Positions 1 to 64,000 of a stretch of 64,000 bases of DNA are shown piece after piece. This DNA comes from an uncultured Flavobacteriaceae bacterium. GTDB lineage: Bacteria; Bacteroidota; Bacteroidia; Flavobacteriales; Flavobacteriaceae. The first letter of the stretch is position 1; each line of letters opens with the position of its first letter. The DNA lies in contig CANKYF010000004.1 in NCBI GenBank assembly GCA_947487895.1, forward strand, positions 310,001-374,000, read 5' to 3'. Made by a program: the position numbers and the translations under genes. Under the pieces are notes generated by a model. It saw only the letters and a list, made by a program, of their open reading frames with translations, ran no database searches and was not told the origin of the DNA.

Positions 1-2
1 GC

Positions 3-1190
3 TTTGCGGTTATTGATGGTTTAACTTCAATTTTTAATGACGATGAATATGCAGATAAAGTTATCCAGCAATTATTAAAACGCGATAAACGTTGGGGGAG
101 CAGAGACCGTGGTTTTGTAGCTGAAACCACTTATGACATTGTACGTTGGAAACGTTTGTATGCAGAGATAGCGGAGGTTAAAGAACCTTTCAACCGTGAT
201 AATCTGTGGCGTATGTTTGCCGTTTGGGCTACCTTAAAAGGCATTAAGTTACCAGATTGGAAATACTTTGAAAACACACCAACAAGAAAAATTAAAGGAC
301 GTTTTGATGAGCTCTCTAAAATTAGAAAATTTAGAGAATCTATTCCAGATTGGATTGATGACATTGGTGTTGAAGAATTAGGAGAAACTAAGTGGACTAA
401 AGAAATAGCGATTCAAAACAAACAAGCTGATGTTATTTTAAGAGTAAATACGCTTAAAACCACAAAAGAAGAATTACAAAACTCACTATTTGATCAAGAC
501 ATCAATACAGAATTTATAAAAGGGTACCCTTCTGCCTTAAAACTCAGTGAACGTGCTAACGTGTTTGTAACAGATGCCTTTAAAAAAGGCCTATTTGAAG
601 TTCAAGATGCGTCTTCGCAATTGGTAGCAGACATGTTAGATGTAAAACCTGGACTTAAAGTAGTTGATACATGTGCTGGCGCTGGTGGTAAAACATTGCA
701 TATTGCTTCTTTAATGGAAAACAAAGGGCAAATTATTGCCATGGATATCTACGAAAGTAAACTTAAAAAACTTAAGGTCAGAGCCAGACGTAATGGTGTC
801 CATAATGTTGATTTACGAGTAATAGACTCAACTAAGCCTATTAAAAAATTACATAATAAGGCAGACCGTGTTTTAATTGATGCCCCTTGTTCTGGTTTGG
901 GTGTGTTACGTAGAAACCCTGATGCTAAATGGAAATTAGAGCCACAGTTTTTAGATCAAATTAGAGGAATTCAGCAAGATATTTTACAGCGGTACTCTAA
1001 AATAGTTAAATCTGGAGGTAAATTGGTATATGCTACTTGCTCTGTGTTACCTTCTGAAAATGAAAATCAGGTGAACGCTTTCTTAGAATCTGAAGCTGGT
1101 AAAGAATTTACGTTTGTAAAAGACAAAAAGGTTTTAGCTCACAAATCTGGTTTTGATGGGTTTTATATGGCGTTATTGGAGCGGCATTAA
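3..1190 (+). CDS. RsmB/NOP-family RNA (cytosine-C5) methyltransferase, 5'-truncated by window edge
   Basis: Transfers a methyl group from S-adenosylmethionine to C5 of a cytosine in rRNA or tRNA, in the cytoplasm. The frame is open from base 3, and the stretch before the TTG at 156 reads as sensible protein (FAVIDGLTSIFNDDEYADKV), so the true start lies left of the window and the TTG is internal. Visible motifs, in order: SAM-binding DTCAGAGGKTLHIA, motif IV DAPCSGLGVLRRNPDAKW and motif VI YATCSVLPSENENQ. The PCS and TCS cysteines are the two that this family uses for covalent catalysis and product release. The first 150 residues match the non-catalytic N-terminal part of the RsmB/NSUN group. 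Which RNA base is modified cannot be told from sequence. Confidence 0.88.
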   Translation, partial: FAVIDGLTSIFNDDEYADKVIQQLLKRDKRWGSRDRGFVAETTYDIVRWKRLYAEIAEVKEPFNRDNLWRMFAVWATLKGIKLPDWKYFENTPTRKIKGRFDELSKIRKFRESIPDWIDDIGVEELGETKWTKEIAIQNKQADVILRVNTLKTTKEELQNSLFDQDINTEFIKGYPSALKLSERANVFVTDAFKKGLFEVQDASSQLVADMLDVKPGLKVVDTCAGAGGKTLHIASLMENKGQIIAMDIYESKLKKLKVRARRNGVHNVDLRVIDSTKPIKKLHNKADRVLIDAPCSGLGVLRRNPDAKWKLEPQFLDQIRGIQQDILQRYSKIVKSGGKLVYATCSVLPSENENQVNAFLESEAGKEFTFVKDKKVLAHKSGFDGFYMALLERH

Positions 1191-1220
1191 GCACTGTATT
1201 TATAAAACTTATTATTGTTT

Positions 1221-1250
1221 TGTCATTCTGAACTTGATTCAGAATCTCAT
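1221..1250. repeat. Dispersed TGTCATT-type repeat, half element
   Basis: A 30-bp segment beginning TGTCATTCTGAACTTG and ending CAGAATCTCAT. It differs at one base from 37342-37371, and its first 28 bases recur inverted at 39078-39105. It lies in the gap after the methyltransferase and extends the reading frame of the next gene artificially (encoding CHSELDSESH), which is why the downstream gene is called from an internal ATG. Confidence 0.8.
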
Positions 1251-1268
1251 CTTACATATCTTAACTTC

Positions 1269-1547
1269 ATGGAAAATAAACATGAAAAAATAAAATTAAA
1301 AGAAATAGATCGAGAATATTGGAAGTTTATTCTTTATGAAACTCCTGATGAAAAATGGATTGGCTATTTTACTTATTCTCCAATAAGTTTTGTTGATTTA
1401 TCAATGTACATTATTCTATCAAATGAAGAAAAACTTAAAGCAAAAAAGAATAGAGATTATTTAATAGAACTATCTGAAAATGTTCGAAATAACTACAAGA
1501 AATATCTGAAAAAATCTATAGACGAAGAAAATTTCATTATTTCTTAG
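1269..1547 (+). CDS. Small hypothetical protein (92 aa)
   Basis: No family recognised. The frame is open from 1215, but its first 18 codons are made of the dispersed repeat at 1221-1250, so the ATG at 1269 (MENKHEKIKLKEIDREYW) is the more credible start. The product is rich in Lys, Glu and aromatic residues, with no signal peptide or membrane segment. It contains YETPDEKWIGYFTYSPISFVD, compatible with a small soluble alpha/beta protein. It ends 9 bp before the fructosamine-kinase-like gene, so the two may be co-transcribed. Function unknown. Confidence 0.55.
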   Translation: MENKHEKIKLKEIDREYWKFILYETPDEKWIGYFTYSPISFVDLSMYIILSNEEKLKAKKNRDYLIELSENVRNNYKKYLKKSIDEENFIIS

Positions 1548-1556
1548 TTTTGCTTT

Positions 1557-2414
1557 ATGCTTGACCATTTAAAATCTCACTTATCTAATCTGTTAAGTAA
1601 TACTATCATAAAAGTATCTTCCATTTCAGGCGGTAATATATCTGAAGCTTTTCTAATTACAACTGAAAACCAAAAGTACTTTCTTAAAACAAACATTTAT
1701 GATAAGTACAACATGTTTAAATTAGAGGTAGAAGGTCTTCAAGCCATTGCAAACACCAACACCATTACTACTCCAAAAATTTATCATGTGGGTACTTATG
1801 ATACTTCGTCATATTTAATCATGGAATGGATTGAAACCAAATCACCAACTGATAAAGACTTTGAAAACCTAGGAAAACAGTTAGCGGAACTACACAAAAC
1901 AACGACAACTCAATTTGGTTTTGATAATAACAATTATATAGGAAGCCTCAACCAATCTAATAACCAGAAGTCAAATTGGAAAGATTTCTATATTAAAGAA
2001 CGCCTTATACCACAATTAAATTTAGCGAAAAGCAAAGAGCTATTGAGTACAAAAGAAATCCCTAAGGTTTCAAATATGCAACAAGCTTTAGAGCCTTTAT
2101 TTCAAAACATAACCCCTTCTTTATTACATGGTGATTTATGGAGTGGCAACTATTTTATTACCTCAAATGGAACTCCTTATTTAATTGACCCTGCAATATA
2201 TTATGGACATAATGAAGTAGATATTGCCATGACCAAACTTTTTGGTGGATTCTCAGATAGTTTTTATGAAGCTTATTTTGATAGAATACCTTATGATTCC
2301 AAGACTAATCAGCGCATTGAAATTTATCAATTATATTATTTATTAGTGCATCTTAATTTATTTGGGAGGAGTTATTATGGGGCTGTACAATCCATTATGC
2401 AAAAGTTCTTTTAA
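1557..2414 (+). CDS. Fructosamine/ketosamine-3-kinase family protein
   Basis: Aminoglycoside-phosphotransferase-fold kinase of the fructosamine-3-kinase family, which phosphorylates ketosamine adducts on glycated proteins and so promotes deglycation. At 285 aa it has the usual family length. Seen: an N-terminal lobe with GGNISEAFLITTENQKYFLKTN (nucleotide-binding strand with lysine) and the catalytic loop LLHGDLWSGNYF near residue 190. This is followed by the metal-binding YLIDPAIYYGHNEVDIAM, in which Asp replaces the Asp of the kinase DFG. Cytoplasmic, with no signal peptide. The preceding small gene is 9 bp upstream. The substrate is inferred from the family only. Confidence 0.85.
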   Translation: MLDHLKSHLSNLLSNTIIKVSSISGGNISEAFLITTENQKYFLKTNIYDKYNMFKLEVEGLQAIANTNTITTPKIYHVGTYDTSSYLIMEWIETKSPTDKDFENLGKQLAELHKTTTTQFGFDNNNYIGSLNQSNNQKSNWKDFYIKERLIPQLNLAKSKELLSTKEIPKVSNMQQALEPLFQNITPSLLHGDLWSGNYFITSNGTPYLIDPAIYYGHNEVDIAMTKLFGGFSDSFYEAYFDRIPYDSKTNQRIEIYQLYYLLVHLNLFGRSYYGAVQSIMQKFF

Positions 2415-2420
2415 CCTTCT

Positions 2421-2490
2421 TGTCATTACTGCGAAGGCAGGAATCCACAAAAAACTTATAATATAGATTCCTGCCTTCGCAGGAATGACA
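2421..2490. repeat. Palindromic intergenic element with 25-bp arms
   Basis: Left arm 2421-2445 and right arm 2466-2490 are inverted copies with 24 of 25 positions matching (core CTGCGAAGGCAGGAATC). They bracket a 20-bp AT-rich loop. The ends are TGTCATT and AATGACA, the terminal signature shared by several elements in this window (1221, 37342, 39078, 55193, 59564). The position just after the kinase stop could let it act as an mRNA hairpin, but there is no clear U-run. Confidence 0.85.
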
Positions 2491-2622
2491 AATACTCTCT
2501 AATAAACTGTATACAATACTAGATTCTTAAAATCATAGATTCAAACAAGTCAACCATAGATTTGGCAAAATAATTAACGCTGTTTAACGGCAACTTTGCA
2601 TTGTAATTTTAATACAATAGCA

Positions 2623-3378
2623 ATGAAAACAAAAACAGCAATCATTACAGGAGGTAGTCGAGGATTAGGCCATGATATGGCTATCAATTTAGCCAAAAAT
2701 GGTGTGGATATTATTTTCTCTTACCATTCAAATGAAGAAAAAGCGAATTCAGTAATTCAAGAAATAGAAGCCTTAGGACAAAAAGCCACAGCGTTTCAGT
2801 TTGATGCCAATAATTTTGAAAGTGTTCAAAACTTTATAAATAGCTCTATTAACTATTTACAAAAGGAAAACAACAGTTCTAATTTTGACTATTTAATAAA
2901 TAACGCAGGTACGGGAGTTTATAATTTAATTTCAGATACTACTGAAGCACAATTTGATGAAATGCTAAACATTCATCTTAAAAGTGTTTACTTTTTAACA
3001 CAAGCCGCTTTACCTCATATAAATGAAGGCGGACGCATTATAAACATTTCAAGTGGCTTAGCACGTTTTAGTTTGCAAGGCATGTCTGCTTATGCCATCA
3101 TGAAAGGTGCCATAGAAGTGTTTACCCGCTATTTAGCAAAAGAACTTGGTCCTCGTAAAATTACGGCTAATGTAGTTGCTCCAGGCGCCATTGCCACAGA
3201 TTTTGCCGGTGGCAGCAATAAAAAAGAAGACAAAGCAGCCTTGATCTCAAGTATTACGGCATTGGGGCGTGTTGGTGAAGCCGAAGATATAGGCGGCATT
3301 GTAGCATTTTTATGCTCAGAAAAAGGAGGATGGATTAACGGACAACGTATTGAAGCTTCTGGAGGCATGTTAGTTTAA
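2623..3378 (+). CDS. SDR-family oxidoreductase (3-oxoacyl-ACP-reductase-like)
   Basis: NAD(P)-dependent short-chain dehydrogenase/reductase of about 251 aa. It has the glycine-rich cofactor loop TGGSRGLG near the N-terminus and the structural NNAG motif. A catalytic Ser lies in INISSGLARF, and the Tyr-Lys pair is in SAYAIMKGA (YxxxK). The C-terminus NGQRIEASGGMLV is typical of the classical 250-residue group. I chose the ATG at 2623 (MKTKTAIITGG) because the cofactor loop normally follows the start directly. An upstream TTG at 2596 would add nine residues. The neighbouring AraC regulator at 3619 may control it, a common pairing, but that is inference. Substrate unknown. Confidence 0.85.
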   Translation: MKTKTAIITGGSRGLGHDMAINLAKNGVDIIFSYHSNEEKANSVIQEIEALGQKATAFQFDANNFESVQNFINSSINYLQKENNSSNFDYLINNAGTGVYNLISDTTEAQFDEMLNIHLKSVYFLTQAALPHINEGGRIINISSGLARFSLQGMSAYAIMKGAIEVFTRYLAKELGPRKITANVVAPGAIATDFAGGSNKKEDKAALISSITALGRVGEAEDIGGIVAFLCSEKGGWINGQRIEASGGMLV

Positions 3379-3477
3379 AACAGTTTCATTAATTTTAACA
3401 TGAATTCGATATAACTCGAATTACTATATTTTGAATTAATATAATCATTTTAAGCAGATTAAAGTGTTTTATTCTGT

Positions 3478-3557
3478 AAACACCCTACTTAATCCTCCCT
3501 CAAGGGAGGAACCCTAATCAATAAAGTTGTCCCCTTAAGGGGACTTTAGGAGTGTTT
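3478..3557. repeat. Compound palindromic element (CCTCCC/GGGAGG type)
   Basis: About 80 bp containing two hairpins: CCTCCCTCAAGGGAGG, then GTCCCCTTAAGGGGAC. They are bounded by inverted ends AAACACCCTA (left) and TAGGAGTGTTT (right). The CCTCCC/GGGAGG core recurs in the elements flanking the DUF559 gene (28605-28663 and 29133-29191). It fills most of the gap between the SDR gene and the AraC gene. Confidence 0.75.
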
Positions 3558-3618
3558 TCAATATAATCAATTAAAAATCGAACTATTTCACTATCGAACT
3601 CAGGTTAATTTTATCATC

Positions 3619-4536
3619 ATGAAGGACTTAATGCACTTAAAAAGCGTAAACGATTATCATAAACTGGCTAATATTGCAGCACCAGAACATCCGTTAATAA
3701 GTTTGGTAAACTATAGTGATGTTAATTATCCAGAAGATATTGAAAAACTAAAATGGAAACAAAATTATTATACCATTGGCTTAAAACGCCATGTGCCTTA
3801 TAAATTCTTTTATGGTCAGCAGCAGTACGATTTTGATGAAGGTCTTATGACTTTTGTAGCTCCTAATCAAATAATGAGTTTAGGCAAAAACCCCAATGTA
3901 AAAAGCTCACAACCATCGGGGTGGTTGCTTTTAATTCATCCTGATTTTTTATGGAATTCTGCTTTAGCACAACAAATAACTAATTACGAGTATTTTGGGT
4001 ATAGTATTAACGAAGCCCTCTTTCTTTCTGAAAAAGAAGAACATACCATTTTAGAATTGTTTAAAAACATTGAACAAGAGTATAGGTCTAATATTGATAA
4101 ATTCAGTCAAAAGATTATTATTTCTCAATTAGAGGTATTGCTTAACTATGCCGAACGTTTTTACGAGCGACAATTTATTACTAGAAAAATCACCAATCAT
4201 CATATCTTAGATAAGTTAGAAGCGTTTTTGAATACTTATTTTTCAGAATCCAACATTATTGAAAAAGGACTCCCAACTGTTCAAGACATTGCAAATCACT
4301 TAAATCTATCACCTAATTATTTAAGTAATATGTTGAAGTCTTTAACAGGACAAAGTACCCAACAACATATTCATAATAAGCTCATTGATATGGCAAAAGT
4401 ACAACTATCTACCACCCCGCTCTCTATAAGCGAAATTGCTTATGGATTGGGCTTTGAACATCCTGCATCATTTACAAAGCTATTTAAAAGTAAAACAGAT
4501 ATGTCGCCGTTGGAATTTAGGAAGACTTATAATTAA
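3619..4536 (+). CDS. AraC-family transcriptional regulator
   Basis: 305 aa. The N-terminal 190 residues form a cupin-like sensor domain (GQQQYDFDEGLMTFVAPNQIMSL). A C-terminal AraC double helix-turn-helix follows: the first HTH is around TVQDIANHLNLSPNYLSNMLKSLTG, the second around ISEIAYGLGFEHPASFTKLFKSKTDMSPLEFRK. The GF..P.SF..F signature of the second helix pair is intact. It lies downstream of the SDR gene on the same strand, separated by the palindromic element at 3478-3557, and could regulate it. The effector is unknown. Confidence 0.88.
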   Translation: MKDLMHLKSVNDYHKLANIAAPEHPLISLVNYSDVNYPEDIEKLKWKQNYYTIGLKRHVPYKFFYGQQQYDFDEGLMTFVAPNQIMSLGKNPNVKSSQPSGWLLLIHPDFLWNSALAQQITNYEYFGYSINEALFLSEKEEHTILELFKNIEQEYRSNIDKFSQKIIISQLEVLLNYAERFYERQFITRKITNHHILDKLEAFLNTYFSESNIIEKGLPTVQDIANHLNLSPNYLSNMLKSLTGQSTQQHIHNKLIDMAKVQLSTTPLSISEIAYGLGFEHPASFTKLFKSKTDMSPLEFRKTYN

Positions 4537-4589
4537 GAATCGTCAGTTCGAGTACTACACTAAAGCTCGACTTATCGAGAATGGATTTC

Positions 4590-4626
4590 TTGATTTTGCA
4601 GAAATATTCAATTACCTTCGTTTAAC
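4590..4626 (+). promoter_or_regulatory. Promoter-like module TTG-N20-TACCTTCG-TTTAAC
   Basis: TTG at 4590-4592 is followed 20 bp later by TACCTTCG (4613-4620), one mismatch from the TAnnTTTG -7 box, and then TTTAAC. The same 37-bp module, identical at 30 positions and with the same spacing, lies at 57901-57937. Both precede a start codon by just under 60 bp. It is therefore probably the promoter of the AraC gene at 4684. Confidence 0.5.
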
Positions 4627-4683
4627 GTCAGACACAAATCATCAAACGACTCACATCTCTAATTTATAAATAATTAGAACCAA

Positions 4684-5523
4684 ATGAAAACGATTACCTT
4701 ACCAGATGAATTAAATTTGAGTTCTTCAAAATCTATTCTTATTTATGATTACAAAAGCTTTACTGAAATATCGAAACAACAAGTTTTATTGAATAAAAAC
4801 ACATTCAGTTTTCTTCAAGAAGGAACTAAAGAAGTATTTTTCGACAATTCTGCTTATGCAATAAATAATTCTCAATTTCTTTTAATGAAGTCAGGACATT
4901 GCTTAATGACAGAAAAGCTTTCTAATGATTCTACATATTATCGTAGCGTTCTATTTTTCTTTTCTGATGAAGAAGTTTTAAAATTTATACGAAAATTCAA
5001 ATTAGAAACATCCAATTCAAAAAGACTCTATTCAACATATTCATTTAATTATGATTCATTTATCAAAAGATTTGTTCTCAGCCTTTTAGACATATCGAAT
5101 CTTTCAAAATCAATTCAAGAAAACATTTTAAAAGCAAAGTTTGAGGAAATAATGCTTTATCTAATCGACTTAAAAGGTTTAGACTTTCTTTATTCTTTAA
5201 TTAACAATCGTGACAATCAAAACCAAAAGTTTATCCAAACAATTGAAAGCAACAGATTAAATAAACTGACAATAAAAGAACTTTCATTTCTATCTAATAT
5301 GAGCGTCTCAACTTTTAAAAGAGAGTTTAAGAAAAATTTTCGCAGCTCACCTAGCAAGTGGTTTCAGGATAAAAGACTTGAACATTCAGCTTTTCTTCTA
5401 AAAAACGAATTGAGAAGACCATCAGATATTTTTGAAGAAATTGGGTATGAGAACTTATCTAATTTCATTCAAGCTTTTAAAACAAAATTCGGAGTTACTC
5501 CAAAACAGTATCAATCAAGTTGA
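4684..5523 (+). CDS. AraC-family transcriptional regulator (ExsA-like N-terminus)
   Basis: 279 aa. The N-terminal part (QQVLLNKNTFSFLQEGTKEVFF, AINNSQFLLMKSGHCLMTEKL) resembles the ligand-sensing half of ExsA-like regulators. The C-terminal part carries two helix-turn-helix units: LTIKELSFLSNMSVSTFKREFKKNF and PSDIFEEIGYENLSNFIQAFKTKFGVTPKQYQ. The PEBP-family gene follows 93 bp downstream on the same strand and is the obvious candidate target, by inference. It is preceded by its own promoter-like module, shared with an unrelated gene at 57997, so the gene may have arrived as a unit. Confidence 0.85.
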   Translation: MKTITLPDELNLSSSKSILIYDYKSFTEISKQQVLLNKNTFSFLQEGTKEVFFDNSAYAINNSQFLLMKSGHCLMTEKLSNDSTYYRSVLFFFSDEEVLKFIRKFKLETSNSKRLYSTYSFNYDSFIKRFVLSLLDISNLSKSIQENILKAKFEEIMLYLIDLKGLDFLYSLINNRDNQNQKFIQTIESNRLNKLTIKELSFLSNMSVSTFKREFKKNFRSSPSKWFQDKRLEHSAFLLKNELRRPSDIFEEIGYENLSNFIQAFKTKFGVTPKQYQSS

Positions 5524-5616
5524 ACTTTTATCAATACTTTTTGAACTTTTCTGATTAACACAAAACTTAGGTTACTACGTAAATTTGTGTCATAAATTAA
5601 TAATTAAAAAAGTATT

Positions 5617-6174
5617 ATGATGAAATCAGTTCAAATTTTAATAGTATTAATCACTTTTTCAAGTTCGGTTTTTGGGCAAAACACATTTACTTTATCAAGT
5701 AATGATTTAGGTGGTGAAGCTACAATTAACGAAGAATTTAATGATTTTGGGTGTACTGGCAAAAACAAATCGCCACAGTTATCTTGGAAAAATGCCCCAA
5801 AAGAAACTAAAAGTTTTGCAGTAACCATGTACGATCCAGATGCACCTACTGGTAGTGGATGGTGGCACTGGATTGTGTTTGATATTCCTTTAAGTGCTAA
5901 CGAATTAGTATCTGGAGCAGGGAATGTGGAACTAAATTTAACACCTAAAGGCGTTATTCAGAGTATTACAGATTATGGAACGAATGGTTATGGTGGACCT
6001 TGTCCTCCTGAAGGTCATGGTTTACACCAATATATCATTACTGTTTACGCACTAAAAACTGACAAACTTGGATTAAATGAAAACACTAATCCTGCTGTAG
6101 TTGGATATTATCTATGGAATAATACATTGGCTAAAGCTAGTATTGTGACGTATTACCAAAGAAGCATTAAATAA
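5617..6174 (+). CDS. YbhB/YbcL-type (PEBP, Raf-kinase-inhibitor-like) exported protein
   Basis: 185 aa with an N-terminal signal peptide ending near SSSVFGQ. The mature part is a phosphatidylethanolamine-binding-protein fold: KSFAVTMYDPDAPTGSGWWHWIVFDIP contains the DPDAP and HW elements lining the ligand pocket, and GYGGPCPPEGHGLHQYIITVYAL is the second conserved block. Bacterial members are periplasmic and of uncertain function. The start could also be the next ATG, one codon later. A good -7 box (TAAATTTG, 5580-5587) lies upstream and a hairpin terminator follows, so it is probably transcribed alone. Confidence 0.87.
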   Translation: MMKSVQILIVLITFSSSVFGQNTFTLSSNDLGGEATINEEFNDFGCTGKNKSPQLSWKNAPKETKSFAVTMYDPDAPTGSGWWHWIVFDIPLSANELVSGAGNVELNLTPKGVIQSITDYGTNGYGGPCPPEGHGLHQYIITVYALKTDKLGLNENTNPAVVGYYLWNNTLAKASIVTYYQRSIK

Positions 6175-6206
6175 TAACTGCCTCTAATAATTTATAAAAG
6201 TAATAG

Positions 6207-6234
6207 CGGTTTGGGTTTTAATTCAAACCGTTTT
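6207..6234 (+). terminator. Rho-independent terminator after the PEBP gene
   Basis: Stem CGGTTTG (6207-6213) pairs with CAAACCG (6224-6230) and is followed by TTTT. It sits 33 bp after the stop at 6174. Confidence 0.6.
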
Positions 6235-6256
6235 ACATTAAGCAAGTATATTATCT

Positions 6257-6363
6257 GCTCTACGAAGTCTGTGACTTCGGAGCATAATTATAGAAAGAGT
6301 AAAAAAATTTAAACAAATCTTTATTAAAATTTTATAGTCCAAATGCGAAGTTTAAAACTTCGC
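6257..6363. repeat. Two intergenic hairpins in the 336-bp gap
   Basis: The gap 6175-6510 holds a terminator (6207-6234) and two more hairpins. One is at 6257-6283 (GAAGTC-TGT-GACTTC core with GCTC/GAGC ends). The other is a perfect palindrome about one central base at 6345-6363 (GCGAAGTTT, A, AAACTTCGC). Both share the GAAGT/ACTTC core and look like degenerate members of a palindromic repeat family. No coding sequence was found there. Confidence 0.6.
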
Positions 6364-6447
6364 ACAGCATAGGTTTCGGAAGGCTTATAATTAGTATTTA
6401 TACTAGCTTCAGCATTATTTAAAGGTATAAAATTGAAAAAGAATTCC

Positions 6448-6478
6448 TTGATTCTGTAAAAATATTCAGCTATTTTTA
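6448..6478 (+). promoter_or_regulatory. Candidate promoter of the 6511 gene
   Basis: TTG at 6448-6450, a 20-bp spacer, then TATTTTTA at 6471-6478 (7 of 8 match to TAnnTTTG), 32 bp before the ATG at 6511. Confidence 0.4.
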
Positions 6479-6510
6479 CACTAACTTTTTTTAAAAGTGT
6501 AAAAGCCAGA

Positions 6511-7206
6511 ATGAACGAAAACTTAATTGCTATTTTAATTTTGTTGTTATATTTCTCTCCTGTTTTATATCAACTAGTAATAGTTATTAAAGAAAAGAAA
6601 AAAGGCAACCCCTTGCCTATTAGGCGATTTCTACGCTTTTTAAAATTTAGCTTTTTAGTCTTATTTACGATAGCAATAGGGTTCATCGTTTTAAGTCATA
6701 CCAACTATTTAGATTATGAGAAACCCATACCTTTTAAAGAATACGACAGAATTACTTTTGAAAATTTCAGAGGACTAGAATTCTTTAAAAAAAATTTATA
6801 CGGCAATGAAAGGTTTGCTTATGTCGTGACTTCTATTGAAAGCGATATAAATAATGAAACAGTATCCGTTCAAGCACTTTTTCACCCTTCTAGATCCTTT
6901 GTCTATAAAAAAAATATCAATAGCAAAGAATTATTGAGCCATGAAAAGTATCATTTTAAAATAACAGAACTATTTGCTCGCAAGGCAAAAGAAAAAATTT
7001 CTAATCTTAAAAAATTCGATAAAACTGAAATTAAAAATATAATTACTAAAACGAATGAAGAAGAACATCTTTTTCAAAAACAATATGACTATGATACATT
7101 TCATAGTTATGTTCTAAATGAACAAAAAAAATACGAAAAAAGAGTTGATAGTTTACTAAATTTACTGACAAAATATTCTAAACCCAAAATTCAATTTAAT
7201 GACTAA
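6511..7206 (+). CDS. Hypothetical membrane-anchored protein (231 aa)
   Basis: Not recognised. Two hydrophobic helices occupy the N-terminus (LIAILILLLYFSPVLYQLVIVI and FSFLVLFTIAIGFIVLSH), separated by a basic loop KEKKKGNPLPIRR. They are followed by a 150-residue hydrophilic region rich in Lys, Phe and Tyr, probably extracytoplasmic. The 3' end overlaps the start of the lipoprotein gene by 8 bp, which implies co-translation and possibly a shared envelope function. Confidence 0.7.
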   Translation: MNENLIAILILLLYFSPVLYQLVIVIKEKKKGNPLPIRRFLRFLKFSFLVLFTIAIGFIVLSHTNYLDYEKPIPFKEYDRITFENFRGLEFFKKNLYGNERFAYVVTSIESDINNETVSVQALFHPSRSFVYKKNINSKELLSHEKYHFKITELFARKAKEKISNLKKFDKTEIKNIITKTNEEEHLFQKQYDYDTFHSYVLNEQKKYEKRVDSLLNLLTKYSKPKIQFND

Positions 7207-7960
7207 GATAAGATTCATTTTTATACTCCTAATAAGTATCCTATTTACTAATTGCAAAACGGATGAAAGAGAATTCCTATTAGGTAAAAGGTATTGGGAC
7301 TTGAATGATTATGACAAAGTGATATTAGAGTTAAAATACGGTTATAAAGATGATGAAAAACTACCTTCTTTTAATAACCCACAAACAAGAGCCATAGTTG
7401 AAAAACTAACTGACCAACAAAACTTCAACGTTGTTCTAAATGACAACGAATTAGGATTAAAACATAAAAATAATGTAGCTGAAAAATTCTTTGAGCAATG
7501 GCAGGACATGAATGGTATTTATGATGCATTAGATAGAAAAGACAATTACTTGTATGATGAAGAAATGCTTGCAGTTTGGCATTTTGGTTTAGGACTTCAA
7601 CTGAAGTATTTTAAATTAGGGAACGATAATATCTTAAAAGATGCAGATGACCCAAATTCTAAAAGAGTATTATATCATTTTAACTCTAACGTTAAAACTC
7701 TTGTTAAGAATTTTCAAATTTATTTAGATGAAGTTAACAAGGAAAATGCCTATTCTCAACAAGGTAAAATACACTTTGCGCGAGGAATTGATAAATATTT
7801 TACTGAACTAATAGCGATTTATCCTAAAGCCGATTACAGTGCAATGAAAAAGAAAGCAGAATTAATGCTTAATAAAAGTAATTCTGAAGAAATAAAAGCT
7901 TCTTTAAATACGTTAATTGAGTTGATTGCATCAAATAAAGCAAAAGTTTCAAAGGAATAA
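7199..7960 (+). CDS. Hypothetical lipoprotein (253 aa)
   Basis: N-terminus MTKIRFIFILLISILFTNC is a lipoprotein signal with the lipidated cysteine at residue 19, so the mature protein should sit in the envelope. The rest is helical and charged (RREFLLGKRYWDLNDYDKVILELKYGYK-like start, with closing repeats such as MKKKAELMLNKSNSEEIKASLNTLIELI). It might resemble short TPR-type helical repeats, but no clear repeat register is visible. It overlaps the preceding membrane-protein gene by 8 bp. Confidence 0.7.
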   Translation: MTKIRFIFILLISILFTNCKTDEREFLLGKRYWDLNDYDKVILELKYGYKDDEKLPSFNNPQTRAIVEKLTDQQNFNVVLNDNELGLKHKNNVAEKFFEQWQDMNGIYDALDRKDNYLYDEEMLAVWHFGLGLQLKYFKLGNDNILKDADDPNSKRVLYHFNSNVKTLVKNFQIYLDEVNKENAYSQQGKIHFARGIDKYFTELIAIYPKADYSAMKKKAELMLNKSNSEEIKASLNTLIELIASNKAKVSKE

Positions 7961-8040
7961 AAACTATCTTATTTACTTAAATAAGTTAACTGTTAAAAAC
8001 CCTGTTAACATCCTACCACCCTTTCCTTAAAAAATGATTA

Positions 8041-8067
8041 TTGAATCGTTAAAAAAGTGTATTTTTG
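8041..8067 (+). promoter_or_regulatory. Candidate purL promoter
   Basis: TTG at 8041-8043 and a perfect -7 box TATTTTTG at 8060-8067 (spacer 16 bp, slightly short), 32 bp before the purL ATG. Confidence 0.45.
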
Positions 8068-8099
8068 CATTTTCAATTACATCATATAAATAACACATA

Positions 8100-11000
8100 A
8101 TGATTCACTTCTTTGGAAACACAAATAGCAAAGTTTTTGCTGTTCAAACAACAAAAGAATTATCAACTGAAACCATCTCAAAACTAACATGGTTATTTGG
8201 CAACCAGCCAAAAATAGAGCAAGCATCTTTAGATGCTTTTTTTGTTGGACCACGTGCAGCTATGATTACGCCTTGGAGTACCAATGCGGTTGAGATTACC
8301 CAAAACATGGGTATTAGCGGTATTGTTAGAATTGAAGAGTTTGAAGCCGTAGCTGAAGATTTCAAAAGTTTTGACCCAATGATTTCAGAGAAATTTAAGG
8401 GATTAAATCAAGAATCATTTACTATAGATATTGAGCCAGAATCCATTTTAGATATTGAAGATATTGCTGCTTACAATATTCAAGAAGGGCTATCTTTAAG
8501 TGATGAAGAAGTAGACTATTTAGAAGGAGTTTCAAAGAAGATTAGCAGACCATTAACAGATTCTGAAGTATTTGGATTCTCACAAGTAAATAGTGAGCAT
8601 TGTCGCCATAAAATTTTCAATGGTACGTTTGTAATTGATGGTGAAGAAAAACCCACCTCATTATTCAAATTAATTAGAAAAACATCTGAGGCAAATCCTA
8701 AAGATATTGTTTCAGCATATAAAGATAACGTAGCCTTTATTCAAGGCCCAGTAGTTGAGCAATTTGCACCAAAACGTGCCGATGTGCCAGATTACTATAC
8801 CACTCAAGATTTTGAGTCGGTGATTTCATTAAAAGCAGAAACGCACAACTTCCCTACAACTGTAGAGCCTTTTAATGGTGCTGCAACAGGTTCAGGAGGT
8901 GAAATTAGAGATAGATTAGCAGGTGGTAAAGGGTCTATCCCTTTAGCTGGAACTGCTGTATATATGACCTCTTACTCTCGCTTAGAAGAAAACAGACCTT
9001 GGGAAAAAGCGTTTGAAGAGCGTAAATGGTTATACCAAACTCCAATGGATATTTTAATAAAAGCATCTAACGGAGCGTCTGACTTTGGGAATAAATTTGG
9101 GCAACCACTTATTTGCGGTTCTGTGTTGACTTTTGAGCATGACGAAAATAATGAAGCGGTGCCTGAGGTTCTCGAAGGCACCACTTCGAGAACCTCAGCT
9201 TCCAGAAAACTAGGCTTCGATAAAGTCATCATGCTTGCTGGTGGCATTGGCTATGGAAAAAAAGATCAAGCCTTAAAAGACACGCCAAAAACAGGTGATA
9301 AAATAGTCATTCTTGGTGGTGAAAACTACCGTATTGGTATGGGTGGTGCTGCAGTTTCAAGTGCAGATACTGGTGAATTTGCTTCAGGTATTGAGCTTAA
9401 TGCTGTACAACGTTCTAACCCTGAAATGCAAAAGCGTGCTGCTAATGCAGTTCGTGGTATGGTAGAAAGTGAAGAAAACTTTATTGTTTCTATTCATGAT
9501 CATGGTGCTGGCGGACATTTAAATTGTTTATCTGAATTAGTGGAAGACACTGGCGGAAAGATAGATTTAGATGCATTGCCTGTGGGTGACCCTACCCTAT
9601 CTGATAAAGAAATTATCGGTAACGAGTCTCAGGAACGTATGGGATTAGTGATTTCCGAAGAACATATAGACACGCTTAATAAAATTGCAGATCGTGAACG
9701 TTCGCCAATGTACACTGTTGGTGATGTGACTGGTGATGATAGATTTACCTTCCAATCTAAAACCAAAGGAAATAAACCTATGGATTTAGCTATGGAAGAT
9801 ATGTTTGGAAGCTCTCCAAAAACTATTATGACCGATAACACAGTTGAGCGACACTATGCAGATGTTAGTTATAATACCAATAACTTCAACACGTATTTAG
9901 AGCAAGTATTACAGTTAGAAGCTGTGGCTTGTAAAGATTGGCTAACAAATAAAGTAGACCGTTGTGTTGGTGGAAAAGTAGCAAAACAACAATGTGTTGG
10001 GGCGCTACAAATTCCATTGAACAATGTTGGGGTGATGGCACTAGATTACACAAGTGGTGAAGGTATTGCAACCTCCATTGGTCACTCTCCTATTTCTGGA
10101 TTAATTGACCCAGTTGCTGGAAGTAGAAACTCAATTACAGAAGCTTTAACCAATATTATTTGGGCACCTTTAAAAGACGGATTGAACAACATCTCTTTAT
10201 CTGCCAACTGGATGTGGCCTTGTAAAAACGAAGGGGAAGATGCCAGATTATACGAAGCTGTAGAAGCGATTTCAGAATTTTCTATTGATTTAGGAATCAA
10301 TGTTCCAACAGGGAAAGATTCGTTATCAATGAAACAAAAATATCCTGATGGTGATGTGATTTCTCCAGGAACAGTTATTATTTCTGCTGGGGCTAATTGT
10401 AATGACATTAATAAAATAGTAGAGCCAGTTTTAAAGAAAAACGGTGGGGATATCTATTATATCAATATCTCACAAGACGACTTTAAACTTGGTGGAAGTT
10501 CATTTGCTCAAATAGTAAATAAAATTGGTAATGAAGCGCCAACAGTTAAATCTGCTGACTATGTAAAAACAGTTTTCAATACCATTCAAGATTTAATTAG
10601 AAATGAACAAATAGTAGCAGGACATGATGTAGCTTCAGGTGGATTAATCACCACGCTATTAGAATTATGTTTTGCTGATATTAATGTTGGAGCAGAATTA
10701 GACCTATCTGCTTTAAACGAAAAAGACTCGTTTAAACTGTTATTTGCTGAAAATGCTGGTATTGTGATTCAAGCAAAAGACAATTCTATTGAAAAGATAT
10801 TGTCTGATACGAATATTGATTTCATTAACATTGGAAAAGTTACTGATAATGATACTCTTGATATCACTAATGGTTCTGATACTTTTACTTTAACCATTTC
10901 TGATTTAAGAGATATTTGGTATAAAACATCATTCTTATTAGACCAAAAACAAACCGCAAATGGTTTAGCTGAAGCGCGTTATAACAACTACAAAAATCAG

Positions 11001-11819
11001 CCATTACAATATATATTTCCAGAAGGATTTACTGGGAAATTACCTGTCACTCAAAGCGGTAGCGAAGAATCTCGACCTAAAGCAGCCATCCTTCGTGAAA
11101 AAGGAAGTAACTCTGAGCGTGAAATGGCAAACGCTATGTATTTAGCTGGCTTTGATGTAAAAGATGTTCATATGACCGATTTAATTTCTGGTCGTGAAAC
11201 CCTAGAAGACATTCAATTTTTAGGTGCTGTTGGCGGGTTCTCTAATTCAGATGTACTTGGTTCTGCTAAAGGTTGGGCAGGTGCCATTAAATACAATGAA
11301 AAAGCCAAAAAAGTAATTGAAGACTTTTTTGCCAGAGAAGACACCTTATCAATTGGTATTTGTAACGGTTGTCAACTTTGGATGGAATTAGACCTTATTA
11401 ATCCAGATCACGAAGTTCATGGTAAGATGCTCCATAATGAATCTCAAAAACATGAGAGTACATTTACTTCAGTTAAAATACAAGAAAACAATTCTGTGAT
11501 GTTATCGTCTTTAGCAGGAAGTACGCTAGGAGTTTGGATATCTCATGGTGAGGGTAAATTCAACTTACCTTATGCTGAAGATAAATACCATATTGTTGCT
11601 AAGTATGGTTATGAAGGGTATCCTCATAATCCTAATGGTTCAGACTTTAATACTGCTATGATGAGTGATAAAACGGGACGTCATTTAGTTACTATGCCAC
11701 ATATAGAACGTTCTACTTTCCAATGGAACTGGGCTAATTACCCTAACGGACGTAAAGATGAAGTATCTCCTTGGTTAGAAGCGTTTGTAAATGCTAGAAA
11801 GTGGATTGAAAATAACTAA
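8100..11819 (+). CDS. purL: Phosphoribosylformylglycinamidine synthase
   Basis: Fourth step of purine biosynthesis: FGAR + glutamine + ATP gives FGAM + glutamate. It is the large single-chain form (1239 aa). Seen: SQVNSEHCRHKIF and KAETHNFPTTVEPFNGAATGSGGEIRD in the first synthetase half, and a second half around TGKDSLSMKQKY and AGHDVASGGL. A C-terminal class I glutaminase domain carries SIGICNGCQLW (catalytic Cys) and WISHGEGKF (His). Two linkers are odd: residues 355-367 are encoded by a palindrome (9163-9198), and residues 983-993 by a segment resembling a dispersed repeat (11045-11077). Neither interrupts the frame or a catalytic motif. It has its own promoter and terminator. Confidence 0.97.
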   Translation: MIHFFGNTNSKVFAVQTTKELSTETISKLTWLFGNQPKIEQASLDAFFVGPRAAMITPWSTNAVEITQNMGISGIVRIEEFEAVAEDFKSFDPMISEKFKGLNQESFTIDIEPESILDIEDIAAYNIQEGLSLSDEEVDYLEGVSKKISRPLTDSEVFGFSQVNSEHCRHKIFNGTFVIDGEEKPTSLFKLIRKTSEANPKDIVSAYKDNVAFIQGPVVEQFAPKRADVPDYYTTQDFESVISLKAETHNFPTTVEPFNGAATGSGGEIRDRLAGGKGSIPLAGTAVYMTSYSRLEENRPWEKAFEERKWLYQTPMDILIKASNGASDFGNKFGQPLICGSVLTFEHDENNEAVPEVLEGTTSRTSASRKLGFDKVIMLAGGIGYGKKDQALKDTPKTGDKIVILGGENYRIGMGGAAVSSADTGEFASGIELNAVQRSNPEMQKRAANAVRGMVESEENFIVSIHDHGAGGHLNCLSELVEDTGGKIDLDALPVGDPTLSDKEIIGNESQERMGLVISEEHIDTLNKIADRERSPMYTVGDVTGDDRFTFQSKTKGNKPMDLAMEDMFGSSPKTIMTDNTVERHYADVSYNTNNFNTYLEQVLQLEAVACKDWLTNKVDRCVGGKVAKQQCVGALQIPLNNVGVMALDYTSGEGIATSIGHSPISGLIDPVAGSRNSITEALTNIIWAPLKDGLNNISLSANWMWPCKNEGEDARLYEAVEAISEFSIDLGINVPTGKDSLSMKQKYPDGDVISPGTVIISAGANCNDINKIVEPVLKKNGGDIYYINISQDDFKLGGSSFAQIVNKIGNEAPTVKSADYVKTVFNTIQDLIRNEQIVAGHDVASGGLITTLLELCFADINVGAELDLSALNEKDSFKLLFAENAGIVIQAKDNSIEKILSDTNIDFINIGKVTDNDTLDITNGSDTFTLTISDLRDIWYKTSFLLDQKQTANGLAEARYNNYKNQPLQYIFPEGFTGKLPVTQSGSEESRPKAAILREKGSNSEREMANAMYLAGFDVKDVHMTDLISGRETLEDIQFLGAVGGFSNSDVLGSAKGWAGAIKYNEKAKKVIEDFFAREDTLSIGICNGCQLWMELDLINPDHEVHGKMLHNESQKHESTFTSVKIQENNSVMLSSLAGSTLGVWISHGEGKFNLPYAEDKYHIVAKYGYEGYPHNPNGSDFNTAMMSDKTGRHLVTMPHIERSTFQWNWANYPNGRKDEVSPWLEAFVNARKWIENN
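9163..9198. repeat. Palindromic element inside the purL reading frame
   Basis: Arms CTGAGGTTCTCGAAG (9163-9177) and CTTCGAGAACCTCAG (9184-9198) are perfect 15-bp inverted repeats with a 6-base loop. The overlapping pair GGTGCC/GGCACC (9158-9163 and 9177-9182) adds a second inverted repeat. It encodes about 12 residues (PEVLEGTTSRTSA), low in aromatic residues, between FEHDENNE and RKLGFDKV. Confidence 0.8.
11045..11077. repeat. Probable repeat-derived segment inside purL
   Basis: The segment starts TGTCACT, contains AGCGAAGAATCT and ends CGACC. It matches, over about 27 bases with a handful of differences, the reverse complement of the element at 59611-59637 (TGCAGCGAAGCAATCT core). It is read in frame as VTQSGSEESRP in the linker before the glutaminase domain. 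Confidence 0.45.
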
Positions 11820-11846
11820 TTAAAACTTTAAATAACTCTTTTAATA

Positions 11847-11880
11847 CCCCTACATCAAATATGTAGGGGCATTTTTTATT
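11847..11880 (+). terminator. Rho-independent terminator after purL
   Basis: Perfect 9-bp stem CCCCTACAT (11847-11855) / ATGTAGGGG (11861-11869) with a 5-base loop, followed by a T-rich run. Confidence 0.88.
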
Positions 11881-12023
11881 CATGTTTTTACAGTTTTATC
11901 AAAAAAACCAAACTTACACTCACATTTTATCACTTAATATTCATATACTTTAACAGATTATTATTAATCTCTCTATTGTAAATCTTATTTATTTTCATAT
12001 TTTGGACTACACATTCCAAAAAA

Positions 12024-13793
12024 ATGAAAGAGGTTACTAGAATTTTTGATTTTCCGCCATACCAATTAGAAGCTTTTAATTTAGAAAAAGCTTTTACATC
12101 AAAGTACAATGGAAAATGGGTAAGTATTTCTACCCAAGAATATATAAATCAGTACAACAAAGTAAGCAGAGGTCTATTAAAATTAGGTGTAAAACCAAAT
12201 GATAAAATAGCTGTTATCTCTACTACTAATAGAACGGAATGGAATGTTCTAGATATGGGAGTTCTTCAAATAGGGGCTCAGAACGTTCCTATTTACCCAA
12301 CTATTTCAAAAGAAGAATATGAATATGTACTAAAGCATTCTGAAGCAACATATTGTTTTGTTTCAGACGAAACCGTTCTTGAAAAACTCAATCAGATAAA
12401 AGGAAACACGCAATTAAAAGAAGTATATACTTTTAATGAAATAGAGGGTGAAAAAAATTGGAAAGAGGTTCTAGATTTAGGCGAAGATGATTCAAACCAA
12501 AAAGACGTTGAAGACAGAAAAAATGCAGTATCATCAGAAGATTTAGCAACTTTAATATACACATCTGGTACAACAGGAACGCCAAAAGGAGTTATGTTAT
12601 CTCATAAAAATCTAGTTTCAAATGTTGTAGATAGCACATCGCGAGTTCCCATGGAGCATGGAAAATCATCTGCACTAAGTTTTTTACCAGTATGCCATGT
12701 ATTTGAACGTATGATATTGTATCTGTATCAATATTGCGGAATAGAAGTATACTTCGCAGAAAGTATTGAAACTATTAGTGACAATTTAAAAGAAATTAAA
12801 CCCTATGTAATGACTGCGGTTCCTAGGCTTTACGAAAAAGTGTATGATAAAATAATTGCAAAAGGTACAGAACTAAGTGGTATTAAGAAAATGCTGTTCT
12901 TTTGGGCTGTAGATTTAGGTTTGAAATACGAACCGTACGGACAAAATGGATGGTGGTATGAGTTTAAATTAAAAATTGCCAGAAAGCTCATTTTTAGTAA
13001 ATGGAAAGAAGGTTTAGGTGGTAATCTAGGGACCTTAGTATCTGGAAGTGCCGCTTTACAACCTAGATTGATACGTATATTTTCTGCGGCTGAAATGCCA
13101 ATTCTAGAAGGTTATGGACTTACAGAAACATCACCTGTAATATCTGTTAATTGTCCTTTTAATATGGGTATAAGAATTGGTACCGTTGGAAGAATTATAG
13201 ACAATGTTGATGTAAAAATTGCTGATGATGGTGAGATTCTCGTAAAAGGTAATAACGTAATGATGGGCTATTATAAAGACCCGGAACGTACTAAAGAAGT
13301 GATGAGTGATGGATACTTCCATACGGGAGACATAGGTGAAATAAGCAATGATAATTTTCTAAAAATAACAGATCGGAAAAAAGATATGTTTAAAACATCT
13401 GGCGGAAAATATATTGTGCCTGCACTTTTAGAAAATCAGTTTAAACAATCTCGTTTCATTGAACAAATTATGGTTATTGGTGAAGGCGAAAAAATGCCTG
13501 CTGCTCTTATTCAAATTAATAATGAATTTGTTGAAGAATGGGCAAGAAGACATAATATCAATTTTACATATATTCAAGATGTTATTATTAACCCACAATT
13601 AATTGAACGCATACAAGAAGAAATTGATGAAGCCAATAAAAACTTTGGTAAATGGGAACAAATTAAAACCTTTGAAATTACGCCAGACGTTTGGACCATA
13701 GAAGACGGTTTACTCACACCTACTATGAAAATGAAACGAAAAGCAGTTAAAGAAAAGTACAAAAACCTAATTGAGAAAATATATAGAAGTTAG
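12024..13793 (+). CDS. Long-chain acyl-CoA ligase (AMP-forming)
   Basis: Activates fatty acids to acyl-CoA via an acyl-AMP intermediate, supplying the beta-oxidation genes that follow. 589 aa, the length of FadD15-type ligases. Seen: ATP/AMP-binding YTSGTTGTPKGVMLSHKN from about residue 179, LPVCHVFERM, the adenylate-forming motif GYGLTETSPVIS, and the hinge/C-terminal DGYFHTGDIGEISNDNFLKITDRKKDMFKTSGGKYI, which carries the conserved Asp and Lys. There is no signal peptide; the product is cytoplasmic or membrane-associated. Its position upstream of the MarR-fadN-fadA-fadE block supports a catabolic role, though it has its own transcription unit. Confidence 0.92.
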   Translation: MKEVTRIFDFPPYQLEAFNLEKAFTSKYNGKWVSISTQEYINQYNKVSRGLLKLGVKPNDKIAVISTTNRTEWNVLDMGVLQIGAQNVPIYPTISKEEYEYVLKHSEATYCFVSDETVLEKLNQIKGNTQLKEVYTFNEIEGEKNWKEVLDLGEDDSNQKDVEDRKNAVSSEDLATLIYTSGTTGTPKGVMLSHKNLVSNVVDSTSRVPMEHGKSSALSFLPVCHVFERMILYLYQYCGIEVYFAESIETISDNLKEIKPYVMTAVPRLYEKVYDKIIAKGTELSGIKKMLFFWAVDLGLKYEPYGQNGWWYEFKLKIARKLIFSKWKEGLGGNLGTLVSGSAALQPRLIRIFSAAEMPILEGYGLTETSPVISVNCPFNMGIRIGTVGRIIDNVDVKIADDGEILVKGNNVMMGYYKDPERTKEVMSDGYFHTGDIGEISNDNFLKITDRKKDMFKTSGGKYIVPALLENQFKQSRFIEQIMVIGEGEKMPAALIQINNEFVEEWARRHNINFTYIQDVIINPQLIERIQEEIDEANKNFGKWEQIKTFEITPDVWTIEDGLLTPTMKMKRKAVKEKYKNLIEKIYRS

Positions 13794-13931
13794 GCATTAA
13801 CTTCATATTTACAATACAATATAATTTACCTTATTTTTTTACGAATTACATTATTAAAACACTTAAAAATAATGATTTAATAATTTTTTCATAATTTTAT
13901 TGAAACCTAACCAATTAAAAATCATTAAATT

Positions 13932-14327
13932 ATGAAAACAAAAAACTTTTTAATTGCTGGCTTAGTCGGCGGTATTGTAGACTATCTATTAGGATGGTTG
14001 TTTTACGGAATTTTATTTAAAAATTCATTTCCGCAACCAGAAGAAAGCGGACAAACCATGTTATTTATCTTTTTAGGATGTTTAACTTTTGGGCTTTTCA
14101 TTTCTTATATTTACAATAGATGGGCACAAATATCAACTTTAGCTACTGGAGCAAAGGCAGGTGCTATTATAGGTCTGTTTTTTGGTCTGTTTAGCAATTT
14201 TTTCAGAATAGCTATGAGTCCTGATACATCTTATCAAATGGCAGCTTTAGATGTTGGTATTTCAATTGTAATGGCAACCATTGTAGGAGCCGTTATTGGT
14301 GCCGTTATTGGTAAACTAGAATCTTAA
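13932..14327 (+). CDS. Small four-helix membrane protein of unknown function (131 aa)
   Basis: Four hydrophobic segments are visible: IAGLVGGIVDYLLGWLFYGILF, MLFIFLGCLTFGLFISYIY, AGAIIGLFFGLFSNFFRIAM and ISIVMATIVGAVIGAVIG, the last two with glycine-zipper character. No family was assigned with confidence. It lies between the acyl-CoA ligase and the MarR gene, has a strong terminator immediately after it, and therefore is probably a single-gene unit. Confidence 0.75.
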   Translation: MKTKNFLIAGLVGGIVDYLLGWLFYGILFKNSFPQPEESGQTMLFIFLGCLTFGLFISYIYNRWAQISTLATGAKAGAIIGLFFGLFSNFFRIAMSPDTSYQMAALDVGISIVMATIVGAVIGAVIGKLES

Positions 14328-14350
14328 ACCTTCACCATAAATTAGTTAAA

Positions 14351-14381
14351 AGCACCTTACTCAATTAGTAAGGTGCTTTTT
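14351..14381 (+). terminator. Rho-independent terminator
   Basis: Perfect 11-bp stem AGCACCTTACT (14351-14361) / AGTAAGGTGCT (14367-14377) with a 5-base loop, followed by TTTT. Confidence 0.9.
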
Positions 14382-14395
14382 ATTTCTTATACAAT

Positions 14396-14429
14396 TAAAA
14401 AAATATTATGCATGCATAATATTTTTTTA
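14396..14429. promoter_or_regulatory. 34-bp perfect palindrome, candidate MarR operator
   Basis: A perfect dyad centred between 14412 and 14413, 17 bp on each side, with core ATTATGCATGCATAAT. It abuts the -7 box TATATTTG (14430-14437). MarR regulators usually bind such palindromes in their own promoters and those of target operons, so this is probably the site for the MarR protein encoded 28 bp downstream. Confidence 0.6.
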
Positions 14430-14437
14430 TATATTTG
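14430..14437 (+). promoter_or_regulatory. -7 promoter box of the MarR-fad operon
   Basis: TATATTTG is a perfect match to TAnnTTTG. It lies 20 bp before the MarR start codon and touches the palindrome 14396-14429. No TTG is seen at the expected distance; the palindrome occupies that place. Confidence 0.5.
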
Positions 14438-14456
14438 AAGTATAACTACTAACCAA

Positions 14457-14897
14457 ATGAAGGATAAAACAATTGATTATGTACTAAGAACCACATGGCT
14501 TGCGGTTCAAAAAATGTACAATGAAGAGGCTGCGAAATTTGAAAGCACGATGGCCACGGGTTTTACTCTTTTAAGTATAGACCCTGAAAAAGGCACTCCT
14601 TCAACAGCTTTAGGTCCAAAAATGGGCATGGAAGCAACTAGTCTCTCACGAATTTTAAAAACTATGGAAAAAAAAGGATTAATTGAAAGACATCCCAACC
14701 CCAATGACGGTAGAGGTGTGATAATCCATTTAACCGAGTTTGGACGCGAAAAAAGAGATTACTCTAAAGAAAAAGTCATCACGTTTAACAATGGTATTAG
14801 AACTCAATTATCTGAAGAGAAAATGAACAACTTCTACGAAGTTTCGGAAGTAATTTTAGATATGATTTCTAATAAGAAAATTTACAATAAAAAGTAA
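14457..14897 (+). CDS. MarR-family transcriptional regulator, probably of the fad operon
   Basis: 146 aa winged-helix regulator. The recognition region GPKMGMEATSLSRILKTMEKKGLIERHPNPNDGRGVIIHLTEFG shows the helix-turn-helix followed by the DGR wing characteristic of MarR. It is encoded 16 bp before fadN, so it should be co-transcribed with the beta-oxidation genes. Autorepression from the 34-bp palindrome, relieved by acyl-CoA or fatty acid, is a plausible but untested scheme. Confidence 0.85.
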   Translation: MKDKTIDYVLRTTWLAVQKMYNEEAAKFESTMATGFTLLSIDPEKGTPSTALGPKMGMEATSLSRILKTMEKKGLIERHPNPNDGRGVIIHLTEFGREKRDYSKEKVITFNNGIRTQLSEEKMNNFYEVSEVILDMISNKKIYNKK

Positions 14898-14913
14898 CTA
14901 GATTCAAACAGCA

Positions 14914-17322
14914 ATGAGTAAACGAACAATTAAAAAAGTTGCAGTTATTGGTTCTGGAATTATGGGCAGTGGTATTGCTTGTCATTTTGCCAATATTGGT
15001 ATAGATGTTTTACTACTAGACATAGTACCCAGAGAACTCAATGATGCAGAAACATCTAAAGGACTTACTTTAGAAGACAAATTGGTAAGAAATAGGTTGG
15101 TTAATGACGCTCTAAAAAAGGCACTTAAATCTAAACCTTCACCAATTTATCATCAAAAATTTGCTAGTAGAATAACTACTGGGAATTTAGAAGATGATAT
15201 CTCTAAAGTTAAAGATGTAGATTGGATTATTGAAGTTGTTGTTGAAAGACTAGATATTAAAAAACAAGTTTTTGAGAACTTAGAAAAATACAGAACACCA
15301 GGAACATTAATTACTTCTAATACTTCTGGTATTCCTATTAAGTTTATGAGTGAAGGTAGAAGTGATGACTTTCAGAAACACTTCTGCGGAACTCATTTCT
15401 TTAACCCTGCCAGATATTTAAAACTTTTTGAAATTATTCCTGGTCCTAAAACCTCCCAAACGGTTTTAGATTTCTTGAATAATTATGGTGAGCAGTATTT
15501 AGGCAAAACATCTGTAATTGCAAAAGACACACCAGCTTTTATAGGCAATAGAATAGGCATTTTTGGGATTCAATCGTTGTTCCATCAAGTAAAAGAATTA
15601 GGCTTAACTATTGAAGAGGTAGATAAATTAACAGGTCCAGTAATTGGTAGGCCAAAATCGGCAACCTTTAGAACTGTTGATGTAGTTGGTCTAGATACAT
15701 TGGTTCATGTTGCCAATGGTATATATGATAATTGTCCAGATGACGAAGCTCATGAGCTATTTAAGCTACCAAGTTTCATCAATACCATGATGGAAAACAA
15801 ATGGCTAGGCAGCAAAACAGGACAGGGCTTTTATAAAAAAGTGAAAGGTGAAAATGGTAAAAGTGAAATTCTATCTTTAGATCTTGACACTTTAGAATAT
15901 AGAAGTAAGAAAAAAGCAAAATTTGCAACATTAGAACTCACAAAATCTGTTGAAAAAGTAATTGACAGATTCAAAATATTAGTATCAGGAAAAGACAAAG
16001 CAGGCACTTTTTATAGAAAGAATTTTGCTGCTATGTTTGCCTATGTATCAAATAGAATTCCTGAAATAACCGATGAGCTTTTTAAAATTGATGATGCTAT
16101 GAAAGCTGGTTTTGGTTGGGAACATGGTCCTTTCCAAATCTGGGATGCTATTGGTGTTGAAAAAGGCCTTGAAATTATGAAAGCCGAAGGTGTTGAACCA
16201 GCTTCATGGATAAATGACATGATTAATTCTGGCAACACATCATTTTACACCGTTCAAAATGGAGCCACATATTATTATGATATATCGTCTAAATCTCAGG
16301 TGAAAAAACCAGGTCAAGACGCCTTTATAATTCTAGATAATATTAGAAAGAGTAATGAAGTATTTAAGAACTCTGGTGTTGTAATAGAAGATTTAGGAGA
16401 TGGTATTTTAAATTGTGAATTCCAATCTAAAATGAACACCATTGGCGGTGATGTTTTAGCTGGTTTGAATAAAGCAATAGATATAGCAGAAAAAGACTTT
16501 AGTGGATTAGTAATTGGAAACCAAGGCACTAATTTTTCAGTTGGTGCAAACATTGGTATGATATTCATGATGGCGGTAGAGCAGGAATATGATGAACTAA
16601 ACGGTGCTATTAAGTATTTTCAAGATACTATAATGCGCATGCGTTATTCTTCAATTCCAACAATTTCTGCGCCTCACGGAATGTCTTTGGGTGGTGCATG
16701 CGAACTCTCAATGCATGCTGACAAAGTTGTGGCCGCGGCCGAAACTTACATAGGTCTAGTAGAATTTGGGGTTGGCGTCATTCCAGGTGGCGCCGGTTCT
16801 AAAGAAATGGCTTTAAGAGCTTCAGATTCTTTTAGAAAAGGTGATGTAGAACTAAATGTATTACAAGAATATTTCTTAACCATAGGTATGGCAAAAGTAG
16901 CAACTTCTGCCTACGAAGCATTTGATATGGGTGTCCTCCAAAAAGGAAAAGATATTGTTGTAGTTAACAAAGACCGTCAAATAGCAACAGCAAAAGCTCA
17001 TGCTAAATTAATGGTAGATGCTGGTTATACGCAACCCATTAAACGTAAGGATGTCAAAGTACTTGGTAAGCAAGCTCTTGGTATGTTCTTAGTTGGAACA
17101 GATGCTATGGAAGCTTCAAATTATATTAGTGAACACGATCAAAAAATTGCTAATAAACTAGCTTATGTAATGGCAGGTGGTGATCTTTCTGAACCAACAT
17201 TGGTTTCTGAACAATACTTACTAGACCTAGAAAGAGAAGCCTTTTTAAGTTTATGTACAGAACGTAAAACTTTAGAACGTATTCAACACATGTTAAAAAC
17301 TGGAAAACCGCTACGTAATTAG
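14914..17322 (+). CDS. fadN: 3-hydroxyacyl-CoA dehydrogenase / enoyl-CoA hydratase
   Basis: Bifunctional beta-oxidation enzyme: hydration of 2-enoyl-CoA, then NAD-dependent oxidation of 3-hydroxyacyl-CoA. 802 aa with the dehydrogenase first and the hydratase last, the reverse of E. coli FadB and the order of B. subtilis FadN. Seen: Rossmann loop IGSGIMGSGIACHFAN, catalytic region CGTHFFNPARYLKLFEIIPG, and C-terminal crotonase part APHGMSLGGACELSMHAD...FGVGVIPGGAGSKEM, which forms the oxyanion hole. Cytoplasmic. The gene order fadN-fadA-fadE downstream matches the Bacillus operon. Confidence 0.92.
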   Translation: MSKRTIKKVAVIGSGIMGSGIACHFANIGIDVLLLDIVPRELNDAETSKGLTLEDKLVRNRLVNDALKKALKSKPSPIYHQKFASRITTGNLEDDISKVKDVDWIIEVVVERLDIKKQVFENLEKYRTPGTLITSNTSGIPIKFMSEGRSDDFQKHFCGTHFFNPARYLKLFEIIPGPKTSQTVLDFLNNYGEQYLGKTSVIAKDTPAFIGNRIGIFGIQSLFHQVKELGLTIEEVDKLTGPVIGRPKSATFRTVDVVGLDTLVHVANGIYDNCPDDEAHELFKLPSFINTMMENKWLGSKTGQGFYKKVKGENGKSEILSLDLDTLEYRSKKKAKFATLELTKSVEKVIDRFKILVSGKDKAGTFYRKNFAAMFAYVSNRIPEITDELFKIDDAMKAGFGWEHGPFQIWDAIGVEKGLEIMKAEGVEPASWINDMINSGNTSFYTVQNGATYYYDISSKSQVKKPGQDAFIILDNIRKSNEVFKNSGVVIEDLGDGILNCEFQSKMNTIGGDVLAGLNKAIDIAEKDFSGLVIGNQGTNFSVGANIGMIFMMAVEQEYDELNGAIKYFQDTIMRMRYSSIPTISAPHGMSLGGACELSMHADKVVAAAETYIGLVEFGVGVIPGGAGSKEMALRASDSFRKGDVELNVLQEYFLTIGMAKVATSAYEAFDMGVLQKGKDIVVVNKDRQIATAKAHAKLMVDAGYTQPIKRKDVKVLGKQALGMFLVGTDAMEASNYISEHDQKIANKLAYVMAGGDLSEPTLVSEQYLLDLEREAFLSLCTERKTLERIQHMLKTGKPLRN

Positions 17323-17325
17323 AAA

Positions 17326-17393
17326 CAAGATGCAAGACACAAGAACAAAGATAAATAAAGTCTTGGCTCTTGATTCTTAATTCTCAAATCTCA
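17326..17393. repeat. Heptad-repeat inverted element without a gene
   Basis: Left array: CAAGAnn units begin at 17326, 17333, 17340 and (as AAAGA) 17347. Right array: TCTTGnn units at 17361 and 17368, with degenerate units at 17375, 17382 and 17389. The period is exactly 7 bp and the two arrays are inverted, so an RNA would form a stem with a short AT loop. The same motif and period flank the four-helix-bundle gene 1.2 kb downstream. It fills the fadN-fadA gap. Confidence 0.75.
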
Positions 17394-17400
17394 AAAAAAG

Positions 17401-18591
17401 ATGAAACAAGCATATATAGTTAAAGCATATAGAACAGCCGTTGGTAAAGCACCTAAAGGATTATTTCGTTTTAAACGAACCGATGAACTAGCTGCTGAAA
17501 CCATTCAACACATGATGAAAGAATTACCTCAACTAGATAAAACCAGAATAGACGATGTTATTGTTGGTAACGCTATGCCAGAGGGTTCTCAAGGATTAAA
17601 TATGGCACGTTTAATCTCTTTAATGGGGTTAGAAAGTGTTGATATTCCTGGGGTAACCGTTAATAGATTTTGTTCTTCTGGTGTAGAAACCATTGCTATG
17701 GCAACTGCTAAAATTCAATCTGGAATGGCTGATTGCATTATTGCAGGTGGGGCAGAAAGTATGAGTTCTGTACCTATGACTGGATTTAAACCAGAGCTTA
17801 ATTATGATATTGTTAAAGCAGGTCACGAAGATTATTACTGGGGCATGGGAAATACCGCAGAGGCCGTTGCAAATCAATTTAAAGTATCTAGAGAAGATCA
17901 AGATGAATTTGCCTATAATTCGCATATGAAAGCTTTAAAAGCACAAGCTGAAGATAGATTTCAAGATCAAATAGTCCCTATTGAAGTGAATCAAACCTAT
18001 ATAGATGCCAACGGAAAAAAGGCAACTAAAACTTATATAGTAACAAAAGATGAAGGTCCTAGAAAAGGAACCAATAAAGAAGTATTAGCTAAACTAAGAC
18101 CTGTATTTGCTCAAGGTGGTAGTGTTACCGCAGGTAACTCTTCTCAAATGAGTGATGGTGCTGCTTTTGTTTTAATTATGAGTGAGGATATGGTAAAAGA
18201 GTTAAATCTTGAACCAATAGCTAGAATGGTTAACTATGCCGCCGCAGGTGTAGAACCACGTATCATGGGAATTGGACCAGTTAAAGCCATTCCTAAAGCA
18301 TTAAAACTAGCTGGACTTAATCAAAACGATTTAGAGCTTTTTGAATTAAATGAAGCCTTTGCATCTCAATCATTAGCTGTGATAAGAGAATTAAATTTGA
18401 ATCCAGATATTGTAAATGTAAATGGTGGAGCTATAGCTTTGGGACACCCATTAGGATGTACTGGAGCTAAATTATCTGTTCAATTATTTGATGAAATGCG
18501 CAAACGCAATATGAAAGGTAAATATGGCGCAGTTACCATGTGCGTAGGTACTGGTCAAGGCGCTTGTGGAATTTTTGAATTCTTGAATTAA
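17401..18591 (+). CDS. fadA: Acetyl-CoA C-acyltransferase (thiolase)
   Basis: Last step of beta-oxidation: cleaves 3-ketoacyl-CoA with CoA to acetyl-CoA and a shortened acyl-CoA. 396 aa, the usual length. Seen: nucleophile [14 protein letters not shown] (Cys91), [10 protein letters not shown], the histidine motif [20 protein letters not shown], and the second cysteine in [15 protein letters not shown]. Cytoplasmic. It is separated from fadN by a heptad-repeat element and from fadE by the four-helix-bundle cassette, yet all are on one strand in what reads as one operon. Confidence 0.94.
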
Positions 18592-18603
18592 GAAAAAAGA
18601 CAA

Positions 18604-18624
18604 TTAGAATCAAGATTCAAGACT
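18604..18624. repeat. Left heptad array of the four-helix-bundle element
   Basis: Units TTAGAat (18604), CAAGAtt (18611) and CAAGAct (18618) have a period of 7 bp. The start codon at 18625 falls exactly on the next heptad boundary. They are inverted relative to the TCTTGnn array after the gene. Confidence 0.75.
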
Positions 18625-18978
18625 ATGCATAATTTCAAAAAATTAAAAATTTGGTCTGAAAGCATAAAGCTAGTCTCAAAGTCATATAAATTAACTAGGA
18701 CATTTCCTGACTTTGAAAAATTCGGATTGGTAACACAAATGAATAGATGTACAGTTTCAATACCATCAAATATTGCAGAAGGATCAAGTAAAAGTTCAGA
18801 TAAACATTTTAACAAATATCTTGAAGACAGTTTGGGGTCTGCATTTGAATGGGAAACTCAGTTAATAATAGCATTCAATGAAAAATACCTTTCAGAAAAT
18901 GATTTTAAAGAATTAGAACAAAAGATAAAAGAAATACAAAAAATGATATCAAGTTTTCAAAGTAGTCTAGACAGATAA
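18625..18978 (+). CDS. Four-helix-bundle protein (S23 / rRNA intervening-sequence type)
   Basis: 117 aa, of the family first known from intervening sequences in 23S rRNA and related to the Avd protein of diversity-generating retroelements. The diagnostic second-helix motif LVTQMNRCTVSIPSNIAEGSSKSS is present, as are KLKIWSESIKLVSKSYKLT at the start and a long amphipathic last helix. The family is known for basic pentameric bundles that bind nucleic acid. Here the gene is inserted between fadA and fadE and is flanked on both sides by inverted 7-bp-period arrays (18604-18624 and 18981-19015). It has no apparent link to fatty-acid metabolism. Confidence 0.88.
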   Translation: MHNFKKLKIWSESIKLVSKSYKLTRTFPDFEKFGLVTQMNRCTVSIPSNIAEGSSKSSDKHFNKYLEDSLGSAFEWETQLIIAFNEKYLSENDFKELEQKIKEIQKMISSFQSSLDR

Positions 18979-18980
18979 TG

Positions 18981-19015
18981 TCTTGATTCTTGGTTCTTGA
19001 GTCCTAATATCTATA
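18981..19015. repeat. Right heptad array of the four-helix-bundle element
   Basis: Units TCTTGat (18981), TCTTGgt (18988) and TCTTGag (18995), then degenerate TCCTAat (19002) and ATCTAta (19009), with a period of exactly 7 bp. It is inverted relative to the left array and begins 2 bp after the stop of the four-helix-bundle gene, directly before fadE. Confidence 0.75.
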
Positions 19016-19019
19016 TTAT

Positions 19020-20825
19020 ATGGAAGAAAATAAAATATTAAGAGGCGGACAATTTCTAGTGAAAGAAACTAGTTGTGATGACGTTTTTACACCTGAAGAT
19101 TTCAGTGAAGATCAGCTTATGATGAAAGAAGCTGTTACTGAATTTGTTGATAGAGAAGTTTGGTCTAAAAAAGCACAATTCGAACAAAAAGATTATAAGT
19201 TAACCGAAGATTGCATGCGTAAAGCGGGCGAACTCGGTTTTTTAAGTGTTGCAGTACCAGAAGAATATGGCGGTATGGGAATGGGTTTTGTAGATACCTG
19301 TTTGGTTTGTGATTATATTTCTGGCGCAACTGGTTCGTTTAGTACAGCTTTTGGAGCACATACTGGTATTGGTACTATGCCAATCACCCTTTATGGCTCA
19401 GAAGAACAAAAGCAAAAATATGTCCCAAAATTAGCAAGTGGAGAATGGTTTGGTGCTTACTGTCTAACAGAACCTAGTGCAGGTAGTGATGCTAACTCTG
19501 GCAAAACTAAAGCTGTACTTTCTGAAGATGGTAAAACGTATAAAATTACAGGACAGAAAATGTGGATTTCAAACGCTGGTTTCTGTAGTTTAATGATTGT
19601 TTTTGCTAGAATTGAAGACGACAAAAATATTACAGGTTTTATAGTTGAATATGATCCTGATAACCCTAACGGTATTACATTGGGTGAAGAAGAGCATAAA
19701 TTAGGAATTCGTGCCTCTTCAACACGTCAAGTATTTTTCAATGAAACTGTAGTGCCTGTTGACAATATGTTATCTACAAGAGGTAATGGCTTTAAAATAG
19801 CTATGAACGCGCTTAACGTAGGTAGAATTAAATTAGCCGCAGCTTGTTTAGATGCGCAACGCCGAACTATTACAGAATCTATTAAATATGCGAATGAGCG
19901 CATTCAGTTTAAAACACCTATTTCTAGTTTTGGTGCTATTCGTCAAAAAATTGCGGAAATGGCAACAAACTGTTGGGTTGGTGAAGCTGCAAGTTATAGA
20001 GCTGCAAAAAATATTGAAGACAGAATAGAGTTAAGACAAAATAACGGTAAAGACACACACCAAGAAGCAGAACTAAAAGGTGTTGAAGAATACGCCATTG
20101 AATGTTCTATACTAAAAGTAGCAGTCTCTGAATTTGTACAAAACTGTACAGATGAAGGTATTCAGATATTTGGAGGAATGGGCTTCTCTGAGGAAACACC
20201 TATTGAATCTGCATGGAGAGATGCTCGTATTTCAAGAATTTATGAGGGTACCAATGAAATTAATCGTATGTTAAGCATTGGCATGCTGATTAAAAAAGCA
20301 ATGAAAGGTCATGTAGATGTATTAACACCAGCTATGGCTGTAAAAGAAGAATTAATGGGTGTGCCGTCGTTTGACACTCCAGACTTTTCAGAGTTATTTT
20401 CAGAAGAAAAAAGCATTATCAATAATCTTAAAAAATTATTTTTAATGGTAGCAGGTGCTGCTCTTGAAAAGTATGGTGAAAAAATTGAACAGCAACAACA
20501 ATTAATGTTAGCTTCCTCAGATATTTTAATTCAAATTTATTTAGCAGAGTCTGCCATACTTAGAGCTGAAAAAATGGCTAAAAAAGAAGGCGAAGAAAAC
20601 GTAAAAGAACAAATAGCTATGGCAAAATTAAACTTATTCCATGCCATTGATGTTATAGAAACTGCTGGTAAACACTCTATTATTTCTTTTTCTTCTGGAG
20701 ATGAACAACGCATGATGTTAATGGGCTTAAAACGCTATATTAAGTATGTAAACATGCCAAACATTATAGAATTGAGAAATATTATTGCTAGTAAAGTAAC
20801 TCAAGAAAATAAATATTGCTTTTAA
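19020..20825 (+). CDS. fadE: Acyl-CoA dehydrogenase
   Basis: FAD-dependent oxidation of acyl-CoA to 2-enoyl-CoA, the first step of beta-oxidation. 601 aa, the long form with a C-terminal extension as in B. subtilis FadE. Seen: substrate/FAD region WFGAYCLTEPSAGSDANSGKT, GQKMWISNAG, the FAD-binding stretch GIQIFGGMGFSEETPIESAWRDARISRIYEGTNEINRML carrying the catalytic-region YEGT motif, and an extra helical C-terminal domain. Last gene of the operon, followed by a terminator. Confidence 0.93.
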   Translation: MEENKILRGGQFLVKETSCDDVFTPEDFSEDQLMMKEAVTEFVDREVWSKKAQFEQKDYKLTEDCMRKAGELGFLSVAVPEEYGGMGMGFVDTCLVCDYISGATGSFSTAFGAHTGIGTMPITLYGSEEQKQKYVPKLASGEWFGAYCLTEPSAGSDANSGKTKAVLSEDGKTYKITGQKMWISNAGFCSLMIVFARIEDDKNITGFIVEYDPDNPNGITLGEEEHKLGIRASSTRQVFFNETVVPVDNMLSTRGNGFKIAMNALNVGRIKLAAACLDAQRRTITESIKYANERIQFKTPISSFGAIRQKIAEMATNCWVGEAASYRAAKNIEDRIELRQNNGKDTHQEAELKGVEEYAIECSILKVAVSEFVQNCTDEGIQIFGGMGFSEETPIESAWRDARISRIYEGTNEINRMLSIGMLIKKAMKGHVDVLTPAMAVKEELMGVPSFDTPDFSELFSEEKSIINNLKKLFLMVAGAALEKYGEKIEQQQQLMLASSDILIQIYLAESAILRAEKMAKKEGEENVKEQIAMAKLNLFHAIDVIETAGKHSIISFSSGDEQRMMLMGLKRYIKYVNMPNIIELRNIIASKVTQENKYCF

Positions 20826-20853
20826 ATAAGTAAGTGACTAATTCAAATCCCTT

Positions 20854-20888
20854 AAACGCTTCAAATACTTTTTTGAGGCGTTTTTTTA
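20854..20888 (+). terminator. Rho-independent terminator of the fad operon
   Basis: Stem AAACGCTTCAAA (20854-20865) / TTTGAGGCGTTT (20872-20883) with one G-U pair, followed by a T run. Confidence 0.85.
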
Positions 20889-20980
20889 TTACTTTATCTT
20901 ATAGTAGTTTAAATAGAGACTTATAATGTCCTCTGCTTTAAATCTAAAACGTCTTAAATATAAACTCTAAAACTAAAGTC

Positions 20981-21463
20981 ATGAGTAAATTTATAGTGAT
21001 AACGTTTATATTGATTGTATTTTTATTTACAATTGATGGCAATGCACAAACTGAAAAACTGTTAGAACCAAAATTAGAAAACATCTCTTGGATCTCTGGT
21101 AATTGGAAAGGTGAAGCTTTTGGTGGTATTGTAGAAGAGAATTGGAGCAAACCATCTGGTGGTTCCATGATGGCAACCTTCAAATTAATTAATGATGGCA
21201 AAGTCTCTTTTTATGAGATAGAAGTAATTAGAGAAATTAATAATACTCTGGTACTTCAACTAAAACACTTTAATAATGATCTAAAAGGCTGGGAAACTAA
21301 AGATGAAACTGTTGATTTTCCTTTAAAGCTCATCACTGAAAACAGAGTAGAATTTGAGGGCATGACTTTTGAAAAGGTAAGCCCTACCAAAATGACTATT
21401 TATGTAGATATAAAACAAAAAGATGGTTCTGTTGAAATCGTAAAATTTAACTATACTAAATAA
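20981..21463 (+). CDS. Exported protein, DUF6265-like (160 aa)
   Basis: Signal peptide MSKFIVITFILIVFLFTIDGNAQ. The mature part starts with the motif ISWISGNWKGEAFGGIVEENWSKPSGGSMMATFKL, typical of the DUF6265 group (lipocalin-like beta-barrel by appearance: SGNW near the start, alternating strands). No catalytic residues are evident. It stands alone between the fad operon and a convergent gene ending 15 bp away. Function unknown. Confidence 0.75.
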   Translation: MSKFIVITFILIVFLFTIDGNAQTEKLLEPKLENISWISGNWKGEAFGGIVEENWSKPSGGSMMATFKLINDGKVSFYEIEVIREINNTLVLQLKHFNNDLKGWETKDETVDFPLKLITENRVEFEGMTFEKVSPTKMTIYVDIKQKDGSVEIVKFNYTK

Positions 21464-21478
21464 TCCGAAATTATCTAT

Positions 21479-22351
21479 TTAATTGGGGCGGCTATTTTCA
21501 GCCTCATTTTTCTCTTTCACATTCTCCTTTTTTCTAAGAATAGCATTGTTTTCAAACTTTATTAAGTTTATTTCGGGTTTACCATAAATAATTGTCTCTG
21601 TGTCTCCTGAAGCTTCAATAACTAATGTTTTAGAAGCATTTACAACAACATCACATTTATCTTTTGTTACTAATGTAATATCATCTAACAATAAGTTTTC
21701 AGCATTTAGTTTACTGGTTTCACTCAATTTAGCATGTAATTTAGAACTACCACCTTCTATTGATATTGAAGCATGTTCTTTTAAATCAGTTTCAATTGCA
21801 GATGCTGTAACAGAAGCATTTAGCTTAGCATTTTCTTTAAGATTTAGCTGTATTGTATTAGATGTAATTCCTAAATCAGCCTTACTTTTTCCTTTACTTA
21901 TATACTTAAAGTCTTTAGCTATAATGTTAAAATTAGCCTTAGTAAAATCATTAGAAACAAGCTTTAACGAATCTAATTTTAAAGTTGTGGGAGCATTTAC
22001 TTCAGCATTACCTAATAATTCAATTGTTTTAAGTTCTTCTGTATAAACAACTCTTAAATCTAACATTTTACTGGATGTTATTTTATGAGTCGTTTGAAAT
22101 TTAAGGTTTCCTTCTAACACATTAAAAGTAATGACATCATGCAAATTACTATCAGCTACAACTTCTACCGAAGGATCACAACCTTGTACTAAGGTTACTT
22201 TAAAATTATCTCCAAAAACTAATTTTTCAAACGGCAGTATCTCACTTAATTCATTAGTTACTAATCTATTTCCTTTTATTTTTTCTTTATTTTGAGAATT
22301 ACATATAAAACATACTAATAATAAGTGGATCAAAAATACTTGTTTAGTCAT
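21479..22351 (-). CDS. Head-GIN domain (DUF2807) exported protein
   Basis: 290 aa with an N-terminal signal peptide (MTKQVFLIHLLLVCFICNSQ). The body is a run of short beta strands: FEKLVFGDNFKVTLVQGCDPSVEVVADSNLHDVITFNVLEGNLKF, then repeated LKLDSLKLVSNDFTKANFNI / LKENAKLNASVTASAIETDLKEHASISIEGGSSKLHAKLSETSKLNAENL. This is the right-handed beta-helix pattern of DUF2807 head-GIN proteins, common and poorly understood in Bacteroidota. Surface or periplasmic location is inferred from the signal peptide. Confidence 0.82.
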   Translation of the reverse strand: MTKQVFLIHLLLVCFICNSQNKEKIKGNRLVTNELSEILPFEKLVFGDNFKVTLVQGCDPSVEVVADSNLHDVITFNVLEGNLKFQTTHKITSSKMLDLRVVYTEELKTIELLGNAEVNAPTTLKLDSLKLVSNDFTKANFNIIAKDFKYISKGKSKADLGITSNTIQLNLKENAKLNASVTASAIETDLKEHASISIEGGSSKLHAKLSETSKLNAENLLLDDITLVTKDKCDVVVNASKTLVIEASGDTETIIYGKPEINLIKFENNAILRKKENVKEKNEAENSRPN

Positions 22352-22479
22352 TGTTCTGAGGGGGTAACGGATTTTTACATTTCAAATATAGACAACTGTA
22401 TTTTTATATTAAAAACCTTTCAGATTAACTTTTTTGAAGCATTATAAATTTTCAGTATTTTTAGAGTAAAATATAAAAT

Positions 22480-23814
22480 ATGAAACACAAACTCCTAATA
22501 ACCTTTCTTTTAGTAATCAGTTTTTCTTTTAGTCAAGAAAACAGCAAAATTTATGATATAATTGATGCTATATCTGCTAAAAGAATTCAAAAAGACATAC
22601 AGACCTTAGTTGATTTTGGTACAAGGAATACTTTTAGTGATACCATTTCAAATACCAGAGGAATTGGAGCAGCCAGACGATGGATTAAGCAAGAATTTGA
22701 GACCATTTCTAAAAACTGTAACAACTGCTTAGAGGTTTTCTATCAAAAAGATTTTGTAACAAAAGATGGAAACAGAAGAGTACCTCATGATGCTTGGGTG
22801 GTAAACGTTGTAGCTATTCAACGTGGTACAAAATACCCAAACAGATTTGTAATTATGAGTGGTGATATAGATTCTAGGGCTAGTGATACTATGGATTTCA
22901 CAACTGATGCACCTGGAGCAAATGATAACGCAACAGGTATGGCGGGAGCTATAGAAGCCGCTAGAGTTTTAAGTAATTATAAGTTTGAAAGTAGTATTGT
23001 TTATGTTGGACTTTCAGGTGAGGAACAAGGCTTATTTGGCGGTGCAGGATTAGCAAAATATGCAAAAGATAATAACTGGGATATTATTGGTGTTTTAAAT
23101 AATGACATGATTGGAAACATTGAAGGTGTAGACGGGGTTATTGATAATAGAACGTTTAGAATTTTTTCTGAACCTGTACCTCCAACTGAAACAGAACGTC
23201 AGCGTAAATTACGACGTTTTTATGGTGGTGAAGTAGATGGTATTTCCCGTCAGTTAGCCAGATACATTCATAAAACTACTAAAACTTATATGCCCGAAAT
23301 GAATCCTATGATGGTGTATAGATTAGATAGGTTTGGAAGAGGTGGACATCACCGTCCGTTTAACGATCTAGGATATGCAGGTATTAGAATTATGGAAGCT
23401 CATGAAAACTACACACAGCAACATCAAGACATAAGAGAAGAAAATGGTATTAAATATGGTGATGTTATTGAACATGTAAATTTTGAATACGCTAAAAAGT
23501 TAACTGCCGTAAATGCTATAAATATGGCAAGTTTAGCTTGGGCACCACCAGCTCCAAAAAATGTGGCTATTGGAGGTATTGTAGAACCATCGGCTAAATT
23601 TAAATGGGATAAAACTGATGACGCTATTGGTTACAAAATCTATTGGAGAGACACCACCTCTCCTACTTGGGATCACAGCAGATATGTTGGTGATGTTTCA
23701 GAATACACCTTAAATGGCATTGTTATTGACAATTATTTCTTTGGAATATCTGCTGTTGGTGAAAATGGTTTCGAAAGTATTGTTGCCTTCCCAAATGCTG
23801 TATTTCAAGATTAA
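22480..23814 (+). CDS. M28-family zinc peptidase with C-terminal FN3-like domain
   Basis: 444 aa with a signal peptide (LLITFLLVISFSFSQ). The peptidase part shows family M28 metal ligands in order: VIMSGDIDSRASD, PGANDNATGMAG (bridging Asp), LSGEEQGLFGG (catalytic Glu pair) and LNNDMIGN. A late His follows in the RGGHHRPFNDLGYAGIRI/EAHENYTQQH region. The last 85 residues (APPAPKNVAIGG...DNYFFGISAVGENGFES) look like a fibronectin type III domain. Probably a secreted aminopeptidase. It is followed 65 bp later by an M1 peptidase, suggesting joint peptide degradation. Confidence 0.88.
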   Translation: MKHKLLITFLLVISFSFSQENSKIYDIIDAISAKRIQKDIQTLVDFGTRNTFSDTISNTRGIGAARRWIKQEFETISKNCNNCLEVFYQKDFVTKDGNRRVPHDAWVVNVVAIQRGTKYPNRFVIMSGDIDSRASDTMDFTTDAPGANDNATGMAGAIEAARVLSNYKFESSIVYVGLSGEEQGLFGGAGLAKYAKDNNWDIIGVLNNDMIGNIEGVDGVIDNRTFRIFSEPVPPTETERQRKLRRFYGGEVDGISRQLARYIHKTTKTYMPEMNPMMVYRLDRFGRGGHHRPFNDLGYAGIRIMEAHENYTQQHQDIREENGIKYGDVIEHVNFEYAKKLTAVNAINMASLAWAPPAPKNVAIGGIVEPSAKFKWDKTDDAIGYKIYWRDTTSPTWDHSRYVGDVSEYTLNGIVIDNYFFGISAVGENGFESIVAFPNAVFQD

Positions 23815-23878
23815 AACATTATGTAAAAATTAACTCAAAGACCTTTCTATTTTAAATATTTTTGAGAAAATTCAGAAT

Positions 23879-25528
23879 ATGAAAACAATTTACTTGTCTC
23901 TACTCCTATTAATTGTGTCTTCTATGCACCTAAATGCACAATTACTAACTAAAAAAGAACATTTTACGAGACAAGACACACTTCGTGGTAGCATAACACC
24001 AGAGCGCGAATGGTGGGATTTAACCTATTATCATTTAGATATAAAAGTGAATCCAGATGAAAAATATATTTCTGGTAAAAATACTATTCAGTATAAAGTT
24101 TTAAAACCGTATTCTAAAATACAGATTGATTTACAACCGCCTTTAAAACTCACAAAAGCCATTCAAAACGGAAAAGATTTAGATATAAAACATGACGGAA
24201 ATGCTCATTTTATAACACTACAAGCGCTTCAGAAGGTTGATTCTATAAACACTATTGATGTCTATTATGAAGGGAATCCGCGAGAAGCAATTAAAGCACC
24301 TTGGGATGGTGGCATTACATGGAAAAATGACGCTAATGGTAATCATTTTATAGCATCGGCTTGTCAAGGTTTAGGTGCAAGTGTTTGGTGGCCTTGTAAA
24401 GACCATATGTATGATGAGGTTGATAGTATGCTTATCAGTGTGAATGTTCCAAAAGACTTAGTTAATGTTTCGAACGGAAGGCTACGTAGTGTAGAGCAAT
24501 ACGGAGATACTAAAACTTATAATTGGGCAGTAAAAAACCCTATAAACAATTATGGAGTGAATATTAACATTGGGGATTATGTAAACTTTTCAGAAGTGTA
24601 TGATGGTATGGCTGGCAATCTTGATATGGATTACTATGTGCTAAGAGATCATCTTGAAAAAGCCAAAGAGCATTTTAAAGATGCCCCTAAAATGATGAAA
24701 GCTTTTGAGCATTGGTTTGGTCAATACCCGTTTTATGCTGATAGTTTTAAGCTTGTAGAAGTGCCTTATTTAGGGATGGAACATCAAAGCTCTGTGACTT
24801 ATGGGAATAAATACCGAAAAGGCTATTTAGGCAGTGATTTATCTGGAACAGGTTGGGGAATGAAATTCGATTTTATTATTATTCACGAAGCTGGCCATGA
24901 ATGGTTTGCCAACAATATTACCAATAAAGATGTTGCAGATATGTGGATACATGAAGGGTTCACTTCTTATTCTGAAAACTTATTTTTAGAATACTATTAT
25001 GGAAAACAAGCTGGTGCCGAGTATGTTATTGGCACCAGACGAAATATTGCAAATGACAGACCATTAATTGGTCATTATAATGTGAATAAAGAAGGCTCTA
25101 GTGACATGTATTTTAAAGGCGCCAATATGATACATACACTAAGGCAACTTGTTGAAGATGATGAAAAATGGCGCAAAATTTTAATTGGTTTAAATACTAC
25201 GTTTTATCATCAAACAGTTACTACAAAACAAATTGAGGATTATTTAAGTGAACAAACTGGTATAGATTTAACTGAATTTTTTAATCAGTATTTGAGAACG
25301 ACAAAGGTGCCTACTTTAGAGTTCTCACATAAAAACAGAATTTTAAAGTATCGTTGGACAAATATTGTTGATGACTTTGATATGCCTGTTAAAGTATATT
25401 TTGGAGGAGAAGATAAAAATGCAACTTGGATTTACCCAAAAAAGGAATGGCAAACGACGGACGCCCCACTTAGCAAGATGCCTATTGTAATTGATAAAAA
25501 TTTCTATATTAAATCTAAAGAAATTTAA
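23879..25528 (+). CDS. M1-family metallopeptidase (aminopeptidase)
   Basis: 549 aa exported zinc aminopeptidase with signal peptide MKTIYLSLLLLIVSSMHLNAQ. The zinc motif HEAGHEW at residues 336-342 is followed by the third ligand in MWIHEGFTSYSENLF. The substrate-recognition motif corresponding to GxMEN is YLGMEHQSSVTYG. Shorter than the 850-residue PepN type, as it lacks the long helical C-terminal domain, which is usual for the secreted Bacteroidota form. It pairs with the M28 peptidase just upstream. Confidence 0.9.
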   Translation: MKTIYLSLLLLIVSSMHLNAQLLTKKEHFTRQDTLRGSITPEREWWDLTYYHLDIKVNPDEKYISGKNTIQYKVLKPYSKIQIDLQPPLKLTKAIQNGKDLDIKHDGNAHFITLQALQKVDSINTIDVYYEGNPREAIKAPWDGGITWKNDANGNHFIASACQGLGASVWWPCKDHMYDEVDSMLISVNVPKDLVNVSNGRLRSVEQYGDTKTYNWAVKNPINNYGVNINIGDYVNFSEVYDGMAGNLDMDYYVLRDHLEKAKEHFKDAPKMMKAFEHWFGQYPFYADSFKLVEVPYLGMEHQSSVTYGNKYRKGYLGSDLSGTGWGMKFDFIIIHEAGHEWFANNITNKDVADMWIHEGFTSYSENLFLEYYYGKQAGAEYVIGTRRNIANDRPLIGHYNVNKEGSSDMYFKGANMIHTLRQLVEDDEKWRKILIGLNTTFYHQTVTTKQIEDYLSEQTGIDLTEFFNQYLRTTKVPTLEFSHKNRILKYRWTNIVDDFDMPVKVYFGGEDKNATWIYPKKEWQTTDAPLSKMPIVIDKNFYIKSKEI

Positions 25529-25530
25529 GT

Positions 25531-26106
25531 TTGAAGGATTTACGAGAACTTTATTTTGAGCGTGATACAGATTGGTACGATTGGCTTTTAAAAAATCATG
25601 AAGAATACGATGCTATTTATCTTATTTTTTATAAACTAGAAATGAATATCCCTACCATGAGATGGGAAGAAGCTGTTAAAGTCGCTATATGTTTTGGTTG
25701 GATAGATTCTACAGTTAAAAGCTTAGGAGGCGGAAAAAGGAGGCAATACTTCTGTAAGCGCAACCCTAAAAGTACATGGAGTGCTCTTAACAAACGTTAT
25801 GTTGATGAATTAGAACAATCTGGATTAATTCATGAATCAGGTTATAAAATGATTGAATTAGCAAAACAAACTGGTACTTGGTCTGCTATGGATGACGTTG
25901 AAAATGGCATAATACCAGAAGTGCTACAAAATGCTTTTGATCAAAATCCTAAAGCTTTCGAGAACTTCCAAAACTTTTCAAAAGGTTATAGAAAAGGGTA
26001 CTTATCTTGGTTACAAAGTGCTAAACGTGAAGAGACCAAACAAAAACGAATTTCTGAAATTATTAGACTCTGTGAAGCTAATGTTAAGAGTAGGGATGCT
26101 CGTTAA
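25531..26106 (+). CDS. YdeI/OmpD-associated family protein
   Basis: 191 aa, matching the YdeI family (bacteriocin-protection or OmpD-associated): DWYDWLLKNHEEYDAIYLIFYK, WEEAVKVAICFGWIDSTVKSLGGGKRRQYFCKRNPKSTWSALNKRYVDEL, and a C-terminal SKGYRKGYLSWLQSAKREETKQKRISEIIRL. Translation most likely begins at the TTG at 25531, two bases after the M1 peptidase stop, because no ATG precedes the conserved N-terminus. No signal peptide. The molecular function of the family is not settled. Confidence 0.82.
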   Translation: MKDLRELYFERDTDWYDWLLKNHEEYDAIYLIFYKLEMNIPTMRWEEAVKVAICFGWIDSTVKSLGGGKRRQYFCKRNPKSTWSALNKRYVDELEQSGLIHESGYKMIELAKQTGTWSAMDDVENGIIPEVLQNAFDQNPKAFENFQNFSKGYRKGYLSWLQSAKREETKQKRISEIIRLCEANVKSRDAR

Positions 26107-26133
26107 TCCTAAAATTCAAATAATAATTAATAA

Positions 26134-26532
26134 ATGAAAAAACTAATTATAGTTTTAATTATTATTCCTCTATCAAACGTTTTTGGACAAACATTAGATA
26201 AGATTTACTTACATAGAAACCATAATTACGGTCCAACATATTCTTATAGTATTTCTGAAATCACCATTCATTCAGACTCCACTTTCACATGGAAAACATG
26301 GAACCTACGAAGTAAAAAAGAAAAGAAATTATATAAAGAAATTGTACCTAAAAGTTTTAAGGGAAAAATTACTCAAAATGGTAAATTTTACACTATAACT
26401 GAATATAGAAACGGAAAAAAAAGTGATATTTATTGGACTATAAAGGTCAATAATAAAAGACTATTATTTCTTTATTATCAAGATATAAATGGAAAACTAC
26501 CAAATGGAGCTAGATATAAACGGATAAGATAA
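26134..26532 (+). CDS. Small exported hypothetical protein (132 aa)
   Basis: N-terminal signal peptide MKKLIIVLIIIPLSNVFGQ. The remainder is basic and strand-rich (SISEITIHSDSTFTWKTWNLRSKKEKK, GKITQNGKFYTITEYRNGKKSDIYWTIKVNNKRLLFLYY), compatible with a small beta-barrel or lipocalin-like fold. No family recognised. It starts 27 bp after the YdeI-like gene and ends 22 bp before the DinB-like gene, so the three are probably co-transcribed. Confidence 0.7.
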   Translation: MKKLIIVLIIIPLSNVFGQTLDKIYLHRNHNYGPTYSYSISEITIHSDSTFTWKTWNLRSKKEKKLYKEIVPKSFKGKITQNGKFYTITEYRNGKKSDIYWTIKVNNKRLLFLYYQDINGKLPNGARYKRIR

Positions 26533-26554
26533 ACAAAAACAAATTTTCAATACC

Positions 26555-27097
26555 ATGAAACATATTCTTTCTTTAACTACTATTTTTATATTCTCTTTAA
26601 TTGCAACACCTTCATTTTCACAACAAGACAACTTTACCAGAGATTATATAGAACGCTTAGAAAATTCTCGTAAATATTTAATTTTAGTTGCTGAAACAAT
26701 GCCAGAGGATAAATATGGTTTTAAAGCATCTACAGAATCATTGTCTTTTGCTGAAAATCTAATGCATATAGGTTACGCCATGGATTGGCATAGTCAGTCT
26801 TTATTAGGTGGTCGCGAATCTAGAGATTGGAAAACTGACACCGTTTATAAAGTTGCAAATAAATCTAAAAAAGAAATGATTGACACAATTGATAAGACAT
26901 TTGACGCTACCATAAAACTGATAAAGCAATTTGATGTAAATCAGTTAGATGACACATTAGACTATTTTGGTTTAAACAGAACTAAACGACAAATATTCCT
27001 ATTGCTAACTGATCATATAACTCATCATAGAGGTCAAATGCTTGTTTATATGAGGCTCAATGGACTTACCCCTCCAAGATATGTTTTGTTTCAGTAA
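26555..27097 (+). CDS. DinB-family exported protein
   Basis: 180 aa with signal peptide MKHILSLTTIFIFSLIATPSFSQ. The body is a DinB-like four-helix bundle: YIERLENSRKYLILVAETMPEDKYGFKAS, then MHIGYAMDWHSQSLLGG, and the closing LLTDHITHHRGQMLVYMRLNGLTPPRY. The three expected metal-ligand histidines (one in LMHI, two in DHITHHRGQ) are present. Members bind a divalent metal; several act as thiol transferases, but the periplasmic ones are uncharacterised. Its stop abuts the stop of the convergent AAA ATPase gene. Confidence 0.8.
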   Translation: MKHILSLTTIFIFSLIATPSFSQQDNFTRDYIERLENSRKYLILVAETMPEDKYGFKASTESLSFAENLMHIGYAMDWHSQSLLGGRESRDWKTDTVYKVANKSKKEMIDTIDKTFDATIKLIKQFDVNQLDDTLDYFGLNRTKRQIFLLLTDHITHHRGQMLVYMRLNGLTPPRYVLFQ

Positions 27098-28558
27098 CTA
27101 AATCCCACTTATAAAACTCCCATAAGGATCTTTAAACTGTGTGCTTTCAGCAAAACGTTGTTTGCTTAACAACTTGTATTCTACCAAAGCCCACAACACA
27201 AATTCTTTTACAAAAAAGCTATCTTCTTGCTTTAAGGCTGGCAAGTATTCTCCTAATAAATCATCTAAGGGTGTAATATTAGATAATACACTTTGGTATT
27301 GCTTATCTCTTAAGTCATCTAAAAGCTCCACACCATCTTCTTGGTTAAAAAACCATGATACCACATGATCATAAGGTGTTTCTTGATCTTGTCTTTGTAA
27401 TTTCTCAATCTTAGGAAAATAGTTGTCAAATAAATTTTTAACGGCCTCACCAATTAAATTCATCGCAACAAAAGTAGCTCCTTCTTGCTCTCCCTCATAT
27501 ACCAATTCAACTTTACCTGTAATAGCTGGAATGACACCTATAAAATCGCTTAGTCTAAGTAATGTTTTATCTTCACCAGTAATTAAAGCTCTTCGCTCTG
27601 CAGTACTTAATAAATTTTCAAAAGCAGTAATACTTAAACGGGCACTTACTCCAGATTTTGCATCTATATATTCGCTATTTCTAGCTTCAAAAACAATTTG
27701 TTCTAATAAATCTTTAGCCAATTCTGGCACATATACACTTTCCTTCTGCCCTTCTACTAAATTAGATTCCTGCTCGGTTATTAAACGTGCCGTTTTAATA
27801 TCTTCTGGGTAATGTGTTAATATTTGAGAACCAATTCTATCTTTTAAAGGAGTTACAATACTTCCTCTGTTGGTATAATCTTCTGGATTGGCTGTAAAGA
27901 TGAATTGCATATCTAAAGGTAACCTCAACTTAAAACCTCTTATTTGAATATCGCCTTCCTGCAAAATATTGAATAATGCTACCTGAATTCTAGCTTGTAA
28001 ATCTGGCAATTCATTAATCACAAAAATGCAACGATTAGCCCTTGGAATCATCCCATAATGAATGACACGATCATCTGCATAACTTAATTTTAAGTTAGCG
28101 GCTTTTATAGGATCTATATCTCCAACAATATCAGCTACAGTAACATCGGGTGTTGCTAATTTTTCAGCAAAACGTTCACTTCTATGTAACCAAGAAATGG
28201 GTGTATCATCTCCTTTTTCTTTAATTAATTCTGTAGCAAATCGGGATATTGGATTCAACGGATCATCATTAATTTCTGAACCTTCAACCACAGGAATGTA
28301 TTCATCCAACAAATTCAACATTAATCTGGCTAAGCGCGTTTTTGCTTGTCCGCGTAATCCTAACAAATTAATATTATGTCTAGATAAAATGGCACGTTCT
28401 AAATCTGGTATCACAGTATTTTCATATCCATGAACACCTTCAAACGTAGTTTCCTTATTTTTTATTTTTTGAACAAGGTTATCTCTTAATTCGTCTTTTA
28501 TAGACTTAGATTGATATCCTGCTTTTTTTAATGCTCCTAGTGTTTTTATGTTTTTCAT
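27098..28558 (-). CDS. MoxR/ChlI-like AAA+ ATPase
   Basis: 486 aa. Seen: Walker A GLRGQAKTRLARLML, Walker B CIFVINELPDL, and the beta-hairpin region ARIQVALFNILQEGDIQIRGFKLRLPLDMQFIFTANPEDYTNRGSIVTPLKDRIGSQ with sensor 1 (TANPED) and an arginine. This is the magnesium-chelatase-subunit-I/MoxR architecture. Such ATPases act as chaperones for a VWA partner. The VWA gene lies just upstream in the same orientation (29209-30336), with the DUF559 gene and repeats wedged between. Probable role: assembly or metal insertion into an unknown client. Confidence 0.85.
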   Translation of the reverse strand: MKNIKTLGALKKAGYQSKSIKDELRDNLVQKIKNKETTFEGVHGYENTVIPDLERAILSRHNINLLGLRGQAKTRLARLMLNLLDEYIPVVEGSEINDDPLNPISRFATELIKEKGDDTPISWLHRSERFAEKLATPDVTVADIVGDIDPIKAANLKLSYADDRVIHYGMIPRANRCIFVINELPDLQARIQVALFNILQEGDIQIRGFKLRLPLDMQFIFTANPEDYTNRGSIVTPLKDRIGSQILTHYPEDIKTARLITEQESNLVEGQKESVYVPELAKDLLEQIVFEARNSEYIDAKSGVSARLSITAFENLLSTAERRALITGEDKTLLRLSDFIGVIPAITGKVELVYEGEQEGATFVAMNLIGEAVKNLFDNYFPKIEKLQRQDQETPYDHVVSWFFNQEDGVELLDDLRDKQYQSVLSNITPLDDLLGEYLPALKQEDSFFVKEFVLWALVEYKLLSKQRFAESTQFKDPYGSFISGI

Positions 28559-28604
28559 AGGCTTTTCTTCAACTTCTTAAAAAGGTTAAGCTTTTATTAT
28601 TTTA

Positions 28605-28663
28605 TTTTAACCCTCCGAATTCCGATTATCATCGAAATCCACCTCCCTTAAAACAAGGGAGGA
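28605..28663. repeat. 59-bp repeat copy A flanking the DUF559 gene
   Basis: It matches 29133-29191 in the same orientation at 56 of 59 positions. Contains a CCTCCCTT/AAGGGAGG hairpin and a degenerate ATTCCGAT/ATCGAAAT pair. Confidence 0.85.
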
Positions 28664-28685
28664 ACTGCGATTAGTCATTCAATTT

Positions 28686-28775
28686 AAAACTTGCTCTTTC
28701 TTGGCTCTCCTCTTAAATTTAAGAGGAGAATGAATTCTGATTTCATTTAAAAATCGGAAGAAAGAGGAGTTTTAC
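28686..28775. repeat. Compound palindromic element overlapping the DUF559 3' end
   Basis: A perfect 24-bp palindrome at 28706-28729 (half-site TCTCCTCTTAAA) lies inside imperfect inverted ends: AAAACTTGCTCTTTCTTGG on the left, and on the right the complement of AAAACTCCTCTTTCTTCC. The stop codon of the DUF559 gene (28772-28774) falls within the right end. Confidence 0.7.
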
Positions 28776-29068
28776 TTAAAATTATTTCTTATTTCTGTAA
28801 ATACAGACGCTAAATTTTCAAATACCATTTTATTTTCAAATCTGATTACTGTATACCCAAATGATTCTAAATATTTTGTTCTTTCCTCATCTTTTTCTTG
28901 AGCTAAAGCATTATTGTGCACTTCTCCATCGAGCTCTATAATTAATTTTTCTTTAGCACAATAAAAATCAACTATATAATTTTTAATGCTGTGTTGTCTA
29001 TTAAATCGCCTTCCTTCAAATTGTCTAGCTTTTATATGTTTCCACAAATAAGCTTCAGCAGGAGTCAT
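28772..29068 (-). CDS. DUF559 (Vsr-like) endonuclease-fold protein
   Basis: 98 aa. MTPAEAYLWKHIKARQFEGRRFNRQHSIKNYIVDFYCAKEKLIIELDGEVHNNALAQEKDEERTKYLESFGYTVIRFEN is the full DUF559 signature, a PD-(D/E)XK-like nuclease fold related to very-short-patch repair enzymes. Candidate active-site residues are the Asp in YIVDFY and Glu/Asp in IIELDGEVH. It is a free-standing gene inserted between the VWA and AAA genes of one operon and flanked by near-identical 59-bp direct repeats, which suggests arrival as part of a repeat-borne unit. Substrate unknown. Confidence 0.88.
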   Translation of the reverse strand: MTPAEAYLWKHIKARQFEGRRFNRQHSIKNYIVDFYCAKEKLIIELDGEVHNNALAQEKDEERTKYLESFGYTVIRFENKMVFENLASVFTEIRNNFK

Positions 29069-29132
29069 TGATTTTCTTAGCTCAGCTCTTTTTCCTTTTA
29101 AATGTTTTAATGTATGTGTCTTTTACTCATGT

Positions 29133-29191
29133 TTTTAACCCTCCGAATTCCGATTATCATCGGAATCCACCTCCCTTAAAATAAGAGAGGA
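29133..29191. repeat. 59-bp repeat copy B flanking the DUF559 gene
   Basis: Direct copy of 28605-28663 with three differences. The inner hairpin ATTCCGAT-TATC-ATCGGAAT is perfect here, whereas CCTCCCTT/AAGAGAGG carries one mismatch. Confidence 0.85.
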
Positions 29192-29208
29192 GCTTTGACT
29201 ATAATAAC

Positions 29209-30336
29209 TTAACCTCTTATTCTTTTTTTTCTATTCGTTTCGTAATCTTCAAAAATCATTTCTCCTAATCCTTTTATCCCAGTGTAAAACGCTTTTCCTT
29301 GATTGGCATGCGTAAACTCTCTAACAAACTGCATCAAATATTCATCTCTTGCAATCATAAAGGTTGTTATTGGAATATGCAATTTTCTGGCTTGTTGTGC
29401 CATCATGTAACATTTATTGACTATGTGTTCATCTAACCCCATACTGTTCTTATAATATTGTCCGTCTGGTAAACGCAAACAACTAGGTTTACCATCTGTA
29501 ATCATAAAAATTTGCTTGTTGGTGTTTCGTTTACGTCTTAATAAGTCCATTGCTAACTCTAAACCAGCCACAGTATTTGTATGATAAGGTCCAACTTTTA
29601 AATAAGGTAAATCTTTGATTTCTATACGCCATGCATCATTACCAAATACTAAAATATCTAGCGTATCTTTTGGGTATCTGGTAGTAATTAATTCTGCTAA
29701 CGCCATAGCTACCTTTTTAGCTGGTGTAATTCTATCTTCGCCATACAAAATCATACTATGGCTAATATCTATCATTAGCACTGTACTCATTTGAGATTTG
29801 TGTAATGTTTCTTCAACTACCAAATCATTCTCAGATAAGGTAAAATCTGAAATACCATGATTAATCTGCGCATTCTTTAAACTTTCAGTCATGGATACTT
29901 TATCAAGCGAATCTCCAAATTGATAACCTCTAAAGTCTCCAGTATGTTCATCACCTATACCTTGCCCCTTACTTTTATGATTTCCTTGTCCACTTCGCTT
30001 AATCTTTCCAAAAATTTGATCTAGTGCTTGCTGACGTATAGCTCTTTCGGTTTTTGCTGTAATAGCTAATGAAGGATCTCCATTAGGGTCTATTTCCTCT
30101 TTTAAATAGCCTTTCTTTTTAAGATCTTCAATAAAATCATCAATGGTATATTCTGCTGTGGTAAGTTTATATTCCTTATCAAGTTCTCTTAACCAATCTA
30201 TAGCTTCATCAAAATCTCCCGAAGTATGGGTAATGAGTTCTTTAAATATTTCAAAAAGTTTATCAAAAGGTGATTGATACGGCTTTTCATATTTTTTAAA
30301 AACAAAGCCTTTACGTAACGTTTTATTAGCATTCAT
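29209..30336 (-). CDS. VWA-domain protein, partner of the AAA ATPase
   Basis: 375 aa. The N-terminal half is helical and charged. The C-terminal half is a von Willebrand A domain with the MIDAS motif MIDISHSMILYGEDRITPAKK (DxSxS), a conserved Thr at FMITDGKPS and an Asp in the same loop. No signal peptide, so the protein is cytoplasmic. MoxR-type ATPases and such VWA proteins work as pairs (ChlI/ChlD-like); the AAA gene lies downstream on the same strand after the DUF559 insertion. The biological client is not known. Confidence 0.85.
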   Translation of the reverse strand: MNANKTLRKGFVFKKYEKPYQSPFDKLFEIFKELITHTSGDFDEAIDWLRELDKEYKLTTAEYTIDDFIEDLKKKGYLKEEIDPNGDPSLAITAKTERAIRQQALDQIFGKIKRSGQGNHKSKGQGIGDEHTGDFRGYQFGDSLDKVSMTESLKNAQINHGISDFTLSENDLVVEETLHKSQMSTVLMIDISHSMILYGEDRITPAKKVAMALAELITTRYPKDTLDILVFGNDAWRIEIKDLPYLKVGPYHTNTVAGLELAMDLLRRKRNTNKQIFMITDGKPSCLRLPDGQYYKNSMGLDEHIVNKCYMMAQQARKLHIPITTFMIARDEYLMQFVREFTHANQGKAFYTGIKGLGEMIFEDYETNRKKRIRG

Positions 30337-30425
30337 AGCTCAATAAAAATACTATATTTTCATTGAAACGACTGCATTGATGTATTAGATTTATCTATAC
30401 TTTAACATGAAATTATTATTGAAAA

Positions 30426-31109
30426 TTATTCTACTCGTTTTAAAGCCGAAACGTCTTCAATCTTAATATGCTTGCCAAGTGTAGATATTAATCCTTCTTT
30501 TTTAAATTGTGATAAGACTCTTATCGCAGATTCTGTAGCAGTACCAACTATATTAGCATAATCTTCTCTTGATAGTAAAACACTTAGTGCTCCATCTTGA
30601 TTCACTCCAAAATTATCATGAATATAAAGCAATGTCTCTGCTAAACGCTGTTTTACAGATTTTTGAGCCATGTTTACAATAACATCATCAGCTTCCTTTA
30701 AATCATGAGCCATATTTTTAAGTACATCGAACGTGAAATCTGGGTTTTTATGAAGATCTGCCAAAATTTCACTTTTAGGGATAAAACAGACTTCCATATC
30801 GTTTAAAGCAGTTGCTTGCAAATTAGAACGTTCATCACTTACAATAGAACGTTGCCCAAGCAAGTCTCCCTTAACCACCATTTTTACTATTTGATCTTTA
30901 CCGTTTTCACTCAATTTAGTGAGTTTACAAATACCATCTTTTACACAATAAACACCATTTAGCATATCTCCCTCTTCAAAAATCACTTCTCCTTTCTTTA
31001 TAATTTTAGACGTTTTACAAGCTGAAATTCTAACTAACTCATCTTTAGTCAATGATTTAAGAGAATTAAACTGTTTAACAATACATTGTTCGCACTTACT
31101 CATAATCAA
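30426..31109 (-). CDS. Crp/Fnr-family regulator of microaerobic respiration
   Basis: 227 aa. Cysteines cluster at the N-terminus (CEQC, Cys6 and Cys9; another in ISACKTSK) with a further one in MEVCFIPKS, the layout expected for an oxygen-sensing Fnr-like Fe-S protein. The middle is a cNMP-binding-like beta roll (KKGEVIFEEGDMLNGVYCVKDGICKLTKL). The C-terminal HTH is LSREDYANIVGTATESAIRVLSQFKKEGLI, with the E..S..R-like recognition helix. It is divergent from ccoI. Fnr-type boxes in front of ccoI, ccoS and hemN point to its regulon. A second ATG two codons downstream is an equally good start. Confidence 0.88.
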   Translation of the reverse strand: MIMSKCEQCIVKQFNSLKSLTKDELVRISACKTSKIIKKGEVIFEEGDMLNGVYCVKDGICKLTKLSENGKDQIVKMVVKGDLLGQRSIVSDERSNLQATALNDMEVCFIPKSEILADLHKNPDFTFDVLKNMAHDLKEADDVIVNMAQKSVKQRLAETLLYIHDNFGVNQDGALSVLLSREDYANIVGTATESAIRVLSQFKKEGLISTLGKHIKIEDVSALKRVE

Positions 31110-31140
31110 CTATTTGCTTATAGGTAAAAATACGTAAAAC

Positions 31141-31184
31141 ATGACAAATATCATATTTTAAAGAGGCATCATTTGGGACTTTTG
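31141..31184 (+). promoter_or_regulatory. Fnr-type box and ccoI promoter
   Basis: ATGACAAATATCAT (31141-31154) is an inverted repeat of ATGAY/ATCAT half-sites with 4-bp spacing. GACTTTTG (31177-31184) is the -7 box (one mismatch to TAnnTTTG). The centre of the site is 29.5 bp from the first base of the box, as in the other two sites in this window. Confidence 0.65.
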
Positions 31185-31209
31185 CATTAAGGTAAAAAGA
31201 GCAAATATT

Positions 31210-33585
31210 ATGGAATATAAAACATGTTTCCACTGTGGGTTAGATGCAACATCTGCTAATATCTCTTATGATGATAAACCATTTTGCTGTAATGGTTGCA
31301 AAACCGTATATGAAATATTTTCCGCAAACAATTTAACTTGTTATTACGATTTACAGAAGGCTCCTGGAGCTACTCCAAAAGAGGTGGTTGGCAAATATAT
31401 TTTTTTAGAAAACAACAAAATTGTTGAGCAACTGTTAGAGTTTAATAACGATGATATACAAATTGTTAATTTATATATTCCGCATATACACTGTAGTTCT
31501 TGTATCTGGATTTTAGAAAATCTCAATAAATTAAACAACAGTGTCAATGCATCAATAGTAAACTTTGGAAAGAAGACAGTTAGGGTTACTTATAACTCGC
31601 AAAAAACCACTCTCAAAGAATTAGTAATTCTTTTAAGTAGTATTGGATACGAACCGTATATAACTTTAGAAGATTACAGTGTTGGTAAAAAGAAGACAGA
31701 ACGTTCCTTAATTTATAAATTAGGAGTAGCTGGTTTTGCCTTTGGAAATGTGATGTTTTTATCCTTCCCTGAGTATTTTGAAGTAGGTGAATTTTGGCTT
31801 GAAAAATACAAACACCTGTTTAGGTGGTTAATGTTTATTTACAGTTTACCAGTAGTATTCTATTCGGCACAAGATTATTTTATTTCAGCCTTTAAAGGAT
31901 TGCGATCAAAAATATTGAACATTGATGTGCCCATTGCTCTAGGAGCTGCAGTACTATTTATTAGAAGTTCTGCTGAAATAATATTAGACATTGGCTCTGG
32001 TTTTTTTGATAGCTTAACAGGACTTATTTTCTTTTTACTAGTAGGGAAGTTTTTTCAACAAAAAACCTATACATTCTTGTCTTTTGAACGTGATTATAAA
32101 TCTTATTTCCCAATAGGAATTACCAAAATCACTGATGAAGACAAAGAAGAATCTATTCAGGTTTATGATATTAAAAAAGGAGATAGATTACTTATTAGAA
32201 ACGAAGAACTCATTCCTGTTGATTGTATTTTAATTAAAGGAAACGCTCATATTGATTACAGTTTTGTAACTGGCGAATCTAAAACGATCACTAAACAATC
32301 TGGAGATAAATTGTTTGCTGGTGGTAAACAGATAAATGGTACTATTGAAGTAGATGTTTTAAAATCTGTAGAACAGAGTTACCTCACCCAACTTTGGAGT
32401 AATGATGTCTTTAAAAAAGATAAAGAATCATCATATACAACATTAACTAATAGCATTAGTAAAAACTTTACCATTGCCATTCTACTTATTGCATTTATTG
32501 CAACTGGGTATTGGTTTTTAATAGATTCTAGTAAAGCAATTAATGTATTTACTGCAGTATTAATTATTGCATGCCCGTGTGCTATTGCGTTATCAGCTCC
32601 TTTTACTTTTGGGAATATTCTACGCATACTTGGAAAGAAAAAATTCTATTTAAAAAACGCTGGCGTCATTGAGCAATTAGCTAAGATAGATACCATTATT
32701 TTTGATAAAACAGGAACCATAACTTCCAATAAAGAAGCCTCAATAAATTATGATGGTGAAGCGTTTTCTTCATTAGAAGAGTCTTTATTAAAAAGCACTT
32801 TGAGAGGTTCTAACCACCCGCTAAGCAGGTCTCTATATCAGCTTTTAAAAGATCAGGATATTATTACTTTAAATGATTACCAAGAACATACAGGTAAAGG
32901 CATTGAAGCTCAATATAAAGAGGAATACATAAAAGTTGGAGCAGCTTCCTTTGTAGGACAATCAGAAGAAACAACTACCCTAAATACTACTGTTCATGTT
33001 AGTACCAACAATATATATAAGGGTAAGTTTACTTTTTATAACGCTTATAGAAAAGGGTTATCACAATTATTCAACGTACTTAAAAAAGACTATGATTTAG
33101 CCATTCTCTCTGGTGACAATGAAGGTGAAAAAGACAACTTAACCAAGTTACTACCTCCTAAAACTAAACTGTTATTCAACCAGAAACCAGAAGATAAACT
33201 AGAATACATTGAATATCACCAAAGTGAAGGTGCTAATGTACTCATGATAGGAGACGGACTAAATGATGCCGGAGCCTTAGCTCAAAGTAATGTAGGCATC
33301 GCTATTTCTGAAAATGTGAATGTGTTTTCACCAGCATGTGATGCCATTTTAGATGCCTCCAAATTCAATGAATTATCTAACTATTTAAAAATATCCAAAT
33401 CGGCTATAAAGATTATAAAATGGAGTTTCGTACTCTCATTTATCTATAATATCATAGGGCTTTATTTTGCTGTTACAGGACAATTGGCTCCTGTAGTCGC
33501 CGCTATTTTAATGCCATTAAGCTCTATTAGTATTGTGATATTTACCACCATTTGCACCAACATTATTAGCAGAAAATTGAGATAG
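31210..33585 (+). CDS. ccoI: CcoI-type copper-transporting P1B ATPase
   Basis: Heavy-metal P-type ATPase of 791 aa needed to supply copper for cbb3 oxidase assembly; inner membrane. Seen: N-terminal cysteine-rich domain (CFHCGLDAT, FCCNGCKTVYEIF), HMA-like metal-binding HCSSCIWILENL near residue 95, membrane CPC motif at residues 455-457 (IIACPCAIALSAP), and phosphorylation site DKTGT at 499. The hinge is MLIGDGLNDAGAL. The CcoI assignment rests on the cysteine-rich N-terminus plus position beside ccoS/ccoN and the Fnr gene. Confidence 0.9.
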   Translation: MEYKTCFHCGLDATSANISYDDKPFCCNGCKTVYEIFSANNLTCYYDLQKAPGATPKEVVGKYIFLENNKIVEQLLEFNNDDIQIVNLYIPHIHCSSCIWILENLNKLNNSVNASIVNFGKKTVRVTYNSQKTTLKELVILLSSIGYEPYITLEDYSVGKKKTERSLIYKLGVAGFAFGNVMFLSFPEYFEVGEFWLEKYKHLFRWLMFIYSLPVVFYSAQDYFISAFKGLRSKILNIDVPIALGAAVLFIRSSAEIILDIGSGFFDSLTGLIFFLLVGKFFQQKTYTFLSFERDYKSYFPIGITKITDEDKEESIQVYDIKKGDRLLIRNEELIPVDCILIKGNAHIDYSFVTGESKTITKQSGDKLFAGGKQINGTIEVDVLKSVEQSYLTQLWSNDVFKKDKESSYTTLTNSISKNFTIAILLIAFIATGYWFLIDSSKAINVFTAVLIIACPCAIALSAPFTFGNILRILGKKKFYLKNAGVIEQLAKIDTIIFDKTGTITSNKEASINYDGEAFSSLEESLLKSTLRGSNHPLSRSLYQLLKDQDIITLNDYQEHTGKGIEAQYKEEYIKVGAASFVGQSEETTTLNTTVHVSTNNIYKGKFTFYNAYRKGLSQLFNVLKKDYDLAILSGDNEGEKDNLTKLLPPKTKLLFNQKPEDKLEYIEYHQSEGANVLMIGDGLNDAGALAQSNVGIAISENVNVFSPACDAILDASKFNELSNYLKISKSAIKIIKWSFVLSFIYNIIGLYFAVTGQLAPVVAAILMPLSSISIVIFTTICTNIISRKLR

Positions 33586-33613
33586 AAATTAAGATTGGTT
33601 TTAGCGGATAGAT

Positions 33614-33716
33614 GCGTTAGGGATTGAGCAATTGTTGGAGCTCCTCGTAGAGAGCGACTTGCGAAAGCCCGACCACGTGTTTATTGAGCGGAGTCGAAAT
33701 ACAAGCGTGGTAACGC
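33614..33716. repeat. GGATTGAG-type structured repeat, copy 1
   Basis: It begins GCGTTAGGGATTGAG and ends AACGC, with internal GCTC/GAGC, GAAAGCCCGACC and CCACG/CGTGG stems. It shares the framework GCrTTArGGATTGAG...GAGC/GAAGC...GCGAAAGCC-GACC with 38976-39057. It occupies most of the ccoI-ccoS gap, just before the Fnr box. The 218-bp gap holds nothing else apart from the promoter. Confidence 0.7.
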
Positions 33717-33739
33717 CCAAAAAAGATATAAAATGAAAC

Positions 33740-33783
33740 ATGATAAATATCATTTTTTACAAAAAAGGTTGAAAGTACTTTTG
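33740..33783 (+). promoter_or_regulatory. Fnr-type box and promoter of the cbb3 operon
   Basis: ATGATAAATATCAT (33740-33753) has the perfect half-sites ATGAT and ATCAT separated by 4 bp. The -7 box TACTTTTG (33776-33783) is a perfect TAnnTTTG. Centre-to-box distance is 29.5 bp. Confidence 0.72.
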
Positions 33784-33803
33784 ACCCATAACTTCAATTA
33801 GGT

Positions 33804-33989
33804 ATGAGTGTTATATATGTTTTATTAGCTATAAGTATAGTTGTAGCTGTGGGTTTCTTTATAGCCTTCATTTTGGCCGTTAAAAGCGGGCAATATGATG
33901 ATAATTATACGCCTTCGGTACGAATGCTTTTTGAAGATGAACTAATTAAAGAAAAATCAAATAAATCAATACTAACCAAAAAAGATTAA
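33804..33989 (+). CDS. ccoS: cbb3 oxidase assembly protein CcoS
   Basis: 61 aa with a single N-terminal membrane helix (VIYVLLAISIVVAVGFFIAFILAV), followed by GQYDDNYTPSVRMLFEDELI. The helix plus the short GQYDD tail is the CcoS signature. The family is needed for insertion of metal and haem cofactors into CcoN. First gene after the Fnr-type promoter; 9 bp before ccoNO. Confidence 0.9.
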   Translation: MSVIYVLLAISIVVAVGFFIAFILAVKSGQYDDNYTPSVRMLFEDELIKEKSNKSILTKKD

Positions 33990-33998
33990 GAACAAATT

Positions 33999-36185
33999 AT
34001 GGAGGTGCAACAATTTCATTACGATAATAAAATCGTTACAAAGTTCATTTACGCCACAATAATTTTTGGGGTTGTTGGTATGCTGGTAGGATTATTACTA
34101 GCCTTTATGTTTTTATTCCCAAACCTAACAGATGGTATTTCATGGCTTAGTTTTGGTCGCTTAAGACCTTTACATACTAATGCCGTAATTTTTGCATTTG
34201 TTGGTAACGCTATGTTTGCTGGGGTGTATTATTCATTACAACGACTCCTAAAAACCCGTATGGCTAGCGACCTTTTAAGTAACATTAACTTTTGGGGGTG
34301 GCAACTTATTATTGTTGCCGCAGCTATATCATTACCATTAGGCTATACAACATCAAAAGAATATGCTGAGTTGGAGTGGCCTATAGATATTGCCATTGCA
34401 TTAGTTTGGGTGGTGTTTGGTGTAAACATGATTTGGACCATTTTAAAACGAAGACAACGCCATTTATATGTTGCCGTTTGGTTCTACATAGCCACCTTTG
34501 TTACGGTTGCCGTACTTCATATTTTTAATAGTTTAGAATTACCGGTTAGTGCCATGAAAAGTTATTCGGTATATGCTGGTGTTCAAGACGCATTGGTACA
34601 ATGGTGGTATGGCCATAATGCGGTAGCGTTTTTCCTTACCACTCCGTTCTTAGGATTGATGTACTACTTTGTTCCTAAAGCCGCCAACAGACCTGTATAC
34701 TCTTATAGATTATCTATTGTGCACTTCTGGTCGTTAATATTTATATACATCTGGGCAGGACCGCATCATTTATTATACACTGCTTTACCAGAATGGGCAC
34801 AAAACTTAGGTGTCACATTCTCTATAATGTTACTAATGCCATCTTGGGGTGGTATGATAAATGGTTTATTAACCTTACGTGGCGCATGGGATAAAGTAAG
34901 AACAGATCCTGTTTTAAAATTCATGGTGGTTGCTATTACTGGTTATGGTATGGCAACATTTGAAGGCCCTACCCTATCTCTTAAAAACGTAAATGCCATT
35001 GCGCACTTTACAGATTGGATTATTGCTCACGTACATGTTGGCGCTTTAGCTTGGAATGGCTTTATGGCTTTTGGTATGATTTATTATTTAGTACCACGAC
35101 TATTCAAAACAAAATTACATTCATTACCACTGGCCAACCTACATTTCTGGTTAGGCACCTTAGGTATCATTATTTATGCATTACCAATGTACGTTGCTGG
35201 TTTTACTCAAGCTAGTATGTGGAAACAATTTAATCCTGATGGTACTTTAGTATATGGAAACTTCTTAGAAACTGTTACTGAAATTATACCAATGTATTGG
35301 ATGCGTGCCATTGGTGGTAGTATGTATGTAATTGGTATGTTAATATCTGTATACAATGTGTGGGCGACCATTAAAAAAGGCAACAAAGTAACTGATGAGC
35401 TTGCTGAAGCACCAGCATTAGAACGCGTTACTAAAAGACGTACTGCTAGTGAAGGATGGCATACTTGGTTAGAACGCAGACCTATTCAATTAACCATTCT
35501 TGCTACAGTAGCCATTTTAATTGGTGGTATTATTCAAATTGTACCAACCATTATGGTGAAGTCAAATATTCCAACTATAGCCAGTGTGAAACCATATACA
35601 CCATTAGAGTTAGAAGGAAGAGACATTTACATTCGTGAAGGGTGTGTTGGTTGTCACTCACAAATGATTAGGCCTTTTAGAAGTGAAGTAGAACGTTATG
35701 GAGAATACTCTAAGGCAGGTGAGTTTGTATATGATCATCCGTTCCTTTGGGGAAGTAAACGTACTGGTCCAGACTTACACCGTCTGGGAGGTAAATATTC
35801 AGATAATTGGCACTTTAACCACATGTATGATCCTCAAAGCACCTCGTCTGGTTCTATTATGCCACGTTACCCTTGGTTGATTACAGGTTCATCTAGTACA
35901 CTTGATAAATCTCAAACCGAAGCTAAAATGGAAGCAATGGTATCTTTAGGGGTACCCTATTCAGATGAAGAGATTGCCAATGCACAACAAAACATGTTAG
36001 AACAGGGAGCTCAAATTGAAAAGAATCTATATTCAGATCCAGACTTTGCTAAAAACTATGAAGCAAATAAAAAGTATGCAGCAGAAAACGGTGAAGATTT
36101 TGTAGAAATGAAAAACAGAGAAATTGTAGCCTTAATTGCTTATTTACAACGTTTAGGAACAGACATTAAAGTTGATTCTGAATAA
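33999..36185 (+). CDS. ccoN: cbb3 cytochrome oxidase fused subunits I and II (CcoN-CcoO)
   Basis: 728 aa fusion of the haem-copper catalytic subunit and the monohaem subunit. The N-terminal 470 residues are the 12-helix CcoN part with histidine ligands visible in RLRPLHTNAVIFAF, WWYGHNAVAFFLT, WAGPHHLLYTALPEW and TDWIIAHVHVGALAWNG. The C-terminal 180 residues are CcoO: one extra membrane helix (TILATVAILIGGIIQIVPTIM), then EGRDIYIREGCVGCHSQMIRPF with the haem c motif CVGCH at residues 549-553 and a distal Met candidate (GSIMPRYPW). Fusion of N and O is usual in Bacteroidota. Terminal oxidase at low oxygen, inner membrane. Confidence 0.95.
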   Translation: MEVQQFHYDNKIVTKFIYATIIFGVVGMLVGLLLAFMFLFPNLTDGISWLSFGRLRPLHTNAVIFAFVGNAMFAGVYYSLQRLLKTRMASDLLSNINFWGWQLIIVAAAISLPLGYTTSKEYAELEWPIDIAIALVWVVFGVNMIWTILKRRQRHLYVAVWFYIATFVTVAVLHIFNSLELPVSAMKSYSVYAGVQDALVQWWYGHNAVAFFLTTPFLGLMYYFVPKAANRPVYSYRLSIVHFWSLIFIYIWAGPHHLLYTALPEWAQNLGVTFSIMLLMPSWGGMINGLLTLRGAWDKVRTDPVLKFMVVAITGYGMATFEGPTLSLKNVNAIAHFTDWIIAHVHVGALAWNGFMAFGMIYYLVPRLFKTKLHSLPLANLHFWLGTLGIIIYALPMYVAGFTQASMWKQFNPDGTLVYGNFLETVTEIIPMYWMRAIGGSMYVIGMLISVYNVWATIKKGNKVTDELAEAPALERVTKRRTASEGWHTWLERRPIQLTILATVAILIGGIIQIVPTIMVKSNIPTIASVKPYTPLELEGRDIYIREGCVGCHSQMIRPFRSEVERYGEYSKAGEFVYDHPFLWGSKRTGPDLHRLGGKYSDNWHFNHMYDPQSTSSGSIMPRYPWLITGSSSTLDKSQTEAKMEAMVSLGVPYSDEEIANAQQNMLEQGAQIEKNLYSDPDFAKNYEANKKYAAENGEDFVEMKNREIVALIAYLQRLGTDIKVDSE

Positions 36186-36206
36186 TAACCATGAAAACTT
36201 AAAACT

Positions 36207-36392
36207 ATGTTGAAATTTGTAAAAAATCATATGGAGAGTATCACGGGAGTAGAGGTCTACCCTATCATCTCCTTACTTATCTTTTTTATCTTTTTTGTAG
36301 CGCTGTTTTGGTGGGTTGTAACCGCAAAAAAAGACTATATAAAAACTGTTAGTAATATTCCATTAGATAACCAAAAAGACCAAACATTATGA
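36207..36392 (+). CDS. ccoQ: cbb3 oxidase small subunit CcoQ
   Basis: 61 aa with one membrane helix (YPIISLLIFFIFFVALFWWVVTA) and a charged C-terminus KKDYIKTVSNIPLDNQK. Position between ccoNO and ccoP, and a 4-bp ATGA overlap with ccoP, identify it. CcoQ stabilises the complex in other bacteria. Confidence 0.85.
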   Translation: MLKFVKNHMESITGVEVYPIISLLIFFIFFVALFWWVVTAKKDYIKTVSNIPLDNQKDQTL

Positions 36393-37318
36393 GAAAACTT
36401 TTTCCATCTTGGGCAAGAGTACCCGTAGTATTCTTCATTATCTTCGGAGTTGTAGAATTATTTGTAGACTCTGGTGAAAAGCCAGCGTTTATAGAATATC
36501 CTGTTGTACTACTATTTCTCTTTTTAGTGCTTTTAATTTTAATTGCTATTGAAGCCATTGTTGGCGCTCTAGAAAATGTGATGCTTCATAAAATGGATGA
36601 AGAGGCTAAAGCTAAATTTTTAGCCGATAAAGAGAAAGCATATCAATTTACATGGTTTAAGAAAGCTTACAATAAATTACTAGATCAAAAACCAATTGAA
36701 GAAGAGAGCGAAATAGTTCTAGACCATAATTATGATGGTATTAGAGAGCTAGATAACAACTTACCTCCTTGGTGGTTGTGGGGCTTCTATATAAGCATCT
36801 TTTTTGCTGCAGTTTATCTCGTAAGATATCACATGTTTGATGGACCTGGACAAATTGATGAATTAGAAACTGAACTTGCCGAAGCCAAAGTAGCCATTGA
36901 AGCATACAAAAAAACGGCCAAAGACCTAGTTGACATTAATACTGTAACATTACTAACAGACGCTGGAGATTTAAATGCTGGTAAAGATATATTTAACACA
37001 AACTGTATAGCATGTCATATGGCAGACGGTGGCGGTGGTATTGGTCCTAATCTAACTGATGAACATTGGGTTTTAGGTGGTGGTATTAAAAATGTTTTTA
37101 AAACAGTTTCTGAAGGAGGGCGTTCTGGTAAAGGCATGATTGCATGGAAAGCACAATTAAAACCATCACAAATTGCACAAGTATCAAGTTTTGTATTGAG
37201 TTTACAAGGTACAATACCTGCAAATCCTAAAGCTCCTGAAGGTGATGTTTGGATAAATAAAACTATAGGAGTTGATGTACCAAAAGAAACCTTAATTGAC
37301 TCAACGCAAATAAACTAA
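36389..37318 (+). CDS. ccoP: cbb3 oxidase subunit III (CcoP), single haem c
   Basis: 309 aa. Two membrane helices near the N-terminus and one after NNLPPWWLWGFYISIFFAAVYLVRYHMFDGPGQ, the typical CcoP entry motif. They are followed by a periplasmic cytochrome c domain with one CxxCH (CIACH, residues 206-210) and GGIGPNLTDEHWVLGGG. Proteobacterial CcoP has two CxxCH motifs; only one is seen here. It donates electrons to CcoO/CcoN. Overlaps ccoQ by 4 bp. Confidence 0.93.
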   Translation: MRKLFPSWARVPVVFFIIFGVVELFVDSGEKPAFIEYPVVLLFLFLVLLILIAIEAIVGALENVMLHKMDEEAKAKFLADKEKAYQFTWFKKAYNKLLDQKPIEEESEIVLDHNYDGIRELDNNLPPWWLWGFYISIFFAAVYLVRYHMFDGPGQIDELETELAEAKVAIEAYKKTAKDLVDINTVTLLTDAGDLNAGKDIFNTNCIACHMADGGGGIGPNLTDEHWVLGGGIKNVFKTVSEGGRSGKGMIAWKAQLKPSQIAQVSSFVLSLQGTIPANPKAPEGDVWINKTIGVDVPKETLIDSTQIN

Positions 37319-37341
37319 ATAGTAGAAAAGCTTTGAAAAAT

Positions 37342-37419
37342 TGTCATTCTGAACTTGTTTCAGAATCTCATGATATATTATTAATGATTATGAGAACCTA
37401 AAACAAGTTCAGGTTAACA
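37342..37419. repeat. Imperfect inverted repeat (TGTCATT family)
   Basis: Left arm 37342-37371 (TGTCATTCTGAACTTGTTTC...) and right arm 37390-37419 are inverted copies sharing CTGAACTTGTTT and TCTCAT, with an AT-rich loop. The first 28 bases of the left arm recur perfectly, inverted, at 39078-39105. Located between ccoP and ccoG. Confidence 0.75.
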
Positions 37420-37459
37420 AGAACACAATTTTAGAAAATAGACTTTAAAAAGTAATCAC

Positions 37460-38884
37460 TTGGAAACCCCAGAAAACGAAATATTTAGAGATTCAATAAG
37501 CACTATTACCGAAGAAGGTAAACGTGCTTGGGTGTATCCAAAAAAGCCAAAGGGTGTGTTTTATGAGTACCGTAAATGGGTCAGCTATTTTTTATTGATA
37601 TTCCTTTTTTCATCACCTTTTATTAAAGTAAATGGTAATCAGTTTTTATTGTTCAATGTACTAGAGAGACGTTTCAATATTTTTGGCTTTCCGTTTTGGC
37701 CTCAAGACTTTCATTTGTTTGTTATTTCAATGATTATTGGAGTTGTTTTTATCACTCTTTTCACAGTGGCTTTTGGACGTATTTTTTGTGGGTGGATTTG
37801 CCCGCAAACTATTTTTATGGAAATGGTTTTCCGAAGAATTGAATATTGGATTGAAGGAGATAGAGGCAAACAAATGCGTTTGAACAGACAACCTTGGAAT
37901 GCCGAAAAAATAAGAAAAAAAGGGCTTAAGCTTGCTATATTTTTGATCATTTCATTTTTAATTGCTAATGTGTTTTTAGCCTATTTAATAGGTAGTGATA
38001 GGCTAATTAAATATATCACTGATGGGCCTTTTAACCACATAGGCACGCTTATTCCGTTAATAATTTTTACGGCAGTGTTCTACTTTATATTTGCCTGGTT
38101 TAGAGAACAAGTTTGTGTTATTGCTTGTCCTTATGGTAGGTTACAAGGTGTTCTTTTAGACACAAAATCTGTGGTTGTTGCTTATGATTATAAACGTGGT
38201 GAAAGTACAAACGGTAGAAAAAAAATTAGAAAAAATGAAGATAGAGAAGCACTTGGACATGGCGATTGTATTGATTGTTTTCAATGTGTAAATGTTTGTC
38301 CTACAGGTATAGACATTAGAAACGGCACACAATTAGAATGCGTTAACTGCACTGCCTGTATTGATGAATGCGATCATATTATGGAGAGTATTAATCTTCC
38401 TAGAGGATTGATACGTTACGCTAGTGAAGAAAACATAAAAAATAAAGTACCTTTTAAATTGACTGCAAGAATAAAAGGCTATATAGCTGTTCTTTTAATT
38501 TTAATTGGAATTTTAACAGGAATGTTTTTTTTGAGAAATGATGTTGAAGCCAATGTTTTAAGACTACCAGGACAATTGTATGAACACAAAGAAAATAATA
38601 TAATTAGTAATGTATTCACTTATAAACTAGTGAATAAAACTACAAATAATATTGAAGATGTAACCCTTAAATTATTATCTCACAAAGGTCATTTAAAACT
38701 AGTTTCAACAAGTAAAGATTTTATTGTCCCAAGCCAAGGCATTGCAGAAGGCACTTTATTTATTGAAATTAATAATGCGGCTTTAAGTGGAGATAGAAAT
38801 AAGATTAAAATTGGTGTTTATGCAGGAGAAACGTTAATTGAAACTTGTACGGCTAATTTTTTAGGCCCTAGAAGTTATAAATAG
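37460..38884 (+). CDS. ccoG: cbb3 oxidase accessory protein CcoG (FixG/RdxA type)
   Basis: 474 aa membrane-bound polyferredoxin involved in copper delivery and reduction for cbb3 assembly. Seen: membrane helices around LLIFLFSSPFIK and MIIGVVFITLFTVAFGRIFCGWICPQTIFMEMVFRRIEYWIEG, then VCVIACPYGRLQG. Two 4Fe-4S binding motifs follow, CIDCFQCVNVCPTGIDIR and CVNCTACIDECDH, and then an Ig-like C-terminal domain. Translation starts at TTG (37460), since the conserved N-terminus begins there. Separated from ccoP by a palindromic repeat. Confidence 0.92.
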   Translation: METPENEIFRDSISTITEEGKRAWVYPKKPKGVFYEYRKWVSYFLLIFLFSSPFIKVNGNQFLLFNVLERRFNIFGFPFWPQDFHLFVISMIIGVVFITLFTVAFGRIFCGWICPQTIFMEMVFRRIEYWIEGDRGKQMRLNRQPWNAEKIRKKGLKLAIFLIISFLIANVFLAYLIGSDRLIKYITDGPFNHIGTLIPLIIFTAVFYFIFAWFREQVCVIACPYGRLQGVLLDTKSVVVAYDYKRGESTNGRKKIRKNEDREALGHGDCIDCFQCVNVCPTGIDIRNGTQLECVNCTACIDECDHIMESINLPRGLIRYASEENIKNKVPFKLTARIKGYIAVLLILIGILTGMFFLRNDVEANVLRLPGQLYEHKENNIISNVFTYKLVNKTTNNIEDVTLKLLSHKGHLKLVSTSKDFIVPSQGIAEGTLFIEINNAALSGDRNKIKIGVYAGETLIETCTANFLGPRSYK

Positions 38885-38975
38885 GGTTTTTAGTTGGTGT
38901 GGTTGTAGGGTTATTGGTTGATAATAATAAGCTGATTTTGATCATTAACCCACAACCATAAAAGTATAGAAAATC

Positions 38976-39057
38976 GCATTAAGGATTGAGGCATTTGTTG
39001 AAGCTCTCCCGAAGTTTCGGGAAGCGACTGCCGAAAGCCTGACCCGAAAGGGAATGC
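38976..39057. repeat. GGATTGAG-type structured repeat, copy 2
   Basis: It begins GCATTAAGGATTGAG and ends AATGC, with an internal perfect hairpin TCCCGAA-GT-TTCGGGA and GCCGAAAGCCTGACC. The outer pair GCATT/AATGC corresponds to GCGTT/AACGC in copy 1 (33614-33716), so a G-C pair there is an A-T pair here. Located in the ccoG-fixH gap. Confidence 0.7.
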
Positions 39058-39077
39058 CATTAAACAATAAAATTAAC

Positions 39078-39105
39078 GAGATTCTGAAACAAGTTCAGAA
39101 TGACA
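39078..39105. repeat. Inverted 28-bp copy of the 37342 repeat
   Basis: The reverse complement is identical at all 28 positions to 37342-37369. Lies 14 bp before the fixH start codon. Confidence 0.8.
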
Positions 39106-39118
39106 AAAAATAAGAATC

Positions 39119-39565
39119 ATGAAACTAAATTGGGGTACAGGAATTGTAGTAGCTTTTATTGGGTTTATTGTATTTATTCTCTATTTCATAATAATTATGA
39201 GTGTTGATGATAATTATAATCACGATTTGGTAACTGAAGATTATTATGCCGAAGAATTGACCTATCAAAAAGACATTAATAAGCTTAAGAATGCTAAAAA
39301 TTTATTACAAAATATTACTTATAAGAAAACAGAAGAAGGTTTAACTATTATGTTTCCTAGTAATATAGATTTTAAGAAAATATCTGGAAAAGTGTTCCTA
39401 TACAGACCATCTAACAAACAACTAGATTATGAAAGTACCATTTCATTATCTAATCCACTTTTGCTCATACCTGACTCCCGTTTGTTGGATGGTCGTTGGA
39501 ACATTAAAATTGATTGGCAATATAATGGAAAATCTTATTTATTTAAAGAATCTATAAACTATTAG
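39119..39565 (+). CDS. fixH: FixH-family protein
   Basis: 148 aa with one N-terminal membrane helix (IVVAFIGFIVFILYFIIIMSV), followed by DDNYNHDLVTEDYYAEELTYQKDINKLKNAKNL. This is the FixH/CcoH signature, with the YY..E..YQ..I motif. The C-terminal half is an Ig-like periplasmic domain. Members assist cbb3 assembly. 1 bp before the SafE-like gene. Confidence 0.88.
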   Translation: MKLNWGTGIVVAFIGFIVFILYFIIIMSVDDNYNHDLVTEDYYAEELTYQKDINKLKNAKNLLQNITYKKTEEGLTIMFPSNIDFKKISGKVFLYRPSNKQLDYESTISLSNPLLLIPDSRLLDGRWNIKIDWQYNGKSYLFKESINY

Positions 39566-39566
39566 T

Positions 39567-40268
39567 ATGTTAGTTTCTGCATTTATTTTTGGAATTTTGG
39601 GTAGTTTTCACTGCATAGGTATGTGCGGTCCTATTGCCTTTATGCTTCCTGTAAATAGAACAAATGCGGTAAAAAAAGCATCTCAAATTACTGCCTACCA
39701 TTTCGGACGGCTTTTAACTTATAGTATTATCGGGTTGGTATTTGGTCTTATTGGAAAGAGCCTTTATTTATTTGGGTTTCAACAACAACTATCTATTATT
39801 ATTGGTGTTGTAATGATAGTTTTTGTATTAATTCCGCAGCACAAACTAAACAACTACAACATTTCTAAACCTATTTACAAATTAATTTCTAGAGTTAAAT
39901 CTGCATTGGGCAGTGCTTTAAAAAGAAAATCTGCCGATACATTTTTAACCATTGGATTTTTAAACGGCTTTTTACCCTGTGGTTTAGTGTATCTGGCAGT
40001 ATTTGGAGCTATTTCTGGGGGTAATGCGTTACAAGGCAGTTTATATATGACTGTTTTTGGTTTGGGCACCATTCCTCTAATGACTACTGCAATTTATGCT
40101 AGCCATTTTCTTAAAGGTGTTACTAGGCAAAAAATACAAAAAGCTATTCCTGTTTTTGTTGTTATAATTGGTGTTTTATTTATTATTAGAGGACTTGGTC
40201 TAGGCATTCCATATATTTCTCCTTCTCCAGTTTATGATATGGTTGATAGCACTATAAATTGTCATTAA
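39567..40268 (+). CDS. SafE/DsbD-like membrane protein of the cbb3 cluster
   Basis: 233 aa with six hydrophobic helices; annotated in many genomes as sulfite exporter TauE/SafE family. Two cysteine motifs stand out: SFHCIGMCGPIAFMLP at the start of helix 1 and NGFLPCGLVYLAVFGA in the middle, the arrangement of the DsbD/CcdA-like transmembrane family. A His-Cys C-terminus (TINCH) may also bind metal. Position directly after fixH suggests a role in copper handling or thiol reduction for oxidase assembly rather than sulfite export; this is inference. Ends 3 bp before the convergent AraC gene. Confidence 0.8.
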   Translation: MLVSAFIFGILGSFHCIGMCGPIAFMLPVNRTNAVKKASQITAYHFGRLLTYSIIGLVFGLIGKSLYLFGFQQQLSIIIGVVMIVFVLIPQHKLNNYNISKPIYKLISRVKSALGSALKRKSADTFLTIGFLNGFLPCGLVYLAVFGAISGGNALQGSLYMTVFGLGTIPLMTTAIYASHFLKGVTRQKIQKAIPVFVVIIGVLFIIRGLGLGIPYISPSPVYDMVDSTINCH

Positions 40269-40271
40269 AGT

Positions 40272-41135
40272 TTAGCCAATTATCAATCTATATTCTGAAG
40301 GCGATTTTTTTACATGTCGTTTAAAATACTTTACAAAATACGAAGCATCTTCAAAACCTAATTTATAAGCTATTTCATTAATTTTTAAATCTGTAAAAGA
40401 TAATAAGCGTTTTGCTTCTAAGATGATACGTTCTGAAATAAGTTCTGAGGGCGTTTTTGAAACCACCGAATGCGTGATAGTATTTAGTGTTTTAGACGAA
40501 ATATTAAGTTTACTAGCAAAATTAGCAACCGAATAATTCTCTGAATAATGTGTTTCTAACAAATCTCTAAATTGTAAATATTGAAGTTCATAAGAATCAT
40601 AAAACTTAATAGACTCTTGGTTCGTTTTACAATGCAATCGTTCTAGAACTATTAAAAAAGACTTCAGTAAATTTCTAATAACGTGCTTATATCCAAATTC
40701 ATCCCTATTAGATAATTCCATCTTAATCAGGTTCATATAAGAATGCGCTAAATCTATGGTTTCCCCTTTTAACACATGAAATGATCTTTGTTGGTTATTA
40801 AACACTGTATATTTTAAGAAAATATCAACATCTGAATGCATTAAAAAGTTTTCATTAAAATGAATGATAATACCTTTATGTGTAGCATTCTTATCAAAAT
40901 AATGAATTTGATTCTTAGATATAAAAAAAATGGTGTTCGCCTTTACTTCATAAGCGTCAAAATCTACAAAATGAACACCGCCTTCGTTAAAAATCCATAG
41001 GATTTGGTAGTAACTATGTGTATGTGGTAGTAAAGCATGTTCACCACTATTTTTTAAGTATTGTTCTAAATCATAGACTTCAAACTGTAATTTCTCGGGG
41101 TGTTCTTTATGAAGGTGGTATTGCTCTATTTCCAT
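40272..41135 (-). CDS. AraC-family transcriptional regulator
   Basis: 287 aa. N-terminal cupin sensor (EHALLPHTHSYYQILWIFNEGGVHFVDFDAYEVKANTIFFISKNQIHYF) with H.H and H residues of a possible metal or ligand site. C-terminal double HTH: YSVANFASKLNISSKTLNTITHSVVSKTPSELI and INEIAYKLGFEDASYFVKYFKRHVKKSPSEYR. Last gene of a minus-strand group (SDR, AhpD-like, amine-oxidase-like, AraC), from which it is separated by 38 bp. It may regulate that operon. Confidence 0.87.
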   Translation of the reverse strand: MEIEQYHLHKEHPEKLQFEVYDLEQYLKNSGEHALLPHTHSYYQILWIFNEGGVHFVDFDAYEVKANTIFFISKNQIHYFDKNATHKGIIIHFNENFLMHSDVDIFLKYTVFNNQQRSFHVLKGETIDLAHSYMNLIKMELSNRDEFGYKHVIRNLLKSFLIVLERLHCKTNQESIKFYDSYELQYLQFRDLLETHYSENYSVANFASKLNISSKTLNTITHSVVSKTPSELISERIILEAKRLLSFTDLKINEIAYKLGFEDASYFVKYFKRHVKKSPSEYRLIIG

Positions 41136-41173
41136 TAAGTACTACCAATATTAGGGTTTTATACAAAGTTAGA

Positions 41174-42220
41174 CTATTTATCTATAATATAGTTGGCAGC
41201 TCGTATCCCACTATAAACAGCACCATCTAAATACCCGCCATAAACTGGTGATGTTTCTGTTCCTGAAAAAAACAGTTTATTATTCATATAAAAATTATTA
41301 AAAACAGGATTACCGTATTGTGGTGACATATATACAGATTTCAAGTTTTCACAACTAGTAAATACATCTTTAGACCAATCTTTTTCATCATACTTTAAAT
41401 AATCTCTCACCTTAGCCCCTAAATATGTTTCAAGGTAATTTAAAATACGCTCCTTTCTATCTTCAAACGAAACATCACGTAACCCTTCATTAATAAACCC
41501 CATTAAACTAAACTTTGTTTCTCTGGCATTGGTATGATCATATAACTCTGTTACTGACCCTATTTGCCCAATCACTGTTCCTGAGAATCCTTGTGCTCTC
41601 CAAAACGGTGTTTTATAACTTATGCCCACTTTTATAGCATTGCTCATCCATGTATGCGTATGTGTCATAGCATTGATTAATGTTGGCGGCAATTCTGGAA
41701 TGTATTTTAATTTAACGGCGAGTTTAGGTGGCAAGGTAACTATTAACTTTTCTGCTATATATTCTTCTTTTTCAGTTGATACTAAAACTTTATTATCAAC
41801 TTCACTTATTTGTTTAACTATAGCATTTAATTGTATTTTTTTGAAAATTGGAGTAGCTAATTTTTCTATTAAATGCTCAGATCCTCCAGAAATTCTATAT
41901 GCAGAAGGTTGACTTTGATCACTTTCAAAATAATGAGCTGGTGCCATTGTATTATATACTAATACATTCTTTCCTTTAGAATATTGATTAAATCTATCAA
42001 TGTTTAAATGTTGTAGAAGTTGTGATACATTTTCGTGAACCGATTGAAACCATGCTGGTCCTAAATCAATATTATTTTTAGTTAATACTCTGCCGCCTAT
42101 ACGATCACGTCCTTCAAGAACTACGAAGTCGGTTTCTCCTCTCTGAAATAATTGATAGGCTGATGTTAAACCTGAAACACCAGCCCCAATTATTATATAT
42201 TTTAATTGTTTAATTTTCAT
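41174..42220 (-). CDS. FAD-dependent amine-oxidase-family protein
   Basis: 348 aa. N-terminal FAD dinucleotide-binding fold IIGAGVSGLTSAYQLFQRG...VVLEGRDRIGGRV, and C-terminal FAD contact FFSGTETSPVYGGYLDGAVYSGIRAANYI, both standard for flavin monoamine oxidases. About 100 residues shorter than typical members, so the substrate domain is reduced. No signal peptide. It is 5 bp downstream of the AhpD-like gene, so they are co-transcribed. Substrate unknown. Confidence 0.85.
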   Translation of the reverse strand: MKIKQLKYIIIGAGVSGLTSAYQLFQRGETDFVVLEGRDRIGGRVLTKNNIDLGPAWFQSVHENVSQLLQHLNIDRFNQYSKGKNVLVYNTMAPAHYFESDQSQPSAYRISGGSEHLIEKLATPIFKKIQLNAIVKQISEVDNKVLVSTEKEEYIAEKLIVTLPPKLAVKLKYIPELPPTLINAMTHTHTWMSNAIKVGISYKTPFWRAQGFSGTVIGQIGSVTELYDHTNARETKFSLMGFINEGLRDVSFEDRKERILNYLETYLGAKVRDYLKYDEKDWSKDVFTSCENLKSVYMSPQYGNPVFNNFYMNNKLFFSGTETSPVYGGYLDGAVYSGIRAANYIIDK

Positions 42221-42225
42221 TAAAA

Positions 42226-42528
42226 TTAACTCATCAAATGCGTACCGTGTACAACGGCCGCTCCTGCCCTTAAAGCGGCAGCAACAAAGGTAACTTCTGC
42301 AAGTTCTTCTTCAGTTGCACCAGCCTCAACTGCATGTTTCTTATGAATCTCAAGGCAATATGGGCATTGCGTTGTTAATGCTACAGCCAAAGCTATTAAT
42401 TCCTTATATTTCTTAGGAATAGCCCCATCTGCTAAAGCTTCTTTATCTAGAGATTGAAATGCTGTCATTGCTTTTTCAGCATTACTACCCAATTTACCTA
42501 ATTTTTTTAAATGATTGATATCATACAT
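42226..42528 (-). CDS. Carboxymuconolactone-decarboxylase / AhpD-like protein
   Basis: 100 aa. The AhpD core CPYCLEIHKKHAVEAGATEEELAEV carries the CxxC redox pair and the downstream His of the family, with LGSNAEKAMTAFQSLDKEAL before it. Such proteins are small peroxidase-like or thiol-redox enzymes. It is sandwiched between the SDR and the amine-oxidase-like gene, 23 bp after the former and 5 bp before the latter, so probably serves the same pathway. Confidence 0.86.
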   Translation of the reverse strand: MYDINHLKKLGKLGSNAEKAMTAFQSLDKEALADGAIPKKYKELIALAVALTTQCPYCLEIHKKHAVEAGATEEELAEVTFVAAALRAGAAVVHGTHLMS

Positions 42529-42551
42529 AGAATAATGTTTAATAGTTGTTT

Positions 42552-43301
42552 TTAATTTCTACCAGACATTACACCTCCGTCTGTATCCCAAATTGCGCCT
42601 GTTACCCATGATGCTTTATCAGATAGTAAATAACTTATAGTATCTGCAACATCTTGCGCTTTTCCATTTCTTCCTATTGGATGAAATCCGTGAAAATTTT
42701 GTAAAGCATCATGTGCTTCTTCTTTTCCTCCAAAAACACTTTCATATACAGGTGTTTCTACTACTGCTGGAGACACAGCATTTACTCTAATTTTATCATC
42801 TGCAAGTTCCATAGCCAAATGTTGTGTTAAACTATGTAACCCTGCTTTTTGCATTGAATACGCAGAAGATGGTGTTGCTTTAACAGCTTGTTTAGCCCAC
42901 ATAGAACCAACATTAACGATAGCGCCTCCTTCAGTTTCTTTCATTTTTTTTGCAGCTGCTTGTGTTATAAAAAAGAAACCTCTATTTAAATCTAAATATT
43001 TGTTATAATCTTCCTTGGAATGATCTAAGAAAGATTTAGGTCCAAAAACGCCTGAAGCGTTTACCAAATAATCTAAATTATCAAACTGGTTAATCTCACT
43101 GTTTAAAGCTTCAACTTCTTTTTCATTAGTAATATCAACTTTATGAATTTGTAAGTTATCACTAGCTTCATTTTTGAAATTAGATAATTTATCCTGATTA
43201 GTACCAACAACATGTACTTCTACACCTTCTGCTAGTAAATTTTGAGCTGTGGCTTTGCCTATACCACTGCTTCCTCCTATTATTAATGCTCTTTTTTTCA
43301 T
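42552..43301 (-). CDS. SDR-family oxidoreductase
   Basis: 249 aa classical short-chain dehydrogenase. [11 protein letters not shown] cofactor loop at the N-terminus, NASG, catalytic Ser in VNVGSMW, and Tyr/Lys in [13 protein letters not shown] (YxxxK). C-terminal [18 protein letters not shown]. First gene of the minus-strand operon and preceded by a good promoter (43326-43353). Divergent from the TetR gene at 43533, so the TetR protein could control both sides. Substrate unknown. Confidence 0.87.
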
Positions 43302-43325
43302 TTTATATAAATTTTAAGTATACAG

Positions 43326-43353
43326 CAAAAATAAAACCACACGTAAACACAAA
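43326..43353 (-). promoter_or_regulatory. Promoter of the SDR operon
   Basis: On the minus strand, TTTG (43353-43350), a 16-bp spacer, and a perfect -7 box TATTTTTG (43333-43326), 24 bp before the SDR start. Confidence 0.5.
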
Positions 43354-43490
43354 TACTGTAAATAAAAGATAAAGAATGGTAATTTTAGGAAACACCTTTT
43401 AAATCAGGCTTATATTTCCCTGTAAAAATGATAACTCATAATAAAATCTTATAGGTATCATTAGTAATATTGATAGCTTTATTTACAATT

Positions 43491-43509
43491 TTAATAGTAT
43501 TACTATTAA
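43491..43509. promoter_or_regulatory. 19-bp perfect palindrome upstream of the TetR gene
   Basis: TTAATAGTA (43491-43499), a central T, then TACTATTAA (43501-43509). It overlaps a -7-like TAATTTAG (43507-43514) and ends 23 bp before the TetR start codon, so it is a natural candidate for the TetR operator. Confidence 0.5.
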
Positions 43510-43532
43510 TTTAGCACTCAAATGTATTAAAT

Positions 43533-44210
43533 ATGGACAAATTACTTTCAAACTTAAAAATTGTAGTCCCCGATAAAATCTTTGTAAAAGATCCTGAATC
43601 TTCAGATTTAGGTAAACGAATTGTTGAACACAGTATCATTTTAATTGATGATATTGGTTTTGAAGCGTTCACATTTAAAAAGCTTGGTACTCTAATTGGT
43701 TCTAACGAAAGTTCTATTTATAGATATTTTGAAAGTAAACATAAACTGCTAGTCTATCTTTCTTCTTGGTACTGGGCATGGATTGAGTATCAATTAGTGT
43801 TTGAAACGCATAGTTTAAATGCAACGGACAAACTAAAAAAGGCCATTGAAATAGTTGCTAGAAATATTAAAGAAGATTCTAAATTTTCGCATATAAACGA
43901 AGTTGTTCTAAATAGAATTATAGTTAACGAAAACTCAAAATCTTTCTTAACAAAAGAAGTCGATCAAGAAAACAAAGATGGATATTTTGTGATATACAAA
44001 CGCATTGTACATAGGCTTAGAGATATGATAAAAGATTTAAGTCCAAGTTACCAATACCCTTCTAGTTTAGCGAGTACAATTATAGAAGGAAGCCTACATC
44101 AACATTTCCTAAAAGATCATTTTAAATCAATAACAGATTGCAAAATAGGTGTAACACCAGTAGATTTTTATAAAAACTTAGTTTTTAATGCCCTAAACAT
44201 AGCTCAATGA
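43533..44210 (+). CDS. TetR-family transcriptional regulator
   Basis: 225 aa. N-terminal HTH: SIILIDDIGFEAFTFKKLGTLIGSNESSIYRYFESKHKLLVYLSSWYWAW, with the classical YRYFESK..LL end of the recognition region. The remainder is a helical ligand domain with no recognised family. Its stop overlaps the ABC gene start (ATGA), so it is the first gene of the export operon and probably its repressor. Confidence 0.87.
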   Translation: MDKLLSNLKIVVPDKIFVKDPESSDLGKRIVEHSIILIDDIGFEAFTFKKLGTLIGSNESSIYRYFESKHKLLVYLSSWYWAWIEYQLVFETHSLNATDKLKKAIEIVARNIKEDSKFSHINEVVLNRIIVNENSKSFLTKEVDQENKDGYFVIYKRIVHRLRDMIKDLSPSYQYPSSLASTIIEGSLHQHFLKDHFKSITDCKIGVTPVDFYKNLVFNALNIAQ

Positions 44211-45868
44211 AAAACACTCCTATGAGTCCAGTAAAACGTTTATTAGGTTTATTTCAATTAGAAAAAAGAGATATATTACAAATATTCTATTATGCTATTT
44301 TTGATGGAGTTGTAGCCTTATCGCTTCCTCTTGGAATTCAAGCTATTATAAACTTAATCCAAGGTGCTCAAATATCAACATCTTGGATAATTTTAGTCAT
44401 TCTTGTTACGCTTGGGGTAGCCTTCTCTGGAAGTTTACAACTCATGCAATTAAGAATTATTGAAACCATTCAACAGCGTATTTTTACGCGATCTTCTTTT
44501 GAATTGGCCTACAGGTTTCCAAAAATAAAGATGGCTGAACTACGTAATTACTACCCACCAGAATTAGCCAATCGTTTTTTTGACACCTTAACTATTCAAA
44601 AAAGTTTATCAAAAATATTAATTGATGTACCAAAAGCAGTATTGCAGATTTTATTTGCTTTAATTCTACTGTCTTTTTACCATCCGTTTTTTATAATTTT
44701 TGGATTACTACTTCTGGTTCTAATTTTTGTGGTATTCAAGTTTACTGCTCAAAAAGGCCTAGATACTAGTCTAAAGGAATCAAAGAGTAAATATAGAGTA
44801 GCACATTGGATTCAAGAAATAGCACGTTCAGTCATAAGTTTCAAATTATCTGGTAGTACAAGTTTGGGCATAAACAAAAATGATCACCTTGTTAATGAAT
44901 ACTTAACCGCACGAGAGAGTCACTTTAAAGTACTTTGGCTGCAATTCATACAGATGATTAGTTTTAAAGTTATTGTTACTGCAAGTTTACTGCTTATTGG
45001 TGGTGCCTTGGTACTAAATCAGGAAATGAACATAGGGCAATTTGTAGCAGCAGAAATTATTATCATCTTAGTTATTGCCTCTGTTGAAAAACTTATTGTT
45101 GGTTTAGAATCGTTTTATGATACTTTAACGTCTTTAGAAAAAATAGGCCAAATTGTAGATAAAGAATTAGAAAGACAAGATGGTGAAACTCCTCAATTTA
45201 GTAAGCGTTTAAATATAGAATTAGAAAATACTTCATACGAAGTATCCAATAGAGATAAACATATATTACGAAGCATCTCTTTAACTATTAATTCAAAAAG
45301 TAGAATCCTTATTAAAGGAGAAAGTGGTTCTGGTAAATCTACGCTTTTACGTCTTATAGCTGGTGTGATTCAACCTACTTCTGGTAATGTGTATGTAAAC
45401 GATATGTCTATTGAAAGTTTACATATAAACTTTTACCGTTCGCAACTAGGTCTATCTCTTTCAGACGAAACACCTTTTGAAGGTACCATAAGAGAAAATC
45501 TAACATTTGGGAATGCAACTATTACAGATGAACAGATTTACGATGTACTAAAAATTGTTGGTCTTATAACTTTCATAAAAGAACAACAAAACGGACTAAA
45601 CACCATACTCTACCCAGATGGTAAGCAAATGTCTTTTACACTCTCAAAAAAGATTGTATTAGCTAGAGCCATATTAAAGAATCCCAAAGTATTAATTCTT
45701 GAAGATGCTTTAGACAGGTTTAATGAAGAAGAAACCAATGCTATTATAGACTACTTATCACATAAAGATAGAGAATGGGCTCTTATTGTAGTAAGTAGTA
45801 GCAATGCCTGGATAAATAAATGCAGTGAACTCATCACTTTAGTTAATGGTAAAATTAAAAAAAGTTAG
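44207..45868 (+). CDS. ABC exporter (permease + degenerate ATPase) of a type I-like system
   Basis: 553 aa half-transporter: six-helix type I exporter domain in the first 310 residues (LPLGIQAIINLI, LIEIIIILVIASVEKLIVG region), then an ATP-binding domain. Walker A GESGSGKST (371-379) is intact. The other catalytic motifs are altered: the Q-loop glutamine is Ser419, the signature LSGGQ reads MSFTL (475-479), Walker B DE reads ED (499-500), and the H-loop His is Ser (about 530). No peptidase domain. Followed by HlyD and TolC genes, so it is the inner-membrane part of a tripartite exporter. Whether it hydrolyses ATP is doubtful from sequence. Confidence 0.85.
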   Translation: MKNTPMSPVKRLLGLFQLEKRDILQIFYYAIFDGVVALSLPLGIQAIINLIQGAQISTSWIILVILVTLGVAFSGSLQLMQLRIIETIQQRIFTRSSFELAYRFPKIKMAELRNYYPPELANRFFDTLTIQKSLSKILIDVPKAVLQILFALILLSFYHPFFIIFGLLLLVLIFVVFKFTAQKGLDTSLKESKSKYRVAHWIQEIARSVISFKLSGSTSLGINKNDHLVNEYLTARESHFKVLWLQFIQMISFKVIVTASLLLIGGALVLNQEMNIGQFVAAEIIIILVIASVEKLIVGLESFYDTLTSLEKIGQIVDKELERQDGETPQFSKRLNIELENTSYEVSNRDKHILRSISLTINSKSRILIKGESGSGKSTLLRLIAGVIQPTSGNVYVNDMSIESLHINFYRSQLGLSLSDETPFEGTIRENLTFGNATITDEQIYDVLKIVGLITFIKEQQNGLNTILYPDGKQMSFTLSKKIVLARAILKNPKVLILEDALDRFNEEETNAIIDYLSHKDREWALIVVSSSNAWINKCSELITLVNGKIKKS

Positions 45869-45870
45869 TC

Positions 45871-47229
45871 ATGCTAAATATATCTCATAACCAAATAAAT
45901 AAAAAAGTAGACTTAAATAAGTTTAAGTCTGGTAAAAAGATTATGAATAGGGAATATTATAAGTATTTTAATAGATTCCTATTAACTGCTGCTATCATTC
46001 TTTTAATAGTTCTATTTTTACCATGGACACAAAATATTACAGGACAGGGTATTGTAACTACATTAAAGCCAAATCAAAGACCACAAGCCATACAATCACA
46101 AATACCAGGGCGTATAGAAGAATGGTTTGTACAAGAAGGAGTGTTTGTAAATAAAGGAGATACAATTCTTAGAATTTCTGAAGTAAAGAGCGACTATTTT
46201 GATGACAAATTAGTTGAAAGAACTAATGACCAAATTGTAGCTAAATCTCAATCTGTAGTAGCTTACAACAGTAAAGTTGAAGCACTAAACAGACAAATAT
46301 CTGCACTATTAAATGAGCAAAGCCTAAAGTTAGAACAAACAAGAAATAAATTATTACAAGCCAACTTAAAGGTTAAAAGTGATAGCATTGATTTAGAAGC
46401 TTCAAAAACAAATCTAAAAATAGCAGAAACACAGTTTAACCGAATTAAAACATTACAAACCGAAGGCTTAAAAGCAGTAAAAGATGTTGAAGAAAAACGT
46501 TTGAAATTGCAAGAAACTCAAGCCAAACTTGTTTCACAAGAAAATAAATACCTGGCAAGTAAAAACAATGTTATAAATGCTGAAATTGAACTATCTAGAA
46601 TTAAAGCGTCTTATGGTGATAAAATATCTAAAGCGCAAAGTGATATGTTTACAGCACAATCAAGTCAGTACGACACAGAAGCTCAGGTTACCAAACTAGA
46701 AAACGCCTATTCTAATTACAAAAGGCGTAATAGTCTTTTATTTGTTACAGCACCTCAGAGTGGTTATATAAACAGAGCGCTTACTGGTGGTATTGGTATC
46801 ACATTTAAAGAAGGCCAAGAATTAGTAAGTATTATGCCTTCACAAATTGATTTGGCTGTTGAAACCTTTGTAAGACCAATAGATTTACCACTTATACATA
46901 AAGGCGAAAAAGTACGTATTCAATTTGATGGTTGGCCAGCTATTATTTTTAGCGGTTGGCCTAACGTATCATATGGTACTTACGGTGCTAAAGTGGTTGC
47001 TATTGAAAGGTATATTAGCTCTAATGGAAAATATAGAGTTTTATTAGCACCAGATTCTGAAGATCACACCTGGCCAGATGCTATAAGAGTTGGTTCTGGC
47101 GCTAAAACAATTGCTCTATTAGAAGACGTACCAATTTGGTTTGAATTATGGAGACAAATAAACAGTTTCCCTCCTAATTATTATGAGCCACAAACAAATA
47201 AAACCGCCTCAAAAAAAGATAAAAAATGA
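45871..47229 (+). CDS. HlyD-family periplasmic adaptor
   Basis: 452 aa membrane-fusion protein linking the ABC exporter to the outer-membrane channel. One N-terminal membrane helix (FLLTAAIILLIVLFLPW), a barrel-sandwich half-motif GIVTTLKPNQRPQAIQSQIPGRIEEWFVQEGVFVNKGDTILRI, and a long alpha-hairpin coiled coil (residues about 110-270, rich in K, E, Q, L, A). The second half follows: LLFVTAPQSGYINRALTGGIGITFKEGQELVSIMP. Starts 2 bp after the ABC gene and overlaps the TolC gene by 4 bp. Confidence 0.9.
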   Translation: MLNISHNQINKKVDLNKFKSGKKIMNREYYKYFNRFLLTAAIILLIVLFLPWTQNITGQGIVTTLKPNQRPQAIQSQIPGRIEEWFVQEGVFVNKGDTILRISEVKSDYFDDKLVERTNDQIVAKSQSVVAYNSKVEALNRQISALLNEQSLKLEQTRNKLLQANLKVKSDSIDLEASKTNLKIAETQFNRIKTLQTEGLKAVKDVEEKRLKLQETQAKLVSQENKYLASKNNVINAEIELSRIKASYGDKISKAQSDMFTAQSSQYDTEAQVTKLENAYSNYKRRNSLLFVTAPQSGYINRALTGGIGITFKEGQELVSIMPSQIDLAVETFVRPIDLPLIHKGEKVRIQFDGWPAIIFSGWPNVSYGTYGAKVVAIERYISSNGKYRVLLAPDSEDHTWPDAIRVGSGAKTIALLEDVPIWFELWRQINSFPPNYYEPQTNKTASKKDKK

Positions 47230-48620
47230 GATTATCACTTGTAATTCTATTGTGCTTTATAAGTAACATTACTGCTCAAAATGATCCTTCAGTATTATCT
47301 CTTGAAGAATATTTAGGCTACGTTAAATCTTTTCACCCTATTGTTAAGCAAGCTAATTTAATTGTAAACGAAAGCGAAGCTAAACTCATGAAAGCTCGCG
47401 GGGCTTTTGATCCTAAATTAGAAGTAGACTATGATAGAAAAAAGTTTAAGGGGATTGAATACTATGACAGATTAAATGCTACGTTTAAAATTCCTGTTTG
47501 GTTTGGAATAGAATTTAAAGGAAATTTTGAAGAAAACACAGGGGATTTTTTAAATCGTCAGGCCAACGTCCCAATTGATGGTTTGTATAGTGCTGGTGTA
47601 TCTATACCATTAGCTAGAGGCCTACTCACTAATAAACGTATGTCTACGCTTAGACAGTCTAGATTATACGTAAAACAAGCCAAAGCCGATAGACAACTAC
47701 TAGCAAATACTATTCTTTTTGAAGCCACCAAAACCTATTTTAACTGGTTGAAACATTACAACGAAAAAAATGTATATGAAAGCTTTTTAGAAAATGCTGA
47801 AATGCGCTTTAATGGTATAAAAAAGAGTTATGAAGCTGGAGATAAACCGGCTATTGATACTCTAGAAGCCAGAATTACTTTAAACAACAGAAAATTAAAC
47901 TTGGAAAAATCTAGAATAAAGTATATAAAATCTACATTAGAGTTATCAAATTATCTTTGGTTAGATAATGACACGCCTGTTGAAGTTAAAGACACTATAT
48001 CTCCAGATGAGAATACTTTTAACCTTATCGATACGGTATTAAAAACATCAAATTTAGATGTTGAAAATTTCGATATTGAAACACATCCTAAGCTACAATC
48101 TTTAAATTATAAAATTGAAAGTTTAAATATTGAAAAACGCCTTAAACGCAACAATTTATTGCCGCAAATAGATTTACAATACAATTTCTTATCGCAAACA
48201 CCTGAAATAGCCCGTTCCTTTAGTTCTTCGGCATATAAAAGTGGATTAAACATTAATTTCCCATTGTTTCTAAGAAAAGAACGAGGTGATTTAAAATTAG
48301 CACAGATAAAACTGCAAGACACTAAATTCGATTTACAAAACACTAAGTTGAGTTTAAGAAATAAGATTAGTGCCATTAATCAAGAATTAGACTCCTATGG
48401 TATACAAAACGATTTCACATTGACTATTGTATCAGATTACTCTAAACTCTTATCGGCAGAAGAACGTAAGTTTTTTTTAGGCGAAAGTTCTTTGTTTTTG
48501 GTTAATTCAAGAGAATCTAAACTAATAGATTCAAAATTAAAAGCCATAGAAATTGAATATGATTTCTTAAAAACTAAAGCTAACCTTTTTAATGTCCTTG
48601 CCTTGTCTAATATTAATTAA
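47226..48620 (+). CDS. TolC-family outer-membrane channel
   Basis: 464 aa with signal peptide MRLSLVILLCFISNITAQ. Two OEP-type repeats: long helices (VVNESEAKLMKARGAFDPKLEVDYDRKKF and RLKRNNLLPQIDLQYNFLSQ) with the LPQIDLQY motif of the second repeat, and coiled-coil helices between. The partner ABC and HlyD genes immediately precede it, so the three make one export machine. The cargo is not encoded nearby in recognisable form. Confidence 0.88.
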   Translation: MRLSLVILLCFISNITAQNDPSVLSLEEYLGYVKSFHPIVKQANLIVNESEAKLMKARGAFDPKLEVDYDRKKFKGIEYYDRLNATFKIPVWFGIEFKGNFEENTGDFLNRQANVPIDGLYSAGVSIPLARGLLTNKRMSTLRQSRLYVKQAKADRQLLANTILFEATKTYFNWLKHYNEKNVYESFLENAEMRFNGIKKSYEAGDKPAIDTLEARITLNNRKLNLEKSRIKYIKSTLELSNYLWLDNDTPVEVKDTISPDENTFNLIDTVLKTSNLDVENFDIETHPKLQSLNYKIESLNIEKRLKRNNLLPQIDLQYNFLSQTPEIARSFSSSAYKSGLNINFPLFLRKERGDLKLAQIKLQDTKFDLQNTKLSLRNKISAINQELDSYGIQNDFTLTIVSDYSKLLSAEERKFFLGESSLFLVNSRESKLIDSKLKAIEIEYDFLKTKANLFNVLALSNIN

Positions 48621-48637
48621 ATAAACTTTATTGATGT

Positions 48638-49468
48638 CTAGATTCGTAACGTCATTACAGGTAGTATAGAATGATTTGCAATATCTTCCCCTATGCTACC
48701 TTGAAAGAAATGCGCCAATCCTTTTCTACCATGTGTAGGCATTACAATTAGGTCTGCACCTAATTTATTAGCACCATTTATAATACCATCTTCAACCGTA
48801 TAATCAGATACATAGTAAACATCTTTCAGTTTATCTAAATTCCTTTCTGCCTTAGTAAAGAAATTAACCACTTGTTTTTCTATTTCTACAGAGCTTTTAA
48901 ATCCATCATTGGGGCAATTTACATGTACCAGATACAATTTAGTATCTATCTCATTAAACATTTTTGTTACCTTCAAATAAGACTCAATACATTCTTCAGA
49001 AAAACTACACCCCATTGCAATAATATCAAAATTAACATCTGCTATATCATTCTTAATTACTAATACAGGTATTTTGGCATTTCTTACCACTTTCTCTGTA
49101 TTTGAACCAACAAAAAATTCTTTAGCGCCACTTACACCGTGAGAACCCATAACTATAATATCAGCATCATATTTTTTTGCCTCTTCATTTACTTCGCTAA
49201 ATACTTTTAAGTGTTTAACAATAGGAGTTACTTTTATATCTTTTAAAAAGTCTTTTTGTAAAAAATCATTAAACTTTTGTTTTGCTAATTTTACAAAAAA
49301 AAAAGTTTTTTGAGGATCTTCTCCTCCACTTGTTAATAATATTTCTGGCATTTCTAACATGTGTAATGCTAATACTTCTCCGTTGTATTTTTTTGCCAAT
49401 TTAGCAGCTGCTTTTAAAGCATATTCTGAAAATTCTGAAAAATCTACTGGTACAATTATCTTCTTCAT
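48638..49468 (-). CDS. Tandem universal stress protein
   Basis: 276 aa with two USP domains. The first starts IIVPVDFSEFSEYALKAAAKLAKKYNGEVLALHMLE and contains DIIVMGSHGVSGAKEFFVGSNTEKVVRNAKIPVLVI. The second contains DLIVMPTHGRKGLAHFFQGSIGEDIANHSILPVMTL. Both G-x2-G-x9-G-(S/N) ATP-binding patterns are visible. It starts 16 bp after hemN, in whose operon it lies, so it probably shares the Fnr-type promoter. Confidence 0.88.
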   Translation of the reverse strand: MKKIIVPVDFSEFSEYALKAAAKLAKKYNGEVLALHMLEMPEILLTSGGEDPQKTFFFVKLAKQKFNDFLQKDFLKDIKVTPIVKHLKVFSEVNEEAKKYDADIIVMGSHGVSGAKEFFVGSNTEKVVRNAKIPVLVIKNDIADVNFDIIAMGCSFSEECIESYLKVTKMFNEIDTKLYLVHVNCPNDGFKSSVEIEKQVVNFFTKAERNLDKLKDVYYVSDYTVEDGIINGANKLGADLIVMPTHGRKGLAHFFQGSIGEDIANHSILPVMTLRI

Positions 49469-49484
49469 GTCTTTTATTTTTAGG

Positions 49485-50849
49485 TTATACAGTCATAGAA
49501 AACAGCTGTGTATCTGGTTGTTTTCTTTGCAATAATAAATCGAAAGCCATACAAATATTTCTAACAAATGGTTGGCCTTTTTTAGTAACCTCAATACTTC
49601 TGGAATTAATATTGAGTAGTCCATCTACTTCCATTTCTTTAAGCCTAATTAAAATTTCTGGAAGCTCATTGAAATTATGTTCATCTTTATGCCATTCCGT
49701 TTTAAAACCACACATTAAATTAAGAATGTGCATTCTAATAATTAAGTCCTCATTATTTAGAATATGACCTCTATAAACTGGAATTACATTTTTTTCTAGC
49801 AACTGATAATACTGTTCTATGCCTTTTACATTTTGCGAAAACCCATACCAACTATCGCTAATAGAAGAAACCCCTAACCCAATCATTGCTTGTGTTTTTG
49901 ATGCTGTATATCCCATAAAGTTTCTATGTAGATCACCTGTTTCCATAGACTTATAAAGTGCATCTGTTTTTAAAGCAAAATGATCCATACCAATTTCATG
50001 GTATCCTACTTCTGCTAATAATTCTTTTCCTAACTCATATTGAGAGCGTTTCAATTCTGCAGTAGGTAAATTTTCATCACTAAACCCACGTTGCCCATTA
50101 CCTCTTACCCAGGGTACATGAGCATAACTATAAAACGCTAATCTATCTGGTAGTAATTCTTTAGTTTTTAAAATGGTTGCTTTTACATGCTCTAATTCTT
50201 GAAAAGGCAACCCAAAAATAATATCATGAGCAACCGATGTATATCCAATCTCTCTAGCCCATTTAGTAACACGTTTTACATTCTCAAACGGTTGCACTCT
50301 ATGAATTGCTTTTTGAACCGTTTCATTATAATCTTGAACTCCAAAACTCACCCTTCTAAATCCTAAATCATTTAGGATTTGCAGATGCTCTCTTGTTGTA
50401 TTATTTGGATGCCCTTCAAAACTGAATTCATAATTATCAGCTAACGCTGCACCTTTTAAAATGCCCTTTATTAAGTACTCTAAATTCTCTGCACTAAAAA
50501 ACGTTGGGGTTCCTCCTCCCAAATGCATCTCTTTTATTATTGGTTTCTCCTTAAACAATTGTAAATACAATTGCCACTCTTTTAAAACTGCTTTTATGTA
50601 TGGAGATTCCACACTATGTTGCTTTGTTATACGTTTATTACACCCACAAAACGTGCACAAACTTTCACAAAAGGGTAAATGGATATAAAGGCTTATTCCT
50701 TTATTTTTATTACTTTCTTTAAAAGACGTAATCAAAGAATTCTGCCATTTTTCTAAAGAAAAAGTACCTTGATTCCAATAAGGAACTGTCGGGTAACTCG
50801 TATAACGAGGTCCCGCAATATTATACTTGTTTATTAATGCTCTTGACAT
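49485..50849 (-). CDS. hemN: Oxygen-independent coproporphyrinogen III oxidase
   Basis: Radical-SAM enzyme that decarboxylates coproporphyrinogen III to protoporphyrinogen IX without oxygen, for haem synthesis; cytoplasmic. 454 aa. The cluster motif CESLCTFCGC supplies Cys61, Cys65 and Cys68 (plus Cys70) in the CxxxCxxCxC arrangement of true HemN. LHLGGGTPTFFS and the C-terminal HemN domain (YELGKELLAEVGYHEIGMDHFAL, HRNFMGYTASKTQAMIGLGVSSIS) are present, which separates it from HemW. An Fnr-type promoter upstream matches the need for it at low oxygen. Confidence 0.94.
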   Translation of the reverse strand: MSRALINKYNIAGPRYTSYPTVPYWNQGTFSLEKWQNSLITSFKESNKNKGISLYIHLPFCESLCTFCGCNKRITKQHSVESPYIKAVLKEWQLYLQLFKEKPIIKEMHLGGGTPTFFSAENLEYLIKGILKGAALADNYEFSFEGHPNNTTREHLQILNDLGFRRVSFGVQDYNETVQKAIHRVQPFENVKRVTKWAREIGYTSVAHDIIFGLPFQELEHVKATILKTKELLPDRLAFYSYAHVPWVRGNGQRGFSDENLPTAELKRSQYELGKELLAEVGYHEIGMDHFALKTDALYKSMETGDLHRNFMGYTASKTQAMIGLGVSSISDSWYGFSQNVKGIEQYYQLLEKNVIPVYRGHILNNEDLIIRMHILNLMCGFKTEWHKDEHNFNELPEILIRLKEMEVDGLLNINSRSIEVTKKGQPFVRNICMAFDLLLQRKQPDTQLFSMTV

Positions 50850-50866
50850 ACCTGAGTTTTATATAA

Positions 50867-50910
50867 CAAAATTACTTTCTAAGCTTCTTTCAAAATATGA
50901 TATATGTCAT
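50867..50910 (-). promoter_or_regulatory. Fnr-type box and hemN promoter
   Basis: Site ATGATATATGTCAT at 50897-50910 (minus strand reads ATGACATATATCAT). Perfect -7 box TAATTTTG on the minus strand (50874-50867). Centre-to-box distance is 29.5 bp, identical to ccoI and ccoS. The same site could also act on the YceI gene at 50973, where only a weaker TAATATTG (50931-50938) is seen. Confidence 0.7.
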
Positions 50911-50972
50911 ATCTGTATTTGTAGTTATGTTAATATTGATTACCTTTCGGTTGAATAAAAACAATCAAAAAA

Positions 50973-51599
50973 ATGAGAAAGATTAGCTTCCTATTAATTG
51001 CTTTAACATTAAGTCTTGTTGCTTGTAAAAACGAGAAAAAAGAAACAAAAACTACAGAAACAGAAGTTGTTGAAACAGAAAAATTTGTGGTAAAACCTGA
51101 AGCTACTTCAGTTAAATGGACGGCTTATAAATTTACCGAAAAGAAAGGTGTTGGAGGTGAATTTAAAATTGTGAATTTTGATATTAAATCTGGAGCTTCT
51201 GCTCAAGAAGCTTTAAACAATTTAGAATTCTCAATCCCAATTAGTAGTTTATTTACTAATGATGCTACCAACACAAGAGATGCAAAAATTAAAAATGCAT
51301 TCTTTGGCACTATGCTAGATACAGAATTTTTAAAAGGAGCTATTAAAGTAGCAGACAACAAATACGTTGCTTCTTTAACAATGAATGGTGTTACACACGA
51401 TTTACCTTTAGAAGTGTCTATTACTGAAGAAAGACGTGTTACCATGAAAGGTGTTATGAATCTTAAAGATTGGAATGCTTTAGATGCTTTAGATGCCTTA
51501 AATAAAGTTTGTTTTGATTTACACAAAGGTCCTGATGGTGTTAGTAAAACTTGGGAAGATGTTGCTATAGAGGTTAGCACATACCTAAGAAAAAACTAA
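50973..51599 (+). CDS. YceI-family lipoprotein
   Basis: 208 aa. Lipoprotein signal MRKISFLLIALTLSLVAC (lipidated Cys18), then a linker KNEKKETKTTETEVVETE and a YceI lipocalin-like domain: VKPEATSVKWTAYKFTEKKGVGGEFKIVNFDIKSG, LEFSIPISSLFTNDATNTRDAKIKNAFFGTM, MNGVTHDLPLEVSIT. YceI members bind isoprenoid or quinone-like lipids. Divergent from hemN. The argE-like gene follows 9 bp later, which suggests co-transcription. Confidence 0.87.
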   Translation: MRKISFLLIALTLSLVACKNEKKETKTTETEVVETEKFVVKPEATSVKWTAYKFTEKKGVGGEFKIVNFDIKSGASAQEALNNLEFSIPISSLFTNDATNTRDAKIKNAFFGTMLDTEFLKGAIKVADNKYVASLTMNGVTHDLPLEVSITEERRVTMKGVMNLKDWNALDALDALNKVCFDLHKGPDGVSKTWEDVAIEVSTYLRKN

Positions 51600-51608
51600 A
51601 CACACTTA

Positions 51609-52769
51609 ATGACAACTCAAGAAATACTTAAAAAATTAGTTGCATTTCCTGTTTTAGGTGGTGAAAATAATTTAGAAATCATCCACTGGATAAAAAGTTA
51701 TATTGAAAGCTTTGGTGTTACCACTACGTTAGTTCCTAACGAAGATAATACCAAAGCTTCTTTACATTGTAGAATTGGTCCTTCTGTAGATGGTGGCGTT
51801 ATTTTATCTGGTCATACAGATGTTGTTCCTGTAAAAGGGCAGCCTTGGGAAACTAATCCATTTGAATTAATAGAAAAAGAAGATGGTAATTTGTATGCAC
51901 GCGGTAGCTGTGACATGAAAGGTTATTTATCTTGTTGTTTAGCCACTTTACCAGAAATGGTGAAAGCTGATTTAAAAACTCCTATTTATTTTGCTTTTAC
52001 GTATGATGAGGAAATTGGTTGTTTAGGTGTAGCCTCACTTATTGAGGATATTAAAAAAACATATTCAGAAACACCCAAATATGCTATTATTGGTGAAGCG
52101 TCTATGCTACAACCAATAATTGGTCAAAAAAGTATCCATATAATAGATATTATTGTTAATGGCTCTCAAGGTCATAGTAGTCGTATTAAACAAGAAGTTA
52201 GTGCTGTTCATGAAGCTGCTAAAATTGTAATTTGGGCGGAAGAAAAAATGAATAGTTTAATTGATTTTGGCAGTACTGATGAGCGTTTTACACCTCCACA
52301 CTCCTCTTTACATGTTGGAACTATAAATGGAGGTATAGCACCTAACATTATAGCTAATAAAACAACACTTTCTTTAGATATTAGATGCTTACCGCAAGAT
52401 AGTGCCGAAACCATTTATGAAGAATTAAAAAATTACTGTAAACAAAGAGAAAAAGAGCAACAACCCGTTTTTTCTGGTTTTAAAATTGATGTAACCGAAA
52501 ATCACCCAATTGTTCATGCTCTCAACACCAGTGAAGATTCTGATGCTATAGATTTAATAGGACGCATTACAGGTAATTACAACTGGACTACTGTATCATA
52601 TGCTTCTGAAGCTGGTTACTTTTCTAAAGCTGGTTACGAAAGTATTATTTGTGGCCCCGGTTCTATAAAGCAAGCGCACAGAGCCAATGAATTCATTTCT
52701 AAAGATCAATTACAAAAAGGAACTGAAATGATACAATCTTTAGTTAAACTTTTAGAAACTACTTTTTAA
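51609..52769 (+). CDS. argE: Acetylornithine deacetylase / M20-family amidohydrolase
   Basis: 386 aa zinc amidohydrolase that removes the acetyl group of N-acetylornithine in arginine synthesis, if the specific call holds. M20 ligands in order: SGHTDVVPV (His), ARGSCDMKGYLSC (bridging Asp), FTYDEEIGCLG (catalytic Glu, ligand Glu), GEASMLQPI and the late His in GSIKQAHRANEFI. The sequence pattern matches ArgE more than DapE, but other M20 enzymes cannot be excluded. Cytoplasmic. No other arginine genes are in the window. Confidence 0.78.
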   Translation: MTTQEILKKLVAFPVLGGENNLEIIHWIKSYIESFGVTTTLVPNEDNTKASLHCRIGPSVDGGVILSGHTDVVPVKGQPWETNPFELIEKEDGNLYARGSCDMKGYLSCCLATLPEMVKADLKTPIYFAFTYDEEIGCLGVASLIEDIKKTYSETPKYAIIGEASMLQPIIGQKSIHIIDIIVNGSQGHSSRIKQEVSAVHEAAKIVIWAEEKMNSLIDFGSTDERFTPPHSSLHVGTINGGIAPNIIANKTTLSLDIRCLPQDSAETIYEELKNYCKQREKEQQPVFSGFKIDVTENHPIVHALNTSEDSDAIDLIGRITGNYNWTTVSYASEAGYFSKAGYESIICGPGSIKQAHRANEFISKDQLQKGTEMIQSLVKLLETTF

Positions 52770-52826
52770 TATAGCTTCACTTTTAAATAAATAAGGTTTA
52801 ACTTTATATAAACTAACCAATCAATT

Positions 52827-53999
52827 ATGAATCCATCAGCTCCAGGTTGGATAAAAAAGTTATTTAAAGAAGTTTCTAAAAACAATGCGTTTTTAAATTT
52901 AGAAACCATTGCTTTCTACGATAGTTTAAGAACTTGTGGCTTTATTTACGGCAGCAACTTAAAAATTGTACTAGACTTAGTAGAGCGCGAAGATTTTTCA
53001 GAAGAAGAACGTTCTAAAATAAACCTATTAATTGCGCTTTTATATACACATCATCAATCAAAAATAAAAACACCATTTATAGATAGTGTTATAGATTTTT
53101 ATAAAGCTATAAATGAATTAAAAACATCATTTATAAGTGAGCTATTTGGAGAGAAAAAAACAACAGATCAGCTTGAAAAAATAATACATAAGCGTACACA
53201 AATTGATGCCAACGCGCTTACCAAAAACTTTAAATATTTTATTATAAATGCACTACTGTACATAGACGTTTTAGCATTTCAAGAATATTTAAAAACAGCA
53301 TCTATTTCAATAGGCTACCTTAAAAACTTAGAAGCAGCAATTCAATCAATAATTTTAGATGTTTTAAATTCTAAATCTGTTAAAAATCAATACGATAATA
53401 GTTTAATCAGGTTGTTTGAATCGTCTTTACGTTATAACAATAGTACACCTTTAGGATATCAAAAAGTCATTAATAATATAACTAGCCATCAAGAAAAAAG
53501 CTATATACTAGATTTATCTTGTATGGCTACTTGGACAGATAAAAAAATTGATAAAACCGAACAACGTTTCTTAATTAAATTGGGTACAGACCTCAACATA
53601 CCTAAAGAACGCATTAAAGAAGCTATTGGAACCGTCAATTTGTTTTATACAACGAATAAAGATAACATAGCGCTTTTAAGCTCAAAAAATTTGGTGCAGA
53701 GTTTTTATAATAATTCTAGTAAAATGGTCACCAAATTAATTTCTAGAAATAGTAAGCGCTTATATAAAGAACTTAAAGATAGTAAAGAACTAATGGTATT
53801 ATTAACACAATCTAGTGTTAGAAATTTAAACGATGAAGAGCAGAAAAAAGTACAGGAGCAACTTTTAGACATCTTTAAATCAATTCCTAGTTTAGCTATT
53901 TTTATGCTACCAGGTGGAGCTCTTTTATTACCTCTAGTTATAAAGTTTATCCCAAAGCTATTACCTTCTGCTTTTGATGAAAATAGGGTTGAAGATTAA
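52827..53999 (+). CDS. LETM1-like protein (flavobacterial type)
   Basis: 390 aa. The C-terminal 75 residues (KELMVLLTQSSVRNLNDEEQKKVQEQLLDIFKSIPSLAIFMLPGGALLLPLVIKFIPKLLPSAF) match the LETM1-like region with its hydrophobic LPGGALLLP segment. The middle (EKSYILDLSCMATWTDKKIDKTEQRFLIKLGTDLNI) is TerB-like. From memory this is the family annotated as LETM1-related biofilm-associated in Flavobacteriia; its function is not established. A single hydrophobic stretch near the C-terminus suggests membrane association. Confidence 0.7.
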   Translation: MNPSAPGWIKKLFKEVSKNNAFLNLETIAFYDSLRTCGFIYGSNLKIVLDLVEREDFSEEERSKINLLIALLYTHHQSKIKTPFIDSVIDFYKAINELKTSFISELFGEKKTTDQLEKIIHKRTQIDANALTKNFKYFIINALLYIDVLAFQEYLKTASISIGYLKNLEAAIQSIILDVLNSKSVKNQYDNSLIRLFESSLRYNNSTPLGYQKVINNITSHQEKSYILDLSCMATWTDKKIDKTEQRFLIKLGTDLNIPKERIKEAIGTVNLFYTTNKDNIALLSSKNLVQSFYNNSSKMVTKLISRNSKRLYKELKDSKELMVLLTQSSVRNLNDEEQKKVQEQLLDIFKSIPSLAIFMLPGGALLLPLVIKFIPKLLPSAFDENRVED

Positions 54000-54018
54000 T
54001 TAGTGTCAATTGAAATTA

Positions 54019-54579
54019 ATGTCTACTAAATTAGAAAAAGAGTTAACAGATATCATTAAAAATGATGAATGGATGATCTCTATTCTTGAAATTGTTAGAG
54101 ATTTAGAATTAAATGATTGTTGGATTGGTGCTGGTTTTGTGAGAAACAAAATTTGGGATGTAAAGCATCATAAAAACAGAACCCCTCTTAACGATATTGA
54201 TATTATTTACTTTAATGAACTGAACATAAGTAAAAAGTACGATTTAGAAATAGAACAGCAATTACAAAATATAAAACCAGAGTTAAATTGGTCTGTTAAA
54301 AATCAAGCAAGAATGCATATTAAGAATAACCATTCTCCTTATTCAAATTGTTATGACGCTATTTCTTTTTGGCCAGAAACAGCAACTTCAATAGCTATTA
54401 AACTTAACAGTAATAATCAAATACATCTTATTGCTCCTTATGGTTTAGTTGATTTATTTAGTCTTTTAGTGATACCAACACCAAATTTCAATCTAACAAC
54501 TTTCAATAACAGGATTCATAAAAAAAGATGGTTCATTCAATGGCCTAAATTGAGAATAGAAACAAATTATAAATCATGA
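54019..54579 (+). CDS. Nucleotidyltransferase-family protein (PF06042-like)
   Basis: About 186 aa. LNDCWIGAGFVRNKIWDVKHHKNRTPLNDIDIIYFN carries the G(G/A)xxR and DxD motifs of the nucleotidyltransferase fold, followed by WSVKNQARMHIKNNHSPYSNCYDAISFWPETATSIAI, the signature of this small family. I prefer the ATG at 54019 over the TTG at 54010. The last 4 bp overlap the Crp-like gene (ATGA), so the two are co-translated. The substrate is unknown. Confidence 0.78.
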   Translation: MSTKLEKELTDIIKNDEWMISILEIVRDLELNDCWIGAGFVRNKIWDVKHHKNRTPLNDIDIIYFNELNISKKYDLEIEQQLQNIKPELNWSVKNQARMHIKNNHSPYSNCYDAISFWPETATSIAIKLNSNNQIHLIAPYGLVDLFSLLVIPTPNFNLTTFNNRIHKKRWFIQWPKLRIETNYKS

Positions 54580-55145
54580 GGCAACAACTACTTGATTACT
54601 TTAAAAGATATGTTTCTTTTTCAGAAGAAGAGTTAAATATTTTTTTTAAATATCTCACTGCTGAAACTTACTCGAAAAAAGAATTTCTTTTAAATGAAGG
54701 AGCTATTTGCAATAGCCAATTTTTTATTATTTCTGGTCTGATAAGAGTTTTTAAAATTGATGAAAAAGGCAACGAAAAAATCATTCATTTTGGAATTGAA
54801 AACTGGTGGGTAACAAACATGGAAAGTTTTATTCTAAAAGAACCATCTAAAGTTTACATTCAAGCACTTGAAGACACAACTGTTCTAAAAATAAACAAAG
54901 AGGATTTAGAACAAGCCTACAAAACTATCCCTAAACTAGAACGTGCTTTTAGGATAATTACAGAACGAATGTTTATTGCTATTGAACGCAAGAACGAACA
55001 TTACGCAAAAATGGGGAGTAAAGAACGCTATGAGGATTTTGTTGCGCAATTACAATCTTTCTCACAGCGTGTACCTCAATACATGATTGCTTCATATTTA
55101 GATATAACTCCAGAATATTTAAGCGAGTTGAGAAAATCAAAATAA
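54576..55145 (+). CDS. Crp/Fnr-family transcriptional regulator
   Basis: 189 aa. Cyclic-nucleotide-binding-like beta-roll in the first 120 residues (KEFLLNEGAICNSQFFIISGLIRVFKIDEKGNEKIIHFGIENWWVTNMES), a dimerisation helix, and a short C-terminal HTH (VPQYMIASYLDITPEYLSELRKSK) without the extended wing. This small type is very common in Bacteroidota; it has no N-terminal cysteine cluster, so it is unlikely to be an oxygen sensor. It overlaps the nucleotidyltransferase gene by 4 bp. Confidence 0.87.
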   Translation: MRQQLLDYFKRYVSFSEEELNIFFKYLTAETYSKKEFLLNEGAICNSQFFIISGLIRVFKIDEKGNEKIIHFGIENWWVTNMESFILKEPSKVYIQALEDTTVLKINKEDLEQAYKTIPKLERAFRIITERMFIAIERKNEHYAKMGSKERYEDFVAQLQSFSQRVPQYMIASYLDITPEYLSELRKSK

Positions 55146-55192
55146 CTTGGGTTCAACATAACTTAAATTAGTTACTTTCTGATATTCATAGA

Positions 55193-55274
55193 CATGTTAT
55201 TTCGAGAGAGAGGAACGAACGATGAGAAATCTCATTCATTATAGATTCTTCCTCATTCTTCGTCTGAATGACAT
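55193..55274. repeat. Palindromic element of the TGTCATT family, degenerate
   Basis: Ends ATGTTATTT and AATGACAT pair, inner AATCT/AGATT pair, and GATGAG/CTCATTC add a partial stem. Lies in the 209-bp gap between the Crp-like and AhpD-like genes. Confidence 0.55.
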
Positions 55275-55354
55275 CAAGTTATTTCTTAAGGTATCTTAAT
55301 TTTTAAGCAACTTGTGCTTGCTAGTTTTGTTTTATAATTTAAATATAGAACAAC

Positions 55355-55795
55355 ATGCAAACTAGAGTAAGTATTCACAATACAGAACCTCAAGCTTTTA
55401 ATGCGGTTTTTGGTTTAGAGAACTATATAGCTACAACCAATTTACCAAGTAACCTTATTCATTTAATAAAACTGAGAGCTTCTCAAATTAATAATTGTGC
55501 TTTTTGCATAAATATGCATACTAAAGAAGCTTTAAAAGATGGTGAAACTCATAAACGGTTATTTTTATTAAATGCCTGGAATGAATCTCAAGTTTTCACT
55601 GAAGCCGAAAAAGCAGTACTGCAACTAACTGAAGATATTACCCTCATTCATGAAAACGGCGTTAAAGACACTACTTACAGTTTAATTGAGCAACATTTTA
55701 CCAGCCAAGAAATTGCTCAAATTATAATGGTTATAAGCACTATTAATATATGGAACAGAATAGCTGTAAGTACACATATGCCTTTAGATGATTAA
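55355..55795 (+). CDS. Carboxymuconolactone-decarboxylase / AhpD-like protein
   Basis: 146 aa with the AhpD core SQINNCAFCINMHTKEALKDGETHKR (CxxC and His). The N-terminal EPQAFNAVFGLENYIATTNLPSNLIHLIKLRA and C-terminal STINIWNRIAVSTHMPLDD match the 'alkylhydroperoxidase AhpD family core domain' group of about 150 residues. Probable small thiol peroxidase. A good -7 box TAGTTTTG (55322-55329) lies 25 bp upstream. The DoxX gene follows 54 bp downstream, a pairing often seen in oxidative-stress loci. Confidence 0.86.
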   Translation: MQTRVSIHNTEPQAFNAVFGLENYIATTNLPSNLIHLIKLRASQINNCAFCINMHTKEALKDGETHKRLFLLNAWNESQVFTEAEKAVLQLTEDITLIHENGVKDTTYSLIEQHFTSQEIAQIIMVISTINIWNRIAVSTHMPLDD

Positions 55796-55849
55796 TTCAA
55801 ATTAAACTATAAAAGAGGTATTAATATCCTCTCTTTAAAACTCAAAATA

Positions 55850-56277
55850 ATGACTCATAAAATAATCAAACTATTTTTAAGGTATTCATTAGCTATTAGT
55901 TTCTTATCTGCAGTAGCTGATAGATTTGGCTTATGGCACAAAGATTTATCTTCTTGGGGAACTTGGGATAGTTTTCTAGAATACACACAACTTATAACCC
56001 CATGGTTTCCTCAATCTTTAATTCCCATAATTGGTATTTTAGCAACTGCACTAGAGATTGTTTTTGCTATCTGTTTAATTATTGGTTTAAAACCGAATTA
56101 TTTGCAAAATTAAGTGGCATTTTACTTCTTATTTTTGCTTTATCCATGACCTTCTCTACTGAATTAAAAAGTGCCCTAGACTATTCTGTCTTTACTGCTT
56201 CAGCGGCAGCTTTTGCTTTAAGTATTATGAAAGAAAAGTATCTGGAATTAGATAGTTTGATTTTTCAGAAGAAATGA
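55850..56277 (+). pseudogene. DoxX-like membrane protein, reading frame split
   Basis: The 5' part (55850-56113) encodes MTHKIIKLFLRYSLAISFLSAVADRFGLW...ALEIVFAICLIIGLK and then runs off into PNYLQN and stop. The 3' part, in the -1 frame, continues without gap as TELFAKLSGILLLIFALSMTFSTELKSALDYSVFTASAAAFALSIMKEKYLELDSLIFQKK. Joined, they give a DoxX-family protein of about 140 aa with four membrane helices. The break coincides with TTTAAAA (56086-56092), phased T TTA AAA. It is a pseudogene, a sequencing error in a short A run, or a -1 frameshift site; sequence alone cannot decide. Confidence 0.75.
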
Positions 56278-56384
56278 TGCATCACTAGTTAAAATACTGA
56301 AATTTAAACATTTGTTAACTAACATATATTAGTACTATTTTTCAATATATAGTCGTAACAAATCTATTAGATTATTAATGTATC

Positions 56385-56429
56385 AAAAAATGCGTCATGA
56401 CTTTACTCTAAAAATCATGGCGCATTTTT
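56385..56429. terminator. Bidirectional terminator between DoxX and the T9SS gene
   Basis: Stem AAAAAATGCGTCATGA (56385-56400) / TCATGGCGCATTTTT (56415-56429) with one G-U pair; A-run on one side and T-run on the other, between convergent genes. Confidence 0.8.
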
Positions 56430-56459
56430 AGTTATGAATATGTTGTATTAGATATATAC

Positions 56460-57728
56460 TTATTCCTTAATAAACTTTATAGGCTTATAACTATCTACTT
56501 TGAGTATGTAAACACCATTAGCTAAAGAAGAAACACTAAGTGCTTGTGTCATTTCACCTTTACCAACTTCACGTCCTAAAAGATTATAAATTTTATAATG
56601 CTCGCCAACTAAAGTGTTAGAATAGGTTATAGAACTAGTAGCTGGATTTGGATAAATTTTAAATGAATGATCATCTATATCATTAATAGATAAAGAAGAA
56701 ACAGTAACTTCTATTACTGGTGATAAAACTGTTTGAAGCGCTTTGGCTGAATTATTTATTAAAGAATTTTTACTAGAAACGCCATCATCAATTACCATTT
56801 CTACTTGATAATTACCAGACTCTGTAGGTGTATAACTATCTGTATTTGCTCCTGGTATTCTAGTATTAGTATCAACATTAATCCATTGATAACTAATAAC
56901 TCCACTAAGGCTAACACTTAATTGATTTTGGCTGTTTTTAGTTATCGAGTTATTTACATTAATTTCATCAATTGTAACTGTGTTAGTATAAACACATGCA
57001 TTAACATCTAAAATACTCACATCATAATTACCAGAATTTAAATCTGTAAAAACATTATTTGAAGTGTATACAATACCACCATCAATACTATATTGGTATG
57101 GAGGCGTTCCTCCAGATTCAGTAATAATAATCTTACCACTAGGTTCATTCCCAGAATCAACAACATCAATTGTTGCGCTTAATACATCTGGCTCTCCAAT
57201 GCCCCAATCTAAAGTAACTATACATCCATTAGAATCTAGTACAGAAAATGCATGTCCACCAGCAGGTAAATTAAAAAACGAATCAAAAGTTTGATAAGCC
57301 CCTCCATTATGGTTATATTGATATGGTGGAGTTCCTCCTGTAGCATTAAGATAAACTTCTCCATCACTATTTCCATTACAACTAACATTTGTAGCTGTTA
57401 TAGTTAATTCTAAAAAATCAGGTTCCGTTACAGTTACAAGTATACTGTCTGTTTCATTAGTTATATCATCAGTCACTTCAATTGTATAATTACCTGGAGA
57501 CAAATTTGTTAGTGTTATTTCTGTTGAAGATTGTCCAGATATTGAAGCTCCTCCATTTACAGTATACGTATAGTCATCTGTAAAATCTGATACAGTAAAT
57601 GTAATAGCACCATCATCACTTCCAGCACATATAACAGGACTAACAGTCGTGTTAGATATGGAGATATTTTGGGCAAAAAAGTTAAAAGAAATTGTAATAA
57701 ATAATAGTAAAAGTAGGTTTTTCATCAT
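56460..57728 (-). CDS. SprB-repeat protein with type IX secretion signal
   Basis: 422 aa secreted or surface protein. Signal peptide (MMKNLLLLLFITISFNFFAQ). Several SprB-type repeats follow, with the recurring VSCNGNSDGEVYLNATGGTPPYQYNHNGGAY...LPAGGHAFSVLDSNGC pattern (also ESGGTPPYQYSIDGGIVY, DLNSGNYDVSILDVNACVYT). The C-terminus FKIYPNPATSSITYSNTL...YKIYNLLGREVGKGEM...VSSLANGVYILKVDSYKPIKFIKE is a type A T9SS sorting domain. Adhesin-like role inferred from SprB repeats. Its own -7 box is at 57752-57759. Confidence 0.88.
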   Translation of the reverse strand: MMKNLLLLLFITISFNFFAQNISISNTTVSPVICAGSDDGAITFTVSDFTDDYTYTVNGGASISGQSSTEITLTNLSPGNYTIEVTDDITNETDSILVTVTEPDFLELTITATNVSCNGNSDGEVYLNATGGTPPYQYNHNGGAYQTFDSFFNLPAGGHAFSVLDSNGCIVTLDWGIGEPDVLSATIDVVDSGNEPSGKIIITESGGTPPYQYSIDGGIVYTSNNVFTDLNSGNYDVSILDVNACVYTNTVTIDEINVNNSITKNSQNQLSVSLSGVISYQWINVDTNTRIPGANTDSYTPTESGNYQVEMVIDDGVSSKNSLINNSAKALQTVLSPVIEVTVSSLSINDIDDHSFKIYPNPATSSITYSNTLVGEHYKIYNLLGREVGKGEMTQALSVSSLANGVYILKVDSYKPIKFIKE

Positions 57729-57751
57729 ATTGGGGTTTGATAAATTCTGAT

Positions 57752-57759
57752 CAAAAGTA
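57752..57759 (-). promoter_or_regulatory. -7 box of the T9SS protein gene
   Basis: Minus strand reads TACTTTTG, a perfect TAnnTTTG, 23 bp before the start codon. No clear upstream TTG. The rest of the 268-bp gap 57729-57996 holds the module at 57901-57937 and otherwise nothing recognised. Confidence 0.42.
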
Positions 57760-57900
57760 TCAAAATATATTGACTTACAGCATTATAAATAAAAATTAAC
57801 AATATTGTTCTATTCTAACCAAAGATGGGAAGTGTTAATTTTACACTAGTAACCAAGATGTTTATTGGGTAAGCACTAAAGTCTTTGATAAGATAAAACA

Positions 57901-57937
57901 TTGACTTTGTAAAATTTTTCGACTACCTTCGTTTAAC
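57901..57937 (+). promoter_or_regulatory. Promoter-like module TTG-N20-TACCTTCG-TTTAAC, second copy
   Basis: TTG at 57901-57903, 20-bp spacer, TACCTTCG at 57924-57931, then TTTAAC. Identical to 4590-4626 at 30 of 37 positions, again about 60 bp before a start codon (57997). Confidence 0.5.
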
Positions 57938-57996
57938 AGTCGATAAACTTCATTAAAACGGAAGTCTATCTTGGTATTAGCAACAATAAAATCTGA

Positions 57997-58473
57997 ATGG
58001 CAGTCTGGATGCAAATAATAGGGTTTCGTCAATCTAATTCTTTTGAAAAAGAAAAGGAACGGATCTCCAATATCCTAAACTCTGAAAATCTAAATTGGAG
58101 CCTAAAAAAGCTGAATAAAATTGAGTTCTTTGAATTTACTTTTATTGATCAACAATTAAAAATATACTTTGACAATCCAAATTTTATAGAGTTTTCAGGA
58201 ACATCAGGTATTTTTGCAGCCTGGTTTAAATTCGTAGACAAAGAAAATACGGAATTGACTAATAAGGTTAAGAAAGTATTCTCCCAAATCGCCAATAAAT
58301 ACGGAATTCAAAAATTATACTATTTCTCGGAATGGTTTTTCTCTTTAGATGAGATAAGGTTGGAAGAGGAAACTTTTGAACAGTTAATAGAGAGAATTGA
58401 AAAATATCCTGATCTCAAAAAAACGGAATTACTTGGACTGCAAGCGAATGAATATTACGCGGAAAAAATATAA
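57997..58473 (+). CDS. Hypothetical protein (158 aa)
   Basis: No family recognised. Soluble, no signal peptide. Sequence features: MQIIGFRQSNSFEKEKERISNILNSENLNWSLKKLNKIEFFEFTFIDQQLKIYFDNPNFIEFSGTSGIFAAWFKFVDKENTELTNKVKKVFSQIANKYG. This is an alternating strand/helix pattern of a small alpha/beta protein, closed by a helix EQLIERIEKYPDLKKTELL. Flanked by a promoter module shared with the AraC gene at 4684 and, downstream (58640-58646), by GTTAAAC, the inverse of the GTTTAAC at 57931. It looks like a self-contained accessory cassette. Function unknown. Confidence 0.65.
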   Translation: MAVWMQIIGFRQSNSFEKEKERISNILNSENLNWSLKKLNKIEFFEFTFIDQQLKIYFDNPNFIEFSGTSGIFAAWFKFVDKENTELTNKVKKVFSQIANKYGIQKLYYFSEWFFSLDEIRLEEETFEQLIERIEKYPDLKKTELLGLQANEYYAEKI

Positions 58474-58661
58474 AGTTGCTAATATTATATATGAAATCAG
58501 AGCAAAGTTTAGTGCTAGATCGAAAGGTCATTTCCTTTTTGCAGTGGCGCTAAATTTTTATAAATTAAACAAGAAATAAAAATGCGCAGATAGATCAATT
58601 GGTTCTGGGATACTTGCCTTGCTCCGATTCATATATTTAGCGTTAAACGAAACCACAAAAC

Positions 58662-59417
58662 CTACTCCAACCAAACCTTAAAATCCTTCACCCTTTCTCT
58701 GGCCACTATAACATCTTGTTCATTATAAGAATTCAATTTTATTTGTAAACGCGAATTGGTATAACTCACCATATCTTTTATGGCATTAATATTTACATAA
58801 AATTTTCTATTAATACGGAAAAATGTACGTGGCTCCAACTCCTCTTCTAATTGATCTAATGTTTTATCTAACAAATAGTTTCTTCCTTCAGTAGTATGTA
58901 AATAAGTCCCCTTATTTTCTGAGTAAAAACATTCAATCTCATCAACATTAATTAATTTTAAATGTTGCCCTACTTTTATAGAAAAACGCTTTTTATATTC
59001 TCTATCTAAAGGATTTACCAATAGTTTTTTAATATCACTAAAATCTAAAGTAACTGCTTGGTTTTTTGGGTTATTCTCCTGATATTTTTCTACGGCCGTT
59101 TTTAAATCTTCAGAATCTATAGGTTTTAAAAGGTAATCTATACTATTTAGCTTAAAGGCTTGTAACGCATACTCATCATAAGCCGTAGTAAAAATGATGG
59201 CAGACTTTATTTTAATAGTTTCAAAAATCTCAAATGATAAACCATCACTTAACTGAATATCTAAAAATATCAAATCTGGATGTTCGTTGTTTTGAAACCA
59301 TTCTATAGATTCTTCTACAGAATGCAGCATAGTTTCTGCTTCAATATTTAATTTATCTAGCATACGCTGTAAACGTCTTGCTGATGGTTTTTCATCTTCT
59401 ATAATTATTACTTTCAT
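58662..59417 (-). CDS. LytTR-family response regulator
   Basis: 252 aa. Receiver domain: MKVIIIEDEKPSARRLQRML, phosphoacceptor Asp in PDLIFLDIQLSDGLSFEI, Thr in AIIFTTAYDEYALQAF, and Lys in YLLKPIDSEDL. C-terminal LytTR DNA-binding domain: KKRFSIKVGQHLKLINVDEIECFYSENKGTYLHTTEGRNYLLDKTLDQLEEEL...FFRINRKFYVNINAI. The start MKVIIIEDE at 59417 is preferred; an upstream ATG at 59432 would add five residues. It is the regulator partner of the histidine kinase at 60983-62326. Confidence 0.88.
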   Translation of the reverse strand: MKVIIIEDEKPSARRLQRMLDKLNIEAETMLHSVEESIEWFQNNEHPDLIFLDIQLSDGLSFEIFETIKIKSAIIFTTAYDEYALQAFKLNSIDYLLKPIDSEDLKTAVEKYQENNPKNQAVTLDFSDIKKLLVNPLDREYKKRFSIKVGQHLKLINVDEIECFYSENKGTYLHTTEGRNYLLDKTLDQLEEELEPRTFFRINRKFYVNINAIKDMVSYTNSRLQIKLNSYNEQDVIVARERVKDFKVWLE

Positions 59418-59461
59418 ATATTTTCTGTTCATTTAATTTTGTTATAAAATAAAAAATGAAA

Positions 59462-59535
59462 TGTCACATTGAGCGCAGTCGAAATGCTTAAAAAAGTCAA
59501 ATTTTGAAGGTCTTCGACTGCGCTCAGACAGACAT
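59462..59535. repeat. Palindromic repeat with GAGCGCAGTCGAA arms
   Basis: Arms TGAGCGCAGTCGAA (59470-59483) and TTCGACTGCGCTCA (59513-59526) are perfect 14-bp inverted copies with a loop of about 29 bp; flanking TGTC/GACA extends them. GAGCGGAGTCGAA also occurs within the repeat at 33614-33716. Confidence 0.8.
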
Positions 59536-59563
59536 TCTAATAACCATGGCCCCCATTATCTAA

Positions 59564-59637
59564 CGTCATTACAAAGGAGGCTCAACTGAAGTAATCTATC
59601 TAATTTAAAAGATTGCTTCGCTGCACTCGCAATGACG
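59564..59637. repeat. Palindromic element, CGTCATT...AATGACG
   Basis: Ends CGTCATT (59564-59570) and AATGACG (59631-59637), inner AATCT/AGATT pair, right arm TTGCTTCGCTGCACTCGC. It ends 2 bp before the stop of the first 2TM gene. Confidence 0.65.
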
Positions 59638-59639
59638 TA

Positions 59640-59966
59640 CTACTCCCAAATAGTGGTTTCTTCTTTGTTTTGTTTATCTAAAAACTCTTTTGCTTTTTTA
59701 TCTTCCCAGGACTTACTGAAAAAGGTCTTTTCGCTAAGCGCCCATCTTCCATGTAAAACTATAAAAACAGTCCAAGTCAATATCATTATAGAATTAAACC
59801 ATAGGAAGAAATCTGCATAAGGATTATTGTCATCAAGTATATAAATATTAAATAACATGAGCCCTACTGCAATAATATATCCCATCAAGTGCAGGTAAAA
59901 AATTTTAACATGCCTTACCTTTTCTTTAGCCTTAGTGTACAGATTTTTATTCTGTTGTGCATCCAT
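59640..59966 (-). CDS. 2TM-domain protein (108 aa)
   Basis: Single 2TM module: LYTKAKEKVRHVKIFYLHLMGYIIAVGLMLFNIYIL, then FFLWFNSIMILTWTVFIVLHGRWALSEKTFFSKSWEDKKAKEFLDK. Two membrane helices with the closing (F/S)KSWE-K motif shared by its neighbours. The most diverged of the five modules in this operon (GIG-H of the others is altered here). Probably a membrane partner of the kinase system; function unknown. Confidence 0.8.
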   Translation of the reverse strand: MDAQQNKNLYTKAKEKVRHVKIFYLHLMGYIIAVGLMLFNIYILDDNNPYADFFLWFNSIMILTWTVFIVLHGRWALSEKTFFSKSWEDKKAKEFLDKQNKEETTIWE

Positions 59967-59969
59967 AAC

Positions 59970-60311
59970 TTAATGTAAATTTTTATCTTCTTGATCCATA
60001 AACTTTTTAATTTGGCGTTCTTCCCAAGACTTGCTAAATAATCTATTTTTACCAAATACGCCTATGGCATGAAAACCTAAGCCAATACCCCAAAAAAGTG
60101 GCGTTGCAAATGTTCCAAAGTGAAAAATATTCCAATTAGATTTTACACCAATCATTATAATGAGAAATATATTTACTATTACATACCAAAAAGCATGCGC
60201 ATAAAACCCTTTTAGTTCTTTTATTCTCTTTTGTGCTCTTAAATAAGCATCTTCTTTTTTATAGTTACTATGGTTTGTTGTTTCTTCTAATCGTCTCATA
60301 ATCTTATACAA
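59970..60311 (-). CDS. 2TM-domain protein (113 aa)
   Basis: Single 2TM module: YLRAQKRIKELKGFYAHAFWYVIVNIFLIIMIGVKSNWNIFHFGTFATPLFWGIGLGFHAIGVFGKNRLFSKSWEERQIKKFMDQE. Two membrane helices separated by a short loop and the conserved WGIGLGFHA and SWEERQIK motifs. Its start abuts the preceding gene's stop, so it is co-translated. Role inferred only from linkage to the LytTR kinase. Confidence 0.85.
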   Translation of the reverse strand: MYKIMRRLEETTNHSNYKKEDAYLRAQKRIKELKGFYAHAFWYVIVNIFLIIMIGVKSNWNIFHFGTFATPLFWGIGLGFHAIGVFGKNRLFSKSWEERQIKKFMDQEDKNLH

Positions 60312-60992
60312 TTAATTCCACCCTTTTTGTTCATTATCATCACCCATATACTCTTGTATTTTACGTTGCTCCCATTGTTTACTAAAAATGAGATTTTTGG
60401 TAAATAAACTTAGCCCGTGTATGCCTAAACCTAGCCCCCAGAAAACAGCAGTTGCATAGGTATACCACTCTTTAAAAGACAGATCTGCTACAAAGAATAA
60501 AACAGCATATATAAAAATATTCACGACCACATAAACCACTGCATGCCAGTAAAAACCTGAAAGATTATCTAACTTCTTCTTTGCAGCAAAATAGGCGTCT
60601 CTTTTTGAAAAATCTTCTAACTCTTCCTCTGTATAATATTTATGTACAGTCTTAAACTCTTGAACTTCTTGTTCTATGTAGTGTTTAAGTTTTTTGTTTT
60701 TCCATGTATAAAAAGTTTTAGTACTATCACTAAGTACAGCAAAACCATGAAATGCAATACCAATACCCCAAGCTGCCCAAAGTCCGAATGTTGAAAAATC
60801 AAAAAAGGCTTGTTCAAAAGTTTCACCTCTATTGATATTATGAATCACTTTTAATGTTGAAACCAATATATTTACAGCAATGTATACTAAAAGATGAATG
60901 AAAAACCCTCTAATATCATCTACTCGCTTTTTGGCTCTTATGTATTGTTCTTCTTTATTAAAGTCTCTCATTGCATAAGTTGTTAGTTCCAT
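60312..60992 (-). CDS. Double 2TM-domain protein (about 226 aa)
   Basis: Two 2TM modules in tandem: YIRAKKRVDDIRGFFIHLLVYIAVNILVSTL...FGLWAAWGIGIAFHGFAVL...WKNKKLKHYIEQE, then YFAAKKKLDNLSGFYWHAVVYVVVNIFIYAVLFF...AVFWGLGLGIHGLSLFTKNLIFSKQWEQRKIQEYMGDD. Four membrane helices in all. I place the start at 60992 (MELTTYAMRDF), overlapping the kinase gene by 10 bp; the longer frame from 61046 would overlap by 64 bp and is unlikely, and MRDF (60971) is also possible. Confidence 0.83.
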   Translation of the reverse strand: MELTTYAMRDFNKEEQYIRAKKRVDDIRGFFIHLLVYIAVNILVSTLKVIHNINRGETFEQAFFDFSTFGLWAAWGIGIAFHGFAVLSDSTKTFYTWKNKKLKHYIEQEVQEFKTVHKYYTEEELEDFSKRDAYFAAKKKLDNLSGFYWHAVVYVVVNIFIYAVLFFVADLSFKEWYTYATAVFWGLGLGIHGLSLFTKNLIFSKQWEQRKIQEYMGDDNEQKGWN

Positions 60993-62326
60993 CTGGTTTC
61001 CTCTTCTTCTTGTTTCATGAATTCCTCTATTTTTCGCTTTTCCCAACTGCGTCCAAAAGCTTTATCTGTCACAAATACTCTAAATGCTTGAATGACCAAA
61101 CCTAATCCCCAACCAAACATGGGAAACCAGAACCACTGAAAATTCCAAGAGGTTCTATAATTAATGAATGCTAAAAAAGGAATTACAAAAATGTAGGATA
61201 CAAGGCTATAATAAAAACCTTTAAGCTCTTCTACATGGTTTCGCGCTCTTAAATAACTGTCGTCTATGTTGTTTGATGATTTTGGTCTCATGATTGATAT
61301 TTGTTTTGTAAGCATTGGTATGGATACCAAAAACTTAGCTGATGTTTTATTAATGTCTACTCTTCTTGTTGTTAACAAATTATAGCGCTGTTTTATATTA
61401 CTTAAACCTACGCCACTACTCTTTTTAACTATTTGCTTTGGTTGCAAGTTGTTCTCAACAACTAAATTCCCACGATCTTCATATATATTGATATGTAAAG
61501 GTTTACTGGGGGTTACCATATTATGTTTTACGGCATTTTCTAATAGTAATTGTAACGATAATGGTACTACCTTACTTTCTGGGTTTAATGCTTTTTCTGG
61601 CATAGTAAAAACAATACTGTCTTCAAAACGCATTTTTATTAAAGACATGTAGGTTTTTGCAAATTGTAATTCTTCATCTACAGATACTAATTCTTTGTTT
61701 TTTTGTTCCAACACATAACGGTACACTTTTGATAATGATGTTGTAAAATCTTGGGCTTTATCTGGATTTTCATCTATTAAACTAGTTAATACATTTAGAC
61801 TGTTAAACAAAAAATGAGGATCTAATTGATTCTTTAAAGCATCAAACTTAGCACTTGCTGTTCCTGCAATTACTTTTTGTTCTTTAATTCTATTTTGTTG
61901 ATATTTATTATAGAAATATATAATATGGAAAATAACTACAATGGCAAGCGTTACCCAGAGTCCGAAATAATAATACTCAAAACGTTCTCTTTCTAAAAAC
62001 ACTTCTAAAGAAGCCCCGCCATACAAGAAAAATATAAAAATTCTTAATATAAATAACCCTATTAAGGTTATAATAGTTGATCCTACTATGCCAATAATTA
62101 TACGTTTTACAGTACTATTTCTTTGCCAGTTTATAGTATTCATCCTATCAAAGAAAAACATATTAGAGTAGCCTAGTACAAAAGCATAAATTTGATAAAA
62201 CCCAAAATCGATTAAAAAATCCTGTAAACTATCATAACTAAATTTATCTGAAAGTAACTCACCAATTATATAGACTATACAGCCTATTACAAATGTTAGT
62301 ATGATATTTTTAATCGATTTTCTCAT
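60983..62326 (-). CDS. LytS-type histidine kinase with C-terminal 2TM module
   Basis: 447 aa. Four N-terminal membrane helices (IILTFVIGCIVYIIGELL, FYQIYAFVLGYSNMFFF, RIIIGIVGSTIITLIGLFILRIFIFFLY, FGLWVTLAIVVIFHIIYFY), then the His_kinase domain with phosphoacceptor LDPHFLFNSLN and the N box PLSLQLLLENAVKHN, and GVGLSNIKQRYNLL. Unusually, a complete 2TM module (YLRARNHVEELKGFYYSLVSYIFVIPF...FGWGLGLVIQAFRVF...GRSWEKRKIEEFMKQE) is fused after the ATPase domain. Partner of the LytTR regulator at 58662. Confidence 0.9.
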   Translation of the reverse strand: MRKSIKNIILTFVIGCIVYIIGELLSDKFSYDSLQDFLIDFGFYQIYAFVLGYSNMFFFDRMNTINWQRNSTVKRIIIGIVGSTIITLIGLFILRIFIFFLYGGASLEVFLERERFEYYYFGLWVTLAIVVIFHIIYFYNKYQQNRIKEQKVIAGTASAKFDALKNQLDPHFLFNSLNVLTSLIDENPDKAQDFTTSLSKVYRYVLEQKNKELVSVDEELQFAKTYMSLIKMRFEDSIVFTMPEKALNPESKVVPLSLQLLLENAVKHNMVTPSKPLHINIYEDRGNLVVENNLQPKQIVKKSSGVGLSNIKQRYNLLTTRRVDINKTSAKFLVSIPMLTKQISIMRPKSSNNIDDSYLRARNHVEELKGFYYSLVSYIFVIPFLAFINYRTSWNFQWFWFPMFGWGLGLVIQAFRVFVTDKAFGRSWEKRKIEEFMKQEEEETRWN

Positions 62327-62346
62327 GTTTTAACAGCTTTTTTAGT

Positions 62347-62970
62347 TTACTTATCGCAAGACTTCAGCAACATTTCTACTCTATCTTTTCCCCAATTAGG
62401 GTGAAATGACGATTCTGGTTTAAATTTAGCAAAAAGATCTAAGGCTTTTTCTAAATCTTTACAAAATGGCGTAGTGTCTTGCCCAAAAAACTTTGCGCCT
62501 CCAATGTTCCATTCTGCTTCACAATATACTACTCTAGGGTTCTCTGGTGCTATTGCTTTTGCTTTAGCATAGAGTTCTACCACCTTTGGTGATAAAGTCA
62601 TCCCATAAGTAGCACCATCATAAGCCACCCAAGCTGTATGCAATAATGCTTGCATCACTAATATTTCTGGATTGTCTTTTGAAATTGCTGTAGCATCGTT
62701 TATCAAGTCCTGTGCTTTATTAAGTTGAACTGTTAATTTTTCTTTGTTTTTTTCTGAAAAGCTATTTGTAATAAGTACTTGAGCGGCATAATAAGGCGGT
62801 AACCAATTATCGTGTTCTGCTTTGGCTATGCGTTCAAATAAATTTGAAGCTTCTACAGATTGTCCACTTCCCCAAAGTTGAAAGGCCTTTTGCATACCCT
62901 TTTCATAGTTAGTTTGGGATTGTACAAATCCTGAAACTAATAAAACTGTAATGATGATTAATTTTTTCAT
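62347..62970 (-). CDS. Exported TPR-like protein (207 aa)
   Basis: Signal peptide MKKLIIITVLLVSGFVQSQ. The rest is helical pairs in a TPR-like arrangement (KGMQKAFQLWGSGQSVEASNLFERIAKAEHDNWLPPYYAAQVL, NPEILVMQALLHTAWVAYDG, YAKAKAIAPENPRVVYCEAEWNIGGAKFFG). The family is frequent downstream of Flavobacteria LytTR kinases; function unknown. It is 20 bp upstream of the kinase gene on the same strand, so probably in its operon. Confidence 0.75.
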   Translation of the reverse strand: MKKLIIITVLLVSGFVQSQTNYEKGMQKAFQLWGSGQSVEASNLFERIAKAEHDNWLPPYYAAQVLITNSFSEKNKEKLTVQLNKAQDLINDATAISKDNPEILVMQALLHTAWVAYDGATYGMTLSPKVVELYAKAKAIAPENPRVVYCEAEWNIGGAKFFGQDTTPFCKDLEKALDLFAKFKPESSFHPNWGKDRVEMLLKSCDK

Positions 62971-62982
62971 TTTTAATTGTTT

Positions 62983-63411
62983 TTAAAGTTTAATATGTTG
63001 ATTGATTGACTTTCCCTTTAACTCAAATTTGGCGTCTTCCCATTTTGGTGGCCCCATAAAACCAGTAGCGCCATTAGAACATCCATAATCTTCTTTTGGA
63101 ATGCCAAATACACCTTTATCCATTTTATTATTATCATTTTCATCATGATAAACCGATATGGCATAGGTGCCATCTGGAATACCTTTTAAAATAACTTCAC
63201 ACTGATTATTTGATATTTTAGATATGGTTCCTTTATACATTTCTCCTAAGAAATTTTCTTCTGAATTATATAACCCAATAAATACCTTACCATCATTACT
63301 TTCAAAGTTTGAAATAGTAACTGTAATATCATGCCCTGTATCATTTTGCGCTTTAACACTATAAAAACTGCTTAAAAAAATCAGGGCTAAAAATGTAAAT
63401 AAATGTCTCAT
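62983..63411 (-). CDS. DUF2141-family exported protein
   Basis: 142 aa with signal peptide MRHLFTFLALIFLSSFYSVKAQ. DUF2141 core: ITVTISNFESNDGKVFIGLYNSEENFLGEMYKG, then ILKGIPDGTYAISVYHDENDNNKMDKGVFGIPKEDYGCSNGATGFMGPPKWEDAKFEL. The DENDNxKxDxGxFGIPKEDYG stretch is diagnostic. Predicted periplasmic beta-sandwich. Twelve bases before the TPR-like gene, so probably first gene of the operon. Function unknown. Confidence 0.88.
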   Translation of the reverse strand: MRHLFTFLALIFLSSFYSVKAQNDTGHDITVTISNFESNDGKVFIGLYNSEENFLGEMYKGTISKISNNQCEVILKGIPDGTYAISVYHDENDNNKMDKGVFGIPKEDYGCSNGATGFMGPPKWEDAKFELKGKSINQHIKL

Positions 63412-63586
63412 AATTGTTTGTTTATAAATTATATCACAAATATCTATCTCAAGTAAGCAATTTTAAAAAGTGAATTACCGAATTGTATTTTTAGTACGAT
63501 GAATTGTAAAGTTACACTTAGAAGCTACATTAAAATCAAATAAACCAACTAAAAACAGTACTTTAGTTTGTTCAATTTCAGTACTT

Positions 63587-64000
63587 ATGAAAAACCTAGT
63601 TTGTATACTTATTCTAACTTTATACTTCCCCTTTCTTTTTAGTCAAAATGAAAAAAAACCTTCTATTTACAAAGTCTTAAAGACCAAGAATACAATAGTT
63701 ATTGATGGAAAGTTAGATGATGCAGATTGGGCAAAAAGTGACGTACGCCCATTCAATTATTTCTATAAAAAAACAACAAACTATCAACACCAAAAAACTA
63801 GTTATAGAATGCTTTGGGATGATAAAAACTTGTATCTATTTTTTGAATGTGAAGACACTCACATTGTAGCACAAGAAACCCAAAGAGATGGGCAACCTTT
63901 TTTTGATGATTGTGCTGAATTATTTCTAATACCCGCTCCTAAACCCTTAAATGTTCACATTGCCTTAGAAGTAAACTTATACAATGCAAAAAACGATATT
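63587..64000 (+). CDS. CBM9-like (carbohydrate-binding, family 9 type) exported protein, 3'-truncated
   Basis: 138 codons from the ATG at 63587 to the window edge, open throughout. Signal peptide MKNLVCILILTLYFPFLFSQ. Then KTKNTIVIDGKLDDADWAKSDVRPFNYFYKK and YRMLWDDKNLYLFFECEDTHIVAQETQRDGQPFFDDCAELFLIP, the motif order of the CBM9-like/DOMON fold (IDGxLDDxxW, WDDxxLYxxFE, DDxxELF). It might be the N-terminal domain of a larger secreted protein such as a DUF5916-type; the rest is outside the window. Confidence 0.8.
   Translation, partial: MKNLVCILILTLYFPFLFSQNEKKPSIYKVLKTKNTIVIDGKLDDADWAKSDVRPFNYFYKKTTNYQHQKTSYRMLWDDKNLYLFFECEDTHIVAQETQRDGQPFFDDCAELFLIPAPKPLNVHIALEVNLYNAKNDI

Follow-up and report, generated by a model that had tools for sequence, protein, structure and literature searches.

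The uncultured Flavobacteriaceae bacterium studied here carries, between the fadA- and fadE-like genes of its fad operon, a gene for a small four-helix-bundle protein that is framed by two arrays of 7-nucleotide repeats (Table 1). All coordinates refer to the window, i.e., the whole stretch of 64,000 nucleotides that was analysed. Reading of the sequence places the ATG of the gene at 18625 and the end of its stop codon at 18978. It also bears out the unit coordinates, the exact 7-bp period and the inverted orientation of the two arrays given in the original prediction. With regard to the three CAAGAnn-like upstream units, the predicted positions proved right, but only two units (18611-18617 and 18618-18624) are clean while the first (18604-18610) is degenerate. 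Downstream of the gene, three TCTTGnn units (18981-18987, 18988-18994 and 18995-19001) are followed by degenerate ones starting at 19002 and 19009, and TRF detected a period of 7 at 18981-19000. The two arms constitute an inverted repeat (89% over 18 nt). When the 4.39-Mb genome was searched for TCTTGNNTCTTGNNTCTTG, a triple TCTTGNN, with at most one mismatch, four matches were obtained, two of them overlapping, compared with none for a control pattern. All four lie inside the fad operon, within 1.7 kb of one another, three of them at 17326-17379. An Rfam scan of the window yielded no match; with this result and the position of the gene between fadA and fadE, a 23S rRNA setting for this copy was rejected.

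Table 1 Features of the fad operon and its two heptad elements (window coordinates)
Feature	Position	Strand	Remarks
fadB-like gene, upstream neighbour	14914..17322	+	named from sequence reading
Gene-less heptad hairpin between fadB and fadA	17320..17396	+	inverted array pair, no gene inside
fadA-like thiolase	17401..18591	+	between gene-less hairpin and gene-bearing element
Upstream arm	18604..18624	+	TTAGAAT, CAAGATT, CAAGACT; period 7; adjoins start codon
PF05635 23S_rRNA_IVP / TIGR02436 four-helix-bundle gene	18625..18978	+	117 aa
Downstream arm	18981..19015	+	TCTTGAT, TCTTGGT, TCTTGAG, TCCTAAT, ATCTATA; inverted vs upstream arm
fadE-like acyl-CoA dehydrogenase, downstream neighbour	19020..20825	+	

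The identity of the protein as a four-helix bundle of the S23/IVS type, originally proposed from the sequence, was confirmed by its match to PF05635 (E 2e-37; 128.1 bits, curated cut-off 33.8) and TIGR02436 (114.7 bits, cut-off 24). A match to bAvd (2.8e-06) stayed below the cut-off of that profile. The AlphaFold model has a pLDDT of 96.6, and Foldseek matched it to 2gsc (TM 0.95) and 2rld (TM 0.82), each deposited with five chains, to Avd (4dwl; TM 0.81, E 0.042, 11% identity) and to Avd-like chains of DGR ribonucleoprotein entries from 2024. No catalytic domain was recognised in the 117-aa protein. The median dN/dS of 0.07, obtained for 29 usable pairs of at least 78% identity that stem nearly all from the same site, points to purifying selection. 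Decayed copies with in-frame stops were seen near arrays at three loci (L013, L024 and L031). The possibility of a defence system was considered and dropped, as PADLOC gave no match for three proteins.

A second heptad element, absent from the original prediction, resides in the spacer between fadB and fadA. It is made up of the units CAAGATG, CAAGACA and CAAGAAC on one side and TCTTGGC, TCTTGAT, TCTTAAT and TCTCAAA on the other, shares its word (CAAGAnn) with the gene-bearing element between fadA and fadE, and is directly abutted by the TAG stop codon of fadB (17320-17322). It folds into stems of 4-5 bp split by 2x2 internal loops, in which its variable positions sit unpaired (z -3.59; none of 200 shuffled sequences folded as well). 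Both spacers were compared in 30 fad operons, including that of the window. Many are as short as 3-32 bp, others contain either a gene-less heptad hairpin or a gene inside arrays, and a few contain other sequence. By reading, a gene occupies one or both spacers in ten of the 30 operons. Between fadA and fadE, the spacer measures 428 bp in the window compared with 19-23 bp in four of six congeners; of the remaining two, one has 138 bp and no gene, the other 455 bp that include a gene from a different subfamily. The presence of the gene is thus patchy within the genus. GC-rich inverted tracts (CCCCTCCTAGCC.../...GGGGAGAGG), possibly another family of repeat hairpins, were noted in the fadB-fadA spacers of L044, L047 and L048 and also in the fadA-fadE spacer of L044. 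At eight loci (L041, L043, L046, L050, L054, L063, L066 and L069) the stop codon of the upstream gene is a TAG that is followed at once by the array, so that the element may itself supply the stop codon.

Copies of the gene are not restricted to the fad operon. A protein search detected six in the same genome and a profile search nine; by eye, the first six all have inverted arrays of period 6 to 8 in both flanks, each with its own word and some of them degenerate. Members of PF05635 are present in 41 of the 59 genomes examined, including that of the window, and the flanks of 75 gene copies from this set were read by eye. A protein-only scan of named genomes, the majority from Bacteroidota, supplied a second set, the best 80 of 589 loci, 79 of which have an open frame. 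In the flanks of these 79 loci, period 7 at 15/21 or better was found in 53 of 158 cases compared with 35 of 584 flanks of control genes; the corresponding counts were 22 and 9 for period 8 and 43 and 19 for period 14, the harmonic, while every other lag from 4 to 13 was seen in at most two of the 158. As for complementarity of the two arms, a score of at least 14 was reached by 68% of 77 loci, by 6% of mismatched pairs and by 4.5% of 292 control genes, with means of 16.6, 9.0 and 8.9, respectively, and for 26 loci their own downstream arm was the best of all 77. The control genes were mechanically called open reading frames, a few of which later proved to be four-helix genes, and the comparison is therefore conservative. 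A smaller first test on 35 loci pointed in the same direction but more weakly (arm score 15.9 matched vs 9.5 mismatched; 99th percentile reached or exceeded by 12 of 35 loci); the 68 control frames used in it overlapped arrays. The original prediction had offered itself for refutation by a lack of array enrichment beside homologues as compared with other genes, or by arrays being just as common next to unrelated genes; enrichment was found, and neither outcome was obtained. Among 154 loci, 103 pass the array threshold (at least 15/21), 87 the complementarity threshold (at least 14), 123 either and 31 neither; since the genomes are related, these counts are not independent. Three loci were left out, L014 because it is the same gene as L002, and L099 and L239 for want of a suitable open frame.

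The association also emerged in the opposite direction. When 3986 mechanically called frames were scanned for inverted periodic flanks without use of protein identity and without merging overlapping loci, 15 matched and ten of these are PF05635 genes, nine of them confirmed by Pfam above cut-off and one being the fadA-fadE gene in an overlapping locus. The other five are four fad genes lying between two tracts, three of which are the fadA of the window, and one A-rich false match. The same scan pattern is present in 64 of 152 known PF05635 copies. As far as the neighbouring genes could be named by reading of the frames, they include thiG/thiH, molybdopterin and threonine genes in addition to fad, and 139 of 146 scorable copies point in the same direction as both neighbours. 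At L002 (1853-1910), the downstream array extends into the start of a thiH-like frame, where it encodes a low-complexity N-terminal extension (KPIAKNQKPKAKK). Among the loci analysed, five words of 23S rRNA were found only in one background stretch (L134), with the proviso that short flanks may hide an rRNA setting at a few other loci.

Does the repeat word belong to the protein or to the site? The question was addressed with the 146 loci that encode full proteins, eight of the 154 with fewer than 95 aa being left out of protein identity comparisons, and with 5000 permutations of the labels. Pairs located at unrelated sites but sharing at least 60% protein identity had a mean cross-locus arm score of 15.4, compared with 9.8 after permutation (n=125, p<=2e-4, no permutation as high). 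Conversely, pairs from the same or related sites with less than 50% identity scored 10.1, compared with 9.5 at unrelated sites, and scores of 16 or more were found in 4.9% and 1.7% of such pairs, respectively. Any effect of the landing site on the word is thus small at most. By eye, proteins with AYQKxFDLAM go with CAGTnnn, MDFG proteins with GACCGAA-like words, MRDFRKLDIW proteins with TTAGCYT-like words, MHKIEDL proteins with TATTGAG words and MHNFKKLKIW proteins, including that of the window, with CAAGAnn. The CAAGA/TCTTG arrays originally expected for the family hold only for the MHNFKKLKIW subfamily; the words of other subfamilies are different. The best period is 7 at 78 loci, 8 at 22 and 6 at two (L037 and L095). 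Period 8 is characteristic of the MHRFKDLEIW group and occurs in particular subfamilies (L003, L030, L074, L216, L224, L240, L252 and L262). The effect of protein identity on agreement in period at unrelated sites is modest, such agreement being observed for 59 of 86 pairs with at least 55% identity and for 57% of 4756 pairs below that value. Judged from these comparisons, it is the protein subfamily and hardly the site that the word follows, and the same is true of the period to a slight extent.

Insights into mobility came from viral contigs. At one viral site, the flanking genes of which by reading resemble those for a major capsid and a head-decoration protein, three contigs contain the element and nine lack it, and neither array is present at the empty sites. 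The break was located by blastn: empty L310 has 3 bp where L317 has 427. Bounded at 420 bp, the element consisting of arrays and gene is 96-98% identical among the three filled contigs, while the adjoining 1-kb flanks are 79-90% and the nearest 50 bp 84-96% identical. Because the first 50 bp outside the element are so similar, short-tract recombination could also carry it between lineages. There is no clear target-site duplication; a possible TCCTT lies on both sides in the three viral copies and may be a selected ribosome-binding site. A search for a second pair of empty and filled viral sites returned only two known filled contigs. Comparison of insertion sites with relatives lacking the gene, a check suggested along with the original prediction, indicates that at the sites examined gene and arrays occur jointly or not at all. 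This joint behaviour and the near-identity of the element within diverged flanks suggest that gene and arrays form one mobile unit. The self-contained inserted element envisaged at the outset is accordingly well supported from two sides, as gene and arrays come and go jointly and the word follows the protein at unrelated sites. An obligate partnership with a reverse transcriptase or a Y1 transposase was rejected on account of several copy-rich genomes without a match. Y1 transposase matches were obtained for 20 of the 59 genomes and for none of copy-rich G002, G033 and G034. RVT_1 occurs in 17 of the 59, the genome of the window having one on another contig (C23), with no match in G002, G013, G033 and G034, which have 6, 16, 10 and 8 PF05635 matches, respectively.

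In total, 24 viral contigs in IMG/VR, with near-identical contigs unmerged, encode a PF05635 protein, and 14 of them reach an arm complementarity of at least 14. A tblastn search of INPHARED phages gave no match, and one of plasmids returned 17 records, 16 from cyanobacteria and one from Gemmatirosa. Twelve of the 17, all cyanobacterial, were analysed; the plasmid and viral figures stand without control flanks. One flank or both showed a periodicity of at least 0.8 over 21 bases in 11 of the 12 (period 7 in ten, period 8 in L279), and arm complementarity of at least 14 in eight, the arms of L273 being direct and not inverted. Among the cyanobacterial and viral copies are some that run antisense to the genes on both sides. 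Annotated neighbours on the plasmids include ribonucleotide reductase genes, cas6 and cas4 on two plasmids, and cas10 and a cmr3-family gene, the copy lying between the two in each case. The four-helix genes and heptads at these cas positions (L273, L282 and L279) may have been counted as CRISPR-associated.

Arrays also exist apart from the gene. In 800 kb of two PF05635-positive congeners of one genus, 11 intergenic period-7 arrays of at least 16/21 were found, none of which adjoins a four-helix gene. G002 contributes six of them, four clustered in a single 20-kb stretch, and one or two of the whole set are A/T-rich. Five PF05635-negative genomes (709 kb) yielded none at this threshold and a single A/T-rich array at 15 or more. 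Gene-less arrays thus appear in the sampled genomes with the gene, and none was seen in those sampled without it. Four gene-less arrays with different words lie within 6 kb of each other in G002 (L134, 12484-18126). The first is probably close to a 23S rRNA gene, given two words at 12830 and 12985 that we take to be of 23S rRNA origin. CAGT arrays are present in 12 of 14 genomes with a CAGT-type gene compared with 10 of 45 without (Fisher p 3.4e-5, uncorrected for relatedness and with gene-flanking arrays included); a reversed control pattern matched in eight of the 59 genomes with small counts. Three of the ten genomes that have CAGT arrays in the absence of such a gene contain 59-75 matches, and these exceptions, some of them array-rich, count against strict dependence on the gene. 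As regards strict inverted pairing, 21 distinct CAGT arrays, gene-less or gene-bearing, were compared: an array of opposite orientation lies no more than 51 bp away in four cases, once in reverse order, at 403 bp in one case and at 1403 bp in another, while the 3-kb locus holds none for the other 15.

Together, the sequence data support a mobile unit in which protein and repeats are matched. We consider it probable that this is a minimal mobile element of about 420 bp, consisting of a single gene and two cognate ends that are read by an Avd-like oligomer. The ends would be the inverted arrays near the start and stop codons, comprising two or three to more than ten heptads, or octads or hexads in some subfamilies. 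Binding of an oligomer to the repeats as its cognate ends, perhaps one unit per subunit, appears to be the most economical reading. Recognition would then drive movement through recombination or replication enzymes of the host, which we invoke because the protein lacks a recognisable catalytic domain. The protein might also mobilise gene-less hairpins in trans. Points against this reading are the 31 of 154 loci below both thresholds, the direct arms of L273, the CAGT arrays in genomes lacking a CAGT-type gene, the CAGT arrays that have no opposite partner, and the want of a clear target-site duplication. If the gene lacks its own promoter and depends on read-through in an operon, this would explain the co-orientation of 139 of the 146 copies that could be scored among the 154, a feature that fits either such a dependence or a constraint at the RNA level.

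Such a constraint is the core of the rival that survives best, although we hold it to be unlikely: the arms would pair in the polycistronic mRNA, an RNase III-like cut would excise the gene or separate the cistrons, and the protein would bind the purine-rich 5' repeats for autoregulation, the whole being a counterpart of the 23S rRNA intervening sequences outside rRNA. Indeed, pairing of the complementary arms around the gene is predicted (-26.4 kcal/mol for the fadA-fadE duplex), the upstream arm is G-rich and the downstream arm C-rich (GC skew +0.25/-0.19 vs -0.05/+0.03 in control genes), and the two arms match better within a locus than after exchange between loci of one subfamily (15.6 vs 13.0; 97 of 125 pairs), as local homogenisation would also bring about. 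Furthermore, rRNA intervening sequences with the same reading frame have complementary ends that are cut by RNase III, as set out in PMC4990558, and Avd chains are components of a reverse-transcriptase ribonucleoprotein according to titles of structure entries. Yet the pairing is hardly specific for register: the best score exceeds the shifted ones by 4.6 in matched arms and by 3.7 across loci of the same subfamily, and register-specific pairing was discarded as proof of an RNA stem in view of this slight excess. The variable positions of the gene-less hairpin fall into internal loops, the whole fadA-fadE element folds only somewhat better than shuffled sequences (z -1.83; 3 of 100 as good), and the antisense cyanobacterial and viral copies do not fit. 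By itself, RNA pairing explains neither the spread of the arrays nor the coupling of word and protein.

A host regulatory function, with the arrays as regulatory or terminator elements of operons and the protein as a host regulator acting there, seems quite improbable. The arrays do adjoin start and stop codons, a role in translational control has been proposed for TAACTGA repeats that precede start codons (PMC4679880), and the protein bears the mark of purifying selection; however, the neighbours (fad, thiG/thiH, molybdopterin, threonine, cas, ribonucleotide reductase and phage capsid genes) have no evident common function, presence is patchy within the genus and each subfamily has its own word. 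Even less credit can be given to simple repeats made by polymerase slippage in or near which genes merely land. According to PMC4679880 and PMC4692102, heptamers outnumber all other long simple repeats in many bacteria, and slippage has been proposed as their source; perfect long runs do exist (L005 and L273), but this reading is already disfavoured by a word that tracks the protein and not the site, by period 8 in some subfamilies such as the MHRFKDLEIW group, by the inversion of the arms, by relatives with equivalent spacers of 3-32 bp free of gene and arrays, and by empty viral sites without arrays. Least probable of all is a reverse-transcriptase-dependent retroelement akin to the diversity-generating retroelements with the protein as its Avd, which the fold and the weak sequence match to Avd would favour but which is at odds with RVT_1 being found in only 17 of 59 genomes and not in the four copy-rich ones named above.

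The mobile element that we prefer can be compared with several known systems. The intervening sequence in the 23S rRNA of Coxiella is 428 nt long, contains an S23p reading frame, has complementary ends and has been called a selfish element (PMC4990558). The present copies share with it the protein family and the arrangement of a reading frame within an insert of about 430 nt with complementary ends; in contrast, they lie between protein genes, have period-7 arrays with a word linked to the protein, and come with gene-less copies and empty viral sites. Avd of the diversity-generating retroelements has the same fold, whereas several genomes rich in copies here have no RVT_1 match. The family of PF05635-type proteins has been reported near DGR and CRISPR loci in passages of PMC10053308 and PMC10910872. 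PMC5524665 describes, for predicted phage regions of two Flavobacterium columnare strains, a four helix bundle gene that has guanylate kinase and nadD-type genes as its neighbours; the passages of that paper on this gene do not mention arrays. Four-helix genes of this kind inside cas, ribonucleotide reductase or metabolic operons may be passengers rather than parts of these systems.

With MITEs and insertion sequences, the element has in common inverted ends, insertion at a defined point and gene-less derivatives. It differs in that its sole reading frame (PF05635) is not a transposase, its ends are tandem arrays with a word for each subfamily, and no clear target duplication is seen. The gene-less hairpins fit the description of a MITE as short, non-coding and bounded by inverted repeats, but gene-bearing copies do not.

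The STRRs of cyanobacteria are heptanucleotide repeats. The plasmid copies likewise represent intergenic tandem heptanucleotides and may be akin to the published STRR families. PMC4679880 documents TAACTGA heptads in Beggiatoaceae, cyanobacteria and Bacteroidetes, and PMC4692102 the heptads GGGAATC in Xanthomonas and GGGGA(C/T)T in Nostoc as well as 70 and 75 convergent heptad pairs in two Xanthomonas genomes. Judged by word search, neither paper mentions an S23 or four-helix gene in its main text, and in the literature covered, with preprints and most subscription journals outside, we found none that links S23/IVP genes to heptad arrays. The mobile gene and its arrays join two puzzles, the role of the S23/IVP four-helix proteins and the heptanucleotide repeats littering the spacers of cyanobacteria and other bacteria, and may explain these puzzling repeats in cyanobacteria and flavobacteria. 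More tentatively, and with somewhat less than even confidence, we suggest a new class of mobile elements in which an oligomer reads a 7-nt word that is predictable from the protein, the heptads of cyanobacteria, flavobacteria, xanthomonads and giant sulfur bacteria being its footprints and the rRNA intervening sequences one specialised branch. The 154 loci compared provide natural pairs of protein and word, and from such a family a recognition code might be derived from sequence alone. Like the published heptanucleotide repeats, the arrays described here are mostly intergenic; unlike them, they are tied to an S23 four-helix gene.
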